Below are positions 1-64,000 of a stretch of 64,000 bases of DNA, piece by piece. This stretch comes from Candidatus Aminicenantota bacterium (lineage in GTDB: Bacteria; Acidobacteriota; Aminicenantia; Aminicenantales; Saccharicenantaceae). The stretch spans positions 19,481 to 83,480 of the forward strand of contig JAPKZD010000003.1 of NCBI GenBank assembly GCA_026393975.1, written 5' to 3'. Within the stretch, counting starts at the first letter, position 1; the number at the start of each line of letters is the position of its first letter. A program made the translations under genes and the position numbers. The notes beneath the pieces were generated by a model. The model searched no databases. It was given only the letters and a program-made list of their open reading frames with translations, and was not told where the DNA came from.

Positions 1-610
1 CAATGCCAGTTTTGGCATTGCGTAGACCTGGTACCTTCTTTGCGGAGGCGTAATCTTCGGGCACATCCATGTCGCGGAGGATATTCGCGTCTTCGACGTC
101 GGCCTCGAAGATGTCCTCGGGGTGGGCGTGCATGAGCCGGCGCAGGCCGTCGACCGGGTCGAGCGCGAGGACTGCGTCCCGGTACTTCAGGTCGACGAGG
201 ACGGGGTGGCCGCGGCGGCCTTGGAAGGCCGGGACGACGATGCCCTTGCCGCTTCGCCGAAAGGCCTCGACGACCGCGTCGACAACCCGGGTCGGGAGGA
301 ACGGCTGATCGCCCAACATGACGACTGCGGCTTCGGCGTCCGCCGGCAGGGCCCGGAACCCTGCCTGGACCGACGAGAGCATGCCTTCAGCGAAGTTTTC
401 ATTGACGACAAAATTGATGCCGAGAAGTTCGATCTCCTTACGGACATCGTCCTTGTCCGCGCCCAGTACTACGAGTACTCGGTTGACGCGCGAGGCGAGC
501 GCCGTCCCGACGACGGCTCCGACGACCGTCGTCTCTCTAAAGGGGAGGAGGAGCTTCTGCGTCCCCATCCGCCGGGACTCGCCCGCGGCCAGGATGACGG
601 CCCAGATCAT
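1..610 (-). CDS. MobA/MocA-like nucleotidyltransferase, C-terminus cut by window edge
   Basis: The frame is open from an ATG at 610 to the window edge (203 codons, no stop), about the usual family length, so only the extreme C-terminus is missing. Seen in the sequence: an N-terminal nucleotide-binding loop LAAGESRRMG (residues 7-16) followed by QKLLLPF, a metal/nucleotide motif GDQPF (100-104) and RGHP (133-136). These are hallmarks of the MobA-like NTP transferases. Family knowledge: such proteins attach CMP or GMP to molybdopterin, and MocA makes the cytosine dinucleotide used by xanthine-oxidase-family enzymes. Its ATG overlaps the TGA of the XdhC gene by 4 bp, so it is the last visible gene of the molybdo-hydroxylase operon. 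Whether it uses CTP or GTP cannot be read from sequence alone. Confidence 0.88.
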   Translation of the reverse strand, partial: MIWAVILAAGESRRMGTQKLLLPFRETTVVGAVVGTALASRVNRVLVVLGADKDDVRKEIELLGINFVVNENFAEGMLSSVQAGFRALPADAEAAVVMLGDQPFLPTRVVDAVVEAFRRSGKGIVVPAFQGRRGHPVLVDLKYRDAVLALDPVDGLRRLMHAHPEDIFEADVEDANILRDMDVPEDYASAKKVPGLRNAKTGI

Positions 611-1683
611 GGCCGGCCGCTCTCCTTCCGCTTGGAGCGGACGAGGACAAGCTCGGCGGCGATGCTGACGGCGATCTCCTCGACCGTCTTCGACCCGATT
701 TCGACCCCGATCGGCGCGTGGACCCTGGCCCACGCCTCGGCCGTGGTCCAGCCGCTCTCCAGGAACTCGCAGTGCATGATCTCGATTTTCCGCTTGCTCC
801 CGATCATGCCGACATAGGCCGCGGGGCGCCCGATCGCGGCCCGCAGGGCCTCGGCGTCTTTTTGATGACCCCTGGTGACGATGACGAAGTAGTTCTCGGT
901 CGAATCCTCGATCCGCCGGACCGACTCGCCGATGTCCCCGACGATGATCTCGTCCGCCTCGGGGACATTATCGGCGTTGGCGAATTCGGGCCGGTCGTCG
1001 ATAACCGTTACGCTCCAATCGAGGAGCGAGCCCAGCCGGGCGACGGCCCGGCCGACATGTCCCGCCCCGGCGATGATGAGCCGCGGCAGGGGCCGGACGG
1101 ACTCGAGGAAAATCAGCCGGCCCTCGCTTTTAACAAGACGCGGACGGCCATCCACGAGGGCGGCAGCGAGGATGTCCGGGCCGACGCCCGCGAAGGTATC
1201 GGCAGCCAATGACAGCGTCTCGGTGCGTGGGGCAGAAGCGCTCCCGACCCCAAGAAACCGGCGTTCGACCGAAACGAAATCCCCCTGGCCCGGCACGATG
1301 AGGGAGGCTAAGAAGCCGGGCCGGCGCTTCCGGAAGCCGTCGAGCGCCCGCTCGAACACGGCCCGTTCCCCGCCGACGCCCGGGTCGATGAGGACCCGGG
1401 CCGAGCCGCCGCAGATCGCGCCCTCTATATCCGCCGGGTCGGCGTCGAGCCGGAAGGACACGAGCCGGGCTTTTCCGTCGCGCAAAGCTTCGCCGGCGAT
1501 CGCTTCGACCCGCGCCTCGAGCAGTCCACCGCCGACCGTCCCGGCTACAAGCCCGGCCGCCGAAAATATGGCCGAGGCGCCCGGAACCTGCGGCGTCGAG
1601 CCTTCGGCCTCGACGATCGTCGCCAGAGCGAGCCCTTCCCCTCCGGCCATGGACTCGATGAGCTTGGGGAAGCTGTAATTCAT
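607..1683 (-). CDS. xdhC: XdhC/CoxI (PaoD-like) molybdenum-cofactor insertion chaperone
   Basis: This 358-residue protein has the two-domain XdhC layout. The N-terminal domain carries EGSTPQVPGA (27-36), VGGGLLE (50-56) and the conserved AICGG with Cys91. The C-terminal Rossmann domain carries IIAGAGHVGRA near 203-213 and YVGMIGSKRK near 291. Family knowledge: XdhC/PaoD proteins bind Mo cofactor, help sulfurate it and deliver it to the large subunit of the partner hydroxylase. The start overlaps the FAD-subunit stop (ATGA) and the stop overlaps the MobA-like start, so all are translationally coupled. Because the adjacent enzyme resembles PaoABC, this is most likely its dedicated chaperone. 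Confidence 0.92.
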   Translation of the reverse strand: MNYSFPKLIESMAGGEGLALATIVEAEGSTPQVPGASAIFSAAGLVAGTVGGGLLEARVEAIAGEALRDGKARLVSFRLDADPADIEGAICGGSARVLIDPGVGGERAVFERALDGFRKRRPGFLASLIVPGQGDFVSVERRFLGVGSASAPRTETLSLAADTFAGVGPDILAAALVDGRPRLVKSEGRLIFLESVRPLPRLIIAGAGHVGRAVARLGSLLDWSVTVIDDRPEFANADNVPEADEIIVGDIGESVRRIEDSTENYFVIVTRGHQKDAEALRAAIGRPAAYVGMIGSKRKIEIMHCEFLESGWTTAEAWARVHAPIGVEIGSKTVEEIAVSIAAELVLVRSKRKESGRP

Positions 1684-2657
1684 GCCGCGGCGGCCAGGAC
1701 CGCTTCCTTGAGCGCGGCGAAGGCGAGATCGGCCTTGTAGCCGTTCTCGCGGAGCGGCGAGGCGTCCTTGAGCGCCTCATCAACGGCCTGCCGGACGAGC
1801 GCCTCCGATACGGGCTTGCCGCGCAAAACGTCCTCCGCTTTTCTCAACCGCCACGGTATCGGCGCGACGCCGCCCATCACGACCGAGATCTCCGCGAAAA
1901 CGCCGCCTTGGACGACGCCCGTTACGGCCGCCGAGACGAGGGCAAAGTCCCAGGTGCCGCGCTCCTTGAGCTTGACGTAGACCGCTTTTTGCCCAGCCTT
2001 GGGCGCCGGGACCCAGACGCTTTTCAGGAATTGGCCTTTATCGAGGATATTCTCGCGCCTGCCGTCGATCTCAGGGAGGGCATAGAACTGCTCGAGAGGG
2101 ACGACTTTATCGCCCTTGACGCTCCCGATCGTCGCCTTCGCGCCGAGGCTGATCAGGGCCGGGGCCAGATCCGACGGGTAGACGATGAAACAGCCGCTTC
2201 CGCCGAAGATCGCATGGTACTTGTTCCGCCCCTGGAAGGCGTAGCAGTTGAAGCCGCCCTTCTTCCGGCAGACGACCTGGGGGTCGCGGTAATACCAGCA
2301 GCGCGGCCGCTGGCAAAGGTTGCCGCCGACCGTGCCCACGTTCCGGAGCTGAGGTGTCGCCAGCGACCGTGCCGCCTGCCTAAGGCTCGGGTAATTCCGG
2401 GCCACGGCCGCGTCCTCGTCCAGATCGACGACCTTGGTCATGGCGCCGATCCTCAGTCCTTCTTTCTCCGGCACGATCCCGGCCAGGCCGGCGACGGCCT
2501 GAAGGTCGGCGACGAGTCCGGCCGTCGCGACGCCGCTCTTGAGCTCGTCGATGAGGTCCGTGCCGCCAGCCATCATCGCGACCGGCTCCTTCGTTTCGGC
2601 CAGGAGGGCGGCCAGCTCGTCCGCGGTCCGCGGCTGGGCGATCTTGAATTCTCTCAT
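1680..2657 (-). CDS. Molybdenum hydroxylase FAD-binding subunit with 4Fe-4S insertion (PaoB-like)
   Basis: The product (325 residues) is the medium subunit of a xanthine-dehydrogenase-family enzyme. FAD-binding motifs are AGGTDLI (30-36) and TVGGNLC (109-115). Between the FAD half-domains lie four cysteines, C115, C120, C130 and C138 (spacing C-x4-C-x9-C-x7-C). This matches the insertion that binds an extra 4Fe-4S cluster in E. coli PaoB and in 4-hydroxybenzoyl-CoA reductase beta. Role: passes electrons from the Mo/2Fe-2S subunits to an acceptor. It overlaps the large-subunit gene and xdhC by 4 bp each (ATGA), so a fixed stoichiometry is likely. The substrate is not predictable; aldehydes are the best guess by analogy with PaoABC. 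Confidence 0.93.
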   Translation of the reverse strand: MREFKIAQPRTADELAALLAETKEPVAMMAGGTDLIDELKSGVATAGLVADLQAVAGLAGIVPEKEGLRIGAMTKVVDLDEDAAVARNYPSLRQAARSLATPQLRNVGTVGGNLCQRPRCWYYRDPQVVCRKKGGFNCYAFQGRNKYHAIFGGSGCFIVYPSDLAPALISLGAKATIGSVKGDKVVPLEQFYALPEIDGRRENILDKGQFLKSVWVPAPKAGQKAVYVKLKERGTWDFALVSAAVTGVVQGGVFAEISVVMGGVAPIPWRLRKAEDVLRGKPVSEALVRQAVDEALKDASPLRENGYKADLAFAALKEAVLAAAA

Positions 2658-4825
2658 GACCCGGCCTCCTTCCGCTTGAGGGCCGCAAGGACGCGCTGGG
2701 GCGTCATCGGGATCTCGCGGACGTGAACGCCGATAGCGTTATAGACGGCGTTGGCGATGGCCGCGGAACTCGGGATGCGCGGCGGCTCGCCGAGGCCCTT
2801 CGTCCCCAAATTATTCAGCCGTGTATCGACGATGTCGACGAAAATGGGCGTGATCTCCGGGATGTCGAGCGAGGTCGCGATCTTGTAATCACAGAGGTTG
2901 GGATTGACCGGGTTCCCGGTCGTATCGTCCATGACCCGCTCTTCGAAAAGGCCGGCGCTCAGGCCCTGGGTGACGGCTCCGACGACCTGGCTTTCGGCCG
3001 TCAGCTTGTTGATGATCTGACCGCTGTCGTGGGCGGCGACGTGCTTGAGGACTCGGATGCGCCCGGTCTCGACGTTCACGTCGACCTCGGCGAAGTGGGC
3101 ACCGAACGTGTTAAAGGCGTACGCGTCGCCCGGATAGCCGGTCCTCTCGCCGTGGAAGGGCGTCTCCCGGCGCAGGTCGCGGTAGACGTCGGCGAAGACA
3201 ACCGTCTTTTCGGGTGCGCTTTTAGCGAAGAATTTCCTGTCGCCCATGGCGACGTCGTCGGCCGCAACCTTGAGCCGCGCCGCCGCTACCGCCTTGAGCC
3301 GGTCGACCGCCTTGAGGGCGGCGTCGCGTACGGCCGGGGCCACGGACGGCGTCGTTAGACTGCCGCCTGAGAGCGGTGCCCAGGGGTAGTCGGAGTTGCC
3401 GAGCTTGACCGTGATGTCCTTCGGCTCGAGCCCGAGCGTCTCGGCCGCGACGACGGCCATGTGTGTCCGCGTGCCGGTGCCGAGGTCCTGCGTGCCGCAG
3501 ACGACCTCGACGCTCATGTCCGGGTAGAGGACGATGTCGGCCAGTGTCCCCGGCACGCCGGCGCCGAACCAGATGCTCGTAGCGACGCCGATGCCGCGTC
3601 GCACCGGTCCGCTCCCTTCGCCGGGCTTGCGGTTCCGCCGCTCCCAGCCGATGGCCTTGGCCCCGAGTTCGTAGCACATGTCGAGGCCTTTGGTCGAGTA
3701 GGGGAGGCCCGTGTCGCCCAGGTTCCGCGTCGAGTAATTTTTCTTGCGAAGCTCCAGGGGATCCATTTCCAGGGCCGCGGCCAGCTCGTCCATCACGCCT
3801 TCGAGCCCGAGGGCGCCCTGGGTGTGGCCCGGGGCCCGCGTCGCCCGCGAGGCGCCGGTGTTCGTGAAAACGGTGAATTCCTCGACCTTGCAGTTGGGGC
3901 ACTTATAGATATCGACGACGGGCTCCGAGACCTCGTCGCCCGCCCCGACGCCGCCCGACGCGTAGTTCACGAGCGAGAACGCGGTCAAGGACCCGTCCTT
4001 TTTCGCCCCGACCTTATATGTTTGGAGCGAGGAGGGCCGATAGCCGACACAGACGGCGTTGTCGCGCCGCGACAACAGGATCTTGACGGGCCGTCGCGTT
4101 TCGCGGGCCAGGTTCGCGGCGGCGACCGTATGCTCGTTGAGGCCGAGCTTGCTGCCGAAGCCGCCGCCCATGTATTTCTTGATGACCGTGACGTTGGCCG
4201 CGGGCACCTTCAGGGTCCGGGCCAGGCCGTCGCGGACGCCGTGGATGTTCTGCGTCGAATCATAGACGACGAGATGGTCGCCCTCCCAATACGCGACGCT
4301 GCCGTGGGTTTCCGCCGGGTTGTGGATCTCGAACGCCGTGCGGTAGGTCCGCTCGACGACGACGTCGGCTTCCGCGAAGCCCTTCTCGACGTCACCCCGG
4401 CTGTACTCGTTGAACTTTTCGACGTTCCCCTTGCCGTCGCGGACCTGCGGGGCGCTCGCGTCGCGGGCCTTTTCCCAATCGACGACGTAGGGCAGGGTCT
4501 TGTACTCGACTTTGATGCGGGACAGGGCTTTCTCGGCCGTTCTCTCGTCGACCGCGGCCACGGCCGCGACCTGTTGACCGGCGTAGCGGACCTTGCCCTC
4601 AGCAAGCTTAAGGGCGGCGAAGACCCCGGGCAGGGCCAGGGCCGGGGCGAGGTCGATGGAGACGACCTCGGCCGCGGCGTGGGGCGAGCGCAGGATCTTG
4701 CCGATGAGCATGTCCTTGAGCTTGATGTCCTGGGTGTACGTGGCCCGGCCGGTGACGACCTCGCGGCCGTCGATGCGGCGCGTCGGCTTGCCGATGAGAC
4801 GGTAGTCGGGGGCTTTGGTATTCAT
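2654..4825 (-). CDS. Molybdenum hydroxylase large (Mo-cofactor) subunit
   Basis: At 723 residues this is the catalytic subunit of a xanthine oxidase/aldehyde oxidoreductase. Seen: the N-terminal aldehyde-oxidase a/b-hammerhead domain (about 1-115), cofactor loop GGGFGSK (220-226), conserved RAPG (330-333), and the catalytic glutamate E680 in GLGEPP. Length fits PaoC/YagR-type large subunits (about 730) rather than full eukaryotic XDH. It starts 2 nt after the 2Fe-2S subunit stop and overlaps the FAD gene by 4 bp. It has no signal peptide; by analogy with PaoABC it would be exported folded with the TAT-tagged small subunit. Gene order here is small-large-medium-XdhC-MobA, unlike E. coli paoABCD (small-medium-large-chaperone). 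Confidence 0.95.
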   Translation of the reverse strand: MNTKAPDYRLIGKPTRRIDGREVVTGRATYTQDIKLKDMLIGKILRSPHAAAEVVSIDLAPALALPGVFAALKLAEGKVRYAGQQVAAVAAVDERTAEKALSRIKVEYKTLPYVVDWEKARDASAPQVRDGKGNVEKFNEYSRGDVEKGFAEADVVVERTYRTAFEIHNPAETHGSVAYWEGDHLVVYDSTQNIHGVRDGLARTLKVPAANVTVIKKYMGGGFGSKLGLNEHTVAAANLARETRRPVKILLSRRDNAVCVGYRPSSLQTYKVGAKKDGSLTAFSLVNYASGGVGAGDEVSEPVVDIYKCPNCKVEEFTVFTNTGASRATRAPGHTQGALGLEGVMDELAAALEMDPLELRKKNYSTRNLGDTGLPYSTKGLDMCYELGAKAIGWERRNRKPGEGSGPVRRGIGVATSIWFGAGVPGTLADIVLYPDMSVEVVCGTQDLGTGTRTHMAVVAAETLGLEPKDITVKLGNSDYPWAPLSGGSLTTPSVAPAVRDAALKAVDRLKAVAAARLKVAADDVAMGDRKFFAKSAPEKTVVFADVYRDLRRETPFHGERTGYPGDAYAFNTFGAHFAEVDVNVETGRIRVLKHVAAHDSGQIINKLTAESQVVGAVTQGLSAGLFEERVMDDTTGNPVNPNLCDYKIATSLDIPEITPIFVDIVDTRLNNLGTKGLGEPPRIPSSAAIANAVYNAIGVHVREIPMTPQRVLAALKRKEAGS

Positions 4826-4826
4826 T

Positions 4827-5450
4827 TCAGGCCCCCCTCATCTTCCTGGCCGCGGCGTCGACGGCCCCGTAGATCTTAGCGTAGTTGCCGCAGCGGCAGA
4901 GGTTGCCGGAGAGCGCCTGCTTGATCTCGTCGAGGGACGGGGCCGGGTTCTTCTCGAGGAAAGCGGAGGTGGTCATCAGGAAGCCGGGCGTGCAGAAGCC
5001 GCACTGATAGCCGTCCTTTTCGATGAAGGCCTCCTGGACGGGGTGGAGCTTCTCGCCCTCAGCCAGGCCTTCAACCGTCTTGACGGCCTTGCCGTCGGCG
5101 CGGATGGCGAGATACATGCAGGCGTAAACGGGCGCTCTGTCGAGGAGGACCGTGCAGCCGCCGCACTCACCCCGGTCGCAGATTTTTTTCGTGCCCGCGA
5201 GGTCGAGACGGTCGCGCAGGACGTCGAGGAGCGTTTCGTTGGGCTCGACGGTGAGGCTCGCTTTCTTTCCGTTGACGGTCAGCGTGATCGTCTTCTTGTC
5301 GTAGACGGGGACCCGGCCTTTCCTGGTCGCGATCGTCTGCCCGAGGAGGGGCGGCAGGACGGCCGTGCCCAAAGCACCCGTCCCCATGCCCTTGATGAAA
5401 TCGCGGCGGCTGACGCCGCCCGGGTGCTTCTTGTCCGGATTTTTTTCCAT
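4827..5450 (-). CDS. TAT-exported 2Fe-2S subunit of the molybdenum hydroxylase (PaoA-like)
   Basis: This small electron-transfer subunit has 207 residues from the ATG at 5450, chosen because AGAGG lies 5 nt upstream; a GTG two codons earlier is possible but badly placed. The N-terminus has a twin-arginine signal, SRRDFIKG (R15, R16), then a hydrophobic Gly/Ala stretch. A plant-type ferredoxin domain follows with C91, C96, C99 and C111 (pattern CDRGECGGC). A helical domain carries the second cluster with C150, C153, C185 and C187 (CGFC and CRCG). The TAT signal predicts a periplasmic enzyme complex. It is followed almost immediately by the Mo subunit and preceded by a membrane-protein gene 25 nt away. 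Confidence 0.94.
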   Translation of the reverse strand: MEKNPDKKHPGGVSRRDFIKGMGTGALGTAVLPPLLGQTIATRKGRVPVYDKKTITLTVNGKKASLTVEPNETLLDVLRDRLDLAGTKKICDRGECGGCTVLLDRAPVYACMYLAIRADGKAVKTVEGLAEGEKLHPVQEAFIEKDGYQCGFCTPGFLMTTSAFLEKNPAPSLDEIKQALSGNLCRCGNYAKIYGAVDAAARKMRGA

Positions 5451-5475
5451 GGTCACCTCTCGGCAAACACCGGGC

Positions 5476-6123
5476 TCAGAGAAGTCTCAGCAGGGCCAGG
5501 GCGCCGAGAGAGAGAGCCAACACCGCGGGTGAAGCCCAGCGCAGGTGAGCCGGCCGGCTTTCGAGCGCGGCGAGGACGGCGCCGACCCGGAAGCCCAGGG
5601 GAACGGTGAGGGCCGACAGAGCCACGGCGATGGGCGCGTAGTAGAGCGAAAGGGGATAGGACGTCCCCGCGACACAGGGTGCGACGCCCGTCGCGAACTT
5701 GACCAAGGGGAAGAGGTTGACGGCGACGAGCGCGGCTATGCCTCCAACGAGCCCTCGCCCAGCGGTTTTCCCTGCGAGCGATTTGCGGATGATGCTGACA
5801 ATGAGGACGAAGGCCGCGCCCTCCATGACGATGGCGAAGATGGGGTTGCCGATGGCGCCGTGGAGGACGGGCAGTCCGAGGAGCAGGGCGTCGAAGAGCT
5901 TGAAGCCCGAGGCGATAACGACCATCAGGGCCGCCGTCTTGACGCGGGGCGAAACCGCCCAGGCTGCCGCCAGGAAGAAGAGGGCCGCGCCCGTCATCAG
6001 CGAGCCGGAGACGGTCGAAGCGCACTGGCGTAGGTACATGCCGAGCGCCGCTTCGGAGAGTCCCCAGAGGCCGCCCAGGACGAGGACCGGGCCCCAGTTC
6101 GTTTTTTGCGGGGTTTGAGACAT
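5476..6123 (-). CDS. Polytopic membrane protein of unknown function, first gene of the molybdo-hydroxylase operon
   Basis: The 215-residue product is strongly hydrophobic with about six predicted membrane segments (near 11-30, 43-58, 63-80, 92-112, 122-142, 155-200). I do not recognise the family. Size and small-residue-rich helices recall S-components of vitamin/metal uptake systems, but no signature proves that. An SD (GGAGG, 5 nt from the ATG) and a good sigma-70 promoter upstream make it the likely first gene of the transcript that continues into the Mo hydroxylase subunits. Co-transcription suggests a membrane role linked to that enzyme, for instance as electron acceptor anchor or substrate/cofactor transporter. 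This is inference only. Confidence 0.75.
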   Translation of the reverse strand: MSQTPQKTNWGPVLVLGGLWGLSEAALGMYLRQCASTVSGSLMTGAALFFLAAAWAVSPRVKTAALMVVIASGFKLFDALLLGLPVLHGAIGNPIFAIVMEGAAFVLIVSIIRKSLAGKTAGRGLVGGIAALVAVNLFPLVKFATGVAPCVAGTSYPLSLYYAPIAVALSALTVPLGFRVGAVLAALESRPAHLRWASPAVLALSLGALALLRLL

Positions 6124-6165
6124 CGTTCCCTCCGGATTCCGGATTTTTGGGGAGATACATCCCTC

Positions 6166-6194
6166 AATATACGGAGTTCGCCAGGCCGCGTCAA
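6166..6194 (-). promoter_or_regulatory. Sigma-70-type promoter of the molybdo-hydroxylase operon
   Basis: On the minus strand TTGACG (6194-6189) is followed after exactly 17 nt by TATATT (6171-6166), giving a start near 6159 and a leader of about 36 nt before the SD. The -35 box overlaps the stop of the neighbouring small gene. The same box pair, with the same spacing, recurs upstream of the S9 peptidase gene near 54.78 kb. Confidence 0.6.
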
Positions 6195-6445
6195 TTCGAG
6201 GGTTTGCGCTCCTTCTCCGCGTCCTTGTCGCGGAAATACTTGAGAACGAGGCCCGTGCATACGAATGTCGCGATGATGAGGAAGAGAATGACGAAGAACG
6301 CCAGCCGGAGGAACGCCCATTCGAGACTGGCGTCCTTCTCCCCGTGGTAGATATCCGTCAACGCGGCGAACGAAAGAAAGAGAGCGACCAGCCCCAGGAT
6401 TGCCAGCGTCAGAGAAACCGTCGCCCAAACTCTGAGCTTTTTCAT
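6191..6445 (-). CDS. Small two-TM membrane protein, unknown function
   Basis: An 84-residue protein with two hydrophobic helices (about 6-28 and 43-66) separated by a short acidic/polar loop, and a highly charged C-terminus (KDAEKERK). The start is the ATG at 6445, five nt after GGAGG; a GTG two codons upstream overlaps the SD. I see no conserved motif and do not recognise the family. It is codirectional with, but separated by a promoter from, the molybdo-hydroxylase operon, so a functional link is not implied. Confidence 0.6.
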   Translation of the reverse strand: MKKLRVWATVSLTLAILGLVALFLSFAALTDIYHGEKDASLEWAFLRLAFFVILFLIIATFVCTGLVLKYFRDKDAEKERKPSN

Positions 6446-6507
6446 GATCACCTCCCTACCTTCGCTATTCTAACATTACCCCGCTCCAACGAATAGCCAG
6501 CTCGCCA

Positions 6508-6783
6508 CTAGTAGCCTTTCCCCCTGGGTATCACCGCCAGCACCCCGATTAGTCGGTCTCTCGGATCCAGCTCGAAGATCACCCGATATTCTCCAACCCG
6601 GAAGCGATAGAATTCTTTCAGCTTTCCCTCGAGAGATCGAACGTCCTTATGGCGGAGGGGGTTTTCAGCGTCTGCCAGCTCTCCCAAACGGTCGAGGACC
6701 CGGAGAGAGGCCGTTTTGTCCAGACGCTTAAGGGCTTTCAGGGCGGAATTGGAAAACTCAACGCTCCAGCTTTTTTCGGGCAT
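6508..6783 (-). CDS. RelE/ParE-superfamily toxin
   Basis: The 91-residue product has the RelE fold pattern: a basic N-terminal helix pair (FSNSALKALKRLDK), a central YRFRVGEYRVIFEL strand pair with the conserved R-x-GxYRV motif, and a basic C-terminal tail ending RGKGY. Family knowledge: RelE-type toxins are ribosome-dependent mRNA interferases, ParE-type toxins inhibit gyrase, and sequence alone does not separate them here. The gene overlaps the 3' end of the antitoxin gene by 26 nt and has no clear SD of its own, so translation is probably coupled. The ATG at 6783 is preferred over a TTG one codon upstream. Confidence 0.88.
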   Translation of the reverse strand: MPEKSWSVEFSNSALKALKRLDKTASLRVLDRLGELADAENPLRHKDVRSLEGKLKEFYRFRVGEYRVIFELDPRDRLIGVLAVIPRGKGY

Positions 6784-7006
6784 CAACTAAAGAGACGGTT
6801 TTCCTTTGCCGGAATTCCCGCGATGCAGCCCGTATCCGCTCGTACAAACCCGGAACGGCCATGAGTTCGGCTGTTTCTTTACGCCGCTCGATATAAGCGT
6901 CGATCAGGTCGACGATCAAATCGTTCATTTTTCTGTTCTCAAGGCTGGCCACCGCCTTGAGGAGGTTTTTTTTGTCTTCGGGAATACGGATGGTCGCGGT
7001 CTCCAT
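6758..7006 (-). CDS. Ribbon-helix-helix antitoxin
   Basis: An 82-residue protein whose N-terminus (METATIRIPEDKKNLLKAVA, then NRKMNDLIVDLIDAYIERR) reads as a ribbon-helix-helix DNA-binding domain: one beta strand and two helices. The C-terminal charged region would wrap the toxin. It precedes and overlaps the RelE-type gene, the standard antitoxin-first order. A good SD (GGAGG, 6 nt from the ATG) supports the start. A tandem 8-bp repeat just upstream, inside the presumed promoter, is a plausible operator for autoregulation. Confidence 0.85.
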   Translation of the reverse strand: METATIRIPEDKKNLLKAVASLENRKMNDLIVDLIDAYIERRKETAELMAVPGLYERIRAASREFRQRKTVSLVDARKKLER

Positions 7007-7029
7007 GGAGGCCCTCCTCTGATAGTAGC

Positions 7030-7055
7030 TTAAGCGATTAAGCGCTTTTTGTCAA
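7030..7055 (-). promoter_or_regulatory. Promoter/operator of the toxin-antitoxin pair
   Basis: On the minus strand a perfect TTGACA (7055-7050) is followed by two tandem 8-bp units (TTAAGCGC/TTAAGCGA read on the plus strand at 7038-7045 and 7030-7037). The first contains the palindrome AAGCGCTT. The units occupy the -35/-10 spacer, where a dimeric RHH repressor would block RNA polymerase. The -10 box is poor (TAAGCT at 17-nt spacing). Confidence 0.5.
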
Positions 7056-7264
7056 GAAGCGATTTCCTTATGAGACAACGACCGGCCGGTCCGGATTTTC
7101 TCATTGAATGCCCCTTCTTTTCTTTTCAATAAATCGAACCAGGCCGAGCGGTCTCCCGATAGGACGCTGGGGCTTGAGAATGGCGGCCGGACGGATCTCA
7201 ACGCCGGATTCGACTGAGGCTGCGGCTTGGGGGCCAGAGGCCGCAAGGGCCGTGACCGCCCGGG

Positions 7265-8524
7265 CTAAAAATCGAAATCCAGAAGAAGCGTGAATAGGTC
7301 CTCCTTGAACGGGAGGACGGATCCGACCAGGCGATGGGTGTACTCGGCGTGCAGGGCAATGTTCACCGCCGACCAGCTTCCGAGGTAATAGCGCACGAGG
7401 GCGGAATAGGCGTTTATCCGGCTGACGCTGTCAGCGCTCGGCGGGCGGACCCAGTTGTACATCAGCGATCCCACGAGGCGGTTATTGGCCAGAGCCGCGC
7501 AGTCGAGCTGGACAACGCCGCCCCAGAACGCGTAATCCCTGGTCGGGTCGAAGTCGTTGAAGGCCCCGTCGTCCACGCCCCGGAAGGCCATGGCCTGAAG
7601 ATTGAGCGTTTTCCAGTTCAGACTGAAATCGCCGCCCAGGCGGTAGAAATTCCTGTTATGCTGGCCGGCGGCGTCGCCCAAGGGCGAAACGATCGGATCG
7701 CCGGGGTCCGCCGGCTGCCAGCCGAGATAGCCGAAGACACCGAACCTCTGCCCGGCCGACTGGCCCTCCCCCCTGCCGAAGGTTTTGGACAGGGCGAAGT
7801 AGAGGTCGGCGAACCGGTTGTTGTCGGGGTTGGCCCCGCTGCCGTTGATGAAGCCCAGGGCGTACTTGAGACCTGGATTGAAACGGCCGGTGGCCTCCAC
7901 GCCGATATGGTTGGCGGAAAAATCGAACTTATTCCGTGAGCCCGCGAAGCCGTAGAACTCGAACGGCTGGAGGATGCAGTAAAGCCGCTTGGAGCTCAGG
8001 AGCTGAAAGCCCGGCTCGAAGCGGCCGACGCGCAGGTTGAGCTTATCCTGGATGATGTTGCTGAAGACCACGTTGGCCGATTCGATGGCCGCGAGCTGGG
8101 CCGGGTTGTCGCCGTTTCCGGGCCCGGTAAAATCTGCGGCCGGCTCGTCGACGCGCGGCGTGTAGACGAACAGGAACGAGATGTTCTTGTGGAGGACGCC
8201 CGCGGCAAGCAAATCCAGGCCGTAGAGGTGGAAGCCGGAGGTCGTGCCTTCGCCGTCATGGTAGATCGAATATCCGGCCGTGGTCCGGATAGCGAGGGGG
8301 ATGGCGGTTTCGAAGACGGTCTTTTCGAGGCCGGTCTGGCCGGGGGTTTGGTAGCCGTTGTCGCGGAAGCGCTGGCCCCAGTCGTTGAGTTTGGGGAAGG
8401 CGACGTGGCACATGTTGCAGTTGTAGCCGTACTTCCGGGCGAAGGCCGGGATGGCCAGCGCCGTCTGACTGAGGGCGAGAAGGGCGAAAACGAGGCCGAA
8501 GGTGACGGTCAGGATCTTTCTCAT
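7265..8524 (-). CDS. Outer-membrane porin-like protein with an N-terminal heme c motif
   Basis: 419 residues from the ATG at 8524, chosen for its GGGGGA SD; an upstream in-frame ATG lies inside the preceding gene. A Sec signal peptide (about 1-24, ending ALA) is followed at once by CNMCH (36-40), a c-type heme attachment motif. The rest is a Tyr/Phe/Gly/Asn-rich alternating pattern typical of an outer-membrane beta-barrel and ends in F, usual for Omp insertion. It lies 10 nt downstream of a di-heme peroxidase gene. Inference: a barrel carrying a heme at its periplasmic face, perhaps moving electrons or sensing redox. I know similar unnamed proteins in environmental genomes but no assigned function. 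Confidence 0.72.
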   Translation of the reverse strand: MRKILTVTFGLVFALLALSQTALAIPAFARKYGYNCNMCHVAFPKLNDWGQRFRDNGYQTPGQTGLEKTVFETAIPLAIRTTAGYSIYHDGEGTTSGFHLYGLDLLAAGVLHKNISFLFVYTPRVDEPAADFTGPGNGDNPAQLAAIESANVVFSNIIQDKLNLRVGRFEPGFQLLSSKRLYCILQPFEFYGFAGSRNKFDFSANHIGVEATGRFNPGLKYALGFINGSGANPDNNRFADLYFALSKTFGRGEGQSAGQRFGVFGYLGWQPADPGDPIVSPLGDAAGQHNRNFYRLGGDFSLNWKTLNLQAMAFRGVDDGAFNDFDPTRDYAFWGGVVQLDCAALANNRLVGSLMYNWVRPPSADSVSRINAYSALVRYYLGSWSAVNIALHAEYTHRLVGSVLPFKEDLFTLLLDFDF

Positions 8525-8534
8525 GGCTCCCCCC

Positions 8535-9608
8535 TCACTTGTGCAATTCGTCCGGCGCGATCGGTTTGACGTTGGCGACTTCCGGGTTGAGGCTGTCAAG
8601 GGCCTTGATGAAGGCCACCAGCGCCTTTTTCTCGAGCTTGGTCAGGCCCAGGGGGAGCATCAGCGGGTCGAGGTTGGGATCCTTGCCGCCGCCGAGGTTG
8701 TAGAAATCGATCAGCGACTCGAGCGTATTTTCCGACCCGTCGTGCAGGTACGGGGCGCGCCGGGCCGCGTCGCGGACCGTGGGGGTCTTGAAGGCCCCCA
8801 TGTCGCGGGGGTTTTTCGTGATCGCGTAGCGCCCCGTATCGGGCTTCTTGGGGTCTTTGGCCGGCACGCCGATGTTGTGGAAACGGCCGTCGCTGAAGTA
8901 GGGGCCCCAGTGGCAGGAGGTGCAGTGCCCCTTGCCGTTGAAAACCTCGAGCCCCTGCTTTTCGAGAGGGGTCAAGGCCTGATGGTCGCCGCGGGCGTAG
9001 CGGTCGAAACGCGAATCGGTCGTGACGACCGTGCGCTCGAAGGCGGCGATGGCGTCGGCGACCTGATCGACGGTGATCGGGCCCTCACCGAACACGGCCC
9101 GGAATTCCTCGACGTACCCCGAGATTTTGTCGACGGTCTGGATCATGGCCTGGTGCGTGTTGCCCATCTCGATTGGGTTCTGGATCGGCCCCTTGGCCTG
9201 ATCCTCGAGCGACGGCGAGCGTCCGTCCCAGAACTGGAGCGGGCTGTAGGCGGCGTTGGAAACCGGGGGCGCCCGGCGGCCGCCGAGTTGCCCGCGGATG
9301 CCTTTGCTTGTCGGGCCCTCGTCGGACCAGCCCAGGGCCGGATCATGGCAGGAGGCGCAACTGACCGTGCCGTCGGCCGAGAGACGGGGGTCGAAATAGA
9401 GCTCTTTTCCCAGGTGGATCTTGAGGCTCGACGGCGGGTTTCCCGGCGGGGCGATGACGGGAGGCAAGGGGCCGAGCCGCTGCGGGCCGAGCACCTGCAC
9501 GTTGACCTGGGTGATGGGCGGCGTTTTATCCTCGGCCGAAGCGGAAACCGCGCTCGAGCCGGCCCAGAAAAGACAAACGGTCACGGCTATCAGAATAATT
9601 TTTCGCAC
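8535..9608 (-). CDS. Di-heme cytochrome c peroxidase / MauG-family protein
   Basis: 357 residues. The start is the GTG at 9608, preceded by a textbook AAGGAGGT 9 nt away; an ATG ten codons upstream would put that SD inside the gene. A signal peptide (about 1-25) leads into two heme c motifs, CASCH (84-88) and CTSCH (229-233). These define the bacterial CcpA/MauG family, which reduces peroxide or oxidises protein side chains in the periplasm. The conserved stretches FDPRLS, FWDGR and TPTVRDAARRAPYLHDGS are present. It lies between a symporter gene and a heme-tagged porin and is probably co-transcribed with the porin. Confidence 0.93.
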   Translation of the reverse strand: MRKIILIAVTVCLFWAGSSAVSASAEDKTPPITQVNVQVLGPQRLGPLPPVIAPPGNPPSSLKIHLGKELYFDPRLSADGTVSCASCHDPALGWSDEGPTSKGIRGQLGGRRAPPVSNAAYSPLQFWDGRSPSLEDQAKGPIQNPIEMGNTHQAMIQTVDKISGYVEEFRAVFGEGPITVDQVADAIAAFERTVVTTDSRFDRYARGDHQALTPLEKQGLEVFNGKGHCTSCHWGPYFSDGRFHNIGVPAKDPKKPDTGRYAITKNPRDMGAFKTPTVRDAARRAPYLHDGSENTLESLIDFYNLGGGKDPNLDPLMLPLGLTKLEKKALVAFIKALDSLNPEVANVKPIAPDELHK

Positions 9609-9649
9609 GATTCGGCTACCTCCTTTGAAGATTGTCATGCGGACGACCT

Positions 9650-11476
9650 TCAGGTCGTTGCCTGGGTTTTCGCCTTAGCCGGGCCCTTGGCCCAGAGCCG
9701 GTTGACGACCCGGATCAGGACGAGACCGCTCGCGATGAAGACCCCCAGAAGCACGAGGGCGTAGGTCGTGCGGCCATAGAGGAAATTGCCGACCATGAAC
9801 AGGGCCGACCATATGGTCAGCGATCCCGAGACCCAGCCGACGAGGGCCAAGGGGAAGCTCTCGCCGGGGGCCCTGGCCTCGGCCTCGGAGATGCCCGCCT
9901 CCTTCCGGATCGCCTTCCATCCCGGCCCGAAGGGACGGACTTTCTTGTAGAAGGCGATCAGCGTCTTGTGCTCGGTCTGCGGGCCGAGGAAGGCCGTCAG
10001 CACCCAGCTGATCGTCGTTACCGCGACCGTCAGGATGAGGGCGTAGTGCGTCGGGACGATGACCCCGAACTTGCGCAGGACGAGGAGGAGGAGGGAGAAG
10101 GAGAACGAGCTGACCATGGCGTTGATTTCGCACCAGGCGTTGACCCGCCACCAGAACCAGCGGACGAGGTAGAGGAGGCCCGTGCCCGCCCCGATCTGGA
10201 GGATGATGTCGAAACTGTCCTTGGCCGTGTCAAGGACGAAGACGAGCGCGCCGGCCGACACGAACAGGACGATCGTGGCCACGCGGCCGATCATGACGTA
10301 GTGCTTCTCGGTGGCGCTCTTGTTGATGAATCTCCGGTAGAAATCGTGGACGAGGTAGGAGGCGCCCCAGTTGAGATGGGTCAGGTTGGTCGAGGAGTTG
10401 GCCGCGATCAGGCCGCCGACCATCAGGCCAATGAAGCCGACGGGCAGGAACTTGAGCATGGCCGGGTAGGCGATGTCGTGGCCGAGGAGGGCCGGGTTGA
10501 GGTGGGGGAAGGCCTTCTGGATGTCGGAGAGCTGGGGGTAGACGATGATCGAGCACAGGCCGACGAGGATCCAGGGCCAGGGCCGGAGGACGTAGTGGGC
10601 GATGTTGAAGAAGAGCACGGCCCCGAGCGAGTCCTTCTCCGATTTCGAGGCCAGCATGCGCTGGGCGATGTAACTGCCGCCGCCCGGCTCGGCCCCGGGG
10701 TACCAGACCGCCCACCACTGGACGGCCAGGGGCATGATGAAGATGGCGATGGCCAGGTCCCAGTTGCTCTTGAAGTTCGGCAGCATGCTCAGGAAGTTGA
10801 TGCCGCCGGGGCCGGGCGTCGCGGAGAGCTTCTCGACGAGGACGCCCATGCCGCCGACGTACTTGACGGCGAAGTAGGCCGCGGCGATGACGGCGGTCAT
10901 CTTGATAAAGAACTGGATCATGTCGATGATGAGGACGCCCCAGAGCCCGGTGACCGTGGCGAAGACGACGTTGAGGACGCCGACGAGGAGGAGCGTCTGC
11001 CAGCGCTCCAGGCCGAAGAGGATGGCGGCGATCTTGCAAGCGGCCAGATTGACCGTGGCCATGATGATGCAGTTGAAGACGAAGCCCAAATAGACCGAGC
11101 GGAAGCCGCGGACGACGCCGGCCGCCTTCCCGGAATAGCGCAGCTCGTAGAACTCGAGGTCCGTCAGGACCTCGGACCGCCGCCACATCCGGGCGTAGAA
11201 GAAGACCGTCGCGACGCCGGTCAGGGTGAAGGCCCACCAAACCCAGTTGCCGGCGACGCCGTTGCGGCGGACGATGTCCGTGACCAGATTCGGGGTGTCG
11301 CTGCTGAACGTCGTGGCCACCATCGACAGGCCGGCCAGCCACCAGGGCACCATGCGCCCGGAGGCGAAGAACTCGGAGGTGTTCTTGCCCGACCGCTTGC
11401 GGTAGAAAAGGGCGGGGCCGAAACAGACGAGCAGGATGGCGAAGACGATGACCCAGTCGATGGTTTGAAGATGCAT
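9650..11476 (-). CDS. Sodium:solute symporter (SSS family)
   Basis: 608 residues with about 13 membrane helices. The N-terminus (DWVIVFAILLVCF, then SEFFASGRMVPWWLAGLSMVATTFSSDTP) shows the SSS signature of a GR-x-WW-x-G-SM core followed by the sodium-site helix. The C-terminus has two more helices after a charged cytoplasmic linker (about 490-540). Family knowledge: sodium-coupled import of sugars, organic acids or similar solutes; the substrate cannot be read from sequence. The SD is AAGGA 8 nt from the ATG. It ends 41 nt before the peroxidase GTG, with a small hairpin (7-bp stem, 9643-9658) overlapping its stop. Confidence 0.9.
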   Translation of the reverse strand: MHLQTIDWVIVFAILLVCFGPALFYRKRSGKNTSEFFASGRMVPWWLAGLSMVATTFSSDTPNLVTDIVRRNGVAGNWVWWAFTLTGVATVFFYARMWRRSEVLTDLEFYELRYSGKAAGVVRGFRSVYLGFVFNCIIMATVNLAACKIAAILFGLERWQTLLLVGVLNVVFATVTGLWGVLIIDMIQFFIKMTAVIAAAYFAVKYVGGMGVLVEKLSATPGPGGINFLSMLPNFKSNWDLAIAIFIMPLAVQWWAVWYPGAEPGGGSYIAQRMLASKSEKDSLGAVLFFNIAHYVLRPWPWILVGLCSIIVYPQLSDIQKAFPHLNPALLGHDIAYPAMLKFLPVGFIGLMVGGLIAANSSTNLTHLNWGASYLVHDFYRRFINKSATEKHYVMIGRVATIVLFVSAGALVFVLDTAKDSFDIILQIGAGTGLLYLVRWFWWRVNAWCEINAMVSSFSFSLLLLVLRKFGVIVPTHYALILTVAVTTISWVLTAFLGPQTEHKTLIAFYKKVRPFGPGWKAIRKEAGISEAEARAPGESFPLALVGWVSGSLTIWSALFMVGNFLYGRTTYALVLLGVFIASGLVLIRVVNRLWAKGPAKAKTQATT

Positions 11477-11591
11477 GGTTATTGTCCTTTCCCGAAAGAC
11501 GCTGGACCGCGCATGGCGCGCCTATTATACGGAGAGAAAACGGCCAGAACAAGTAGTTCTCTCGACGACGCCCATATTATCCTCAGGGCAT

Positions 11592-11730
11592 CGTCTCCGT
11601 CCGCTGCGGTGATTCTTAACGCCTCCCCGGCCCGGAGTCGATGGGAGGAGCGGCAGGGAGCGAACTTTGGGGAGCGACCGATAGAAGTGCGGCGGAGCGG
11701 CTCGGAGCCGCACATCTAGGAAATATCTTA
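11592..11730 (+). repeat. Dispersed repeat family A, copy 1
   Basis: About 139 bp, clearly similar to the copies at 11757-11872 (inverted) and 63338-63474 (direct). Shared blocks are CGTCCGCTGC-GTGATTCTTAACGCCT, a GGAGCGGCAGGGAGCG block, a hairpin (stem 11682-11693 with 11707-11718, 13-nt loop GGAGCGGCTCGGA), and a GGAAATATCT tail. The hairpin sequence varies but pairing is kept, with one A-A mismatch. It occupies most of the 520-bp gap between the symporter and the serine hydrolase gene, and no gene is seen here. Confidence 0.85.
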
Positions 11731-11756
11731 AACAAGTCCACTGAAAGAAATTTCTT

Positions 11757-11872
11757 TTCAGATATTTACCAGAATTGTAGCTCCGGGTACTCCGCCACAA
11801 TTCTGCTGGTCGCTACGAAGACTCCGCTCCCTGCCGCTCCCTCCGACGACGCCCATCGGATCCTATAAGCAT
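11757..11872 (-). repeat. Dispersed repeat family A, copy 2 (inverted)
   Basis: Reverse-complement copy facing copy 1 tail to tail. The junction between them is an A/T-rich near-palindrome centred near 11750 (TGAAAGAAA/TTTCTTTTCA). It shares the GGATCCGATGGG, GGGAGCGGCAGGGAGCGGA and GGTAAATATCTGA blocks. Its hairpin (11770-11781 with 11794-11805, 12-nt loop GGAGTACCCGGA in sense) has a quite different stem sequence from copy 1 but pairs at all 12 positions, one of them a G-U wobble in the sense orientation. A direct repeat GACGACGCCCAT is also found at both outer ends (11564 and 11845). Confidence 0.8.
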
Positions 11873-11938
11873 CGCCGTGAAAAGAAGGGAATGCCCCTAT
11901 AAGAGGTCCTCCCTCTGTTACATCCGTTGCGAGGCGTT

Positions 11939-11968
11939 TTGACCTGCCCCGTCGATATCTGGTATAAG
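11939..11968 (+). promoter_or_regulatory. Promoter of the serine hydrolase gene
   Basis: TTGACC (11939-11944) and, after 18 nt, TATAAG (11963-11968) with an upstream TGG that makes it an extended -10 (TG-n-TATAAG). The predicted start near 11975 leaves a 26-nt leader with the SD GGAGG five nt before the ATG at 12001. Confidence 0.55.
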
Positions 11969-12000
11969 TAGGATAAATATTCGACATGACGGAGGCCCCC

Positions 12001-13278
12001 ATGCGACTCAATAAGTCATTTAGATTCTGTATATTAGCTGTCATCATCGGGTTCGCCCTTCCGGCCTTTGCCGAGAAGCTGCCGACGGCCAGGCCGGAGC
12101 TGGTCGGCCTGTCCACGGAGCGGCTGGGGAGGATCGGCGAGCTGATGCAGAAGTACGTCGACGAGGGCCGCCTCGGCGGTGCGGTCACGCTCGTCGCGCG
12201 GAACGGAAAAGTCGCCTACCTCCAGTCCTTCGGCAAACTCGACCCGACGACCGGCGCGGCCATGCCGACGGACGCCGTCTTCCGCATCGCCTCGCAGTCC
12301 AAAGCCGTGACGAGCGTCGCCGTCATGATCCTCTTCGAGGAGGGGAAGCTCTTGTTGGACGATCCGGTTTCGAAGTACATCCCCGAGTTCAAGGACACGA
12401 CGGTCGCCGTCCCGGAGGCGGCGAAAAAGGGGCCGGGCTACAAGATCGTCCCGGCGAAACGCCCCATCACCGTCCGCGATCTGCTGACGCACACCGCCGG
12501 CATCTCCTACGGCGACGGGCCGGCCAAGGACCTCTATAAAGCTGCCGGCCTCCAAGGATGGTTCATGGCGGACCGGCCGGAGCCCATCGGTGCGTATATC
12601 AAAAAACTCGCTCGACTTCCGTTCGACGCCCAGCCGGGCGAGAAGTGGGTCTACGGCTACAACACCGATATCCTCGGCTACCTCGTCGAGGTCGTCTCGG
12701 GGATGAGCCTGGCCGATTTCATCAAGGCCAGGATCACCGGACCGCTGGGGATGTCCGACACTTCCTTCTTCCTGCCCGAGGATAAAGCCGGACGGATGAC
12801 GGCCGTCTTCGGGGCCAACAAAGACGGCAAGGCCGAGCTCGTGGCCGATCCCCGGGAAAACGCCTACGTCAGAGGACCCAGGACGTGCTATGGAGGAGGG
12901 GCGGGGCTCCTCTCGACGGCCGAGGATTACGCCCGCTTCCTGCTCATGCTCCAGAGCGGCGGCGAGTGGGGCGGCGTCCACGTCCTAAGCCCGAAGTCGG
13001 TCGAGCTCATGACCGCGGACCACGTCGGGGCGCTCTATGGAAGTCAGGGCTTCGGACTCGGCTTCTGGGTGACGAAGGAGCTTGGGAAAAACGGCGAGCC
13101 GGGGTCGGTCGGGGCTTTCGGCTGGGGCGGCGCTTACCATACGACGTACTGGGTGGACCCGGCCGAAAAACTCGTCGCCGTGTTCATGACCCAGCTCCTG
13201 CCCGCCGGCGGAAGCGACGCCCAGGGTAAGTTCAAGGCCCTCGTCTACCAGTCGATCATAGAGTCCTATTCCCGCTAA
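12001..13278 (+). CDS. Secreted class-C beta-lactamase-fold serine hydrolase (EstB-like)
   Basis: 425 residues from the ATG at 12001 (SD GGAGG, 5 nt away; an ATG five codons upstream overlaps the SD). The signal peptide is about 1-24 (ending AFA-E). Catalytic serine S98 lies in SQSK (98-101), the S-x-x-K of the beta-lactamase/transpeptidase fold, and the likely base tyrosine lies in WVYGYNTDILGYLVE, the pattern seen in EstB-type esterases. A C-terminal GWGGAYHTTYWVDP motif replaces the KTG box, as in esterases rather than true beta-lactamases. Probable role: periplasmic or secreted esterase/peptidase; substrate unknown. Convergent with pckG, no terminator evident in the 17-nt gap. Confidence 0.9.
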   Translation: MRLNKSFRFCILAVIIGFALPAFAEKLPTARPELVGLSTERLGRIGELMQKYVDEGRLGGAVTLVARNGKVAYLQSFGKLDPTTGAAMPTDAVFRIASQSKAVTSVAVMILFEEGKLLLDDPVSKYIPEFKDTTVAVPEAAKKGPGYKIVPAKRPITVRDLLTHTAGISYGDGPAKDLYKAAGLQGWFMADRPEPIGAYIKKLARLPFDAQPGEKWVYGYNTDILGYLVEVVSGMSLADFIKARITGPLGMSDTSFFLPEDKAGRMTAVFGANKDGKAELVADPRENAYVRGPRTCYGGGAGLLSTAEDYARFLLMLQSGGEWGGVHVLSPKSVELMTADHVGALYGSQGFGLGFWVTKELGKNGEPGSVGAFGWGGAYHTTYWVDPAEKLVAVFMTQLLPAGGSDAQGKFKALVYQSIIESYSR

Positions 13279-13295
13279 CCGGCCGCCTCGTCGGT

Positions 13296-15062
13296 TCAGC
13301 GGACCTGGCGCTCGAGCTTTTCGTATTCTTCGCGGATCTCGGCGGGGAGCCGGCCCTTGTAGGGTTTGAGGAAGGCCCGGACCTCGTCGACCTCGCTCTT
13401 CCATTCCTTGATGTTGACCTCGAAGAGCCGTTCGAGCTTGTCCTTGGGGAGGGAGAGGCCGGTCATGTCGAGGTCCTGGACGCGCGGGACGAGGCCGGCC
13501 GGGGTTTCCTTCGCCGGGACCGCGCCCGTTACCCGGTCGATGACCCACTTGAGGACCCGCATGTTGTCGCCGAACCCGGGCCAGATGAACTTTCCCCGGT
13601 CGTCCACCCGGAACCAGTTGACGGAGAAGATCTTGGGTGGACGCGACAGGCGGTTGCCCACGTTCAAGTAGTGGCGCCAGTAGTCGGCCATGTTATAGCC
13701 GCAGAAGGGCAGCATGGCCATGGGGTCGCGGCGGACGACGCCGACCTTCCCGGTGGCCGCGGCCGTCGTCTCCGAACCCATCCGCGCGCCCATGAAGACG
13801 CCGTGGGACCAGTTGAAGCTCTCGGTGACGAGGGGGATGAGCTGGGTGCGGCGGCCGCCGAAGATGATGGCCGAGATGGGCACGCCCCTCGGGTTCTCGG
13901 CCTCCTTGGAGAGCATGGGCGAGTTGATGAGAGAGGCCGTGAACCGGGAGTTGGCGTGGGCCGCCTTGGTCCCCGACGCCGGCGTCCACGGATTGCCCTG
14001 CCAGTCGAGGAGATGCTCGGGGACGGGCCCGTCGAGGCCCTCCCACCAGGGCTCGTTCCGGTCCGTGTCCAGGGCGACGTTGGTGAAGAGCGTTGGGTTG
14101 AAGGCGCCCCGCTTGATCGTCTTCATCATGTTCGGGTTCGTCTTCATCGACGTCCCTGGCGCGACGCCGAAGTAGCCGGCCTCGGGGTTGATGGCCCAGA
14201 GCCGGCCGTCCGGGCCGATGTTGAGCCAGGCGATGTCGTCGCCGAGCGTCCAGACCCTGTAGCCGGGCAGGGCCGACTCCATCATGGCCAGGTTTGTCTT
14301 ACCGCAGGCGCTGGGCAGGGCGGCCGTGACATAGGTGACGTGGCCGCGGTGATCCTCGATGCCCATGATGACCATGTGCTCGGCCAGCCAGCCCTGCTTG
14401 TAACCGAGGAAGGAGCCGATGCGGAGCGAGACGCACTTCTTGCCGAGAAGGGCGTTGCCGCCATAACCGGAGCCGACGCTCCAGACGAGGCCTTCCTCCG
14501 GGAAGTGCATGATGTAGCGGCGGTTGGGGTCGAGGGTGCCGATCGAGTGAAAGCCCTTGATGAAATCCTCGTGGTTGCGCAGCTTCTCCAGGATGGGCGT
14601 GCCGATGCAGGTCATGATGCGCATGCTGACCGCGACGTACGATGAATCCGTGACCATGAGGCAGGCCTTGGCATAGGGCGATTCCGGGTGGCCCATCATG
14701 TAGGGGATGACGTACATCGTCCGCCCGGTCATGCAGCCTTCGGAGAGCTTGGCCATGAACTTCTTGGCCTTCGCCGGCTCCATCCAGTTGTTGTTTGGGC
14801 CCGAGGCTTCTTTCGTGGGGTGGCAGACGAAGGTCACTTTCTCGGTCCGGGCGACGTCGGTCGGGGAGGAGCGATGGAGGTAGGCCGTCGGCCAAGTCTT
14901 GTGGTTGAGCTTCTGGAAAACGGGGCCGTTCAGCCGCTCCTCGTTCAGGCCGATTTCGAGGAGGCGCCAGGCCTCGCCGTCAGAGCCGTCGCACCAATAG
15001 ACACGGGCCGGCTTAGCCAGGCGCTCCTGGTCCTCGACCCATCGTTCAGCGGCGGATACCAT
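13296..15062 (-). CDS. pckG: Phosphoenolpyruvate carboxykinase (GTP)
   Basis: The 588-residue product is a full-length GTP-dependent PEPCK, which interconverts oxaloacetate and PEP in gluconeogenesis or anaplerosis. Seen: the P-loop/active-cysteine motif PSACGKTN (250-257, C253 within), the substrate segment GGNALLGKKC (201-210), the metal-site stretch TLGDDIAWL and the nucleotide-site NWF region near the C-terminus (NVGNRLSRPPKIFSVNWF). The GTP type is distinct from the bacterial ATP type. It has its own promoter (below) and is monocistronic as far as visible. Confidence 0.97.
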   Translation of the reverse strand: MVSAAERWVEDQERLAKPARVYWCDGSDGEAWRLLEIGLNEERLNGPVFQKLNHKTWPTAYLHRSSPTDVARTEKVTFVCHPTKEASGPNNNWMEPAKAKKFMAKLSEGCMTGRTMYVIPYMMGHPESPYAKACLMVTDSSYVAVSMRIMTCIGTPILEKLRNHEDFIKGFHSIGTLDPNRRYIMHFPEEGLVWSVGSGYGGNALLGKKCVSLRIGSFLGYKQGWLAEHMVIMGIEDHRGHVTYVTAALPSACGKTNLAMMESALPGYRVWTLGDDIAWLNIGPDGRLWAINPEAGYFGVAPGTSMKTNPNMMKTIKRGAFNPTLFTNVALDTDRNEPWWEGLDGPVPEHLLDWQGNPWTPASGTKAAHANSRFTASLINSPMLSKEAENPRGVPISAIIFGGRRTQLIPLVTESFNWSHGVFMGARMGSETTAAATGKVGVVRRDPMAMLPFCGYNMADYWRHYLNVGNRLSRPPKIFSVNWFRVDDRGKFIWPGFGDNMRVLKWVIDRVTGAVPAKETPAGLVPRVQDLDMTGLSLPKDKLERLFEVNIKEWKSEVDEVRAFLKPYKGRLPAEIREEYEKLERQVR

Positions 15063-15080
15063 GCTCCTCAGTCCACTCCC

Positions 15081-15109
15081 TTTTTATCAATTCAAAATGG
15101 CGAAGTCAA
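15081..15109 (-). promoter_or_regulatory. Probable pckG promoter
   Basis: On the minus strand TTGACT (15109-15104), a 17-nt spacer, then TAAAAA (15086-15081). The predicted transcript starts about 12 nt before the ATG and carries GAGGAG just ahead of the start codon. Confidence 0.45.
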
Positions 15110-15153
15110 ACCCCAGACTTCCCGGGGTTAACCCTGAGCCTCGCTTCTCATCC

Positions 15154-15234
15154 CCGCCTTGAAAGGCGGAGCTTAGCGTCAAGGGACGAGCCTTCGGCTC
15201 GCCACTCGCCCGTGTCTTATATCCACGGGCGAGT
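15154..15234. repeat. Cluster of three consecutive perfect hairpins upstream of pckG
   Basis: Within 81 bp there are three perfect inverted repeats: 15154-15169 (7-bp stem, 2-nt loop), 15187-15201 (6-bp stem CGAGCC, 3-nt loop) and 15204-15234 (11-bp stem ACTCGCCCGTG, 9-nt loop). A fourth, bulged stem lies at about 15270-15291. None has a T-run, so they do not look like ordinary intrinsic terminators. They lie between the 3' end of the short hypothetical gene and pckG. Confidence 0.55.
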
Positions 15235-15327
15235 ACTGCGGAAATGGACCCCCAGGCAAGGCCGCCCTCATCGCTTCGCGCATGAGGACTGCAAAGCCCG
15301 GGGCCCCAGCCGCTGTCGGCGAACGGG

Positions 15328-15729
15328 TCAAACCTGGATCTCGTAGACGATGGGGATCCCGGCGAGTGAAATATCGGGATTGAACGTCCAGGAGACGAGG
15401 TTGACGGCCCGGGGATAAGGGATGAACCGGGCCCGGGTGAAGGGTCCCGCCGGCCAGCCCCGTTTTGTGAAATCGATCGTCCCGACGCATCCGGCGGCCT
15501 TAATTGCGTTCAAATAGGCCCGCAGAAACGCCGTGCGCTCGGCGGGGGAGAGGTCGGGGAAGGCGACATGGTTGATCCAGGCCCAGCGTTCGACCTTCTT
15601 TCCCAGGTGGTCGTGGAGGATGAAGTTGATCATCGCCTGGCCGTCCTCGTCGCGCCAGGAGGCGTGGGCCATCCGCTCCAGCCCCTCGTAGTCGCCTTTA
15701 AAGGTCTCGATGGAAATGCCTTCTAGCAT
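15328..15729 (-). CDS. Short hypothetical protein
   Basis: This 133-residue product is not recognised. It begins MLEGISIETF-KGDYEGLERMAHASWRDE, which resembles the start of a GNAT-like acetyltransferase domain, and ends in a strand-rich region (VNLVSWTFNPDISLAGIPIVYEIQV). It lacks the acetyl-CoA loop (Q/R-x-x-G-x-G/A), so it could be a truncated relative. There is no SD before the ATG. Coding bias looks like the neighbours. It is followed by the hairpin cluster and divergent from the PEP-mutase-family gene. Confidence 0.5.
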   Translation of the reverse strand: MLEGISIETFKGDYEGLERMAHASWRDEDGQAMINFILHDHLGKKVERWAWINHVAFPDLSPAERTAFLRAYLNAIKAAGCVGTIDFTKRGWPAGPFTRARFIPYPRAVNLVSWTFNPDISLAGIPIVYEIQV

Positions 15730-15820
15730 GGGAGTAAGTATACCATCTTTCCCCCACTTCCTTCCCGGGGTTTAATCGGCTAGAATGGATGGGTATTTTC
15801 AATAAAGGGAGTTCGTGAGT

Positions 15821-16753
15821 ATGAAAAAAACGACGGTTTTAAGAAAAGCCATCATGGAGCGGAGGGCGGTCGTCGTCCCCGGCTGCCATGACGCCCTGTC
15901 CGCCAAGGTCATCGAGAAGGCCGGTTTCGAGGCCATCCAGATCTCGGGCTACGGCCTGGCCGGGGCCTTCCTGGCCAAGCCGGACGTCGGCCTCGTGCGG
16001 ATGAAGGACGTCCTCGACCTGTCTTGGAACATCACCCAGGCCGTGGGCATCCCGGTCATGGCCGACATCGACACCGGCGGCGGCAACGCCGTCAACGCCG
16101 CTTGGATCACCGAGCGCCTGATCGCGATGGGCTTGGCCGGGATGAACATCGAGGACCAGGTCTTTCCCAAGCGCTGCGGCCATATGGCCGGAAAAGAGGT
16201 CATCCCGGCCGAGGAGATGGCCGGGAAGGTCAGGGCCTGCGCCGCCATCCGGGACGCGAAGGACAAAGACTTCATCATCAACGCCCGGACAGACGTTTTC
16301 GCCGGGATGGGGCTCGACGAAGCCATCCGCCGCTGCAACCTGTACCTCGGGGCCGGCGCCGACCTGGCCTTCATCGACGGCATCAAGAGTCGGGCCGACA
16401 TCGAGAAGGCGGTCAAGGCGGTCAAGGGGCCGCTGTCCGTCAACCTCATGGATGCGATCACCGGCATGAAAACCGAGCTCCTCCCCATCCCCGAGCTCAA
16501 GAAGATGGGCGTCGGCCGGGTCTCCATCCCGGTGGCTTCCATCATGGTCGCCCACAAGGCCCTGCTCAGCTTCTTCCAGGCGCTCAAGGCGTCGCCGACC
16601 GGCATCCTGGCCGGACAGACCCAATGGGCGTCGTCTTTCGAGGAGTACACGGATTTCGTCGGACTCAAGGAATACCGGGCCATGGAGAACGAATATCTGC
16701 CCGGCGAGCGCGTCGATTCCAAGTACAAAGGCCAGAAGAAGATCGTCGGCTGA
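15821..16753 (+). CDS. Isocitrate lyase/PEP mutase superfamily enzyme (methylisocitrate-lyase-like)
   Basis: 310 residues from the ATG at 15821 (GGGAG 9-10 nt upstream; a GTG six nt earlier is too close to the SD). The superfamily signature KRCGH is at 117-121 and the Mg-binding ADIDTGGGN at 81-89. Family knowledge: members cleave or form C-C or P-C bonds next to a carboxylate (PrpB methylisocitrate lyase, oxaloacetate decarboxylase, 2,3-dimethylmalate lyase, PEP mutase). No prpC/prpD neighbour is present, so the exact substrate is open. A weak TAGAAT -10 lies at 15781. Confidence 0.88.
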   Translation: MKKTTVLRKAIMERRAVVVPGCHDALSAKVIEKAGFEAIQISGYGLAGAFLAKPDVGLVRMKDVLDLSWNITQAVGIPVMADIDTGGGNAVNAAWITERLIAMGLAGMNIEDQVFPKRCGHMAGKEVIPAEEMAGKVRACAAIRDAKDKDFIINARTDVFAGMGLDEAIRRCNLYLGAGADLAFIDGIKSRADIEKAVKAVKGPLSVNLMDAITGMKTELLPIPELKKMGVGRVSIPVASIMVAHKALLSFFQALKASPTGILAGQTQWASSFEEYTDFVGLKEYRAMENEYLPGERVDSKYKGQKKIVG

Positions 16754-16766
16754 CGTCGCCCTTCAT

Positions 16767-18407
16767 TCAGCGGACGACAAGGAGGGTGAAGGGGAAGACG
16801 TAGGCCTGGAGGAAGACGAGGAGGCCCATCAGCGCGGCCAGGGCCAGGCTGTGGAAAAAGACGTAGCGGAGGATGTCGCCCTCATGGCCGTACCAGCGGG
16901 TGGCCGTGGAGGCGACGACGATGCTTTGCGCGTCGATCATCTTGCCCATGACTCCTCCGGAGCTGTTGGCCGAGGCCATGAGGACCGGGCTCAGGCCGAG
17001 CTGTCCGGCCGAGATCTTCTGAAGACTGCCGAAGAGGATGTTCGAGGACGTGTCCGAGCCGGTCAGGGCCACGCCGAGCCAGCCGAGCATCGTGCCGAAG
17101 AAGGGGTAGAGGATCCCCGTCTGGGCGAAGGCCAGGCCGAGCGTCGCGTCGAGGCCCGAGTAGCGCGTCATGTAGCCGAGAGAAAGCATGGCGGCCACTG
17201 TCAGCAGCGAAAAGCGGACCCGCTTGAGCGTCCGGCCGTAGGCCCGGAGGAGCTGGCGCGGTGAGAACGACATCAGGAACCCCGAGACGACGGCCGCGGC
17301 GAAGATCCCCGTCCCGGTAAACGAGAGCCAGTTGAAGGTGAAGACGGCCGGCTCTGCCGTCTGCAACGCGATGACGGGGGGTACCCGGAAGACGAGCTTG
17401 TCCAGGCCGGGGACCGGGAAGCGGACGATGGACAGGCCGTCGAGGATGGCCTTGACCTGCGGAGTGCCCCACAGGAAGACGAAGACGCTCAGGACGAGCC
17501 AGGGCATCCAGGCGCGGACGAGCTCGCCGGCCGTGAGGCGGCGCCGGGGAAGGGAAGGTCCTGTTTCTTCTTCGCCCGCGATGCCGAGCGTTGTCTTGGG
17601 CCGCCACTTCAGGAGGAAAAGGACGAGCGCGGCCATGGAGATGACGGCCGCTCCGACGCCCGCGAGCCAGGGACCGTGGTAGTTCGAAATGAGAAACTGG
17701 GGGACTGCGAAAGAAACTCCGGCGACGACGAGGGCCGGCCAGACTTCCTTCATCTTCCGGAAGCCGCAAAAGGCCCAGACGAGCCAGAAGGGGATGAGGA
17801 GGGAGAAAAACGGGAGCTGACGCCCGACCATGGCGCTCAACTGGCGGACGTCGAGGCCGGTGACCCCGGCCAGAGCGACGATGGGCGTCCCCAGCGCGCC
17901 GAAGGCCACGGGCGCCGTGTTGGCGATGAGGGACAGGCCGGACGCGGCGAGCGGGGCGAAGCCGAGGCCGATGAGGATGGCCGCGGTCACGGCCACCGGC
18001 GTGCCGAAGCCCGCCGCGCCTTCGAAGAACGCGCCGAAGGAGAAGGCGATGAGGAGGAGCTGGAGCCGGCGGTCGCGCGTGATCCCGGTCAGGCTGTCCT
18101 GCATGACCTTGAAGTGGCCCTTCTCGACGGTCAGGTCGTAGAGGAAGATGACGTTGAGGATGATCCAGCCGATGGGGAAGAGGCCGTAGGCGGCCCCCAG
18201 CCCCGCCGTCCGCAGGGCCATTCCCGCCGGCATCCCGAAGGCGAAGACCGCGGCGAGCGCGGCCGCGGCCAGGCCGAGCAGGGCCGCTACGTGGGCCCGG
18301 AGCCGGAAGAGGGCGAGACCGACGAGCAGGATGACGATGGGCAGGGCGGCGAGGAGCGTCGAGAGCCCGGCGCTCGAGAGCGGATCATAGACCTGGTGCC
18401 ATTCCAT
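16767..18407 (-). CDS. lctP: L-lactate permease family transporter
   Basis: 546 residues with 12-14 hydrophobic helices and family-typical stretches GWIILNVIFLYDLTVEKG, AFFEGAAGFGTPVAV (about 138-152), TAPVAFGALGTP and LTGSDTSSNILFG. Together these identify the LctP/LldP family: proton-coupled uptake of lactate or glycolate. The conserved NSSGGVMGKMIDAQSI near the C-terminus is also present. It starts 5 nt after the HD-hydrolase stop and is probably cotranscribed with that gene and the DUF1015 gene. No lactate dehydrogenase gene is adjacent. Confidence 0.93.
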   Translation of the reverse strand: MEWHQVYDPLSSAGLSTLLAALPIVILLVGLALFRLRAHVAALLGLAAAALAAVFAFGMPAGMALRTAGLGAAYGLFPIGWIILNVIFLYDLTVEKGHFKVMQDSLTGITRDRRLQLLLIAFSFGAFFEGAAGFGTPVAVTAAILIGLGFAPLAASGLSLIANTAPVAFGALGTPIVALAGVTGLDVRQLSAMVGRQLPFFSLLIPFWLVWAFCGFRKMKEVWPALVVAGVSFAVPQFLISNYHGPWLAGVGAAVISMAALVLFLLKWRPKTTLGIAGEEETGPSLPRRRLTAGELVRAWMPWLVLSVFVFLWGTPQVKAILDGLSIVRFPVPGLDKLVFRVPPVIALQTAEPAVFTFNWLSFTGTGIFAAAVVSGFLMSFSPRQLLRAYGRTLKRVRFSLLTVAAMLSLGYMTRYSGLDATLGLAFAQTGILYPFFGTMLGWLGVALTGSDTSSNILFGSLQKISAGQLGLSPVLMASANSSGGVMGKMIDAQSIVVASTATRWYGHEGDILRYVFFHSLALAALMGLLVFLQAYVFPFTLLVVR

Positions 18408-18412
18408 GTTTC

Positions 18413-19069
18413 TTAGAGGACGCCGTCGGTTTCCTTGTTGAGGCGGTCGAAGAACGCAGCCATGAACCGGTGCCGCTCGGCGGCGATCCGCTTCCCTTCG
18501 CGGGTCGTCATCCGGTCCTTGACCCGGCCGAGCTTGACCAGAAATTCCCGGTAGGCGGTGTCCTCCCGCGAGTAGGGCTTGGTCTTCCTGACGTCGATCG
18601 CCTTGTCGTGGAGCTGCGCCCCGACCTCCCCGGCGAAGAGGAAGGCCCGGCCGACGCCGACGGCACCGATCGAGTCGAGCTTGTCGGCGTCGAACAGGAT
18701 CTTGGCCTCAAGAGTCTTTGGTACGGCCCTTTTCCGGAAGCGGTGTGTCCGGATGCAGTGGACGACGGCCCGAACCGTGGCGGCGTCGAGGCCGCGGCGT
18801 TCGAGCAGATTCCTGGCCAGCGCCGCGCCGCTCCGGCCGTGACAAACCTTCCCGTTCGACCGGTCCTCTTCCTCCCGCCCGATGTCGTGGAGGAGGGCAG
18901 CCAGCTTGAGGACGCCGAGGTCGGCCTTTTCCTTTTTTCCGATCCTCAGGCAGAGCCGCAGGACGCGTTCCGTGTGGTCCCAGCCGTGACTGCCCCGGGC
19001 GCTCCGGAAAAAGGCTCCGGCCTCGCCCTTGATCTCGGAGACGAGGGCGGCGGAAACGGTGCGGGTCAT
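18413..19069 (-). CDS. HD-domain phosphohydrolase (YedJ-like)
   Basis: 218 residues, single HD domain. Metal ligands are visible as the N-terminal H of GWDHTERV, the HD pair in LLHDIGREE, and downstream CHGRSGAALA and CIRTHRF. A later FDADKLDSIGAVGVGRAF segment, characteristic of the COG1418/YedJ group, supplies the last aspartate. Likely a metal-dependent phosphohydrolase acting on nucleotides or related small molecules; the substrate is unknown. The start overlaps the DUF1015 stop by 4 bp (ATGA), so the two are coupled. Confidence 0.88.
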   Translation of the reverse strand: MTRTVSAALVSEIKGEAGAFFRSARGSHGWDHTERVLRLCLRIGKKEKADLGVLKLAALLHDIGREEEDRSNGKVCHGRSGAALARNLLERRGLDAATVRAVVHCIRTHRFRKRAVPKTLEAKILFDADKLDSIGAVGVGRAFLFAGEVGAQLHDKAIDVRKTKPYSREDTAYREFLVKLGRVKDRMTTREGKRIAAERHRFMAAFFDRLNKETDGVL

Positions 19070-20307
19070 TCGTCGATCATGTGGACGACGAGTCCGTCCT
19101 TCAGCTTGGGTTCGAACCAGGTGGATTTTGGCGGCATGACCTTGCCTCCGTCGGCCACGGCGAAGAGCTGTTCGATCGTCGTCGGGAAAAGGGAGAAGGC
19201 GACGCGGAAGCCGCCGGAGAGGACCTTCTTTTCGAGCTCGGCCGTGCCGCGGATGCCGCCGACGAAGTCGATCCTCTTGTCCGTCCGGGGGTCGGCGATA
19301 CCGAGGACGGGCGCGAGGATGTTTTCCTGCAGGATGGAAACGTCGAGCGACCGGATCGGGTCGGCCGGGTCGAATGTCCCGGGCCGCGGTTCGAGGCCAT
19401 GCCAGCGGCCGTCGAGGAACATCGCGAATCTCCGGCTCCGTTCGGGAGATTTCCGCCCGGAAGGCCGGACCAGGAATTTATCGCCGATCCCGGCCAGGAA
19501 CGCGGCGGAGTCGAGCCCGTTGAGGTCGCGCACGACGCGGTTGTAGGGCAGGATCTTCATCTGGTTGTGGGGGAAAATGACGGCCAGGAAAAAGTTGTCC
19601 TCCTCCCGGCCCGTCCGGCCGGGACGCTCGCCATCCCTCTTGACCTTGATCCGGGTCGCGGCCGCGGAGCGGTGATGGCCGTCGGCGACGTAAAGATGGT
19701 CCAGGGCGGCGAACGCCTTCCGGATCCTGAGGACGAGACCCGCCTCGTCCACGACGAAGAATATGTGCCGGACGCCGTCCGGCGTGGTGATGTCGTACTC
19801 GGGGTCTTTTTTCATGCCCTCGGCGATGAGCGCGTCGATCGTTTCCTTCCGCCGGTAGGTCAGGAAGACGGGGCCGGTCTGAGCGCCCAAGGTTTCGATG
19901 TGGCGCATCCGGTCGTTTTCCTTGTCGATCCGGGTCAGCTCGTGCTTCTTGATGATGTCGTCGAGATAATCCTGGCAGGAGGCCGTGGCGACGAGGCCGA
20001 TCTGGACGTGCTCTCCCCAGACCTGCTTGTAGATGTACAAATTCCTGGTCCGGTCCGGCGCGATCGTTCCCTCGCGAAGGAAACGGAGGAAATTCTCTTT
20101 TCCCTTGGCGTAGACTGCGTCGGAGTAGAGGTCGGTTCCGGGCGGGAGGTCGATCTCGGGCTTGCCGATGTGCAGGAAGGAATAGGGGTTCCCGGTGGCC
20201 ATGTCCCGGGCTTCCTCCGAGGTCAGGACGTCGTAGGGCGGAGCGGCGACAAGATGGGCGATGTCTTTCCGCGGCCTGACGCCGCAGAAGGGTTCGATGT
20301 GGGCCAT
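19066..20307 (-). CDS. DUF1015 family protein
   Basis: 413 residues. It matches the DUF1015 family throughout: IEPFCGVRPRKD at the N-terminus, AAPPYDV, YSFLHIGKPEIDLPPG, and the central LYVADGHHRSAAA (about 210-222), whose ADGHHR motif is the family hallmark and plausibly the catalytic centre. Family knowledge: cytosolic and widespread in bacteria and archaea; some related proteins have been linked to free-serine kinase activity, but I cannot confirm that for this one. It has a strong SD (TAGGAGG, 6 nt) and an extended -10 promoter. Confidence 0.9.
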   Translation of the reverse strand: MAHIEPFCGVRPRKDIAHLVAAPPYDVLTSEEARDMATGNPYSFLHIGKPEIDLPPGTDLYSDAVYAKGKENFLRFLREGTIAPDRTRNLYIYKQVWGEHVQIGLVATASCQDYLDDIIKKHELTRIDKENDRMRHIETLGAQTGPVFLTYRRKETIDALIAEGMKKDPEYDITTPDGVRHIFFVVDEAGLVLRIRKAFAALDHLYVADGHHRSAAATRIKVKRDGERPGRTGREEDNFFLAVIFPHNQMKILPYNRVVRDLNGLDSAAFLAGIGDKFLVRPSGRKSPERSRRFAMFLDGRWHGLEPRPGTFDPADPIRSLDVSILQENILAPVLGIADPRTDKRIDFVGGIRGTAELEKKVLSGGFRVAFSLFPTTIEQLFAVADGGKVMPPKSTWFEPKLKDGLVVHMIDE

Positions 20308-20329
20308 GAGGACCTCCTAAAAAGGGTTT

Positions 20330-20338
20330 ATTATAGCA
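20330..20338 (-). promoter_or_regulatory. Extended -10 promoter of the DUF1015-HD-lactate permease operon
   Basis: The minus strand carries TGCTATAAT, a perfect extended -10 (TATAAT at 20335-20330). No good -35 is present, as is usual for this promoter class. The predicted start near 20323 gives a 15-nt leader into the SD. Confidence 0.55.
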
Positions 20339-20448
20339 CAGCCGCCTGGTCATACGGCCGACCGGCCAGGCGCCGACGAAGTTCTATATCGTGCCGGCTA
20401 TGAGGGCGCTGGAAAAAAGGGAGAGGACGCAGCAGCTGACTTGGAGGC

Positions 20449-23052
20449 TCACATGTCTTTGGACGCTTCTTCCCGGTCCCGGCCCTGGTCCGGGACGAAC
20501 GTCCCGGCGATCTCGAGGAAGTGCTCGACCACCTCGGGGTCGAACTGCGTCCCCGAGCAACTGATGATCTCCTTGACGGCGAAACGATGGGAGGCGGGCT
20601 TCCGGTAGGGCCGTTCCGAAGTAATCGAGTCGTAGGTGTCGGCGATGGCCATGATCCGTGCTCCCAGGGGGATCTCCCGCCCCTTCAGCTTGTCGGGGTA
20701 GCCGGTCCCGTCGTAGCGTTCATGGTGGGACCGTACGATCCGGGCGATCTCCTTGAGCTCGATGACGGGACTGAGGATGCTCTCGCCCCGGGCGGGATGC
20801 TCCTTGATCAGCATGAACTCGGCGTCGGTCAGCTTGCCGGGCTTGTTCAGGATGCTCTCCGGGACGGCGATCTTACCCACGTCGTGGAGGAGCGCGGCCA
20901 GTTCGAGGTCGCCCAGTTCCTTTCCGCTGAAGTTCATTTTCGCGGCGATCTTCATCGTGAATTCCGTGACCCGGGTCGAGTGGTGGCGGGTGTATTCGTC
21001 TTTGGCGTCGATGGCCGAGGCAAGGGACTTGACCGTCGACAGGAAGAGCGACCTCTGCTGGTCGACGAGGTCAGAGGTCCTCATCTTGAGGTTGCGGTTG
21101 ACCAGGGTCAGCTCCGACTCCATCTGGCGGAGGCGCAGCTGGCCCTGGATGCGGGCTTTGAGCTCGGTCGAGTCGAACGGTTTGGAGATGTAATCATCGG
21201 CGCCGGCATGGATCCCCTCGGCCAGCATCTCGGCGCCTGTCCTGGCGGTCAACAGGATGACGGGAATATGCTTCAAGGACTCGTCGCTCTTGACCGCCCG
21301 GCAGAAGGCGTGGCCGTCCATGCCGGGCATCATGACGTCGCAGAGAACGAGGTCGGGGTTCTTTGCCTTGAGGAAGGCCAAGCCCTTTTCGGCGGAGGCC
21401 GTGAGCTCCAGGTCGTACTCGTCGGCGAGAAGCATCTTCATCAGCTTGAGGACTTCGGGGTTATCGTCGATGCAGAGGATCAGGGCGTCGTGGATCTTGG
21501 CCTGGTCGACGCGGCCGCCCTCGATGTCCACCTTCTCGAGGTCGACGAGCTGGAGCCGGCGGAAGTCGGTGACGATATCCTGGACGTGCGGTTCGTCGGT
21601 GTCGGTCAGCCGCCGCCGGAGTCCGATGGGCAGGTCCTCCGACCGGCGGTCGAGGACCTCGTCGTCGAAATGCTCCTCACCCTTGCGCATCTCGACAATG
21701 AACCGGGAGCCCCTGCCGAGCTCGCTTTCCGCCCGGATGGTCCCCTTGTGGACGACGACGATCTCCCGGGCCAGCGCCAGTCCGATGCCCGTGCCCTCCT
21801 GAGCCCGGGACTTGGACCCGTCGACCTGGGAGAAGCGGTCGAAGATCGTTTCGAGCATGTTCTTCGGGATGCCGATCCCCGTGTCCTCGACGGTCATCGT
21901 CACGGTGTGGTCCTGCTCCTCGATAAAGATCGTGATCTTGCCGCCCTTGTTCGTGAATTTGAGGGCGTTCGAGAGGAGGTTGAAGACGACCTTTTCGAAC
22001 TGGTCCGAGTCGAGCGTCAGCTCGATGGGATGCGGAGGATGCTGGCAATAGAGCCGGATCTGTTTCTGGTCGGCCAGGGGCTTGGCCGAGGCGAGAAGCG
22101 CCGGAATGAAATCGACGAGGTTCACGTTCCTCAATTTGAGCCGCATCTTCCCTTCCTCGAGCTTGTTCAGGTCGAGGAGGTTGTTGATGAGCTTGAGCAA
22201 CTTGTAACCGTTGCGATGCATCGTCTCCAGCGTGTCCTTGAGGGTGGGCGATAGCTTCCCCATCCGGCCGTCGAGGACGGCCTTGAGCGGGGCCAGGATC
22301 AGAGTGAGGGGCGTCCTCAGCTCGTGGTTGACGTTGGCGAAGAACTGGGTCTTGAGCTCGTCGAGGCTCTTGAGCTTGACGTTCGACTCCTGGAGTTGGG
22401 CCGTCGTCTCTTCGAGCTGGAGGCGACTGCGGAGCTCGCGGCGGCGGATGCTCTCCATGATCGAGGAGCCGAAAGCGCCGACGACGATGATGGAGGTCAG
22501 AAAGAGGAGGTTGTTGGTGATAAACCGCCAGACCTCGAGTTCGACGCCGTCGACGACGATGGGCTTCTGGCCCAGGAAGTACCTGAGGAAGCTCGGTACC
22601 GTGTACATGATCCAGATCGAGGCGTAGAGATAGATGGTCCAGCGGAACGTCAACGGGATGAGGACGATCATGCCCATGACGATGATGTTCAAGCCCTGGT
22701 AGTAGCTCGACAGGAAACCGCCCAGGATGTAGATCATGACGGCGATGCCGGCCGCGTCGATGAGGGCCAGAACGAGGGCCACGTTCATGACGCCACGGCT
22801 CGCCTTTGTCTTCGACAGGATGAGCAGGATCAGACCGACCGCGGCGATGACGCCGAGGCGGATGAACAGGAACGTCATAAAGTACTGGGGCGAGTAGACG
22901 GCGTCGAGGCCGATGAACAGCGTGTAGAGGACGATGCTCAGGAGGGCGGCGAGCCGGGTCCGTCCCTTGAGGTTGTATTCCTGGTTCAATCGGTCTTCGA
23001 ATTGGGTGTCATGGCTTGCCATCAGAATCTCTCGCTTTGGTGACATAGACAT
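20449..23052 (-). CDS. Membrane hybrid histidine kinase - receiver - HD-GYP protein
   Basis: 867 residues. Order: six hydrophobic segments (about 34-198), a short coiled coil, HisKA with phospho-acceptor H243 (NVNHELRTPL), HATPase (DTGIGIPKN), a receiver with intact acceptor (LCDVMMPGMDG), a helical linker, and a C-terminal HD-GYP domain with LLHDVGK and HHERYDGTGYP. The catalytic HD-GYP residues look complete, so it should hydrolyse c-di-GMP. Phosphorylation of its own receiver would couple a membrane signal to second-messenger breakdown. The start is ambiguous (ATGs at 23052, 23046 and 23022). Every option overlaps the end of the upstream PilZ-fusion gene, tying the pair together. Confidence 0.92.
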   Translation of the reverse strand: MSMSPKREILMASHDTQFEDRLNQEYNLKGRTRLAALLSIVLYTLFIGLDAVYSPQYFMTFLFIRLGVIAAVGLILLILSKTKASRGVMNVALVLALIDAAGIAVMIYILGGFLSSYYQGLNIIVMGMIVLIPLTFRWTIYLYASIWIMYTVPSFLRYFLGQKPIVVDGVELEVWRFITNNLLFLTSIIVVGAFGSSIMESIRRRELRSRLQLEETTAQLQESNVKLKSLDELKTQFFANVNHELRTPLTLILAPLKAVLDGRMGKLSPTLKDTLETMHRNGYKLLKLINNLLDLNKLEEGKMRLKLRNVNLVDFIPALLASAKPLADQKQIRLYCQHPPHPIELTLDSDQFEKVVFNLLSNALKFTNKGGKITIFIEEQDHTVTMTVEDTGIGIPKNMLETIFDRFSQVDGSKSRAQEGTGIGLALAREIVVVHKGTIRAESELGRGSRFIVEMRKGEEHFDDEVLDRRSEDLPIGLRRRLTDTDEPHVQDIVTDFRRLQLVDLEKVDIEGGRVDQAKIHDALILCIDDNPEVLKLMKMLLADEYDLELTASAEKGLAFLKAKNPDLVLCDVMMPGMDGHAFCRAVKSDESLKHIPVILLTARTGAEMLAEGIHAGADDYISKPFDSTELKARIQGQLRLRQMESELTLVNRNLKMRTSDLVDQQRSLFLSTVKSLASAIDAKDEYTRHHSTRVTEFTMKIAAKMNFSGKELGDLELAALLHDVGKIAVPESILNKPGKLTDAEFMLIKEHPARGESILSPVIELKEIARIVRSHHERYDGTGYPDKLKGREIPLGARIMAIADTYDSITSERPYRKPASHRFAVKEIISCSGTQFDPEVVEHFLEIAGTFVPDQGRDREEASKDM

Positions 23053-26000
23053 ATCCTTGGGGTGGCGTCCCGTAGGACGGGATGACCCGGAGGATCTCCC
23101 AGCCGGTCTCCTCGAGCAGGGCCTCGAGTTTTTCAGGGTCGAAGAAATCGAAAGTCCCGGCTTCCTCGAGGTCCACGAGCTCTTGGGCGTCGTTGAGGAA
23201 GGCGCGGAGGGACTCGATGAGGAGCGTCTTGGGCCTTTCCGGCGGCAGGGCCTCCGGAGGCATGGCCTCGATCTTCTTGAGCAGGCGGGTGAACGGGCCG
23301 GAGGCGTCGGTGTCGGGCCGCATGCTCGACAGGACGAGCAGGCCGCCGGGCATGATGATCCGGCGGGCCTCCTTGAGCGTTTCGGCCGGGTTGAAAATGT
23401 AGGACAGGACGAGGCTCATGAGGATCTTATTATACCAGCCCGCCTTGACCGGCAGATGGAACGTGCCCTCCAGCGTGCCGGGCATGAGGAGCCGGCGCAA
23501 GTCCGGCTTGCTCCCCGAAAGGCCCCGGACGTACCGGGCGGCGCGGTTGAAGTCGGTGATGATCCGGTACTCGTGGAGGTCGAAACGAGTCTTCAGCCAG
23601 TCGTCGTGGGCCGGCGTGATCCGCTCGCCGCGGAGGATCCGGTGGAGGCGGGGAGAGTAGTCCTCCTGGATCTTGATCGCGCTTTCGAGGGCGAGGTTCT
23701 CGACCTTGTCGGCCATCTCCTCGAACGTCCCGACCTCGCCGTCGAGGAAGCGGCGGACGGCGAGAAAGCGGCTCATCTCCAGATCGACGGCGACGAGGTC
23801 GAAGCGTCCCGGCTCTTTGAGCATGGGGAAGCGCGAGACGAGTTTCCGGGACGCTTTCTTCATGGCCTCGGGGATGAGGTCGGCGATCGTGGTCTGCGCG
23901 GGCAGGCCGCTGCCGCTGAGCAGGAGATGCTCGATGAAGTTGCCCGTCCCGCCGCCCAGGTCGAGGAGTCGGTCCCCGGGCCTGAGCTCCAGGGCGTGGA
24001 GCTGGTCGCGCATTAACTGCTGGTAGTCGTCGGACAAGGCCATGACGTCGAAGCCGATGAGCTTCTCGTCGCCGACGAGGTAGTGCTTCCAGTAGCTCTT
24101 CCGGTTCTTGAGGTTGCGGGGCGGGAGCCGGTCCTTCTCGGTGCGCCGCATGACCTCCATGTCCTTCCGCCCCGGCAGGACCGGCTGGACGAGCTCCTTG
24201 TGGAGGAACCGGTAGATCAGGGAGGTGATCGTCCCGAACAGCCGCAGGCCTTCCTTGGACGTCCGAGCGTTGTGCCCGATCGGGACCGAGATGACTTCGC
24301 GCGGGGCGTCGACCTGGACGCTCATGACGTCCCGGATGAACTCGGCCTTGACCCAGTTGTCGTACTGGCCGTAGATCCAGGTGATCGGCAGATCGAGATG
24401 GCGCATGTCTTCGCGGGCCTGCTCGAGCGTGGCCACCGCGTTGACGACGCCGTCGGCGACGTAGGGGTCGACGTTGACGAGGTTGCCCAGGACCGGCATG
24501 ACGCCGAGCTTGATCCCGAGCTGGTAGTGCTCCAGGAAATCGAGGCCGCAGTTGATCCGGACCATGAGGTCACGGAATTCCGGTGTGCCCATGCAGGCGA
24601 TCCAGTAGTCGACCCGCCGGCGCTGGACCTCGTCCCTCAGCACGATCCGCGCTTCGAGCGCCGAGAAGGAGAAGGTCAGGAGGATGACCGAAGAGGCTTT
24701 GAGCTTGGGGTTCGTCTGGAGCCAGTCGAGGACGGCCACGATGTCCTCGGCCCCCTGGCTGAAGTTGGTGTTGAGCATCTCGTAGGGCGGCTCGTCGGCC
24801 TCGGGGTCGTTGTGGCTCTCGCCCTTTTTGCGGATCCCGTCGTAGCGGATGACGGCCAGGGGCTTTCCCAGGAGCCGAAAGTTTTCGCAGAGGGTCAGGG
24901 CCAGGCCGAAGAGGACTTCCTTGGTCTTCCCGAACGCCGGCGGAACGATAACGACGGGAACCGGCCTGTCGTCCAGGGGAAGGGCCGTGTTCAGGAGGCC
25001 GACGATCTCCTCCCCCCGGCGGTTTTCCAGCCTGATGACGTGGGGGACCATGAGGGATGTCTTGACGAAATCCGCCGGCGGAATCGCGTGGCCCCGGACG
25101 CCGGCCTTTTCCGGGGCATCCTCGCCGTGACGGGCGAAATCCAGGTCCGGGGGCTGCACCGATTGGATGCTCATCCGTCCGATGCCGAATTGGACGCCGT
25201 ACTTCAATCCGGGGTCTTCCCCCGCCTCGGCCCGGGCCACGTGGCGGACCTCGCCGGTCTCCTCCCAGAGGACTTTTTCATCGTCGAGGATGGCAAAGGA
25301 TTCGAGGGGCGTCCCCTTGAGAAGGGCAGGGGCGGCATAGTCGGCGACGAAGCTCATCCCGTTCGGGCTGATATCGGTGATGCGGCCCCGGAGCTTTCGG
25401 TCGAACGGGGACGGCAGGGGGATCTCGACCCGCAGGTCGCCGGCCGGGCTGATCCTTTTATCGGCCCGTTTTTCCGAGTAGAACATGACCCGCGGGTAGA
25501 GGCAGACGAGCGTCCGGCCGTCGGGGAAGATCCGGGAGATCATGGTCTCGAAATTGTAGGTCGCATAGCCGATCTGGTACGAGACGAAGAGGAGGTCGGA
25601 GGTCTTGAACTTGACGTCGAGCTTCTCGCCCGAGAGGAGGCACACGGAAGGCGGCCGGATGTCGGCGAAGGACAGGATCTCAGGGTTGCCGGAGCGGGCC
25701 GGGACGGCAGCGACCTCGACCTTGCGGACCAGGGCTTCGCGCATGAGGGACTCGATCTTGACCGAGTCCGTGAACAGGACCATCTCGTCGGTCCGGAGGA
25801 ACGGGTAGCGGAGCTTGAGCTCGGTCAAGTCCCGGATGGACACGTAATCGGACATGAACTGGAGGAGCGACAGGCGGCTCGTGTCGTCGATGGCTTCGAA
25901 TTCGACGCCGACCCCGCCCTGATCGATGTCCTGGCGGACGACCCGGCCGTTCACCATGTAGTGCCGGCCGTCGGGAAGAGAGATGCTCAGGGGGACGGCC

Positions 26001-26560
26001 GAGCCCTCGGGGAACGACGACAGGGTCTTGAGGAACATGCCGTTCTCGCTGAGGTTGACCAGTTTGGCCTCGCCCAGGGGCCCGGTCTCGATGCGGATGT
26101 CCCGGGAGCCGTCGAGCGTGACCCGCATGGAGGACCGCTTTTCCCGGGACCGCTGGGCGATGAGGAAGCTGATCTTCCGCCGTATGGCGGCCGGGTCCGT
26201 CGGCTTGGCCAGGCAGCAGTCGATGCGGCCGTAGCTGGCCAGGTCGATGACGGACCCGTTCGTAGCGGATTCGGTCAGAAGGATCTTGATGATGGCATCG
26301 GAGTTCTTGAAAAGCTCGTTGAGGAAACGGAGCAGTTCGGTGCCCTTCATCCGGGGCAGGTCTTCGTTGACGACGAGGACGTTGACCTCCGGGAGAGCCT
26401 TGATCAGCTGGATGGCCTCGACGCCGCTCGTCGTCGTGTACACGGCATAGATGTCCCGCAGGGCCCGCTGGAGTTTCTCGAGATAGGCGAGGTTGTCGTC
26501 GACGACGAGGACGACGGGCAGGGCGCCCGCGGCTGTCTTTTCCATCTGCTCTCGCGCCAT
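23009..26560 (-). CDS. Receiver-PilZ-PilZ-alpha/beta hydrolase-methyltransferase fusion
   Basis: 1183 residues, unusually large. (1) Receiver-like domain 15-135: acidic pair D21-D22 and K119 are kept, but the phospho-acceptor position is N65 (VVNEDLPRMKG), so it is probably not phosphorylated there. (2) PilZ about 138-235 with R142-x3-R146 and NLSENG. (3) A linker that may hold a further PilZ-associated fold. (4) PilZ about 362-460 with R365-x3-R369 and DISPNG; both look able to bind c-di-GMP. (5) Alpha/beta hydrolase about 500-790 with putative triad S631, D734 and H763; the nucleophile elbow TFSFSA lacks GxSxG and resembles LuxD-type acyl thioesterases. (6) Class-I SAM methyltransferase about 825-1170 (LDLGGGTGN). 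Overlaps the HD-GYP kinase gene. Confidence 0.85.
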   Translation of the reverse strand: MAREQMEKTAAGALPVVLVVDDNLAYLEKLQRALRDIYAVYTTTSGVEAIQLIKALPEVNVLVVNEDLPRMKGTELLRFLNELFKNSDAIIKILLTESATNGSVIDLASYGRIDCCLAKPTDPAAIRRKISFLIAQRSREKRSSMRVTLDGSRDIRIETGPLGEAKLVNLSENGMFLKTLSSFPEGSAVPLSISLPDGRHYMVNGRVVRQDIDQGGVGVEFEAIDDTSRLSLLQFMSDYVSIRDLTELKLRYPFLRTDEMVLFTDSVKIESLMREALVRKVEVAAVPARSGNPEILSFADIRPPSVCLLSGEKLDVKFKTSDLLFVSYQIGYATYNFETMISRIFPDGRTLVCLYPRVMFYSEKRADKRISPAGDLRVEIPLPSPFDRKLRGRITDISPNGMSFVADYAAPALLKGTPLESFAILDDEKVLWEETGEVRHVARAEAGEDPGLKYGVQFGIGRMSIQSVQPPDLDFARHGEDAPEKAGVRGHAIPPADFVKTSLMVPHVIRLENRRGEEIVGLLNTALPLDDRPVPVVIVPPAFGKTKEVLFGLALTLCENFRLLGKPLAVIRYDGIRKKGESHNDPEADEPPYEMLNTNFSQGAEDIVAVLDWLQTNPKLKASSVILLTFSFSALEARIVLRDEVQRRRVDYWIACMGTPEFRDLMVRINCGLDFLEHYQLGIKLGVMPVLGNLVNVDPYVADGVVNAVATLEQAREDMRHLDLPITWIYGQYDNWVKAEFIRDVMSVQVDAPREVISVPIGHNARTSKEGLRLFGTITSLIYRFLHKELVQPVLPGRKDMEVMRRTEKDRLPPRNLKNRKSYWKHYLVGDEKLIGFDVMALSDDYQQLMRDQLHALELRPGDRLLDLGGGTGNFIEHLLLSGSGLPAQTTIADLIPEAMKKASRKLVSRFPMLKEPGRFDLVAVDLEMSRFLAVRRFLDGEVGTFEEMADKVENLALESAIKIQEDYSPRLHRILRGERITPAHDDWLKTRFDLHEYRIITDFNRAARYVRGLSGSKPDLRRLLMPGTLEGTFHLPVKAGWYNKILMSLVLSYIFNPAETLKEARRIIMPGGLLVLSSMRPDTDASGPFTRLLKKIEAMPPEALPPERPKTLLIESLRAFLNDAQELVDLEEAGTFDFFDPEKLEALLEETGWEILRVIPSYGTPPQGYVYVTKARDSDGKP

Positions 26561-26660
26561 CTAGGGTCCGGCCTCCCTGGAACGCATGGATCCTTTTAGT
26601 CGGCCGATGGGCAGGGGCGTGGAAAATAACAAAGGTTCAGAGGTCAGACCACGACACCAA

Positions 26661-26694
26661 ATTTTGTAGGACTCCATACGCATCCATACAAAAT
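26661..26694. repeat. Inverted repeat ATTTTGTA-N18-TACAAAAT
   Basis: A perfect 8-bp inverted repeat lies in the A/T-rich gap between the aldolase 3' end and the PilZ-fusion start. The loop contains a small direct repeat (CCATAC twice). There is no T-run beside it, so it is a possible operator or weak hairpin rather than a clear terminator. Confidence 0.35.
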
Positions 26695-26716
26695 GTAGTA
26701 TATAACCTTAAGCCTG

Positions 26717-27478
26717 TCAAGGGGTTCTTGGCCTGAGACCTCTGACGATCTCGGACGCCGCCTGCGAAAAAAGGCCGATATCGATGCCCGAACAGACGAG
26801 AGTGTAGCCTTCCGCCAGGGCCTTGACGGCGCCGGGCGTATTCACGGTGAAGATACCGGCTGGGACGCTCCTGCGGGCGCACGCTTCCGCGATGGTCCTG
26901 ACCGCGTCCTGGACGTCGGGGTCCTGGATCCGGCCGGGCTTGCCCATGCTGGCGGAGAGGTCGTAGGGTCCAATGAAAACGGCATCGACCCCGGCGACCC
27001 CGAGGATGGCTTCGATCGCGCCCACGCCATCGATGTGCTCGATCTGGGCGACGACGACCGTTTCCTGGTTGGCCGTCTCGACGTTCTCCTGAAAGCGAGC
27101 CCCGTAGCCGTTGGCCCGGCTGAAGCCGACGCTCCGCCCGCCTTCGGGCGGATACTTGGCCCAGTGGACGGCCCGAGCGGCGTCTTCGGCGCTGTTGACA
27201 TGGGGAACGATGATGCCGGCCGCGCCGGTGTCCATGGCTTTTTTCACCCACATCTCCCGGTTCTCCGGGATGCGGATGAGGGCCGCGCAAGGGCCGCGCA
27301 ACGCCTGGACCAGGCGCAGGACGTCCCGGGCCTCGAGGGCTCCGTGCTCCATGTCGAGGAAGAGCCAGTCGAAGCCGGCGGCGGAGGCGATCTCGGCCAG
27401 CTCCGGCGAGGGCAGGCTGAGCAGGGTCCCGATGAGCCGGTCGCCACGGAGGAGCCGGTCGCGGAAAGGGGTGCTCAT
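26717..27478 (-). CDS. HpcH/HpaI-family class II aldolase
   Basis: 253 residues. It shows the family pattern throughout: IGTLLSLPSPELAEIAS, FDWLFLDMEHG (metal/active site), ALIRIPENREMWVKKAMDTGAAGIIVPHV, RSVGFSRANGYG and VAQIEHIDGVGAIEAILG (metal-binding Glu), FIGPYDLSASMG. Family knowledge: Mg-dependent retro-aldol cleavage of 2-keto-3-deoxy sugar acids or 4-hydroxy-2-oxoheptanedioate to pyruvate plus an aldehyde; the exact substrate is unresolved. Its start overlaps the esterase stop (ATGA), making it the third gene of an O-methyltransferase-esterase-aldolase operon. Confidence 0.92.
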   Translation of the reverse strand: MSTPFRDRLLRGDRLIGTLLSLPSPELAEIASAAGFDWLFLDMEHGALEARDVLRLVQALRGPCAALIRIPENREMWVKKAMDTGAAGIIVPHVNSAEDAARAVHWAKYPPEGGRSVGFSRANGYGARFQENVETANQETVVVAQIEHIDGVGAIEAILGVAGVDAVFIGPYDLSASMGKPGRIQDPDVQDAVRTIAEACARRSVPAGIFTVNTPGAVKALAEGYTLVCSGIDIGLFSQAASEIVRGLRPRTP

Positions 27479-28389
27479 CGGTTAAAGCTCTCGCCGATGA
27501 ACTTCAGTCCATCGACGATCCCGGTCCGCCAGTAGATCCAGGCATGGGCGCCGTCCCGGACCCTGAATTCGTGGGGGATCTTGCGGTCGCTGAGAACGAT
27601 GTGGAGAGCGCAGTTGCCACGGATGAGGAAGTCGTCGTCGCCGCAATCGATGTAGTAGCGCACTTTTTTCAGCGATTCCTCGGGCAGGGACTTGGCCAGG
27701 TCGAGCGGACTGACCTTGCGGAAGTACGGTGTCAGCCGGTCTTTGCCCGTCAGTCCGACCCCCAAGACGGGGCCGACGACCTTATCCCAAGTGTCCTGTT
27801 TCATGCCCAGGATCTCCTCGTCCGGCCAAACGGCGGCACTGAACGCCGCGCAGGCCGCGAACAGCTCTGGATGGCGTAGGGCGTAGACGAGCGTTCCCCA
27901 GCCGCCCATCGACAGCCCGGAGACGCCCCGGAATTCGCGGGACGGGCGGGTCCGGTAAGTGGCGTCGATGTGGGGGATGAACTCCTGAACGAACATGTCC
28001 TCGTAGCGGACTTTGCTCTGGGAGTCGTTGATGTACCAGCTGACGCCGCCGTCGGGCATGACGATGATCATCGGCGGGATCTCACGGGAGGCGATGGCTC
28101 GGTCGGCGGCCATGTCGATCTCGCCGAACTGGATCCAGCCCGATTCGTTGTCCGTGTAGCCGTGGAGGAGGTAGACGACGGGGTAGCGGCGCGTCGAAGT
28201 GGCGTAGCCCGGCGGCAGGTAAACGGCGTAGGCGACGTCCCGGCCGAGGATGGCGCTGGTGAGATGAAGCCCCTCGAGAACCTGGCCTGCTGTGGGACCT
28301 TCGATCGCGATGAGCGGGCACGTCACGGCCAGGCCGAGAACGATGAGGCTGGCCGCGAACATCCGGTGATGGACCTTAGGGTTATTCAT
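27475..28389 (-). CDS. Secreted esterase (esterase D / FrmB-like alpha/beta hydrolase)
   Basis: 304 residues. A signal peptide (about 1-28) precedes a PF00756-type esterase: YPVVYLLHGYTDNESGW (oxyanion region), nucleophile elbow GLSMGG, acidic residue near DCGDDDFLI, and histidine in GAHAWIYWR. Related enzymes include S-formylglutathione hydrolase, feruloyl/acetyl-xylan esterases and mycolyltransferases. Export argues against formaldehyde detoxification and for hydrolysis of an extracellular ester. It lies 11 nt after the exported O-methyltransferase gene and overlaps the aldolase. Confidence 0.9.
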   Translation of the reverse strand: MNNPKVHHRMFAASLIVLGLAVTCPLIAIEGPTAGQVLEGLHLTSAILGRDVAYAVYLPPGYATSTRRYPVVYLLHGYTDNESGWIQFGEIDMAADRAIASREIPPMIIVMPDGGVSWYINDSQSKVRYEDMFVQEFIPHIDATYRTRPSREFRGVSGLSMGGWGTLVYALRHPELFAACAAFSAAVWPDEEILGMKQDTWDKVVGPVLGVGLTGKDRLTPYFRKVSPLDLAKSLPEESLKKVRYYIDCGDDDFLIRGNCALHIVLSDRKIPHEFRVRDGAHAWIYWRTGIVDGLKFIGESFNR

Positions 28390-28400
28390 GGACGTCTCCC

Positions 28401-29048
28401 TTAAATCTTCTTGCGGAAGCTCAGGGAGATCCCGCCGCTCGCCGAGGTGTCGATCGTCGTCTCTATGAAGTCGAGACTACGGACGTAATCGAGGAAGTCC
28501 CGGATGCCCTTCATATAGCCCAGGCTCGAGACGTTGTGGACGGCGAAACAGCCGCCGGGGGCGAGCTTGGGGAGCAGGGCTTTGAAGTAGTTCAGGGTCC
28601 AGTTCTTGTCGGCGTCGATGAAGACGAAGTCGAACGGTCCTGGCAGCTCCTCGACGAGCTCGTGGGCGTCGGCCAGCCGGGCGTCGATGGTGCCGTCGAG
28701 TCCGGAAGCCTTGAAATTCCGGACGGCCAAGAGGTGCCGGAATTCCTCGATCTCGACGGTGATGAGCGAGCCGCCCGTCTTGCTCAGGGCCCAGGCCTGC
28801 CAGATCCCCGAGTGCCCCGTGGACGTGCCGATCTCGAGGGCGCGCGTGTAGCCGTGCTTGAGGATGATGTCGTAGAGAAACCGGCCGTCGGCCTCGGTGA
28901 CGTTCTCCTCGCGCCACTGATCTTTCTGCGAGGCGAGGAATTCCCGGACGCGATCGTCGAGGGATTGGGAGGCCGTCGCGGATTGCCCGTAAGCGAGGAG
29001 GGAGAGCAACGAGCCGAACGCGATGACCAGACAGGCCGCTTTTTTCAT
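28401..29048 (-). CDS. Class-I O-methyltransferase with an N-terminal signal peptide
   Basis: 215 residues. The core is a catechol/caffeoyl-CoA-type O-methyltransferase: ALEIGTSTGHSGIW (SAM motif I), FVFIDADKNWTLNYF (metal-binding motif), LAPGGCFAVHN. The N-terminus, MKKAACLVIAFGSLLSLLAYGQSATAS, reads as a cleavable signal peptide, which is odd because SAM is cytosolic. The first in-frame start after the promoter is this ATG, so the peptide is not an annotation artefact. It could be a membrane-tethered enzyme. The only SD is weak (TAGAG). First gene of the esterase-aldolase operon. Confidence 0.82.
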   Translation of the reverse strand: MKKAACLVIAFGSLLSLLAYGQSATASQSLDDRVREFLASQKDQWREENVTEADGRFLYDIILKHGYTRALEIGTSTGHSGIWQAWALSKTGGSLITVEIEEFRHLLAVRNFKASGLDGTIDARLADAHELVEELPGPFDFVFIDADKNWTLNYFKALLPKLAPGGCFAVHNVSSLGYMKGIRDFLDYVRSLDFIETTIDTSASGGISLSFRKKI

Positions 29049-29066
29049 CTCTAGCCGCCTACAGGC

Positions 29067-29095
29067 ACTATAGGGGAGCGCTGATGCCTTGTCAA
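29067..29095 (-). promoter_or_regulatory. Promoter of the O-methyltransferase operon
   Basis: On the minus strand TTGACA (29095-29090), 17-nt spacer, TATAGT (29072-29067): an almost consensus sigma-70 promoter. The transcript would start about 29060, a 12-nt leader before the ATG, so the large inverted-repeat element lies upstream of it and is not transcribed with this operon. Confidence 0.7.
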
Positions 29096-29115
29096 ACCGT
29101 GCCAGGCAAGAAAAA

Positions 29116-29294
29116 GGTTCTTCTTTAACTTTCGGGGAATATTCGACGGCAGTGAATACCGCCCTGAAGACCCCCGTAGCGGAGGGGGACCCATCGCTCG
29201 GCGATGGGGGAACCGCCGGGACTGGTTCCCGGGGGGGCCGGGGGGAAAGGGGCGGTATTCATTGCCGTGATTCCCCGAAAGCTTGAGAAGAACC
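29116..29294. repeat. 179-bp multibranched inverted-repeat element
   Basis: Outer arms 29116-29165 and 29249-29294 are complementary over roughly 40 positions: 9 bp, a 4-nt mismatch, 12 bp (TTCGGGGAAT core), a 4-nt bulge, then 19 bp with one G-T wobble (TGAATACCGCCC). Enclosed are three further hairpins: 29171-29188 (CCCCC/GGGGG), 29190-29208 (CCCATCGC/GCGATGGG, 3-nt loop) and 29209-29229 (GGAACC/GGTTCC, 9-nt loop). Short A-runs flank both ends. It abuts the T-tract of the terminator next door and the promoter of the O-methyltransferase operon. No ORF lies in it. Could be a MITE-like insertion or a structured RNA. Confidence 0.75.
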
Positions 29295-29329
29295 AAAAAA
29301 AAGGGCCGCTCTCTTCCGGAGAGCGGCCC
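29295..29329 (-). terminator. Rho-independent terminator of the thioredoxin-TPR gene
   Basis: Read on the minus strand: a perfect 11-bp G/C-rich stem (29329-29319 with 29313-29303), a 5-nt loop, then eight T residues (29302-29295). It begins 22 nt after the stop of the thioredoxin-TPR gene. Confidence 0.93.
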
Positions 29330-29351
29330 GTTAGTGAGCGATTCCAGGCGT

Positions 29352-30908
29352 CTACTTCTTGACTTCTCCGCCCTTCTCCTTGGCCATGGCGTCCTTGATG
29401 TCCTTGACGAGCTTCTCGTACTGCTGGACGGGGAATCCCTCGTACTTGACGGCCATGGGCTTGACGAGCTCGAGGGCCTTTTCGGCGGCCCTGAGGGCCT
29501 CGGCGTAGTTCTTCAGCTTGAAGAGGACCTGACCGAGGACGTAGTTGTTGTAATAGTCGGAAGTGAGCTCGACCGACTTTTTGGCCGCCGCGAGGGCGTT
29601 GTCGAGGTTCGTCCCCTGCTTGTTCCAGAAACTGGCGTAGCTCGAGAGGCTCCCTTGGTCGCCCCAGTTCTTCTTAGCGAATTCCGGCCCGTAGATCGCC
29701 AGGGCCTTGTCGGTCTTACCGAGCTTGGCGAAGATCCCGGCGACCTGGGCGAGCGTGTACGACTGGTCGGGCTTCAGCTTGGCGGCCAGGTCGGCCATGG
29801 CCTCGACGCTCTCGAGGTTTTTGTTCTGTTCCAGCCAAAAATTCGCGTAGCCGGTCAGAGCGTAGACGGCGTTCGAAACATAGCCGTCGATGAAATCCTT
29901 TCCAAATTCCTCTTCGGCCTTGGCCGGGTCGCCTTTGAGAACATAGAGCCGGGCGAGGTTCTGCTGGTAGTTGGGGTTCTGCGGATAGCCGGCGATGTCC
30001 TTGAGCTTCTCGGCCATGGCGATGCCCTTGTCGACCGGCTCCTTGTCCCGGACGATGCGCTCGACGTAGGAGCCGAGGGCATCCTTGTCTTCGGGGTACT
30101 TAGCCGTGTACGCGTCGAAGAACTTGCTTGCGTCTTCCTTGGAGGCCTGGTAGCCGTAGTAGTAGCCCAGGTAGGAGTAAGCCTGCTTGACGAGCTTGCT
30201 CTCGGGGTATTTCTTGATGAAGGATTGAAGGGGAGCCGGGTCGGGCTTACGGCCCATGGAGGCCATCTGGCCGAGCTCGAACTCGGCGGCCTGGGTGTAG
30301 GGGACGGTCGCCTTGAGGTACTCGAAGGTGTAGGCGCCCTGTTTTCCCTCGGGGTCGAGGGCGATGACCTTGGCGTAGAGCTCCTTGGTCTTCGCTTCCA
30401 TCGTGTAGCGATCGCCGCACTTCTGGGCGAGCTTGAAGACGACCTCGACGTTTGTCGGCTCCTTGGCGTAGCGCTCGCTCAAGGCGAGATAAGTGTCGAC
30501 CCCGGATAGGGATTTCTGGACCCTTTCTAGGAACTTGTCGGCGGGCGGGCCATAGCCGACGATCCAATCGACTTCTTTCCCGTTCTTATCGACGATGAGC
30601 TCGGTCGGCGTCGCGCTGATATTGTACTTCTCGTACATAGCGTCGCCGTTCTTGTCGCCGCGGCTGGCGCGGTAGAGGATGACGTTCTTGTTGAGGAAAT
30701 CGGCGTATTTGGGGTTGTTGTAGAACTGCTGAACCAGCAGTTTGCAGCTCCCTCAGCCACTCGAGTAGAAGTCGATGAGGATGAGCTTGTTGAGCTTCTG
30801 GGCCTGGGCCAGCGCTTCGTCGAAGGGGCCCGTGAGAACCGTGGCCGTCTGGGCGGCGGCGAGGGACGCGACGAGGAGGAGGCCGGCGATGGCGGTGAAC
30901 TTTTTCAT
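29352..30908 (-). CDS. Thioredoxin-fold/TPR protein, probable selenoprotein (in-frame TGA = Sec52)
   Basis: A single 518-residue frame is interrupted only by TGA at 30755-30753. Upstream: ATG at 30908 with AAGGAGG 5 nt away, a signal peptide (about 1-19, ending AAA-Q), then KLILIDFYSS-G. Downstream: GSCK, a thioredoxin continuation with cis-proline ATPTELIVD, then about 370 residues of TPR-like helical repeats. With TGA read as selenocysteine the active site is U52-G-S-C55, exactly where thioredoxins have CxxC. Starting 10 nt after TGA is a perfect 8-bp hairpin with loop GUU, as expected of a bacterial SECIS. Expected location is the periplasm; role probably thiol/disulfide or peroxide chemistry on a bound partner. 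The alternative, a nonsense mutation, is less likely because both halves are intact. Confidence 0.85.
30724..30742 (-). promoter_or_regulatory. Candidate bacterial SECIS element
   Basis: In the mRNA, AACUGCUG (30742-30735) pairs perfectly with CAGCAGUU (30731-30724) around the loop GUU. The loop begins 18 nt after the UGA codon, within the 16-37-nt window used for bacterial SECIS searches, and has G as its first base as SelB recognition requires. Confidence 0.7.
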
Positions 30909-30944
30909 GCAGCCCTCCTTGGGTTTAAACGATTCGTCCCGGTC

Positions 30945-30973
30945 AACATACCGCATCCGGCGACGAAATGCAA
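30945..30973 (-). promoter_or_regulatory. Promoter of the thioredoxin-TPR gene
   Basis: On the minus strand TTGCAT (30973-30968), 17 nt, TATGTT (30950-30945). The start near 30938 gives a 30-nt leader with a strong SD. Confidence 0.5.
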
Positions 30974-31080
30974 TCCGCCGCCTCTTCTCTGGATACGCGG
31001 ATATTCGTTTCTTTGCCCGGGGGGTTGTTGTCGCCCGCAGGCCGTGATAACATATCGTCCTGCTGGGACCATCGAAAAGC

Positions 31081-32517
31081 ATGTCCACCAAAGAACCGAC
31101 GAGCGTCGAACTGACCCGTAGAGAGAAACAAAGAGCGGCCGCGAATTCCGTCCTTGCCGCCCTGGGCCTGACGGGGATGAAACTCGCTGTCGGCCTCCTC
31201 AGCGGCTCGCTCGGGATCCTGGCCGAGGCCGCCCATTCGGGCCTCGACCTCGTCGCCGCGATTATCACCCTCGTCGCTGTCAGCGTTTCGGACAGGCCCG
31301 CCGACGAGGCTCACCCTTACGGCCACGGTAAGGTCGAGAATTTCTCCGCCCTCATAGAAACCCTGCTCCTCTTCCTCGCCTGCGCCTGGATCATCTACGA
31401 AGCCGTCCGCCGGATCTTCTTCCAAACGGTCCACGTCGACCCCAGCATTTGGGCCTTTCTCGTGATCATCATCTCCATCGCCATCGACGTCAGCCGGTCG
31501 CGGATGCTCAGCCGAGCGGCCATAAAGCACCAGAGCCAGGCCCTCGAGGCCGACGCCCTCCATTTCTCGACGGACGTCTGGTCGTCGGCGGTCGTCCTCG
31601 GCGGCCTCGTCCTCGTCTGGCTTGGCCGGAAAGTCTTCCCCGGGCACGCCGGCATCCTCGACCGGGCCGACGCGGCCGCCGCCCTGGGCGTCGCCTTCAT
31701 CGTCCTTTTCGTCAGCTACAGGCTGGGGAAGAGAACGATCGACGTCCTCCTCGACCGCGCGCCCGAGGGCGTGAAGGAAAAAATCGCGGCGGCGGCGGAC
31801 GAAGTCAAGGGAGTCATAAGTACCGGCAAAGTCCGGATCCGCGGGTCGGGCGCCCTCGTCTTCGTCGACATGACCATCGAAGTCGACCGCAACCTCTCGT
31901 TCGAACGGACCCACGCCATCGCCGAGGACGTCGAGGCCCGGATCCAGGCCCTCGTCCCGGGCGCGGACGTGGTTATCCACACCGACCCCCGCGAGAGCGA
32001 ACGCGAGACGATGGCCCGGCGCATCCGGGCCGTCGCCGAGAGGAACCAGGTCCCGGTCCACAACATCAGCGTCCACGAGGACGGCGGCGAGATCCACGTC
32101 GACCTCCACCTCGAGGTGGACGACCATCTTCTTCTCCACCAGGCCCACGACCTGGCCAGCCACATCGAGCAGGACCTCGAGGCGGACATCCCGGCCATCC
32201 AGCGCGTCAACACCCACATCGAATCGCGGGGTACGGGCGTCGGCAGCGGCCTGGACGTCACGGCCGAGGAAGGGCCGCTCGTCGAGCGGGTGAGGAAGAT
32301 CACCGAGGCCGTTGCCGGCCGGGCCTGCTGTCACAATATCCTCGTCCGCCGGCAGGGCGACCGCTTCGCGGTCTCCCTCCACTGCGAGTTCGACAGGAAC
32401 GCCCCCGTCATCGAGGCCCACAGGCTTTCCTCGCGGATCGAGGAGGCCCTGAAAAAGGAGATCCCTGAGATCGAGAACGTCCTCATCCACACCGAGCCGG
32501 AGGCTTCCCCGCAATGA
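31081..32517 (+). CDS. Cation diffusion facilitator with tandem C-terminal dimerisation domains
   Basis: 478 residues. The N-terminal membrane domain has six helices and the CDF metal-site pattern: AEAAHSGLDLV (His/Asp of helix II), HPYGHGKVENFSAL between helices, and EADALHFSTDVWSS (helix V). Family knowledge: proton-driven efflux of Zn, Fe, Mn or Co. The cytoplasmic part (about 215-478) is more than twice the usual size and contains three successive ferredoxin-like dimerisation modules, each with a GIH-type strand (ISTGKVRIRGSG, VHNISVHEDG, CCHNILVRRQG), instead of one. No SD is obvious. Its stop overlaps the ybaK start (ATGA). Confidence 0.92.
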   Translation: MSTKEPTSVELTRREKQRAAANSVLAALGLTGMKLAVGLLSGSLGILAEAAHSGLDLVAAIITLVAVSVSDRPADEAHPYGHGKVENFSALIETLLLFLACAWIIYEAVRRIFFQTVHVDPSIWAFLVIIISIAIDVSRSRMLSRAAIKHQSQALEADALHFSTDVWSSAVVLGGLVLVWLGRKVFPGHAGILDRADAAAALGVAFIVLFVSYRLGKRTIDVLLDRAPEGVKEKIAAAADEVKGVISTGKVRIRGSGALVFVDMTIEVDRNLSFERTHAIAEDVEARIQALVPGADVVIHTDPRESERETMARRIRAVAERNQVPVHNISVHEDGGEIHVDLHLEVDDHLLLHQAHDLASHIEQDLEADIPAIQRVNTHIESRGTGVGSGLDVTAEEGPLVERVRKITEAVAGRACCHNILVRRQGDRFAVSLHCEFDRNAPVIEAHRLSSRIEEALKKEIPEIENVLIHTEPEASPQ

Positions 32518-32999
32518 GCCACGACAAGGCGCCGATGACGCCGGCGGTGCGGGAACTCAAGCGGACGGGCGTGCCCTTCACCGAGCATCCCTACACGTAC
32601 GTGGAGCACGGCGGCACGGCGATGTTTGCCCGGGAATTCGGCGTCGACGAGCACGTCGTCGTCAAAACCTTGGTCATGGAGGACGACGCGAAGAGACCGC
32701 TCGTCGTTCTCATGCACGGCGACCGCGAAGTCTCGACCAAGGAGCTGGCCAGGATTCTGGACGTAAAGACCATCCAATCTTGCGCCCCGGAAACGGCCGA
32801 GCGCCACTCCGGCTACATGGTCGGCGGCACTTCGCCCTTCGGACTGCGCAAGGCGCTCCCGGTTTATATCGAAGAAACAATCCTGGAGCTGCCGAGAATC
32901 TACATCAACGGTGGTAAACGCGGTTTCCTCGTCGGCCTCGACCCGAAAGATTTGATGAGGGTTCTGAAGCCGACCTCGGTCCGGGTCGGGATCGTTTAG
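32514..32999 (+). CDS. ybaK: YbaK/ProX-family aminoacyl-tRNA deacylase
   Basis: 161 residues. The YbaK fold is evident: TPAVRELKRTGVPFTEHPY, VVKTLVMEDD (catalytic lysine in VKTL), LVVLMHGDREVSTKELA and YMVGGTSPFG, the family's invariant GG-SPFG loop. Family knowledge: hydrolyses Cys-tRNA(Pro) and related mischarged tRNAs in trans. Translationally coupled (4-bp overlap) to the CDF transporter gene, an association without obvious logic. Confidence 0.94.
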   Translation: MSHDKAPMTPAVRELKRTGVPFTEHPYTYVEHGGTAMFAREFGVDEHVVVKTLVMEDDAKRPLVVLMHGDREVSTKELARILDVKTIQSCAPETAERHSGYMVGGTSPFGLRKALPVYIEETILELPRIYINGGKRGFLVGLDPKDLMRVLKPTSVRVGIV

Positions 33000-33020
33000 C
33001 GGACGGCCGTCGAAGGCCGC

Positions 33021-33115
33021 GCCGGTCCGAGAGGATTTCTTGTCCGGACATGATCTGTGGGCGCGGTTTTCGCGGTCATTGACAGTGCCGCCCAGCCGGC
33101 GATATAGTCCCGCTA
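33021..33115 (+). repeat. Repeat family B, copy 1, carrying a promoter
   Basis: 95 bp, matched without gaps by 38288-38382 with 6 differences (94% identity). Contains the palindrome GTCCGGAC with a second GTCCG 12 nt upstream, a CGCGG-TTTT-CGCGG direct repeat, and a sigma-70 promoter: TTGACA (33079-33084), 18 nt, TATAGT (33103-33108). In this copy the promoter points at the sensor gene at 33140, whose GGAGG SD follows. Confidence 0.85.
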
Positions 33116-33139
33116 AACGGATTTCCCTCTGGAGGCACC

Positions 33140-33925
33140 ATGACACTCAAGAAGAAGCTGACCTTGGGCTTGGGGTTCTTGTTCCTCATCCTCTTTGTGT
33201 TAGTGATTTTCTATTCCTATTATATCGGCCAGCTCTCGCGCGACGCCGAGAACATTTTGAAAGATAACTACAAATCCCTCGTCTTTTCCAAGAACATGAT
33301 CTCGGCCCTCGAAGACATGCGGACGGCCATCGGCAGCATCGTCTTTAATCCGACCGATGATAAAAGCACGTCCGATTACTACTTGAAGCTCTTTGAAGCC
33401 GGCAGGACTGAATTCGAGACCAACCTCAAGTCCGAAAACGGCAACATCACCGAGATCCATGAAAGGGAATACGTGGATACGGTCAACCAAGGCTATATTC
33501 TGTACACCAATCTTTGCCTTCGGATCGTCAAGGGGGATGGCGGCCGCGCCCTGTATTTCATCGAATACCAGCCGGCCTTTGAAACGCTCAGGCACGCCAT
33601 CAACAACATCAACGATATCAACATGCAGGCGGTCGAGCGGAAAAGCCAGATGGCGAAGCATGATTCGGCCAGGATCATCAGCCTCATGGCCGCTATTGGA
33701 GTGTTTTGTTTGATCCTGGCGTTCGGCTATTTTTGGTACTTCCCGTTTTACATTTCCAACTCGATCTCCTATCTGTCGGGCAGGATGCAGGCGCTCCTGA
33801 AGAAATCCGACATTGTCCTCGATATCAAGACGAATGACGAGACCTTTATTATTTTGCAAGGCATCAACCTGCTGGAGAATAAGCTGGGCGTGAAAGACAA
33901 TAAAGATGCGCTAGAGGTGGACTAA
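33140..33925 (+). CDS. Orphan membrane sensor (four-helix-bundle domain, no output domain)
   Basis: 261 residues: an N-terminal TM helix (about 6-28), a mostly helical extracytoplasmic domain (29-180) like the 4HB_MCP ligand-binding module, a second TM (about 181-203), then a short HAMP-like cytoplasmic tail (YISNSISYLSGRMQALLK) and stop. No kinase, receiver or methyl-accepting domain follows. The sensor part resembles that of the histidine kinase encoded at 44.7-46.5 kb (ITLG-x-G-x-LLVI start and ENYRSV versus DNYKSL at the same place). This suggests a duplicated sensor that may heterodimerise with or modulate that kinase. Lower GC than its neighbours. It has its own promoter in repeat B. 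Confidence 0.7.
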   Translation: MTLKKKLTLGLGFLFLILFVLVIFYSYYIGQLSRDAENILKDNYKSLVFSKNMISALEDMRTAIGSIVFNPTDDKSTSDYYLKLFEAGRTEFETNLKSENGNITEIHEREYVDTVNQGYILYTNLCLRIVKGDGGRALYFIEYQPAFETLRHAINNINDINMQAVERKSQMAKHDSARIISLMAAIGVFCLILAFGYFWYFPFYISNSISYLSGRMQALLKKSDIVLDIKTNDETFIILQGINLLENKLGVKDNKDALEVD

Positions 33926-33993
33926 AATGACCCCGCTCAGTTCGGACTGAACGTTACCGCGTCGGATGATCGCCCGCCCACCCGCCGCCAGGC

Positions 33994-34818
33994 TTAGAAA
34001 GCGAAGGTCAGAGTCGTCCCGAATACCAGGACGCTCGCGAGATGGCCATTGATGTTATACGAATGGCCTTCAATCGTTCTCCTGGCCGCCGCAGAGAGGG
34101 GGAAGTAAAACTGCGTTCCGGCCTGAAGACCGAGGTTCTTGGCCAAAGGAAAGGTCAGCCCGGCTTTGATCATCCCGTCGTGAAAGGCTCGGTACTTTTC
34201 TCCCGCGTAGCTTCCGGCGCTCGGCAGGTAGGTCCTCCAATAATCGGCCGACCCCGAAAAGTAGGCGGCCGAGGCGCCCAGGTCGAGGGTTATCTTTTTT
34301 TTCAGGGCCACGGAATGAGACAGGGATAAAAGGCAATAGGTTCCCGGATACGCATCGATGTCCTGGTAGATCATCAGCGTTGGTTTTCCCGGGACGTCCA
34401 GGCTGGCTCCCATATAAAGCTCCTGCGTTTCGGCCGTGTATTTCGTTCCATAATAAATGAAGCCGGCCGTCAAGCCGAACCGTCCCAAATTGTGCGTATA
34501 AGAGAACGTCAGGTCGGTTTCATTGAAGCTCTTCCGGCCGGGCCTGTCCGGAGCGAAACAGGGAGTGGCCTTTTCCCTCATGTCGATATTGCCCCAAAAA
34601 ATGGCCGAGAATCCTCGGATGGACATAGATAGAACAGGCTCGAAAACGACACTGTCCCTTCCAAGCCGGTATCCCCGGAAGATATAGCGGTTGAAGGTTC
34701 CGACAGAAGCGCTCCCGGTTACCGATGCCGCGACCCCCTCGCCTGACAGGGCAACCGCTAGAGCGGCGGCCAAAAGGAGCACTCGGCCGACGGTACCCAT
34801 TCGCTTAAGTGTATTCAT
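33994..34818 (-). CDS. Outer-membrane beta-barrel protein, unknown function
   Basis: 274 residues with a signal peptide (about 1-31, ending VAA-S) and a body of alternating aromatic/glycine strands (TFNRYIFRGYRLG, FGLTAGFIYYGTKY, KITLDLGASAAYFSG), closing with a terminal TLTFAF that fits the Omp C-terminal phenylalanine rule. About 10-12 strands are likely. The opening NRYIFRGYRLG resembles the TorF/MltA-adjacent outer-membrane families. Codirectional with amt but separated by 36 nt. Substrate or role unknown. Confidence 0.68.
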   Translation of the reverse strand: MNTLKRMGTVGRVLLLAAALAVALSGEGVAASVTGSASVGTFNRYIFRGYRLGRDSVVFEPVLSMSIRGFSAIFWGNIDMREKATPCFAPDRPGRKSFNETDLTFSYTHNLGRFGLTAGFIYYGTKYTAETQELYMGASLDVPGKPTLMIYQDIDAYPGTYCLLSLSHSVALKKKITLDLGASAAYFSGSADYWRTYLPSAGSYAGEKYRAFHDGMIKAGLTFPLAKNLGLQAGTQFYFPLSAAARRTIEGHSYNINGHLASVLVFGTTLTFAF

Positions 34819-34854
34819 GATGGCCCCCCGCCTTTAAAGACTCCTGGTCAAGCA

Positions 34855-36069
34855 TCAATCGGGCATATAGGCTTCTTCCCCGTGGAGGACCGTATCCAAA
34901 CCCATGTTTTCCTCATCGGCCGTGATCCTGACCTTCATGATCTTATTAATGACGAACAGCGCGAAATAAGTGAACGCGAACGCGTAGGCGCTGAAGCCGA
35001 TCACGGCCACGGCCTGTTTGAAGAAAAAGGAGCTTCCTCCAAAGAGAAGGCCATTGGCTCCTCCCGGGTTGACCTTCGTCGTCGCGAAAACCCCGAGGAG
35101 CAGGATTCCGAGTGTCCCTCCGACCCCGTGGACTCCCCAGACATCCAGGGCATCGTCCCACCCCATCCTGTTTTTCCAGGAAATCGCCCCGTAGCAGACG
35201 ATCCCGGCGACAATCCCGATCAGGGCCGAGACAGGGACGGTCACGTAGCCTGCGGCCGGGGTGATCGTCGCGAGGCCGGCGATGGATCCCGTCAGCAATC
35301 CCAGGAACTTGGGTTTTTTCTCAAAGACCCAGGCCATGAGCAGCCAGGTGACGGCGGCGAATGAGGCGGCGGTGTCCGTGTTGAGGAAGGCCAGCGAGGT
35401 GATATGGTCGACGCGGAGCTCGCTCCCGGCGTTAAACCCGTACCACCCGAACCACAGAAGCCCAGTGCCGAGCGCGACTAGGGGAATGCTGTGGGGGCCT
35501 TTCTCGCTGACCTTACGCCGGCCGACGAAGAAAACGGCGGCCAAAGCCGCCATGCCGGCTATGGCATGGACGACAATCCCTCCGGCGAAGTCCAGGACCC
35601 CCCACTTCTGGAGAAGCCCTCCGCCCCAGATCATATGAACGGCCGGAAAGTAAACGAAAAGCAGCCATACTGTCAGGAACACCATGTAGGCCGCGAAACG
35701 GACCCGGTTGGCGAAGGCGCCCGTGATCAGGGCCGGGGTGATGATCGCGAACATCATCTGATACGCGATGAACACGAGGAGCGGGATGTTGTTGGTGGGA
35801 GAGAGAACCATGTCCGGCGTCACCCCGTGCAGGAAGGCCATTTTGAAATTCCCGATGATACCGCCGACGTCGCCGGAAAAACACATGGAGTAGCCGACTG
35901 TGAACCAGAGGACCGAGGTCCAGCCCATGGACAAAAAGCTCTGGATCATGATCGCCAGCACGTTCTTGCGGCCGACAAGCCCTCCATAAAAGAACGCCAG
36001 GCCCGGAGTCATGAGCATGACCAGGCTGGTCGCCACCAGCATGAATCCCGTGTTGCCCGTGTCGAACAT
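34855..36069 (-). CDS. amt: Ammonium transporter (Amt family)
   Basis: 404 residues from the ATG at 36069 (AGGAGG 8 nt upstream; a GTG three codons earlier lies inside that SD). Eleven membrane helices. Hallmarks are TPGLAFFYGGLVGRKN, the first pore histidine in GGIVVHAIAGMAAL and the second in WGVHGVGGTLG. Function: ammonium uptake through the twin-His pore. No PII (glnK) gene is adjacent, which is unusual because amt-glnK pairing is the rule. The C-terminal tail (MGLDTVLHGEEAY) does contain the conserved region that PII contacts. Confidence 0.95.
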   Translation of the reverse strand: MFDTGNTGFMLVATSLVMLMTPGLAFFYGGLVGRKNVLAIMIQSFLSMGWTSVLWFTVGYSMCFSGDVGGIIGNFKMAFLHGVTPDMVLSPTNNIPLLVFIAYQMMFAIITPALITGAFANRVRFAAYMVFLTVWLLFVYFPAVHMIWGGGLLQKWGVLDFAGGIVVHAIAGMAALAAVFFVGRRKVSEKGPHSIPLVALGTGLLWFGWYGFNAGSELRVDHITSLAFLNTDTAASFAAVTWLLMAWVFEKKPKFLGLLTGSIAGLATITPAAGYVTVPVSALIGIVAGIVCYGAISWKNRMGWDDALDVWGVHGVGGTLGILLLGVFATTKVNPGGANGLLFGGSSFFFKQAVAVIGFSAYAFAFTYFALFVINKIMKVRITADEENMGLDTVLHGEEAYMPD

Positions 36070-36221
36070 TTCAGACACCTCCTCTTTAGATTCGCGCAGG
36101 CGCCGAGGAAAACATCTGAAATCTACGGCAAGGACGGCCGGGACGACAATCGGGGAAAACGGATGTTGCCGCTTCGAAAAACCTGAACCCCGGGCTAGTG
36201 AAAAACGGTCGGGCCGGAGGT

Positions 36222-36869
36222 TTAAAGGGAGGTAATGCCTTCCCGGATGGCATACTTGGTGAGCTCGGCCACGCTGTGGATGTCCAGCTTCTCCATGATT
36301 TGGGCCCGGTAGGTTTCCACGGTCTTGACGCTGACCCCCAGGCGGGCCGCGATTTCTTTCGTGGACAAGCCCTCGGATAGAGATTGAAGGACCTCCCGCT
36401 CCCGAGGCGTCAGGACGGAAAAGACCCCTGAGCCCGTTTTCTCAAGATGGCGGATATAGTCCTTGATCACCAGGTCGGCAATGGACGCGCTCAGGTAGCA
36501 CTGTCCTTTCATTACGGTGCGGATGGCGGCGGTGAGCTCATCGAAGGCCGATTCTTTCAATAAGTAGCCCACCGCTCCGCTCTTGAGCGCTTCGGCAATG
36601 TAGCGGCCGTCCCTGTGCATGGAGAGGGCGATGACCTTCATCCGGGGATTCGCCTCCAGAATTCGACGAGTGGCATCGATGCCGTTTAACCCGGGCAGGG
36701 AGATGTCCATGATGACGAGGTCGGGTGAGAGGTCCGCGGCCAGGCGGACCGCGGACAGCCCATCGGCGGCCTGTCCGATCACTTTAAGGGCTGAATTTTT
36801 TTCGAGAAGGCTGCGCAGGCCGTCCACGATAATTTTATGGTCGTCGGCGATGAGGATCCGGACAATCAC
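36222..36869 (-). CDS. NarL/FixJ-type response regulator
   Basis: 215 residues. Receiver (about 3-120) with acceptor Asp in DLVIMDISLPG and the conserved Lys in LLKESAFDE; LuxR-type helix-turn-helix at the C-terminus (LTPREREVLQSLSEGLSTKEIAARLGVSVKTVETYRAQIMEKL). The start is GTG at 36869 (GGAGG 3 nt upstream) and overlaps the kinase stop as GTGA. Cytoplasmic transcription factor paired with the adjacent HisKA_3 kinase. Confidence 0.94.
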   Translation of the reverse strand: MIVRILIADDHKIIVDGLRSLLEKNSALKVIGQAADGLSAVRLAADLSPDLVIMDISLPGLNGIDATRRILEANPRMKVIALSMHRDGRYIAEALKSGAVGYLLKESAFDELTAAIRTVMKGQCYLSASIADLVIKDYIRHLEKTGSGVFSVLTPREREVLQSLSEGLSTKEIAARLGVSVKTVETYRAQIMEKLDIHSVAELTKYAIREGITSL

Positions 36870-38260
36870 GGTCCTCCTCCAGTCCCCGCGCCGCCGGCCA
36901 GAGGCACATCCAGGGTGAACGCGGCCCCCCGGCCTGATGAAGAAGAAACGCTGAGGGCGCCGCCCAGGACTCTCAGACGCTCTCTTATGCTGAATAAACC
37001 AAACCTTCCATGATCATCCATCGTCGCCTCTTCGCGGGAGACGTCAATACCCTTGCCATCGTCCCGGACCTCGACCCTAAGCGCCGCCGGCAGCCGCGCC
37101 AGGTGGACGTGCACGGAAGAGGCGCGAGCATGCTTAGCGGCGTTCAAGAGGAGCTCTTGGACCGAACGAAATATGGTGATCTGGATATCGTCGGGAACGG
37201 GAGGCCCCGATCCCTCGGATGTCATCTCCGCCCGGAGCCCGTGTTTTTTTTGAAACTGCCGGCAGAGCCACTGCAGGGCCGGTTCCAGGCCCAAATCATA
37301 GAGCACGGGAGGACTGATATCGAAGGTTAGGGTCCGGGTGCTTTGGATGGTCTGGTCCAGGAGTTCGAGCGTATCTTCGATGTCGTTTTCCATGCCGCTG
37401 AACGTGGCATTGCTCTGCATCTGCCGGAGGCGGGCCCGGATCACGGCCAGCGCCTGGCCGATATGATCATGAAGGTTGGAGGCGATGGACCGGCGTTCCC
37501 GTTCTTCCGCCAGGGTCAGTTCCGTCGCCAGGCGTCTGAGCTGGGCTTGGGAATGCTTGATCACCTGCTCCGCCCTTAAACGCTCGGAAATCTCGTCCCG
37601 AAGGGTCTGGTTCATCCGCTCGAGGTCGGCGGTCCGGTCCCAGACTTGACGTTCCAGATCATTGTAGGCGTTCCTGGCCTTTTCCTGGGCAGCCTGACGA
37701 TCGAAATAAGATGCCAGCATCTGAGCCAGCGATTGAATGAGCGCCCGCTCCTCCTTCAGGAAAGGGCCTTCGAAAATCATCGGTCTTTCCTCAAGGTAAA
37801 CGACCTCGATCAGGCCCCCGGCTCCTTCACCGGCGGAGAACGCGGCGGTCTGCGACCAGGGGGTTCGGCGGAAGTTGGGCGTCGCCGTTTCGGCGGAGCT
37901 GAGGCTGATCTTGGCGGCGGTAATTTCCGGATACTGCCAGGCCGGGGGCAGGAGGGCGACAATCTCCCCTAAGATAATCGCCGGCGTTCTTCCGGCGTAC
38001 TCGAGGACGCGGGCCGCTCCGTGGAGCGCGGTCAACTCCTTGACACGTTCTTTGAGCGCCCAGACGACCTTGTCTTTTTCCCCGGCGTTCTTATCAAAGG
38101 GATTCCGAGGATTAATGAGGGAGGACATAACCGGATTCATTGTATGTTTGGGCGTCGGAAATATCAAGCTGAGTCCAATACCCTGATCCCCACGATACTT
38201 GCCGAGAGCCAACGCGGCACCGGCTGTGTGCTTCCCGTCCTCTTCATTGCTCACGACCAT
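36866..38260 (-). CDS. NarX-type (HisKA_3) sensor histidine kinase with GAF-like domain
   Basis: About 464 residues, soluble (no membrane segment). A GAF-like sensor region (about 65-190) and a coiled coil precede HisKA_3 with phospho-acceptor His in RRSIASNLHDHIGQAL, then HATPase motifs ELLLNAAKHA, DDGKGID and GRFGLFSIRERL. Pairs with the downstream NarL-type regulator by GTGA overlap. The start is uncertain: ATGs at 38260, 38140 and 38128 all lack a good SD. The cytosolic sensor and location between amt and kdp suggest a metabolic signal, but nothing fixes the ligand. Confidence 0.88.
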   Translation of the reverse strand: MVVSNEEDGKHTAGAALALGKYRGDQGIGLSLIFPTPKHTMNPVMSSLINPRNPFDKNAGEKDKVVWALKERVKELTALHGAARVLEYAGRTPAIILGEIVALLPPAWQYPEITAAKISLSSAETATPNFRRTPWSQTAAFSAGEGAGGLIEVVYLEERPMIFEGPFLKEERALIQSLAQMLASYFDRQAAQEKARNAYNDLERQVWDRTADLERMNQTLRDEISERLRAEQVIKHSQAQLRRLATELTLAEERERRSIASNLHDHIGQALAVIRARLRQMQSNATFSGMENDIEDTLELLDQTIQSTRTLTFDISPPVLYDLGLEPALQWLCRQFQKKHGLRAEMTSEGSGPPVPDDIQITIFRSVQELLLNAAKHARASSVHVHLARLPAALRVEVRDDGKGIDVSREEATMDDHGRFGLFSIRERLRVLGGALSVSSSSGRGAAFTLDVPLAGGAGTGGGP

Positions 38261-38287
38261 CAATCCGTAGCTCTCATCGCCTTCTTA

Positions 38288-38382
38288 GCCGGTCCGAGAG
38301 GATTTCTTGTCCGGACATAATCTGCGGGCGCAGTTTTCGCGGTTATTGACAGTGCCGCCCAGCCGGCGATATTGTTCCGCTA
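38288..38382 (+). repeat. Repeat family B, copy 2
   Basis: Gap-free partner of 33021-33115 (89 of 95 identical). Its promoter boxes are kept: TTGACA (38346-38351), 18 nt, TATTGT (38370-38375). Here the promoter faces into the 3' end of the kdpD-like gene on the opposite strand, so any transcript would be antisense to it. It fills most of the gap between the NarX-type kinase and the kdpD-like gene. Confidence 0.85.
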
Positions 38383-38458
38383 TGGACAGGAGGGTGAATT
38401 CAGCGCCAAGGGCGGGAATCCCTACGCAGCGGAAAAAGGAAACTCTTATCATTGGAAC

Positions 38459-40141
38459 TCAAGATTCGCCGCGGCTTTCCCGTTCTTTGATGGCGCCCAT
38501 CGCTTCCTCGGGCGTTCTGGCGGCAAGGAGTTTCTGGAGGAATATCCGGTTTTGGGCGGCCCGGCTGACCAAGGCCAGGAGCTTCACCTGGGCGTCCGGG
38601 CTACGGGCCGGGGACAGGATCAGAAAGACGACCTCGACCGGCTTTAAGGTCGCCACATCGGAGATCCCCTTCTTGGTCAGCCCCAAAGCGATGATGGGGG
38701 CCCCCAGGTCCTTCACCCGGACGTGAGGGAAGGCCACGCCTTCATTGAAGAACGTCGAGCCCTGAGCTTCCCTTTTCAAAATGTCTTCGAGCAGGATTTC
38801 CTCGTCCGTGATCCCCGATTTTTGTCCCACGGCCGAGGCAAGAGCCCGGAGAACGACGGACTTGGGGACGGGCTCGTCCCAGATCCGGATGCGCTGTCCG
38901 GTGATCCAGCGGCTGAGCAGGAGGTGGTCCATCACTTCCGTTGTCTTGGCCTCCCGTGGCCGCGCCGATTCGGCCGCCTCTGGAGATCGCGGCGGCATCC
39001 GGCGGTCGGGGAGAGGCTCCTCGCAGGTGTCCAGGACGATGACGCTCACCCCCCGGGCGTTCCGGACGAGGGTTTCGATCACGGTCTTGTTGCGCCCGAT
39101 TCTCTTCCATAGGGGCCGCGACCGGGAATTCCCGACGACGATGTGGCCCACCCGGTACTCTTTGGCGAACCGCAGGATCGTATCGGCGATATCCTGTCCC
39201 TTGTAGGTGAAGACCATGGCGCCCAGCTGTTTGGCCAGGGTCAGCGTTTCCGACAGGTTGCGCTGGACACCGGCGTCGATGACCGTGGCCTCTTCGGCGG
39301 GCGTCTGGACGTAAACCGCGTACCAGTTCCGGTTGAGCTTTCCCGCCAGCCGGGAGCCATAGCGCAGGAGCCTGTTGCTGTTTGGGCCGTGCGAGCTGAG
39401 ACAGACCATGACCTGGTCCGAGGCGGCCCCCTGGTCCTCCTCCGCCTCCCGCCGGCGGAGGTCGATCTGGGCGGCAAGCTCGCGGAGGGTCAGTTCCCGG
39501 AGCTTCTCCAGGTTCGCCGGTTTGAAAAAATTCGCCAGAGCCGTGTCGATGCGCTCGGCCGGGTAAACCTTGCCCTCCTGGAGGCGCCTGCGGAGGTCCT
39601 CCGTGGCCAGGTCGACATCGACGATCTGGTCCGCTTCGGCCAGCACGGAATCGGGGAGGCGCTCCCGGACCTTGACGCCGATGGACGTCTCGACGACGTT
39701 GTACAGGCTTTCCAAGTGCTGGACGTTCAGGGTGCTGATGACGTGGATCCCGGCCGCGAGGATTTCCTGGACGTCCTCATACCGTTTCGCGTTGCGGCTG
39801 CCCGGGGCGTTCGTGTGGGCCAGCTCGTCGACGAGCGCCACCTGGGGACGGCGGGCGATCACGGCTTCCACATCCATCTCTTCCAGGGCGATGCCGTGAT
39901 AGTCCTGGCACTTTCTCGGTACCGTCTCCAATCCCTGGGCCAGGTTGACGATATCGGCCCGACCGTGCGTTTCGAGAAGTCCGATGACGACGTCGATGCC
40001 GTCGCTTTTTAGCCGGTGGCCCTCCTGGAGCATCTGGTAGGTCTTGCCCACCCCGGCGCTATAGCCGAGGTAAACCTTCAGCCGTCCGCGCCCGGAGAGG
40101 CGGATCAACCGGAGAAAGGCGTTGGCTCTATCGTCCGACAT
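38459..40141 (-). CDS. Kinase-less KdpD: KdpD N-domain + USP domain fused to a PTS EIIA domain
   Basis: 560 residues. The KdpD N-terminal domain (about 18-228) has the Walker-A-like GYSAGVGKT and ALVDELAHTNAPGSRN. A universal-stress-protein domain follows (about 240-370, ending IVVGNSRSRPLWKRIGRN). In place of the four TM helices and histidine kinase of normal KdpD comes a linker and a fructose/mannitol-type EIIA domain (about 415-560) with putative phospho-histidine H473 in GVAFPHVRV. Inference: a soluble adaptor linking potassium/ATP status and the phosphotransferase system to Kdp control. It overlaps kdpC by 14 nt and closes the operon. There is no kdpE here. Confidence 0.9.
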   Translation of the reverse strand: MSDDRANAFLRLIRLSGRGRLKVYLGYSAGVGKTYQMLQEGHRLKSDGIDVVIGLLETHGRADIVNLAQGLETVPRKCQDYHGIALEEMDVEAVIARRPQVALVDELAHTNAPGSRNAKRYEDVQEILAAGIHVISTLNVQHLESLYNVVETSIGVKVRERLPDSVLAEADQIVDVDLATEDLRRRLQEGKVYPAERIDTALANFFKPANLEKLRELTLRELAAQIDLRRREAEEDQGAASDQVMVCLSSHGPNSNRLLRYGSRLAGKLNRNWYAVYVQTPAEEATVIDAGVQRNLSETLTLAKQLGAMVFTYKGQDIADTILRFAKEYRVGHIVVGNSRSRPLWKRIGRNKTVIETLVRNARGVSVIVLDTCEEPLPDRRMPPRSPEAAESARPREAKTTEVMDHLLLSRWITGQRIRIWDEPVPKSVVLRALASAVGQKSGITDEEILLEDILKREAQGSTFFNEGVAFPHVRVKDLGAPIIALGLTKKGISDVATLKPVEVVFLILSPARSPDAQVKLLALVSRAAQNRIFLQKLLAARTPEEAMGAIKERESRGES

Positions 40142-40721
40142 CGCGAACTCCGTCGAGCGCCAGGTTCAACCTCAAGACGTTCACGCGCGGTTGCCCCAGG
40201 ATGCCGAGGGTCCGGCCCGCGGTGTACGCTTCGACCAGTTCCAGGATCTTTGCCTCGGGAACGCCCCGCGCTCTGGCCACCCGGCCGGCCTGGAGATGGG
40301 CGTTCTCCGGGGAAATATGGGGGTCGAGGCCGCTCCCCGAAGATGTGACCGCATCGGCGGGGACCAGGGCGTTCGGGGGGAGCCCGTTTTCCGCTCGGTA
40401 CGCGGCCACCCGCCTCTCGACCTCATCCACCAGGTTTTTCGATAGGGGGCCGAGGTTCGTTCCCCCGGACCGCTCGGCGTCGTAGCCCCGACCCGCGGCC
40501 GACGGACGCGGATGAAAATACTGGGGGGATGAAAACTCCTGGCCTATCAGGCTCGACCCCAGGACGGTGCCGTCCCGCGTGACCAGAGAGCCGTCGGCCT
40601 TTCCGGGAAACAGGCCGTGGGCGAGGACCCACGCGGTCAGAGGATAGAGGCCGCACAGAATGACGGCCAAAGCCAGAACGGCCAGAAACGACGTCCTGAG
40701 TTCCGTGATCCAATTTCTCAT
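40128..40721 (-). CDS. kdpC: Potassium-transporting ATPase subunit C
   Basis: 197 residues with one N-terminal TM helix (about 12-35, VLALAVILCGLYPLTAWVLA) and the KdpC signature region QEFSSPQYFHPRPSAAG, then DAVTSSGSGLDPHISPENA. Function: membrane-anchored subunit of the KdpFABC high-affinity potassium pump, associated with KdpB and KdpA. It lies 21 nt after kdpB and overlaps the kdpD-like gene. Confidence 0.97.
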   Translation of the reverse strand: MRNWITELRTSFLAVLALAVILCGLYPLTAWVLAHGLFPGKADGSLVTRDGTVLGSSLIGQEFSSPQYFHPRPSAAGRGYDAERSGGTNLGPLSKNLVDEVERRVAAYRAENGLPPNALVPADAVTSSGSGLDPHISPENAHLQAGRVARARGVPEAKILELVEAYTAGRTLGILGQPRVNVLRLNLALDGVRDVGR

Positions 40722-40742
40722 CTCCGCGCGTCCTCTTTCATG

Positions 40743-42764
40743 TTAAACAAGATGCAAGGCGTTGAGGATGATATCCACCAGCTTAATCCCGGGGAAGGGC
40801 GCGACGAGACCGCCCAGCCCATAGATCAGGAGATTGCGCCGGAGGAGAGCCGCCGCGCCCAGGGGGCGGAAGCGCACTCCGCGGAGTGCCAAGGGGATGA
40901 GGGCGATAATGATGAGGGCGTTGAAAATGACCGCACTCAGGATGGCGCTGGCCGGCGAACGAAGGCCCATGATGTTGAGGGGGGCGATGACGGGGAAGAC
41001 GCCGACGAGCATGGCCGGGACGATGGCGAAGTACTTGGCGACGTCGTTGGCGATGCTGAAGGTCGTGAGCGCGCCCCGGGTAATGAGCAGCTGCTTGCCG
41101 ATCTCGACGACCTCGATCAGCTTGGTCGGGTTGGAATCGAGGTCGACCATGTTGCCGGCTTCCCTGGCGGCCTGCGTCCCTGTGTTCATGGCCATCCCGA
41201 CGTCCGCCTGGGCCAGGGCCGGGGCGTCGTTCGTACCGTCGCCCGTCATGGCCACGAGATGTCCGGCGGCCTGTTCCTTCCGGATGAGCATTAGCTTGTC
41301 CTCGGGTTTGGCCTCGGCGATGAAATCGTCGACGCCGGACTCCCGGGCGATCGCCGCGGCAGTAAGCGGGTTGTCGCCAGTGATCATGACGGTCTTGATC
41401 CCCATGGCCCGGAACCGTTCGAAACGATCTTTCAGGCCGCCCTTGACGATGTCCTTGAGCTCGATCGTGCCCAGGACCCTTTTTTCATCGGCGACGAGGA
41501 GCGGAGTTCCGCCCTTGAATGCGATTTGGCTGACCGCATCGTGGACCTCGACGGAATAGTCGTTCCCGATAAAGGCCCTGATCGCGTCCGGGGCCCCTTT
41601 CCTGATGCGATGTCCTCCGAGGTCGACACCGCTCATCCGGGTCTGGGCCGAAAAGGCGATGAAGGCTGCCCCGGGCATGTCCGAGATGGAACGTCCCCGC
41701 AGGCCATGCTTCTTTGCCAGGACGACGATACTCCGGCCCTCGGGCGTTTCATCGGCGAGCGATGCGAGCTGTGCTGCGCTGGCCATCTCTTCGATTGTAA
41801 CTCCCGGCGCCGGGAAAAAATCCGTCGCCTGGCGGTCGCCCAGGGTGATCGTCCCGGTCTTGTCCAGAAGGAGGACGTCGACGTCCCCGGCTGCCTCGAC
41901 CGCACGGCCGCTCATGGCCAGGACGTTTTTCTGAACCATGCGGTCGATCCCGGCGATCCCGATGGCGTTTAGCAGACCGCCGATCGTCGTCGGGATCAGG
42001 CAGACGAGCAGGGCCACGAGCACGGTCATCGTCAGGTCGACTCCGGAATAACGGCCGAATGGTTTCAAGGAAATGATGACGACCAGGAAGATGATCGTCA
42101 AGGCCGAAAGGAGAATCGTCAGGGCGATCTCGTTCGGGGTCTTCTGGCGCCGCGCCCCTTCGACGAGGCTGATCATCCGGTCAAGAAAGCTCTGGCCCGG
42201 GTCGGATGTGACTCGAACTTTGATCCGGTCCGAGAGGACACGCGTCCCTCCGGTGACCGCGCTTCGGTCGCCGCCCGCCTCGCGGATAACCGGGGCCGAC
42301 TCGCCCGTGATGGCGGATTCGTCCACTGTGGCGGCGCCTTCGACGATCTCCCCGTCGGCCGGGATGACCTCGCGGGCGGAGACGATGACGAGGTCGCCCT
42401 TCCTCAGCCGTTCGGCGGAGACGGATTCCACCGAGCCGTCCGACCTCAGTAGGTTAGCTGTCAGGCAGGTCCTCGTTTTCCTGAGCTCACTGGCCTGGGC
42501 CTTGCCCCGCCCCTCGGCCATCGCTTCGGCGAAATTGGCGAAGAGGACGGTGAACCAGAGCCAGACCGAAATCTGGAGAACAAAGCCCGCCGGCTCGCTC
42601 TTCGATCTCATCAAGAGTCCGACGGTCGTCAGCAGGGCGCCGACCTCGGTGACGAAGATGACGGGGTTCTTCAGCAAGTGAACGGGATTCAGCTTCCTGA
42701 CGGCATCGAGCGCCGCCCGGCCGATGATGTCCGGGTCAAGAAGCTTGCGGGTCGATGCGGGCAC
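40743..42764 (-). CDS. kdpB: Potassium-transporting ATPase subunit B (P-type ATPase)
   Basis: 673 residues (family about 680) from the GTG at 42764, which has GGAGG 5 nt upstream. The longer open frame above it is only a shadow of kdpA. P-type motifs are present: TGES in the actuator domain, [12 protein letters not shown] with the phosphorylated Asp, the [10 protein letters not shown] nucleotide site and [18 protein letters not shown] hinge. Function: ATP hydrolysis driving potassium uptake through KdpA. Sits 11 nt after kdpA. Confidence 0.97.
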
Positions 42765-42775
42765 GTCTTCCTCCT

Positions 42776-44530
42776 TTAATACAGGACCCCGGATCCGGTC
42801 ATCAGGAGATGCTCGACGACGGGGCCGAGGGTCAGGGCGGGCAGAAAGGTGAGGGCGCCGACGATGAGGACGGTCCCGATAAGGATGATGATAAAGGTCG
42901 GGCCGCTCGCGGGGAAGCTCGCTTCGCTCGGCGGAATCAGCTTCTTCCGGGCGAGGTTGCCCGCCAGAGCCAGAACCGGCACCATCATGATGAAGCGGCC
43001 GAAGAGCATGGCCAGGGCCAGCGTGATGTTGTAAGAAGGCGTATTGCCGTTGAGGCCTGCGAAGGCGCTGCCGTTGTTGCCCGTGCCGGACGAGAAGGCG
43101 TAGAGGATCTCGCTCAGGCCGTGCGGTCCGGAATTGTTCAAGCCGGCCAGGCCCCACCGGCTGACTGTGGCCCAGGCGGAGAAACCGAGGATCGAAAAAA
43201 TCAGGATCAGCACGGCCAGGACGGAAACCTTGACGTCATAGGATTCGATCTTTTTGCCCAGGTACTCCGGGGTGCGGCCGACCATCAATCCGGTGAGGAA
43301 GACGGCTAGGATGACGAAAATGAGCATCCCGTACAGCCCGGAGCCAACCCCGCCGAAGACGACCTCGCCGAGCTGTATGTTGACGAGCGGGACCAACCCG
43401 CCCAGCGGCGTGAAGGAGTCGTGCATGGAGTTGACCGCTCCGCACGAGGCCGCCGTCGTGACGGTGGCGAACAGGCTGGAGCCCGAAACGCCGAACCGGA
43501 CTTCCTTACCTTCCATATTACCGCCGCCCGGGTCGACGCCGAGGGCCTGCAGGCGGGGATTGCCGGCGCTTTCGGCCCGCCAGCAGACGAGCGCCGCGGC
43601 TAAAAAGAGGATTGCCATGGCGCTCCACACGGCCCAACCGTGCTTCTGGTTCCTGACCTTCCGCCCGAGGTAATAGGTGAGGCCGCTCGGGATGAGGAAA
43701 ATCGAAAGCATCTGAATGAAATTCGAGAGGGGAGTTGGGTTCTCGTAGGGATGGGCGGCGTTGGCGTTGAAAAAGCCGCCGCCGTTGGTCCCCAGCATTT
43801 TGATGGCGACCTGGGAGGAGGCCGGGCCCTGGGCGATTATCTGGGAATTCCCGGCCTTGTCCGGGGCTGCCGCTGTCGTGCTTTCGACGGGGGTCGTCCT
43901 GACATAGGGTTTGAAGTTCTGGACAATCCCCTGGGAAGTTAGGAACAGGGAAAAGACGAGCGAGAAGGGGAGAAGAAGATAGAGGTTGACCCGGACGAGG
44001 TCGACCCAGAAATTTCCGATGGTCTTGGCCGAATGCCGGGCGATGCCGCGGACCAGGGCCGCGGCGGCGGCGATTCCGGCGGCCGCCGAGACAAAATTGT
44101 GGAAGACAAGCCCGACCATCTGTGAAAAATAGGATAGTGTCGTTTCTCCCGCGTAATTCTGCCAGTTCGTGTTCGTGGTGAAGCTCGCCGCGGTGTTGAA
44201 GGCGAGGTCAGGCCGGACGGGTCCGAGTTTCTGTGGATTCAGGGGGAGGATGTGCTGAAGCCGGAGCACGGCGTACGTGAACAACAATCCGGCCAGGCTA
44301 AAAGAGATAAGGGACTGGGTGTATTGCTTCCAGTCCTGTTCCCCTTTCGGGTCGACGCCGAGGACCCGGTAGAGCAGGCGCTCGACAGGCCTGACGGGTC
44401 GGTCGAGCCAGGTTTTCCCGTCGGGCTCAAGGACGCGGACGAGATAGAGTCCCACGGGTTTCGTGACAAGAAACAGCAGCCCGACGAAAAGGGCGAGTTG
44501 GATCCAGCCGTAGAGGTCCATCATGGCCAT
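42776..44530 (-). CDS. kdpA: Potassium-transporting ATPase subunit A (channel-like)
   Basis: 584 residues, ten or so membrane helices. KdpA filter-type loops are visible: [43 protein letters not shown], and [19 protein letters not shown]. The N-terminal [16 protein letters not shown] is standard. Function: potassium-translocating subunit of KdpFABC. Its ATG is 4 nt after the kdpF stop, without a clear SD, so reinitiation after kdpF is likely. Confidence 0.97.
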
Positions 44531-44534
44531 TTAA

Positions 44535-44618
44535 TCAGAATTTTTCCGGTCGGACAATGCTCAGCAGGAGGTAACCGATGAGCAAGATCCCGATGATCAA
44601 TCCGAGGATGTCAGCCAT
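44535..44618 (-). CDS. kdpF: Potassium-transporting ATPase subunit F
   Basis: 27 residues, one TM helix, sequence pattern MADILGLIIGILLIGYLLLS then IVRPEKF, matching KdpF, including the conserved RPE(K/R)F end. KdpF stabilises the Kdp complex in the membrane. AAAGG lies 8 nt before the ATG. It begins 2 nt after the stop of another 27-residue membrane peptide and ends 4 nt before kdpA. Confidence 0.93.
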   Translation of the reverse strand: MADILGLIIGILLIGYLLLSIVRPEKF

Positions 44619-44620
44619 TG

Positions 44621-44704
44621 TCAGAGCCTTTCACAGGCCCGGGCGTAGAGATCGCACAGGCCGAAAAAGAGAAACGCTAATAAAATAAAGAGCAGGTCGG
44701 TCAA
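44621..44704 (-). CDS. 27-residue single-TM peptide preceding kdpF
   Basis: A TTG start at 44704 with GAGGAGG 7 nt upstream overlaps the histidine-kinase TGA as TTGA. The frame encodes MTDLLFILLAFLFFGLCDLY then ARACERL, a single hydrophobic helix with a Cys/Arg-rich tail. Similar tiny peptides ending in a C-E/D-R-L motif precede kdpF in other genomes as far as I recall, but no function is established. It links the kinase gene to kdpF without a gap and may be an additional Kdp accessory peptide. Confidence 0.72.
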   Translation of the reverse strand: MTDLLFILLAFLFFGLCDLYARACERL

Positions 44705-46542
44705 GGGAGGGCCTCCTCTTTCGGGAACCGGTCGGCCCGCCGCAGCGTGAAGGTGAAGGTCGATCCCTCCCCCTCCCGGCTTTCCGCGGCCACGCTCCCG
44801 CCATGAACCTCCACGATCTCCTTGGCGATGGCCAGCCCGAGCCCGGCGCCGGTCTCGTTTTTGCGACCGGGAACACGGAAGAACGGTTCGAAAAGCCGCG
44901 ACAGGAACGGCGCCGGGATGCCCTCGCCCGTGTCGGAGACCTGGAAGCGGACCCAGGCCTCTCCGGCCGAGGCCGATACGATGACGCGCCCTCCGGGAGG
45001 CGTGTGCTTGAACGCGTTGGAAAGCAGATTGCCGAAGACGTGGCCGATGCGGTTCCTGTCCACCCAGACATCGGGGAGGTCCGCCGCGATATCCGTCTGC
45101 AGGCTGATGCCGCGGTCCTGGGCGGTCCGGCGATGCGGCTCGAGGGCGTCGAGGACGATCGAAGAGGGCGAGGCCCTCCGAAGTTCCAGCTGGGCCCTTC
45201 CGGCTTCGAGGCGGCTGATGTCGAGGAGGCTGTTGAGGATCTCGTGCAGACGCTCGCTGTCCTCTCTTGCCGCCACGAGGAGTTCGGCCTGCTTTTCCGT
45301 CAAGGCGCCGACCCTTTCCTCGAGGAGCAGATGGATGGCCATACGGATGGAGGTCAGGGGAGTCTTCAGTTGGTGGGAAACTGTCCGGATCACGCCTTTC
45401 TTGATCTCGTCCTGCTGGCGGACCTGGGTGACGTCTTTGAGCATGATGATTGCCCCGGTCGTCAGCCGGTCGTTGTCCAGGATCGGAAAGGTCTCCGGCC
45501 GGAAATACCTCTCCTGGCCCTGCACGAATTGCTGAATGGCCCTTCCGCCTTCGAGAGCGGCGCTGCGGCCGGTGTGGACGGCCCGCTCGAAAAGGTCGGT
45601 CATCCAGCTGAACGGCAGGTCGGACAGGACGGCTCCGGGCTTCATCCCGAACGTCGTTTTGGCGGCCTCGGTGGCAACCTCAATGCGGCCTTCCGGGTCG
45701 ACGACGGCGACCGCATCGGGCAGGCTGTCGAAAGCCTGCTGGGTGGCCCGCTGGATACGGAGGAGCTTGGCCTGGTCGGTCCGGCGGAATTCTCTCAGGC
45801 TGGCGGCCATGACGTTAAAGGACTCGGACAACTGGCCTATCTCGTCCCGCGACTGGCTGGAGACGACGAGGTCGAGATTCCCGCGCCGGATCTCTTCCGT
45901 GGAACGGATCAGCTGGTGGATGGGCCGCATGACCCACTTCCTTGAGAAAATGATGAAGGCTGCGGCTGCCGCTGTCCCGGCCAGCAGAAGGACATACATC
46001 TCCCTTCGGGCCTGGGCCGCGGTCCGCCGGGCCCGGTCGTTGGCGTCGCTCATATTCTGTTGGTTCATCCGGAGGATGCCGTCCGCGGTGTTCTTGATCT
46101 CGCCGAAGAGCGGGAAGAGGCTTGAAAAATAGGCATCCCGGCGGGAAACGGTCGGCCCGGCGGAGTTTTCGACGGTCCCGAGCCCCACCCGGTACTGGCT
46201 GAAGAGGTCGCGGAGGCGGGAGGCCTTTTCAGCCTCGCCGGGCAGAGTGATCGTGTCGAGCTCGATCTGCAGGGCTTTTTCGAACTCGGCTTCGTTCTGG
46301 CGGATAAGGGTGCTGCCGCGCTCGGATTCTCCAATAAGCGTGAACAGCAGGCCGCTGTCGATGCGCTCCAAGGCTTCTTTCATCCGCTGGCAGGCGATGA
46401 CGCTCCGGTAGTTCTCCCTGAGGATCACGTCGACCGACCCGCCCAACTTGGTGATGTTCAGGATACCCTGAATGCCGATGACCAAGGTGATGACCAGAAG
46501 ACCACAGAATCCAAGGGTTATTTTTTGCCGCAGTCCCAACAT
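44701..46542 (-). CDS. Membrane histidine kinase of the kdp operon (4HB sensor-HAMP-PAS-HisKA-HATPase)
   Basis: 613 residues. TM helices at about 8-28 and 184-203 bracket a helical extracytoplasmic sensor. HAMP follows (RPIHQLIRSTEEIRRGNLDLVV), then PAS (about 265-380), HisKA with His in IRTVSHQLKTPLTSI, HATPase (NLLSNAFKHTP, DTGEGIP, GAGLGLAIAKE). The first gene of the kdp transcript: the sigma-54 promoter lies upstream and the next frame overlaps its stop. The partner is presumably the NtrC-type regulator just upstream. No KdpD-type sensor domain, so the signal (potassium, turgor or another) is open. Confidence 0.93.
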   Translation of the reverse strand: MLGLRQKITLGFCGLLVITLVIGIQGILNITKLGGSVDVILRENYRSVIACQRMKEALERIDSGLLFTLIGESERGSTLIRQNEAEFEKALQIELDTITLPGEAEKASRLRDLFSQYRVGLGTVENSAGPTVSRRDAYFSSLFPLFGEIKNTADGILRMNQQNMSDANDRARRTAAQARREMYVLLLAGTAAAAAFIIFSRKWVMRPIHQLIRSTEEIRRGNLDLVVSSQSRDEIGQLSESFNVMAASLREFRRTDQAKLLRIQRATQQAFDSLPDAVAVVDPEGRIEVATEAAKTTFGMKPGAVLSDLPFSWMTDLFERAVHTGRSAALEGGRAIQQFVQGQERYFRPETFPILDNDRLTTGAIIMLKDVTQVRQQDEIKKGVIRTVSHQLKTPLTSIRMAIHLLLEERVGALTEKQAELLVAAREDSERLHEILNSLLDISRLEAGRAQLELRRASPSSIVLDALEPHRRTAQDRGISLQTDIAADLPDVWVDRNRIGHVFGNLLSNAFKHTPPGGRVIVSASAGEAWVRFQVSDTGEGIPAPFLSRLFEPFFRVPGRKNETGAGLGLAIAKEIVEVHGGSVAAESREGEGSTFTFTLRRADRFPKEEALP

Positions 46543-46568
46543 TTGTCTTCTCCTCGGCTCTGTAATAT

Positions 46569-46584
46569 TGCAAGCGGCGTGCCA
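46569..46584 (-). promoter_or_regulatory. Sigma-54 promoter of the kinase-kdp operon
   Basis: On the minus strand TGGCAC (46584-46579), five nt, TTGCA (46573-46569). This is an exact match to the sigma-54 consensus TGGCAC-N5-TTGCA with the invariant GG and GC elements 10 nt apart. The start would be near 46557, 15 nt before the kinase ATG and upstream of its GAGGAG SD. Adjacent to a gene for a sigma-54 activator. Confidence 0.88.
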
Positions 46585-46644
46585 AGGATTTATAGGCAGA
46601 TAGATATATTTATCAATAGGATAGCTGGCACTAATTTAGGGAGA

Positions 46645-46693
46645 CATTGCGTTATGAAAGGGCGGGAAGAAAACGCCATTGCGTTTTGCAATG
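46645..46693. promoter_or_regulatory. Possible activator-binding sites upstream of the sigma-54 promoter
   Basis: CATTGCGTT occurs at 46645-46653 and 46677-46685. The second copy is part of the inverted repeat CATTGC-N5-GCAATG (46677-46693). They lie about 60 and 95 bp upstream of the -24 box, a usual place for NtrC-family enhancers. On the minus strand the same inverted repeat is followed by TTTTCTT and might also act as a weak terminator for the regulator gene. Confidence 0.45.
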
Positions 46694-46705
46694 CGGGACG
46701 GGGCT

Positions 46706-48073
46706 TCAGATGCCGTATTTCTTACGGCGGCGCCAGAGGGTGGCCTGGTCGATGCCGAGGACCTTGGCCGCCTCCTGCAGGGATCTTGCCGAGGCGAGAA
46801 CACGCCGGATGTGCTGTTCTTCGACCTTTTCGAGGGAGACGGGGTCACCGATCTGATGGCAGGCATCGGCCGGGGTGAGGCGGGGGGGGAGAAGCTCCGG
46901 GCCGATCCGCTCGCCATGGCAAAGGATGACGGCACGCTCGATGACATTGCTCAACTCACGGACGTTGACCGGCCAGAGGTACTCCCGGAACACGCTGAGC
47001 GCTTCGTCGGAAAAGACGAGGAAAGAGCGGTGGTTTCGCCGGACGTGGAAAGTCAGCAACCCCGTGGCGAGTCGGGCCAGATCTTCCAGACGCTCGCGGA
47101 GAGGGGGGATCTCGACTTGGATGACGTTGAGACGGTAGAACAGGTCCTCCCGGAACCGGCCCTCCCTGACCGCCGACTCCAGGTCGATGTTAGTCGCCGT
47201 GAGGAGCCGGACGTCGGCCTTCCGGGTGACGTTGTCGCCGACCCGCTCGTACTCCTTATCCTGGACGAAACGGAGGAGTTTCGGTTGGAGTGCGAGCGGC
47301 AGGTCGCTGATCTCGTCCAGGAACAATGTTCCGCCCTCGCTCGCGGCGATCCGGCCGGGATTGTCGCGGATGGCTCCCGTAAAGGCTCCTTTGATATGGC
47401 CGAAGAGCTCGCTCTCCAGCAGCTCGGACGAAAAGGACGGGCAGGAAACCATCCGGAAGGCTTTCGCCGCCCGGCGGCTCCAGCCGTGAATGGCCCGGGC
47501 GAGGATGGTCTTCCCCGTGCCGCTCTCCCCCCGGATAAGAATAGTCGCCTCGGAGGAGGCCGCCTGTCGGGCCATGTCGACGGCCTTTTTCATCCGGGGA
47601 TTGGAGCTCGAGAAATCGACTTCGGGATGTTCCTGCCCCAGGTCCTCCTGCAGGGCCGCGACCTTCTGCTCGAGAGAGCGCATCTCGAAGACCTTGCGGA
47701 CGGCCAGGCTTATTTGGGCGGGAGTGAACGGCTTGGGGATATAGTCGGCGGCGCCCCGTCGGATGGCTTCGACGGCCGTATCGATGGACGCGTAGGCGGT
47801 GATGACGATGATCTTCAGCCAAGGGGATTTACTCTGCAAAGCCGGGATCAGGTCGAGGCCGTCGTCCGTGCCCAGGCGCAGGTCGATGAAAGCCAGGTCG
47901 AAGGATCGCCGGGCGGCCTCGGCCATCGCGTCGGCGATGTTGCTGACGCCGACGACGTGATGGCCTTCCGTCTCGAGACAAACGGCGAGCGTCCGGCGGA
48001 TGTTGGCTTCATCATCGACCACAAGAATTTGGAGACGCTGGCCGCCGGCCGGGGCATCGCTCGGGTATTCCAT
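46706..48073 (-). CDS. NtrC-family sigma-54-dependent response regulator
   Basis: 455 residues: receiver (about 15-130; acceptor Asp in LAFIDLRLGTDDG), AAA+ domain (about 160-390) with Walker A GESGTGKT, sigma-54-contacting GAFTGA and Walker B GGTLFLDEISDLP, then a FIS-type helix-turn-helix (SLQEAAKVLGIDQATLWRRRKKYGI). Function: phosphorylation-driven activator of sigma-54 promoters. The perfect promoter 120 bp downstream, ahead of its kinase, is the obvious target. A small palindrome (CCAGG-CNG-CCTGG, 48112-48124) lies upstream of its own start. Confidence 0.95.
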   Translation of the reverse strand: MEYPSDAPAGGQRLQILVVDDEANIRRTLAVCLETEGHHVVGVSNIADAMAEAARRSFDLAFIDLRLGTDDGLDLIPALQSKSPWLKIIVITAYASIDTAVEAIRRGAADYIPKPFTPAQISLAVRKVFEMRSLEQKVAALQEDLGQEHPEVDFSSSNPRMKKAVDMARQAASSEATILIRGESGTGKTILARAIHGWSRRAAKAFRMVSCPSFSSELLESELFGHIKGAFTGAIRDNPGRIAASEGGTLFLDEISDLPLALQPKLLRFVQDKEYERVGDNVTRKADVRLLTATNIDLESAVREGRFREDLFYRLNVIQVEIPPLRERLEDLARLATGLLTFHVRRNHRSFLVFSDEALSVFREYLWPVNVRELSNVIERAVILCHGERIGPELLPPRLTPADACHQIGDPVSLEKVEEQHIRRVLASARSLQEAAKVLGIDQATLWRRRKKYGI

Positions 48074-48150
48074 GGATCAAGGATAAAGAACTCCTGTAGA
48101 AAAAGCAAACTCCAGGCCGCCTGGCAAATCGGCCCGGAAACGCGGGCATG

Positions 48151-48948
48151 TCAGACGAGAATCTCCCCCCGGATGACCGTCACCGCGCTGCCGGCGATCC
48201 GGACCCGGTCGCCCTCGAGACGGAGATAGAGGACACCCCCGCGCGCCGAGGCTTGGGTGGCCGTGAACGACGTTCTCCCCAGCCGCTTCGCCCAGTAGGG
48301 CACGAGGACGGTGTGGGATGAGCCGGTCACCGGGTCCTCGTCGACGCCGACTGCCGGGGCGAAAAAACGCGAGACGAAATCGAAGCGTTTGTCGGATGAG
48401 CGGCTGGTGACGATGACACCGCGCGCGGGAAGCGAGCGGAGCGTCGCGAAGTCCGGCTTGATGGAGCGTACGGCCTCTTCGTCGGCCGCCTCGAAGAGGA
48501 CGTCCTCGGCGCTCATGCCGATGTAGGCCGGCTTGATGCCCAGGGCGCCGACGACCGCGTCGGCCCATTCCGGCGGTTTCGGCAGGGGAGGCCGGGCCGG
48601 GAAGTCGAGCTCAATGAGGCCCCCGTCCCGCCGCGCCGTCAGGAGTCCGCTCAAGGTCTGGAAGCGCGCCTCGCGGTCCGGCGCGAGAATTCCCTGCTCA
48701 TACAGAATGTGCGCCGTGGCCAGTGTGGCGTGGCCGCACAATTTCACCTCGACCTTGGGCGTGAACCAGCGCAGACGGAACCCGTCGCCCTCGGCCAGCG
48801 GGAAGGCCGTCTCGGCCACGTTCATCTCGGCCGCGACGTTCTGCATCCAGGCCGCGTCGGCCGGCGCGGCAAGAAGGCAGACTCCGGCGGGATTTCCCTT
48901 GAACGGCTCCTCGGCGAAAGCGTCGACTTGGAAAATCGGAATGGCCAT
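48151..48948 (-). CDS. PhzF-family isomerase/epimerase
   Basis: 265 residues. The PhzF pattern is clear: IFQVDAFAEEPFKGNPAGV at the N-terminus with the catalytic-glutamate region NVAETAFPL, RWFTPKVEVKLCGHATLATA, and FFAPAVGVDEDPVTGSSHTVLVPYW. Family knowledge: diaminopimelate-epimerase-like fold; acts as isomerase in phenazine synthesis (PhzF) or has unknown metabolic roles. No phenazine genes are nearby, so only the family can be assigned. SD AGGAG is 7 nt from the ATG; divergent from the methyltransferase gene. Confidence 0.93.
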   Translation of the reverse strand: MAIPIFQVDAFAEEPFKGNPAGVCLLAAPADAAWMQNVAAEMNVAETAFPLAEGDGFRLRWFTPKVEVKLCGHATLATAHILYEQGILAPDREARFQTLSGLLTARRDGGLIELDFPARPPLPKPPEWADAVVGALGIKPAYIGMSAEDVLFEAADEEAVRSIKPDFATLRSLPARGVIVTSRSSDKRFDFVSRFFAPAVGVDEDPVTGSSHTVLVPYWAKRLGRTSFTATQASARGGVLYLRLEGDRVRIAGSAVTVIRGEILV

Positions 48949-49014
48949 AATCGTCTCCTGTCGTCTGTCTTGCCCGGCAATAGAATATCACATATGATGC
49001 TCGAAAGGAGCTTC

Positions 49015-49785
49015 ATGAACGATCACAAGAATCCATCCCCCTACGACGCCCCCGAGCTCTATGATTTCTTGTTCGACTCGCTCGACTTCGATATTCCTTA
49101 TTGGCTCGACGCCGCCCGGTCCGCCGGAGGACCGGTGCTCGAAGTCGCCTGCGGCACGGGCCGGATCCTCCTTCCGATCCTGAAGACGGGTATCGAGATC
49201 GACGGATTTGATTCGAGCCCGGCGATGGTCGGCCGGTTGAAGGAAAAGGCCCGGACAAGCGGGCTTACGGTCCGGGCCGAAGTCGCTGATATGCGGGATT
49301 TTTCGATGGGCCGCCGCTACGCTCGGATCTTTTGCGCTTTCAACGGTTTCGCCCATTGCGATACGATCGAGGACCAGATCGCCGTCCTGCGCCGCTCGCT
49401 CGAGCACCTGGAACCGGGCGGAGCCCTCGTCCTCCACATGTCTTATCCCGGCCCGGCCTACTGGTCCGAACCGGAGGGCGCGGCGGTCCTCGAACACGAA
49501 GCCCCGAGGCCCGGCGGAGGCAAGATCCAGCTGTGGGATAACCGTAAAAAAGATATCGTCGGCCAGCGCCAGGATTCCGAGGTCGAGATCTGGGAACTCG
49601 GCGCGTCCGACCGCCCGGAGGCCGTCCACAAGTTCTCGACGTCCCAGCGCTGGGTCTACCGCTTCGAGCTGGAGCTTCTCTTCCGGGCGGCGGGCTTTTC
49701 CCGCTGGGACATCCTCGGCGGCTTCGACGGCCGCCCGCTTAAGGCCCCCGACAACCAGATGCTCGCCTGGGCCTTCAAAGGCTAA
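49015..49785 (+). CDS. Class-I SAM-dependent methyltransferase
   Basis: 256 residues from the ATG at 49015 (AAAGGAG 5 nt upstream; longer frames run antisense through the PhzF gene). SAM-binding motif I is VLEVACGTGRILLPI, followed by IDGFDSSPAMVGRLKEKA, AEVADMRDF and LEPGGALVLHM. The N-terminal YDAPELYDFLFD is common in small-molecule methyltransferases of the methyltransf_25 type. Substrate unknown. Ends 9 nt before the glycoside hydrolase start, so probably cotranscribed. Confidence 0.9.
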   Translation: MNDHKNPSPYDAPELYDFLFDSLDFDIPYWLDAARSAGGPVLEVACGTGRILLPILKTGIEIDGFDSSPAMVGRLKEKARTSGLTVRAEVADMRDFSMGRRYARIFCAFNGFAHCDTIEDQIAVLRRSLEHLEPGGALVLHMSYPGPAYWSEPEGAAVLEHEAPRPGGGKIQLWDNRKKDIVGQRQDSEVEIWELGASDRPEAVHKFSTSQRWVYRFELELLFRAAGFSRWDILGGFDGRPLKAPDNQMLAWAFKG

Positions 49786-49794
49786 GGCATGACG

Positions 49795-51204
49795 ATGAAA
49801 AGGCGGCTCCTCATCCCCTTGTTCCTTCTTCTTCCGACCCTTCTTTTGACCAGCTGCCAATCGACGTCCTCTCCGGAACCCGGGGTCGATGTGGTCGTGA
49901 CGGTCGACGGGAGCGCCGTCCTCCGCGAGCTCGAACCCGGCCTCATCTTCGGCGCCAACCTCGGCGCCTGGGTTTCGAACACCAAGCTCGGGGCGACGAC
50001 ACAGGACCTGTTCAGGGACCTCCGGCCGTCGGTCGCCCGGTTCCCCGGCGGAAACATGTCCAACAACTACTGCTGGGTGACCCAGAAGGTCAGCGGCAAC
50101 GACCATGTCCAGTGGGAGGACTGGAGCTGGGGGATCGGCGTCGGCCAGTACATCGCCTTCCTGAAGGCCATCGGCTGCGTCCCCATGTTCTCCCTGAACC
50201 CCTTTGACCACAATATCGACGGCCAAGTCCACAGCGCGGCGTCCGAGGCGGCCGACCTGGCCCGCCTCTTCGTGGCCGAGGGTTTCGCCGGCGCCTATTA
50301 CGAAGTCGGGAACGAGAACGACGGCTCCTGGAACCCCATGCTCAGCATCAACGAGTACACCGACAGGTTCATCCTTCTGATGACGGCCGTCAAAGCGGTC
50401 GACCCGTCCGCCCGGGCCATGGGCCCGGTCGTCTCGGGCTACAACATGACCTGGATCAACGGCTTCCTGAACCGCCTGCAAAGCCTGGGCGCCCTGAACC
50501 TCCTCGACTGGGTCAGCTATCACCATTACGGCGGCTGGATCTCGAACGGCAATCAGAACGGGATCGACCTCGACGACCCGCAGGACTTCGACGGAGAATT
50601 GGAGACGATCCGCAACGCGCTGGCCGGCCGCGGGCTTTCCCGGGTCAAGATCGCCGTCACCGAGATGAACGCCGCCATCTGGGACGAAGGCTGCACCCGG
50701 GGCCAGTTCACCATCGAACAGGGTCTGTGGCTGGCCGATGCCCTGGGCGTGTCCCTCATGAAAGCCGACGCGGCCAACGTCTGGATCCATCTCCACCCGG
50801 GCGCCGACCCCCACTCCCTCATCGACGACGGCGCGACGCCGCCGCGGCCGACGAAGAACTACTGGCCCGTGGCTCTGCCCGCCCAGACGCTGTCGTCCTC
50901 CGACCCCGTGGTGCCGATCGCCGTCCTGGCGGTGACGCTCGACGTCGAACCCTCGATCGTGACCGGATACGCCGTGAGGAAAGCCGACGGAAGCCTCGGC
51001 GTGCTTCTCATCAACAAGAGCGCTGAGAGTCTCGAGGTGGCCGTGGACCTTCCGGCGTCGCCGCGGGGCGTTACGGCCAGGCGGTTGGGGCGGGAGGAGT
51101 ACGACGCGGGTTCCGGGCTGGCTCAGCTGTCGGTCCGGGTCGAGTCGCGCCGGGCGACCATCACCCTCTCGGCGACTTCCATGGCCGGCCTCGACGTCCG
51201 CTGA
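49795..51204 (+). CDS. Lipoprotein glycoside hydrolase, clan GH-A (arabinofuranosidase-like)
   Basis: 469 residues from the ATG at 49795 (AAGG 7 nt upstream; the ATG two codons earlier is too near). A lipoprotein signal with lipobox LLTSC (C21) targets it to an outer or inner membrane. The (beta/alpha)8 barrel carries the acid/base Glu in YYEVGNEND and the nucleophile Glu in AVTEMNA, typical of GH51/GH39/GH79-type retaining enzymes. A C-terminal beta-sandwich begins near residue 380. ARFPGGNMSNNYCW resembles GH51 arabinofuranosidases, but the family number is uncertain. Confidence 0.8.
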   Translation: MKRRLLIPLFLLLPTLLLTSCQSTSSPEPGVDVVVTVDGSAVLRELEPGLIFGANLGAWVSNTKLGATTQDLFRDLRPSVARFPGGNMSNNYCWVTQKVSGNDHVQWEDWSWGIGVGQYIAFLKAIGCVPMFSLNPFDHNIDGQVHSAASEAADLARLFVAEGFAGAYYEVGNENDGSWNPMLSINEYTDRFILLMTAVKAVDPSARAMGPVVSGYNMTWINGFLNRLQSLGALNLLDWVSYHHYGGWISNGNQNGIDLDDPQDFDGELETIRNALAGRGLSRVKIAVTEMNAAIWDEGCTRGQFTIEQGLWLADALGVSLMKADAANVWIHLHPGADPHSLIDDGATPPRPTKNYWPVALPAQTLSSSDPVVPIAVLAVTLDVEPSIVTGYAVRKADGSLGVLLINKSAESLEVAVDLPASPRGVTARRLGREEYDAGSGLAQLSVRVESRRATITLSATSMAGLDVR

Positions 51205-51236
51205 CGGCAGGGGATCCGCCGGCGAAGTCCCGGCCT

Positions 51237-51650
51237 TTAGAGCCTGAGCAGCCAGCGTCCGAGCAGGGTGCCGGCCAGGGAAACCAACCCTCCGAGCGTA
51301 GCGCCCCAGACAAGATCCACGACAGTCACGATTATCGGCCAATCTTTCAGGGTGGCTAGGTTGCTCAGGTCGTAGGTGGCGTAAGAGATCAATCCGAAAA
51401 GCGCCCCCAGGAGGAGCGCCTTGAGCGGTTCGCCCTGCGCGAGGGCCGGCCGGATGACGAAGATGAGCAGTCCGACGATGAACACCAGGTAGAAAAGTAG
51501 GGCCGCGGCCCAGTTGACCTTGGGGCTGAGCATCGTCCCGAGGTGCTTGCGGTAGAAGCCCTTGGCTACGACGCCGAGCCAGATCATGTCGATGACGAAA
51601 AAGACGGCCAGCGTGATGAGATACAGTGTGACCGCTTGCTTGAACGTCAT
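51237..51650 (-). CDS. DUF2177-family membrane protein
   Basis: 137 residues from the ATG at 51650 (AGGAGG 4 nt upstream), which overlaps the peptidase stop as ATGA. Four TM helices and the family pattern FFVIDMIWLGVVAKGFYRKHLG, LISYATYDLSNLATLKDWP and VDLVWGATLGG. DUF2177 proteins are inner-membrane proteins of unknown function. Translational coupling to the S9 peptidase is noteworthy but unexplained. Confidence 0.9.
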   Translation of the reverse strand: MTFKQAVTLYLITLAVFFVIDMIWLGVVAKGFYRKHLGTMLSPKVNWAAALLFYLVFIVGLLIFVIRPALAQGEPLKALLLGALFGLISYATYDLSNLATLKDWPIIVTVVDLVWGATLGGLVSLAGTLLGRWLLRL

Positions 51651-54600
51651 TTCGCCTCCTTCTTCTCCTCTTTCTTTTCTTCTTTTTTCTCTTCCTTGGC
51701 TTCCGGCGCCTTGTAGAGCGGCGTCACGTCGCGCTGGCCGCGCTCGAGGTAGGGCACACCCTTCTCCATCCATTCCGGCCGCGGCTTGCCCAGCAGAAAG
51801 TGGTCGAAGAACTCGTCCTGGTGGACGGTCCAGTGCTTCTGGTTCTCCCGCTCGCGGAGGCCGTGCTTCTCGCCGTTGTAGTTGAACATGTAGGCCTCCT
51901 TGCCGAGCCGGCGGAGGGCGGAGAAGAACTCGATGCCCTGGTACCAGGGCACGGCGTCGTCATCGTCGTTGTGGATCGAGAGATAGGGCGTCTTGACCCG
52001 TTCGACCCAGAAGATGGGCGAGTTCTCGATGAACTGGAGGGTCCGCGACCAGAGCGGCGCGCCGATGCGGCTCTGGGTCTTTTCGTACTGGAAGGCCCGG
52101 GACATGCCCGTGCCCCAGCGGATGCCGCCGTAGGCGCTGGTCATGTTCGAGACCGATGCGCCGGCCTGGACGGCGGCGAACATGTCCGTCTGGGTGACGA
52201 GGTAGGTGATCTGGTAGCCGCCCCAGCTGTGGCCCTGGATGCCGACCCGTTTGGGGTCGATGAAGCCCATGCCGAGGACCTTGTTGACGGCCGGGATGAC
52301 GCACTTGAGAGCGCTCGAGCCCGGGTAGCCGACCTCGTAGATGATGTCCGGCATGAGGATGACGTAGCCGTTGCTGATATAGCGGGTGAAGTTGATGCTC
52401 GTGCCGGGAGAGGGCGGGTAGTAGCGGTGGAGGCCCGAGGCCAGGGTTTCGTAGATGTAGACCATGAGCGGGTACTTCTTGGCCGGGTCGAAATCCTCGG
52501 GCTTGATCAGGACGGCCGGGAGCGGGACGCCGTCGGCGTTGGTATATTCGATGAGCTCCGCCCGGCCCCAGTTGTACTCGGATTGCTGCGGATTGGCCTG
52601 GCTGACTTTCCGGGCAGACGAGAAGTCGGGGCCGCTCACCCAGAGGTCGGGGAACTCCTCGAAGCGCTGCTGGGTGAATACGAAGACGTCGGCGTCCTTG
52701 GACTTCTGCAGGCCGCCGAAGAGCTTGTCCATCATGACGACCTTGACCGGGTCGGCGGTCGGCGCGGCCAGGTCGACACGGTAGGCGCCGGAGGCCCGGG
52801 TTCTCTCGTTCGAAGTCTGAAGGGCGAGAGGCCCGCTCGCCGGGATGGTCGTTTTCTCCGGGTCGAGGCGGCTGTAGCGGAAGACGAGCTTGTCGCGGCG
52901 GCCGACGCCGTTCGTGATCATCCGGCTTTTGGCGCCGTCCGGAGAGATCTCCCAGATGTCGTAGCGGTCGTAGACAAGCAGGGACTTGTCGCCGTCGGTC
53001 CAGCCAGCCGTTCCGTAGGGACCCGGCTCGCTCGGGGAGTCCCAGACCTCCTGATCAAAGCGGACGCCGAGCTTTCCGGTCAGGTTGAAGGTCTTGGCGT
53101 CGGCGATCCGGTAGGTGGTCCAGGCGTTGTCCGAGTCGTTGAAATAGAAGAGCCAGGCGCCGCCCGGGGAAAGGCGGGCGCCGTTGGGGGTTTTTTCAAG
53201 GACTTTTTTTCTCGAGCCGTCGTTGACGTTGACGACGTAGATGTCCTCGTAACTCTGGTCCCAGGAGACGAGTTGGCGATAGGCGAGGCCTGCCGAGCCG
53301 AGGGCCACCTTGGCGTCCTCGGCGAGCGTAATGTCGGGGATGTCCGCAGTGGCCAGCGGAACGAACTTCTTCTCTTTCGGACCGAGGTGCATGACGCACA
53401 TCAGCGTCCGCTTCTTGTCATCGTCGGCCTGGGCCTTCTGCATCGGCTGGAGGTAAGGGTCTTTCCAGTTCCAGATGTCGACCTTGATAGGCTCAGGTGT
53501 GTCCTTGGGCTCGGGCTTGGGGGCGGTGGCGATGCCGAAGAAGAGCCTCTCGCCGTCCTTGGAGAACTGGGGCTTGCCGTTCTCGCTGACGGCCATGCCT
53601 GCGGGGAAGCCCTTGGCCCCGGCGGGGACGAGCTCTGTCGCCCCAGCGGCGGGGGCTAGTTTGTTCGCTGCAGGGACCAGCTCGATAGCCCCGGTGGCGG
53701 CTAAGGGTTTGGCCACCGGGACCCAATGGTAGAGCTTGGATGCCGATTTTTCGGACTTGTAGTCGTCGCGGTCGCTGGTGAAAGCGAGCTGGGCCCCCTT
53801 CTCGTCGAAGGTCAGGTTCTTGTAATTGCCGAGGCCTTTGAGCAGGGCGACGGTCTTGCCCGTCGCCGCTTCCCAGGCGAAGGCGCCGTCGTTCTCAGGG
53901 GTCTTGGAGGAGACGCCGTAGGCCAGCCAGGTTCCCGGCTTGTTCCAGACGTAGTCGACGACTTCGGCGACCTTGGTCTCTTTGCCGGAGGCGAGCTCGC
54001 GGACGACGAAGTCGGTGCCGGGCTCCTTTTTCTTTTCTTCTTTTTTCGGCTCTTCGGTCTTGGATTCTTCCTTTTTAGCCCCCGGTTTGACCGCAGGTTC
54101 TTTCTTGACCTCGGGTTCTTTCTTGGCCTCTTCCTTCTTCGCCTCGTCCTTCTTTTCATCCGGTTTCTTCAACGGCGGTTCCAGGAGGTAGGCGACGAAG
54201 GCGCCGGACTCCTCGGGGACCTTGAAGCTCTTGACCAAGTCGACCGTCGTCACCTCGCCGGTGGCCAGGTTCATGATGCCCAGGCCGTTCTTGGGCTGTT
54301 CCTCCGGTTTCTTCTTGTCCTTCTTGGCCTTGTCGACATCCGCTTTGGGCGGGGCGACGGTGAAGGCAACGAACTTGCCGTCCACGGTCAGGACGGGCTG
54401 TCTGCCGCGGGCGGCGCGGTATTCCTTGTTCGTCTTGAGGTTCAGGGCGACGAGCTCGCCGTCCCCGTCCTGGGGGACGAGGGCATAGACGAGCCATTGG
54501 CCGTCGCGCGAAAGCTGTGTCCCCTGGATCGACCGCCAGCCGTTGTAAGCGTCGTAGCTGACGGGCTTTTTCGTCCCGGCAGCGGGCAAACTAGCCTCCG

Positions 54601-54721
54601 CCGCCGGGGCGACAGAGCTCGTCCCCGCGGCCGTACCGTTCGCTGTCGCGATGGCGAGCGGCAGGACAAGGATGACGAGGATAATGATCCTCAAGAGAGA
54701 GAGTCCGGGTCTTTTTGCCAT
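51647..54721 (-). CDS. Secreted S9-family prolyl oligopeptidase-type peptidase
   Basis: 1024 residues from the ATG at 54721 (GAGG SD, 5 nt). Signal peptide (about 1-28), a beta-propeller region (about 60-720) and an alpha/beta-hydrolase catalytic domain with GHSWGGY (Ser), the Asp region HNDDDDAVPW and His in GEKHGLRER. It is longer than usual because of inserted low-complexity blocks: a Lys/Glu-rich tract (about 190-240), an Ala/Pro-rich 54-bp repeat in two opposite orientations (near residues 32-50 and 350-370), and a KEEKKEEKKE tail. Likely periplasmic or surface peptidase for peptide scavenging. First gene of an operon with DUF2177. Confidence 0.93.
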   Translation of the reverse strand: MAKRPGLSLLRIIILVILVLPLAIATANGTAAGTSSVAPAAEASLPAAGTKKPVSYDAYNGWRSIQGTQLSRDGQWLVYALVPQDGDGELVALNLKTNKEYRAARGRQPVLTVDGKFVAFTVAPPKADVDKAKKDKKKPEEQPKNGLGIMNLATGEVTTVDLVKSFKVPEESGAFVAYLLEPPLKKPDEKKDEAKKEEAKKEPEVKKEPAVKPGAKKEESKTEEPKKEEKKKEPGTDFVVRELASGKETKVAEVVDYVWNKPGTWLAYGVSSKTPENDGAFAWEAATGKTVALLKGLGNYKNLTFDEKGAQLAFTSDRDDYKSEKSASKLYHWVPVAKPLAATGAIELVPAANKLAPAAGATELVPAGAKGFPAGMAVSENGKPQFSKDGERLFFGIATAPKPEPKDTPEPIKVDIWNWKDPYLQPMQKAQADDDKKRTLMCVMHLGPKEKKFVPLATADIPDITLAEDAKVALGSAGLAYRQLVSWDQSYEDIYVVNVNDGSRKKVLEKTPNGARLSPGGAWLFYFNDSDNAWTTYRIADAKTFNLTGKLGVRFDQEVWDSPSEPGPYGTAGWTDGDKSLLVYDRYDIWEISPDGAKSRMITNGVGRRDKLVFRYSRLDPEKTTIPASGPLALQTSNERTRASGAYRVDLAAPTADPVKVVMMDKLFGGLQKSKDADVFVFTQQRFEEFPDLWVSGPDFSSARKVSQANPQQSEYNWGRAELIEYTNADGVPLPAVLIKPEDFDPAKKYPLMVYIYETLASGLHRYYPPSPGTSINFTRYISNGYVILMPDIIYEVGYPGSSALKCVIPAVNKVLGMGFIDPKRVGIQGHSWGGYQITYLVTQTDMFAAVQAGASVSNMTSAYGGIRWGTGMSRAFQYEKTQSRIGAPLWSRTLQFIENSPIFWVERVKTPYLSIHNDDDDAVPWYQGIEFFSALRRLGKEAYMFNYNGEKHGLRERENQKHWTVHQDEFFDHFLLGKPRPEWMEKGVPYLERGQRDVTPLYKAPEAKEEKKEEKKEEKKEAK
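53624..53677 (+). repeat. 54-bp coding repeat, orientation 1
   Basis: Matches the reverse complement of 54573-54626 at 49 of 54 positions. In the peptidase frame it reads as VPAANKLAPAAGATELVP. A diverged second unit (about 53670-53715) follows in tandem. Core is GAGCTCTGTCGCCCC and GGCTAGTTTG. Confidence 0.8.
54573..54626 (-). repeat. 54-bp coding repeat, orientation 2
   Basis: Opposite-orientation copy in the same gene, just after the signal peptide, translated there as GTSSVAPAAEASLPAAGT. The same DNA is therefore read in both directions in one protein, keeping an open frame and an Ala/Pro-rich flexible product each time. Confidence 0.8.
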
Positions 54722-54765
54722 GGGGCCTCCTCGGGCAAGGTGGGGTGGGCGAAGCATGAGACGTG

Positions 54766-54794
54766 AATATATCAGCGCTGCTCCAGGCCGTCAA
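54766..54794 (-). promoter_or_regulatory. Promoter of the S9 peptidase-DUF2177 operon
   Basis: On the minus strand TTGACG (54794-54789), 17 nt, TATATT (54771-54766); the start near 54759 gives a 38-nt leader. Confidence 0.6.
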
Positions 54795-54842
54795 TCCGGG
54801 CCCGCGGGCATCATTCGGGCGAGCTCGTGCGTTCCGTCCCCC

Positions 54843-56597
54843 TCACCCCGTGAAATAGAGGTAAGCGGTGAGGATCAGGGCCAGGACGATGCCGGAGGTG
54901 ATGATGTCCGTCGCCGTCCAGCTGGCCCGCGACTCCTTCCGGTGCTCGGCCGTGACCGTGCCGTAGGTCAGCCCGCTGATCTTCTCGTAGGACGGTGGCG
55001 CGGTCAGGTAGCTGACGACGATCATGACGACGACACTGACGAGGAAGATGATCAAACTGTAGTATTGGAAAAAGATATGGTTGACGATCCACAGGAACGA
55101 GCCCTTGGCGTAGGAGAACCCGCTGATGAGCTTGACCGGCGTGTCGACGGCCAGCCGGAAGAGCCCGAGGGCGAAGCCCGTGCCGAGCGCGGCCAGGCAG
55201 CCTTTGGCGTTCAGCCGCTTCATGAAGACGCCGAAGAAAAAGACGACGAAGATGGGCGGAGCGAGGTAGGACTGGACGCCCTGTAGGTAATCGTAGAGGC
55301 CGCGGCCGCCGCGGATGACGGGGATCCAGAGCAGCCCGATGAGGACCATGACGCCCGTGGCCACGCGTCCGACCCAGACGAGCCGTTCCTGTGTCACCTT
55401 CGGCCGCAGGCGCTGGTAGAAATCCATGGTGAAGAGGGTCGAGGCGGCGTTGAAGGCGCCGGCGAGCGAGCTCATGAGCGCGGCCAGCAATCCGGCCACG
55501 ACCATGCCGCGGACGCCGACCGGCAGGATGTTGGCCACAAGCATAGGGAAGGCCTTCTGGGCATTGGCCCGGATGAGCTCGGTGCCGGTCCCGAAAAGCT
55601 CCTTGTGGAGGGCCTGGTTCTGGCCGCTCTTGGCCAGGGCGAAGGCGATCATGCCGGGGATGATGAAGAGAAAGACGGGCAGGAGCTTGAAGAAGCCCGC
55701 GGCGATGGAGCCTCGCCGGGCTTGGCGTTCGTTGGGAGCGCCAAGCACGCGTTGGACGATGTACTGGTCGGTGCACCAGTACCACAGGCCGATGATGGGC
55801 GCGCAAAAGAGCATGCCGATCCAGGGATAGTTGTCGTTAAAGTACCAGGCCATCCGGCCGGCCTCCTGGACCGGGGCCCAGGTCCCCTGGACTCCCGCCG
55901 GGACGAGGGGCTTCCAGAGGTTGAACATCTCCGAGCCGGCGATCCTCCGGAGCTCGCCCCAGCCGCCGAGGGCCTTCAAGCCGAAGTAGGTCACCAGGGC
56001 CGAGCCGACGATGAAGATGAATGTCTGGATGGCTTCGGTGTAGGCGACGGCCTTGAGCCCGCCCATGACCGTGTAGAGCCCGGTGATGAGGATGACCAGG
56101 ATGGAGCCGATCCAGAAGCTGTCGAGGCCCATGAAATTGAGCTCGGGGAGCAGGACGCTGAAGACGACCCCGCCGGCGAAGATGCCGACGGCCATCTTGG
56201 TCAGGACGTAGGCGACGAGCGAGATGAGCGAGAGGACGGTCCGGGCCGCCGGAGAGAAGCGCCTCTCCAGGAACTCCGGCATGGTGAAGACCTTCGAGCG
56301 CATGTAGAACGGCACCATGACCCAGCCGAGGACGAGCAGACACCAAGCGTGGAGCTCGTAGTGGGCCATGGCGACTCCGTCGGTCGCGCCGGAGCCGGCC
56401 AGTCCGACGAGGTGCTCGGCCCCGATGTTCGAGGCGAAAATGGAGGCGCCGATGATGAGCCATCCGAGGTTGCGCCCGGCCAGAAAGTAGTCCGTCGAGG
56501 TCCTCTGTTTCTGGCGCATGACCTTCCAGGCCAGGCCGAGGATGATGCCGAAGTAGACGAGGATGATGATCCAGTCGAGGGGCTTGAGTACGGTCAT
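54843..56597 (-). CDS. Sodium:solute symporter (SSS, sugar-type)
   Basis: 584 residues from the ATG at 56597 (AAAGGAG 6-7 nt upstream; an ATG five codons earlier overlaps that SD and the upstream stop). Thirteen to fourteen TM helices. SGLT-like signature: TDYFLAGRNLGWLIIGASIFASNIGAEHLVG, GLYTVMGGLKAVAYTEAIQTFIF and LMSSLAGAFNAASTLFTMDFY. This branch usually moves glucose, galactose or related sugars with sodium. It follows the YncE/phosphatase gene directly, suggesting coupled hydrolysis and uptake. Confidence 0.93.
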   Translation of the reverse strand: MTVLKPLDWIIILVYFGIILGLAWKVMRQKQRTSTDYFLAGRNLGWLIIGASIFASNIGAEHLVGLAGSGATDGVAMAHYELHAWCLLVLGWVMVPFYMRSKVFTMPEFLERRFSPAARTVLSLISLVAYVLTKMAVGIFAGGVVFSVLLPELNFMGLDSFWIGSILVILITGLYTVMGGLKAVAYTEAIQTFIFIVGSALVTYFGLKALGGWGELRRIAGSEMFNLWKPLVPAGVQGTWAPVQEAGRMAWYFNDNYPWIGMLFCAPIIGLWYWCTDQYIVQRVLGAPNERQARRGSIAAGFFKLLPVFLFIIPGMIAFALAKSGQNQALHKELFGTGTELIRANAQKAFPMLVANILPVGVRGMVVAGLLAALMSSLAGAFNAASTLFTMDFYQRLRPKVTQERLVWVGRVATGVMVLIGLLWIPVIRGGRGLYDYLQGVQSYLAPPIFVVFFFGVFMKRLNAKGCLAALGTGFALGLFRLAVDTPVKLISGFSYAKGSFLWIVNHIFFQYYSLIIFLVSVVVMIVVSYLTAPPSYEKISGLTYGTVTAEHRKESRASWTATDIITSGIVLALILTAYLYFTG

Positions 56598-56608
56598 GGC
56601 GTCTCCTT

Positions 56609-59416
56609 TCAATCGTCGTCATCGCCGGGCGCCAGGGTCACAGCCCAGGCCGGGTAGGGGACGGCGCTGCCTTTCACGGCGTGCCAGAGGATGCGGTTGA
56701 GCGTGTCCTCCGGGCAGGCGTCGACCCGCTTGAAATTCAGGCGCCCTGACTGGATGGCCTGGCGGCGGAGCAGGGCGTCGGCGATCTTCTCCTCCGGCGG
56801 GTTCATCGTGTCGAGCGGGATGGCATTGGGCACGGCGTCGAACGGCGTGAGGTCCGGCGTTCCGGTGAAACAGTCGAACATCGGTGTCGCCGTGGCGTCG
56901 AACTGATTCATCGGCGGCAGGCCGAGGATCTGCTCCATCGTCCGGAGGAGGCTCGTCGTGTTATATTGCGTGCCGACGACGGCGCCCCGCTTCGTGTAGG
57001 GACTCGCGCAGTAGGCCGTCGTCCGATAGCCGCTGACGTGGTCCCAGCCATTCTGAGGGTCGTCCTCGATGCCGAAGATCACGGTCTCCTTCCAGAAGGA
57101 GCTGTGGCTGAAGGCTTCGACGATGCGGCCGAAGGCCAGGTCGTTATCGGCGACGCATGCTTCCGGCGTCGGCGAGCCCTCCGACGTCCCGCTGGTGTGG
57201 TCGTCAGGGAGGCAGACGAGGATGAGCTGGGGCATCCGTCCCTCTTTCTCCCACGCGGCGATCTGGTTCACGATGTAGCGCGCCCGCCAGGCGTCCGGGA
57301 CGTCCATGTTCCAGCCGACCGTGTCGGCCGGCGAGAAGGGGCGGACGGTCTCGATCGCCGGGCGGCTTCCGATCCTCACCTCGCCGCGGCCGTTGAGGTA
57401 TTCGTCCCAGTAATCCTTCCATTCGGGGTCGCCCTCGCGGGCCGGGTCCTTCCAGCCGCAGTTCTGCATCGTGAACTCGCCGAAGTTCCAGAGCGAAACG
57501 CCGTGCTTCAGGGCGTTGTCCCAGATGAAGCCGCTCGGCGCGTAGGCTAGGGCGTCGGTCTCGTCCGGCCCCATGCCGTCGGGGTAGCTCCGCGGCCAGC
57601 CGGCGAAGGACTTCTCGAGGTAGTCGGTCCCGAAGGCCGTGGTCGACCACTGGTGGCCGTCGGCGCTGAGGATGCCGCTGCAGTAGGTATTGTCGAGGAG
57701 GGCGAACTCGCGGACGAGCTTGTGCTGATTGGGCGTCACCTTTTCGCCGAAGATGCACAGGGCGGGGTCGCCGTTGCCCTTGCCCACGTCGCCCAGGATC
57801 TGGTCGTAGGTCCGGTTCTCCTTGATGACGTAGACGACGTGCTTGAAGACACTTGGCTCGCCGACGCGCTCCGGAACGGGCCGGGGCGGCTGGTTGAGGC
57901 GCGGCTTGCTGAGGGCTAGGGCGATCCTCTCGCGGCGGTAGTTGGCGTAGACGACGTCGGTCATTGCCCACAGTTCATTCTGTCGCGGCACGCGGAAGAT
58001 CGAGACTGAGCCGCGATACTGGTGGGAGTTGAACCCCGGGGCTCCCGTCGGCTTGTAGGGCGTGGTTTCGACGGCATGGCCCTTGATGTTGGCGACGCAG
58101 AGGGTTCCCCGGGAGGCGTTGAAGGCGAGCGCCCCCGGGTACCAGCCGACGGGAATGAGCCCCTTCAGCCGGGACTTCCGTTTGCGGGGGTCGAACTCGA
58201 TCGCCGCGACGGCGTTCTGGGTGCCGTTCCCGACATAGAGCGTCTTTCCGTCGGGGGAGAAAACGAGGGCGTTGGGGGAGGCGCCGAAGAGGTCGGCCGG
58301 GCTCGACTTGGCCCAGATGGTCTCGACGATGCCGTCGGTCGCCGTGTCGATGACGCTGAGGTTGTCGGAACCGGCGTTGGCGCAGACGACGTAGCGGCGG
58401 TCCGGCGAGAGGGCGAGAGCCGACGAGTGGAGCTGGACGAGGATCTCGGCTGACGTCGTGCCGGAGGTGAGGTCGATGACGCTGACGGAGCCCTCTCTGG
58501 CGATGTGTCTCACCGGGTCGACCCGGACTTCGGTGCCTCGTCCGGCCGGCCCGGTCAGGTCGCCCGGTTTGGGCCGGCGGCCGCCCCAGTTGCTGACGTA
58601 GGCCTTGCCGCCGGCCAGGACAACGTCGAAGGGCGCGACGCCCACCTCGAACGTCCGCAGAACCGTCCCGGTTTCCGTGTCGAGCTCGAGGAGACGGTTG
58701 GACAGGTTGCCGCAGACGTAGAGCTTCCGGCCGTCGGCCGAGAGCGCCAATCCGGCCGGGATCTCTTCCGCCCGGCGCGGAGCGTCGGCCGGAGGGAGCG
58801 GGATCGTGTGCGAAGGCGCGACTGCGCCGTCCGCGGCGACCGTGAAGATCTTGACGCTGCCGTCGACGTTGCTCATGTAGATGCGGCCGCCGTCGGGGGC
58901 GAAGACGAGGCCGGTATAGCTCAACTGGCCCTTATCGTCGGGCTGGAGGACGTTCGGGGACGGCGCCTGCGGCTGCGGCGTGCCCCGCTCCTCGGCGGGG
59001 AGGACGACGCGCTGCCTGACCGCGCCCGTGGACGGGTCGAGGATGACGAGCTCGGGTGTTTTTCCGGCGACGGCCAGGAGCTTCCCGTCGGGGGAAAGGG
59101 CCAGCGCCTGGGGCCGCAGGCCCGGGAGAGTGACTTGGATCCCGATCGGTGTCACGACCTGGTTGACGGGGACGACCGTGCGGTTGCCCGGCTTCGCCCC
59201 TACGGTTTCGACGTCCTGGATGGCGGGAAGCCCGGCCCCGGTCGGATCAGGACCGGGACTGCCGGTTTCCAGCACCGGCACTGCAAAGCCGGTGGGAAGC
59301 CCTGCCCCGGTCGGATCAGGACCGGGACTGGGGAGCCCTGCCTTGCCCGCGGAGGCGGATAAGAGGAGGAAGACGGATGCCGCGGCTGTGGCGGCGCGGA
59401 GGGTGCGGTTGGCCAT
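56609..59416 (-). CDS. YncE-like beta-propeller / alkaline-phosphatase-type phosphoesterase fusion
   Basis: 935 residues, secreted (signal peptide about 1-26). The N-terminal half is a seven-bladed YncE/YVTN-type propeller with repeats such as LALSPDGKLLAVAG, GLALSADGRKLYVCG, LALSPDRRYVVCANAGSDNLSVID and LVFSPDGKTLYVGNG. The C-terminal half is a phosphoesterase of the phospholipase C/acid phosphatase superfamily: HVVYVIKENRTYDQILGD, DNTYCSGILSADGHQW, LILVCLPDDHTSGT, FGIEDDPQNGWDHV. This architecture is known as a bifunctional YncE/alkaline phosphatase family protein. An in-frame duplicated 37-bp repeat sits after the signal peptide. Confidence 0.92.
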   Translation of the reverse strand: MANRTLRAATAAASVFLLLSASAGKAGLPSPGPDPTGAGLPTGFAVPVLETGSPGPDPTGAGLPAIQDVETVGAKPGNRTVVPVNQVVTPIGIQVTLPGLRPQALALSPDGKLLAVAGKTPELVILDPSTGAVRQRVVLPAEERGTPQPQAPSPNVLQPDDKGQLSYTGLVFAPDGGRIYMSNVDGSVKIFTVAADGAVAPSHTIPLPPADAPRRAEEIPAGLALSADGRKLYVCGNLSNRLLELDTETGTVLRTFEVGVAPFDVVLAGGKAYVSNWGGRRPKPGDLTGPAGRGTEVRVDPVRHIAREGSVSVIDLTSGTTSAEILVQLHSSALALSPDRRYVVCANAGSDNLSVIDTATDGIVETIWAKSSPADLFGASPNALVFSPDGKTLYVGNGTQNAVAAIEFDPRKRKSRLKGLIPVGWYPGALAFNASRGTLCVANIKGHAVETTPYKPTGAPGFNSHQYRGSVSIFRVPRQNELWAMTDVVYANYRRERIALALSKPRLNQPPRPVPERVGEPSVFKHVVYVIKENRTYDQILGDVGKGNGDPALCIFGEKVTPNQHKLVREFALLDNTYCSGILSADGHQWSTTAFGTDYLEKSFAGWPRSYPDGMGPDETDALAYAPSGFIWDNALKHGVSLWNFGEFTMQNCGWKDPAREGDPEWKDYWDEYLNGRGEVRIGSRPAIETVRPFSPADTVGWNMDVPDAWRARYIVNQIAAWEKEGRMPQLILVCLPDDHTSGTSEGSPTPEACVADNDLAFGRIVEAFSHSSFWKETVIFGIEDDPQNGWDHVSGYRTTAYCASPYTKRGAVVGTQYNTTSLLRTMEQILGLPPMNQFDATATPMFDCFTGTPDLTPFDAVPNAIPLDTMNPPEEKIADALLRRQAIQSGRLNFKRVDACPEDTLNRILWHAVKGSAVPYPAWAVTLAPGDDDD
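59225..59330. repeat. Duplicated 37-bp palindromic coding repeat
   Basis: Two copies (59225-59261 and 59294-59330) with one difference, 69 bp apart (23 codons, in frame). Each contains the perfect stem CCCGGTC-N7-GACCGGG. They encode SPGPDPTGAGLP twice in the linker between signal peptide and propeller of the YncE/phosphatase protein. Confidence 0.85.
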
Positions 59417-59425
59417 GAGGCGCTC

Positions 59426-60193
59426 CTATTTAATCAGGCGCTTTCGCATCATCCGGATGGAGATCGTGAAGACGACCGCCGCGAGTACGATGAGGGCGGC
59501 GAAGCTCCAGCCGAGCCCGGCCGCGGGCTCGCCGGTGAAGACCGCCCGCGAGATCCTGACCGCGTGGGTCAAGGGCAGGAACTCGGCCAGGGTTTTCATC
59601 CAGCCGGGGAATCTGTCGAGGGGAAAAAAGACGCCGGAAAAGAACAGCATGGGCGTGACGACCAGTTCGGTGTAGTAGCTGAAAAAGTCGAAGCTCGGGG
59701 CGACCGAGGTCACGATCATGGCCAGGGAGCCGAAAAGGATGCCGATAAAAACCATGAATGCGAGGAGAAAAAGGAGCCGGAACGGAGAGGCGGGGGCGAC
59801 GCCCATGGCCAGGGCGACGGCCATCATCAGCGAGCCGCTGACCAGGCCCCGGAACGACGCCCAGACGATGTCGCCGGCCACGGCCTCGTCGGCGGAGACG
59901 GGCGTCGCGATGAGCGAATCGTAGACTTTCTCGTGGACGATCTTGATGTACGTCCCGTAAAGGCATTCGAACGACGAGGACATCATGACGGCGGAGACGA
60001 GGACGCCCGGGACGAGGAAGTGGAGGTAGGGCTTGCCGCCGAAGGAGCCCATGTAGGCGCCCATCCCGACCCCGAACGTGATGAGGTAGAACAAGGGTTC
60101 GACGAGGCTGACGAGGAAGGTCGGGACGATGAACCTTTTATAGGAATAGAGGTTCCTCAGGAAGACGTAGGCGATCCGGTAGGACAGGCTCAT
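59426..60193 (-). CDS. ABC-2 type transporter permease
   Basis: 255 residues from the ATG at 60193, which overlaps the ATPase stop (ATGA). Six TM helices in the ABC-2/NodJ pattern: LYSYKRFIVPTFLVSLVEPLFYLITFGVG, PGVLVSAVMMSSSFE, FSGVFFPLDRFPGWMKTLAEFLPLTHAV. Exports lipids, polysaccharide or drugs; the substrate cannot be inferred. Partner of the adjacent ATPase. Confidence 0.95.
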   Translation of the reverse strand: MSLSYRIAYVFLRNLYSYKRFIVPTFLVSLVEPLFYLITFGVGMGAYMGSFGGKPYLHFLVPGVLVSAVMMSSSFECLYGTYIKIVHEKVYDSLIATPVSADEAVAGDIVWASFRGLVSGSLMMAVALAMGVAPASPFRLLFLLAFMVFIGILFGSLAMIVTSVAPSFDFFSYYTELVVTPMLFFSGVFFPLDRFPGWMKTLAEFLPLTHAVRISRAVFTGEPAAGLGWSFAALIVLAAVVFTISIRMMRKRLIK

Positions 60194-61103
60194 TCGTGGA
60201 GGCTCCTGCCGGTGAGTTTGAGGAAGACGTCTTCGAGCGTCGCCGGCCTGTTCAGGGTATTGGGCAGGTCGAGCTCGATGAGCTTGCGCATGAGGGCGTG
60301 CCCATCCCGGCAGTAGAAATAGAGCGTGTCGCCGACGCGCTCGTGGGCGCAGGGAAAGGCGGAGAGTTCGGCGAGGACCTTCCCGTCCTCCTCCGGCGGG
60401 ACGCGGATCTCGACGACCTCCCGCCCGATCTCGTCCTCGACGAGCTTCGCCGGGATTCCCTCCTTGAGGATCTTCCCCTGGCACATGACGACGATCCGGT
60501 CGCAGAGTTGTTGGGCCTCTTCCATGTACTGCGTCGTCAGGACGAGGGTCGTCCCTTGGCTCTTGAGCTGGCGCAGCCGCTGCCAGATGAGGTGCCGCGC
60601 CTGCGGGTCGAGCCCCGTCGTCGGTTCGTCGGCGACGATGAGCCGCGGCCGGTTGATGAGGGCCCGGGCGATAAGCAGCCGCCGCTTCATGCCCGTCGAC
60701 AGCTCCGAGATCTTACTCCCCGACTTGGCTTCGAGCTCGACGAAACGGAGGAGCTCGGCGATCCGGGCCCGGGCCTCATTGCGGCCGATGTCGAAGAAGC
60801 GGGCGAAGACGATGAGGTTCTCCTGGACGGTCAGGTCGTTGTCGAGGTTGATCTCCTGGGGGATGACGCCGGTCATCATCTTCAGGGCCCGGTTGTCGAT
60901 CCCGGCGGGGAGCCCGCCGACGGTGAGCGTCCCCGAAGTCACGGGCGAAACGCAGTGGATCATCCGGACCGTGGTCGTTTTCCCGGCCCCGTTCGGGCCG
61001 AGGAAGCCGAAGCATTCGCCTTCGTGGATCTCGAAATCGATCCCGGCCACGGCGACGAGGTCACCGTATTTCTTGGTCAGCCCGGCGGCCGTGACGAGGG
61101 GGA

Positions 61104-61107
<4 letters not shown>
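60190..61107 (-). CDS. ABC transporter ATP-binding protein (NodI/DrrA type)
   Basis: 305 residues from a GTG at 61107 that overlaps the kinase stop as GTGA; longer frames are antisense to nothing real and run inside the kinase gene. Walker A GPNGAGKTTT, Q-loop PQEINLDNDLT, signature LSTGMKRRL (S-T-G-M variant of LSGGQ) and Walker B LIVADEPTTGLDP. The C-terminal extension (about 225-305) is typical of NodI/DrrA ATPases. Drives the adjacent ABC-2 permease. Confidence 0.96.
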
Positions 61108-63272
<2,165 letters not shown>

Positions 63273-63291
63273 GATCTATTCGCTCCTTTAG

Positions 63292-63321
63292 ACACTACAG
63301 GAATCGCGGAACGGCTGTCAA
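63292..63321 (-). promoter_or_regulatory. Promoter of the kinase-ABC exporter operon
   Basis: On the minus strand a perfect TTGACA (63321-63316), 18 nt, TAGTGT (63297-63292), followed by AAAGGAG and the ATG at 63272. Confidence 0.5.
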
Positions 63322-63337
63322 TATCGGCCTCGGGGAT

Positions 63338-63474
63338 TGTCTTCGTCCGCTGCAGTGATTCTTAACGCCTTCCCGGTCCGGATCCGATGGGAGCGGCAGG
63401 GAGCGGACTCTGAGGAGCGACCGGCAGAAATGCGGCGGAGTGGCTCGGAGCCGCATTTTTGGGAAATATCTGAG
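63338..63474 (+). repeat. Dispersed repeat family A, copy 3
   Basis: About 137 bp similar to the pair at 11.6-11.9 kb. Its hairpin (63425-63436 with 63450-63461) pairs at all 12 positions, including one G-U wobble, with a 13-nt loop GGAGTGGCTCGGA nearly identical to that of copy 1. It fills much of the 334-bp gap between the divergent kinase and zinc-ribbon genes; no gene is seen in it. Confidence 0.85.
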
Positions 63475-63540
63475 GCGAGTCCTGGATCTTACGGGCATCG
63501 CCCCTGTACCACTGATCCTTAAGCGCGCGGAAGGGGATGC

Positions 63541-63569
63541 TTCCCAAACCGGTTGTGAAGTGCTAAAAT
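63541..63569 (+). promoter_or_regulatory. Promoter of the small zinc-ribbon gene
   Basis: TTCCCA (63541-63546), 17 nt, TAAAAT (63564-63569) preceded by TGC (extended -10). The start near 63576 leaves about 31 nt to the ATG. Confidence 0.45.
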
Positions 63570-63606
63570 AATGCCACAGAGAATAATCGAACAGAAGGAG
63601 ATCCCC

Positions 63607-63801
63607 ATGGCTCAAATGACATATACGTGTTCGGTGTGCGGCAAGAAGGTCGAGGCCGAGAAGGGCAAACCCGTTCCCCTCTGTTGCCATAAAGAGATGG
63701 AACCGTTGCCGTTCTGCACGACAGCCCCCAACGCCGAGATGGCCCGTAACGACAATGAGGACCTGCCGTGCGACGACGGGACGCAGACCAAGAAGAAATA
63801 G
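63607..63801 (+). CDS. Small zinc-ribbon-like protein
   Basis: 64 residues from the ATG at 63607 (GGAG 6 nt upstream; earlier ATG at 63571 lies before the SD). The N-terminus MAQMTYTCSVCGKKVEAEKG gives CxxC, followed by LCCHKEMEPLPFC with further cysteines and a histidine: a rubredoxin/zinc-ribbon knuckle pair. The C-terminus is charged and disordered. Metal binding is likely; function is unknown. Confidence 0.78.
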   Translation: MAQMTYTCSVCGKKVEAEKGKPVPLCCHKEMEPLPFCTTAPNAEMARNDNEDLPCDDGTQTKKK

Positions 63802-63813
63802 CCTTCCGGCGGA

Positions 63814-64000
63814 TCAGACTTTCTTTTCCTTGACGACCATCCGGTCGTAAATCCACAGCCCGACAATCGAGGCGACGCCGATCACCACGATGATGAGCCA
63901 CATGCTCACCGTGTCGACCGGCCGGCCCTCCTTGAGCGGCGTGTTGATGTAGCGCTCGAAGAGCCGGCCGCCGATCGGCCCGCCGACGATGCTGGCCAGG
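63814..64000 (-). CDS. MFS-type transporter, C-terminal fragment cut by window edge
   Basis: 62 codons open to the right edge, stop TGA at 63816-63814. The visible end, SIVGGPIGGRLFERYIN, then a final TM helix (MWLIIVVIGVASIVGLWIYD) and a short basic tail VVKEKKV, looks like the last two helices of a major facilitator. The substrate cannot be judged from this piece. Confidence 0.6.
   Translation of the reverse strand, partial: LASIVGGPIGGRLFERYINTPLKEGRPVDTVSMWLIIVVIGVASIVGLWIYDRMVVKEKKV

Follow-up and report, generated by a model that had tools for sequence, protein, structure and literature searches.

Gene organization and coding frame

The analysed stretch of 64,000 nucleotides from a Candidatus Aminicenantota bacterium, here called the window, contains on its minus strand a frame that opens with an ATG at 30908 and closes with a TAG at 29352. 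Translation confirmed that its only internal stop is a TGA at 30755-30753, as proposed in a first-pass annotation of the sequence. The TGA falls on the first Cys of a CxxC site and would give the motif U-G-S-C, again as proposed. The following features were assigned, each with its basis.

29352..30908, minus strand: full coding sequence, 518 residues with predicted Sec at position 52 (UGSC) and stop codon TAG (frame translation)
30913..30920, minus strand: Shine-Dalgarno sequence AAGGAGGG, immediately 5' of the ATG (sequence)
30849..30908, minus strand: predicted signal peptide MKKFTAIAGLLLVASLAAAQ, putatively cleaved (sequence; the model has a helix of low confidence at residues 4-18)
30507..30830, minus strand: thioredoxin domain, about residues 27-134 (Pfam PF13098/PF13899), with UGSC and the cis-Pro motif TPT (Pfam, alignment, model, solved relatives)
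30753..30755, minus strand: predicted Sec-UGA codon for residue 52, which opens the UxxC active site (TGA in close copies, Cys or TGA in distant ones)
30744..30746, minus strand: codon for Cys55, the resolving Cys of UGSC, without variation across the family (alignment)
30724..30742, minus strand: candidate bacterial SECIS hairpin AACTGCTG-GTT-CAGCAGTT, perfect 8 bp, loop GUU (fold, conservation, covariation)
29370..30491, minus strand: TPR-type helical solenoid, about residues 140-513 (Pfam, model, Foldseek)
29303..29329, minus strand: intrinsic terminator with an 11-bp stem and then T8 (sequence)

The terminator bears out the strong terminator of the first-pass annotation. The promoter also claimed there, the one point of that annotation left without support, was not recovered, as a scan for sigma-70-type promoters found none. 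Reading the locus with table 11 yields a 428-aa fragment (30638-29352) and an N-terminal part cut at the TGA, so that the expectation of two truncated genes from automated callers is fair in outline. Global reassignment of TGA was considered and ruled out, since TGA acts as an ordinary stop in the neighbouring genes: it is the end codon of six of the eight that have Pfam support, which implies a standard genetic code.

Downstream of the gene lies an O-methyltransferase gene (28401-29048, minus strand). A methyltransferase gene also adjoins the thioredoxin-TPR gene in two relatives, and in the relatives L002 and L003 the product of the adjacent methyltransferase gene has an N-terminus resembling a signal peptide, which is unusual for this enzyme class.

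Conservation of the in-frame TGA

Homologue searches in the phylum (297 genomes) and in the order (94 genomes) returned many full-length copies. At codon 52, each of the 43 distinct close copies, with identities of 38-100%, had TGA and none had Cys, while more distant thioredoxin-TPR proteins had Cys (WCGYC, WCTPC) or TGA (WUGAC, DTUSSC) in the same column. Thus, the comparison of homologues at position 52 recommended earlier found TGA or Cys at exactly that column. Genome G299, taken at first as having a copy without the TGA, was discarded, as a run of N (assembly gap) spans the thioredoxin part. The plasmid collection contained no full-length relative.

Most genomes of this group were assembled from metagenomes, and TGA is one base away from TGC, which could speak for an assembly or sequencing error hiding a true TGC or TGT, or for a gene killed by a recent nonsense mutation. 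We consider the probability of this negligible. Among the 43 distinct close copies, which stem from many independent assemblies, the TGA persists to an identity of about 40%, and this recurrence argues that it is no assembly error. Moreover, purifying selection acts on either side of the TGA, with dN/dS values of 0.18-0.39 downstream and 0.08-0.38 upstream (Nei-Gojobori type, own implementation), in agreement with the earlier view that both halves are intact coding sequence. Covariation in the hairpin described below likewise stands against an error or a pseudogene.

On a tree built from 64 thioredoxin domains, some deep branches of which are long and weakly supported, the distribution of Sec and Cys needs two changes only, suggesting that Sec is old in thioredoxin-TPR proteins. 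Several paralogues occur per genome, partly in tandem (three in G288:C31 and four in G138:C101), and some copies carry an active site UPxC instead of UGxC. These tandem copies, some with UPxC, suggest differing substrates.

The searches also revealed a second group of thioredoxin-TPR selenoproteins with 343-357 aa and a motif like WUGACKKLDRDV (L029, L030, L031, L034, L037, L038, L041 and L043), mostly from another family of the phylum. Its candidate SECIS is different, with the form GGAC-CGUGAU-GUCC about 21 nt past the UGA.

A conserved and covarying SECIS hairpin

The hairpin begins 10 nt downstream of the TGA and its loop lies 18 nt downstream, which matches the perfect 8-bp, GUU-loop element reported in the first-pass annotation. 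The published model of bacterial SECIS elements sets a loop of 3-9 nt, a stem of 4-16 bp, a G within the first two loop positions, a distance of 16-37 nt from the UGA and a minimum free energy of at most -7.5 kcal/mol (PMC13188914). With a loop of 3 nt, 8 bp, G as first loop base, a distance of 18 nt and a minimum free energy between -9.0 kcal/mol (hairpin alone) and -13.1 kcal/mol, the hairpin lies within all of these constraints; the rules on loop distance and first-base G applied earlier agree with this model.

Folded by itself, the sequence exceeded chance only slightly (z -1.8; a fold as good arose in 9 of 200 shuffles), and it is the conservation in relatives, rather than this folding, which argues that the hairpin is more than chance. 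At least seven of the eight pairs form in 40 of 40 distinct sequences, each with a 3-nt loop that has a G at its start. When codons were redrawn 3000 times from each gene's own codon usage with the protein sequence held, 239 +/- 6 of the 320 cells were paired (maximum 262), compared to 309 observed. Changes on both sides were found at four of the eight pairs and made up 16 cells (3.0 +/- 1.5 in shuffles), and the covariation score was 0.197 compared to 0.068 in shuffles, none of 500 reaching the observed value, in a set of 40 sequences that are related to each other and not independent. Every slid pairing register was far worse than the true one. At the top of the stem a switch from G-C to C-G occurred in several places on the thioredoxin-domain tree, and between sister copies in L058 and L061 an exchange of CTG..CAG and CTC..GAG, combining a silent Leu change with Gln/Glu, kept the pair. 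An Rfam search of the SECIS region matched no family, so the case for a SECIS rests on covariation. A pattern search of the own genome retrieved the present hairpin and no second copy.

Selenocysteine machinery and its linkage to the gene

The first-pass annotation had proposed to look for selA, selB, selC and selD in the same genome, and SelA, SelB, SelD and a tRNA-Sec(UCA) were all found in the host genome (2.95 Mb, 95% complete, 25 contigs). A profile search placed selA at C7:81041-82135 (484 bits). It is followed by a gene for SelD, identified from its sequence, with further support from the AIRS domains that its counterpart in G322 has, and then by a gene for SelB with a winged-helix match at C7:85175. 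The tRNA-Sec with anticodon UCA lies at C5:240450 (73 bits). In this genome the selenoprotein gene is located away from the sel genes. A further SelB-type winged-helix match (G000:C15:33422-33541, L045) in a 390-aa open frame lies outside the sel cluster.

Among the 94 genomes of the order, SelA exceeded its cut-off in 27 of the 29 genomes with a strong copy of the gene and in 8 of the 65 without one (Fisher p = 2.7e-14, phylogeny ignored). The two strong-copy genomes without such a match, G302 and G362, are incomplete (80-86%). Furthermore, G322, G323 and G300 share the order selA-selD-thioredoxin-TPR gene with a DsbD_N protein nearby, selB comes after DsbD_N in G300, and in G256 the thioredoxin-TPR gene is near selA-selB. 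The architecture with its UGA is shared by dozens of uncultured relatives, some of which encode it next to sel genes.

Other genes of these neighbourhoods were recorded as well. In G322 and G323, a conserved exported protein of 676 aa is encoded directly 3' of the thioredoxin-TPR gene, between it and the DsbD_N protein (L086:1203-3233 and L090:1366-3396, both minus strand); it has no Pfam match, and an HELGH motif suggests a metallopeptidase. In the own genome, a stand-alone DsbD_N-domain protein is encoded directly 5' of selA (L001:616-1206, plus strand, C7), and such a gene is likewise present in the sel neighbourhood of G322 and G300, and of G323 as judged from a similar N-terminal sequence. 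A likely second selenoprotein, deiodinase-like, is encoded 5' of selA in G322 and G300 (L086:8122-9831 and L087:8260-10095, both minus strand), with the motif GGCTUPPW ... SREPHPGFYGF and an in-frame TGA in both genomes. Deiodinase-like selenoproteins are a bacterial family in a 2026 review of prokaryotic selenoproteins. The T4_deiodinase profile had no match in the own genome, and the control was also without any match.

The internal ATG at 30638, which opens the 428-aa frame, would be compatible with a UGA that is a real or a leaky, regulatory stop, so that a short peptide would be made and the downstream part translated as a protein of its own. This seems very improbable, because the 428-aa fragment would be devoid of the signal peptide and of the first strands and active site of the thioredoxin fold, conservation is strong in the residues encoded from the TGA to 30638, and neither the SECIS nor the SelA linkage would be explained. 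Taken together, the UGA, the covarying SECIS, the sel genes and the SelA linkage point to Sec decoding by SelB as the only reading that fits all observations. At the sequence level the gene thus bears the marks of a bacterial selenoprotein, namely a UGA at a redox-active Cys position, homologues with Cys or Sec, sel genes and a bSECIS.

Domain structure and relation to known families

The N-terminal domain had its best Pfam match in PF13098 (E-value 1.3e-10), and its membership in the thioredoxin superfamily is supported by PF13098, PF13899 and PF00085 with 42, 38.7 and 30.6 bits (cut-offs 27, 27 and 23.5). T100-P101, comprising the cis-Pro, is invariant in the family alignment. TPR membership is supported by TPR_12 (31.2 bits, cut-off 30.1) and TPR_14 (29.7 bits, cut-off 23.5). 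AlphaFold run on 14 family members gave a mean pLDDT of 91, and the high-confidence model shows a thioredoxin fold at residues 27-134 followed by a continuous helical solenoid as far as residue 513. Foldseek with the full model matched OGT, LbcA and consensus TPRs, thus TPR solenoids only and with poor superposition. Solved relatives of the first domain were DsbD-type and other thioredoxins (PDB 1uc7, 2fwe, 2kuc), which share the fold and the CxxC site; however, these have Cys and are part of a membrane protein or stand alone, without a TPR fusion.

None of the NCBIfam models reached its cut-off. The equivalog of classical thioredoxin (TIGR01068) scored 33.3 bits against a cut-off of 96.8. The C-terminal DsbD-type thioredoxin region of TsoB (NF045694, rhodanese/DsbD fusion-like) matched residues 5-132 with 38.4 bits, far from the cut-off of 805 bits; only this thioredoxin end matches, and the present protein has one predicted Sec whereas TsoB is listed with two. 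The Trx7/PDZ (seleno)protein (NF041199), a weak match in 3 of 14 members, similarly combines a Thioredoxin_7-type domain with a protein-interaction domain, but has CxxU and PDZ in place of UxxC and TPR.

The listed thiol:disulfide interchange selenoproteins (PF13098, UxxC) share with the present protein a Thioredoxin_2-type domain with Sec as the first residue of CxxC. As PF13098 is the top Pfam match of the N-terminal domain, the protein might be a mere member of that family with the TPR tail as an unimportant lineage-specific extension, a question of filing that does not touch its selenoprotein status. We regard this as rather unlikely. The TPR part accounts for two thirds of the protein (about 370 residues) and is conserved over its full length in close copies, the tail is also present on more distant Sec and Cys relatives, and no NCBIfam model assigns the protein. 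Compared by description only, no TPR solenoid is listed for the interchange family.

The 2026 review tabulates UxxC thioredoxin-like families and mentions no TPR fusion, in keeping with the earlier statement that a UxxC thioredoxin with a large TPR domain is not known as a described selenoprotein family. No TPR appears in further papers either, and searches for selenoproteins of Aminicenantes or Acidobacteria, largely in open-access literature, yielded no description; a mention in a supplementary list, e.g. of a groundwater MAG survey (reference 66 of the review), is possible. The combination of signal peptide, UxxC thioredoxin and TPR domain constitutes a genuine selenoprotein subfamily that is apparently new to the literature.

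Proposed function

The gene almost certainly encodes an exported, soluble, Sec-containing thioredoxin-like oxidoreductase with a TPR tail, decoded through SelB and SECIS, as judged from its sequence and that of its relatives. SelB with Sec-tRNA-Sec would bind the hairpin and decode the UGA as Sec, a step in which we have high confidence. With moderate confidence, we propose that after export U52-C55 may reduce or exchange disulfides or other oxidised periplasmic substrates, that it may be re-reduced via a CcdA/DsbD-type membrane conduit, and that the TPR solenoid may dock partner proteins or substrates. The own genome has one DsbD_TM/CcdA-like gene, at C24, which together with DsbD_N genes next to sel genes suggests a DsbD-like electron supply. 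The protein is most likely a periplasmic thiol-disulfide oxidoreductase predicted to be fed by CcdA/DsbD-type proteins.

More tentatively, and with somewhat less than even probability, the family could be Sec-obligate: selenothioredoxins of the periplasm, built on a TPR scaffold, which were duplicated into tandem arrays (UGxC, UPxC), never reverted to Cys and are a main reason why the lineage keeps its Sec machinery, in some genomes within one cluster (selA-selD-thioredoxin/TPR, DsbD_N nearby). If true, this would amount to a dedicated extracytoplasmic selenium-dependent thiol relay. The lack of a Cys version in close copies, combined with tandem duplication and sel linkage, makes the family well suited to testing why Sec is retained. 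In addition, the hairpin clearly illustrates how, in nature, a coding sequence co-evolves with an embedded SECIS, Gln/Glu changes being matched by silent Leu changes. Altogether, the finding adds a selenoprotein architecture that is conserved in a large lineage of uncultured bacteria, and in which annotation with the standard code cuts the gene at its UGA.
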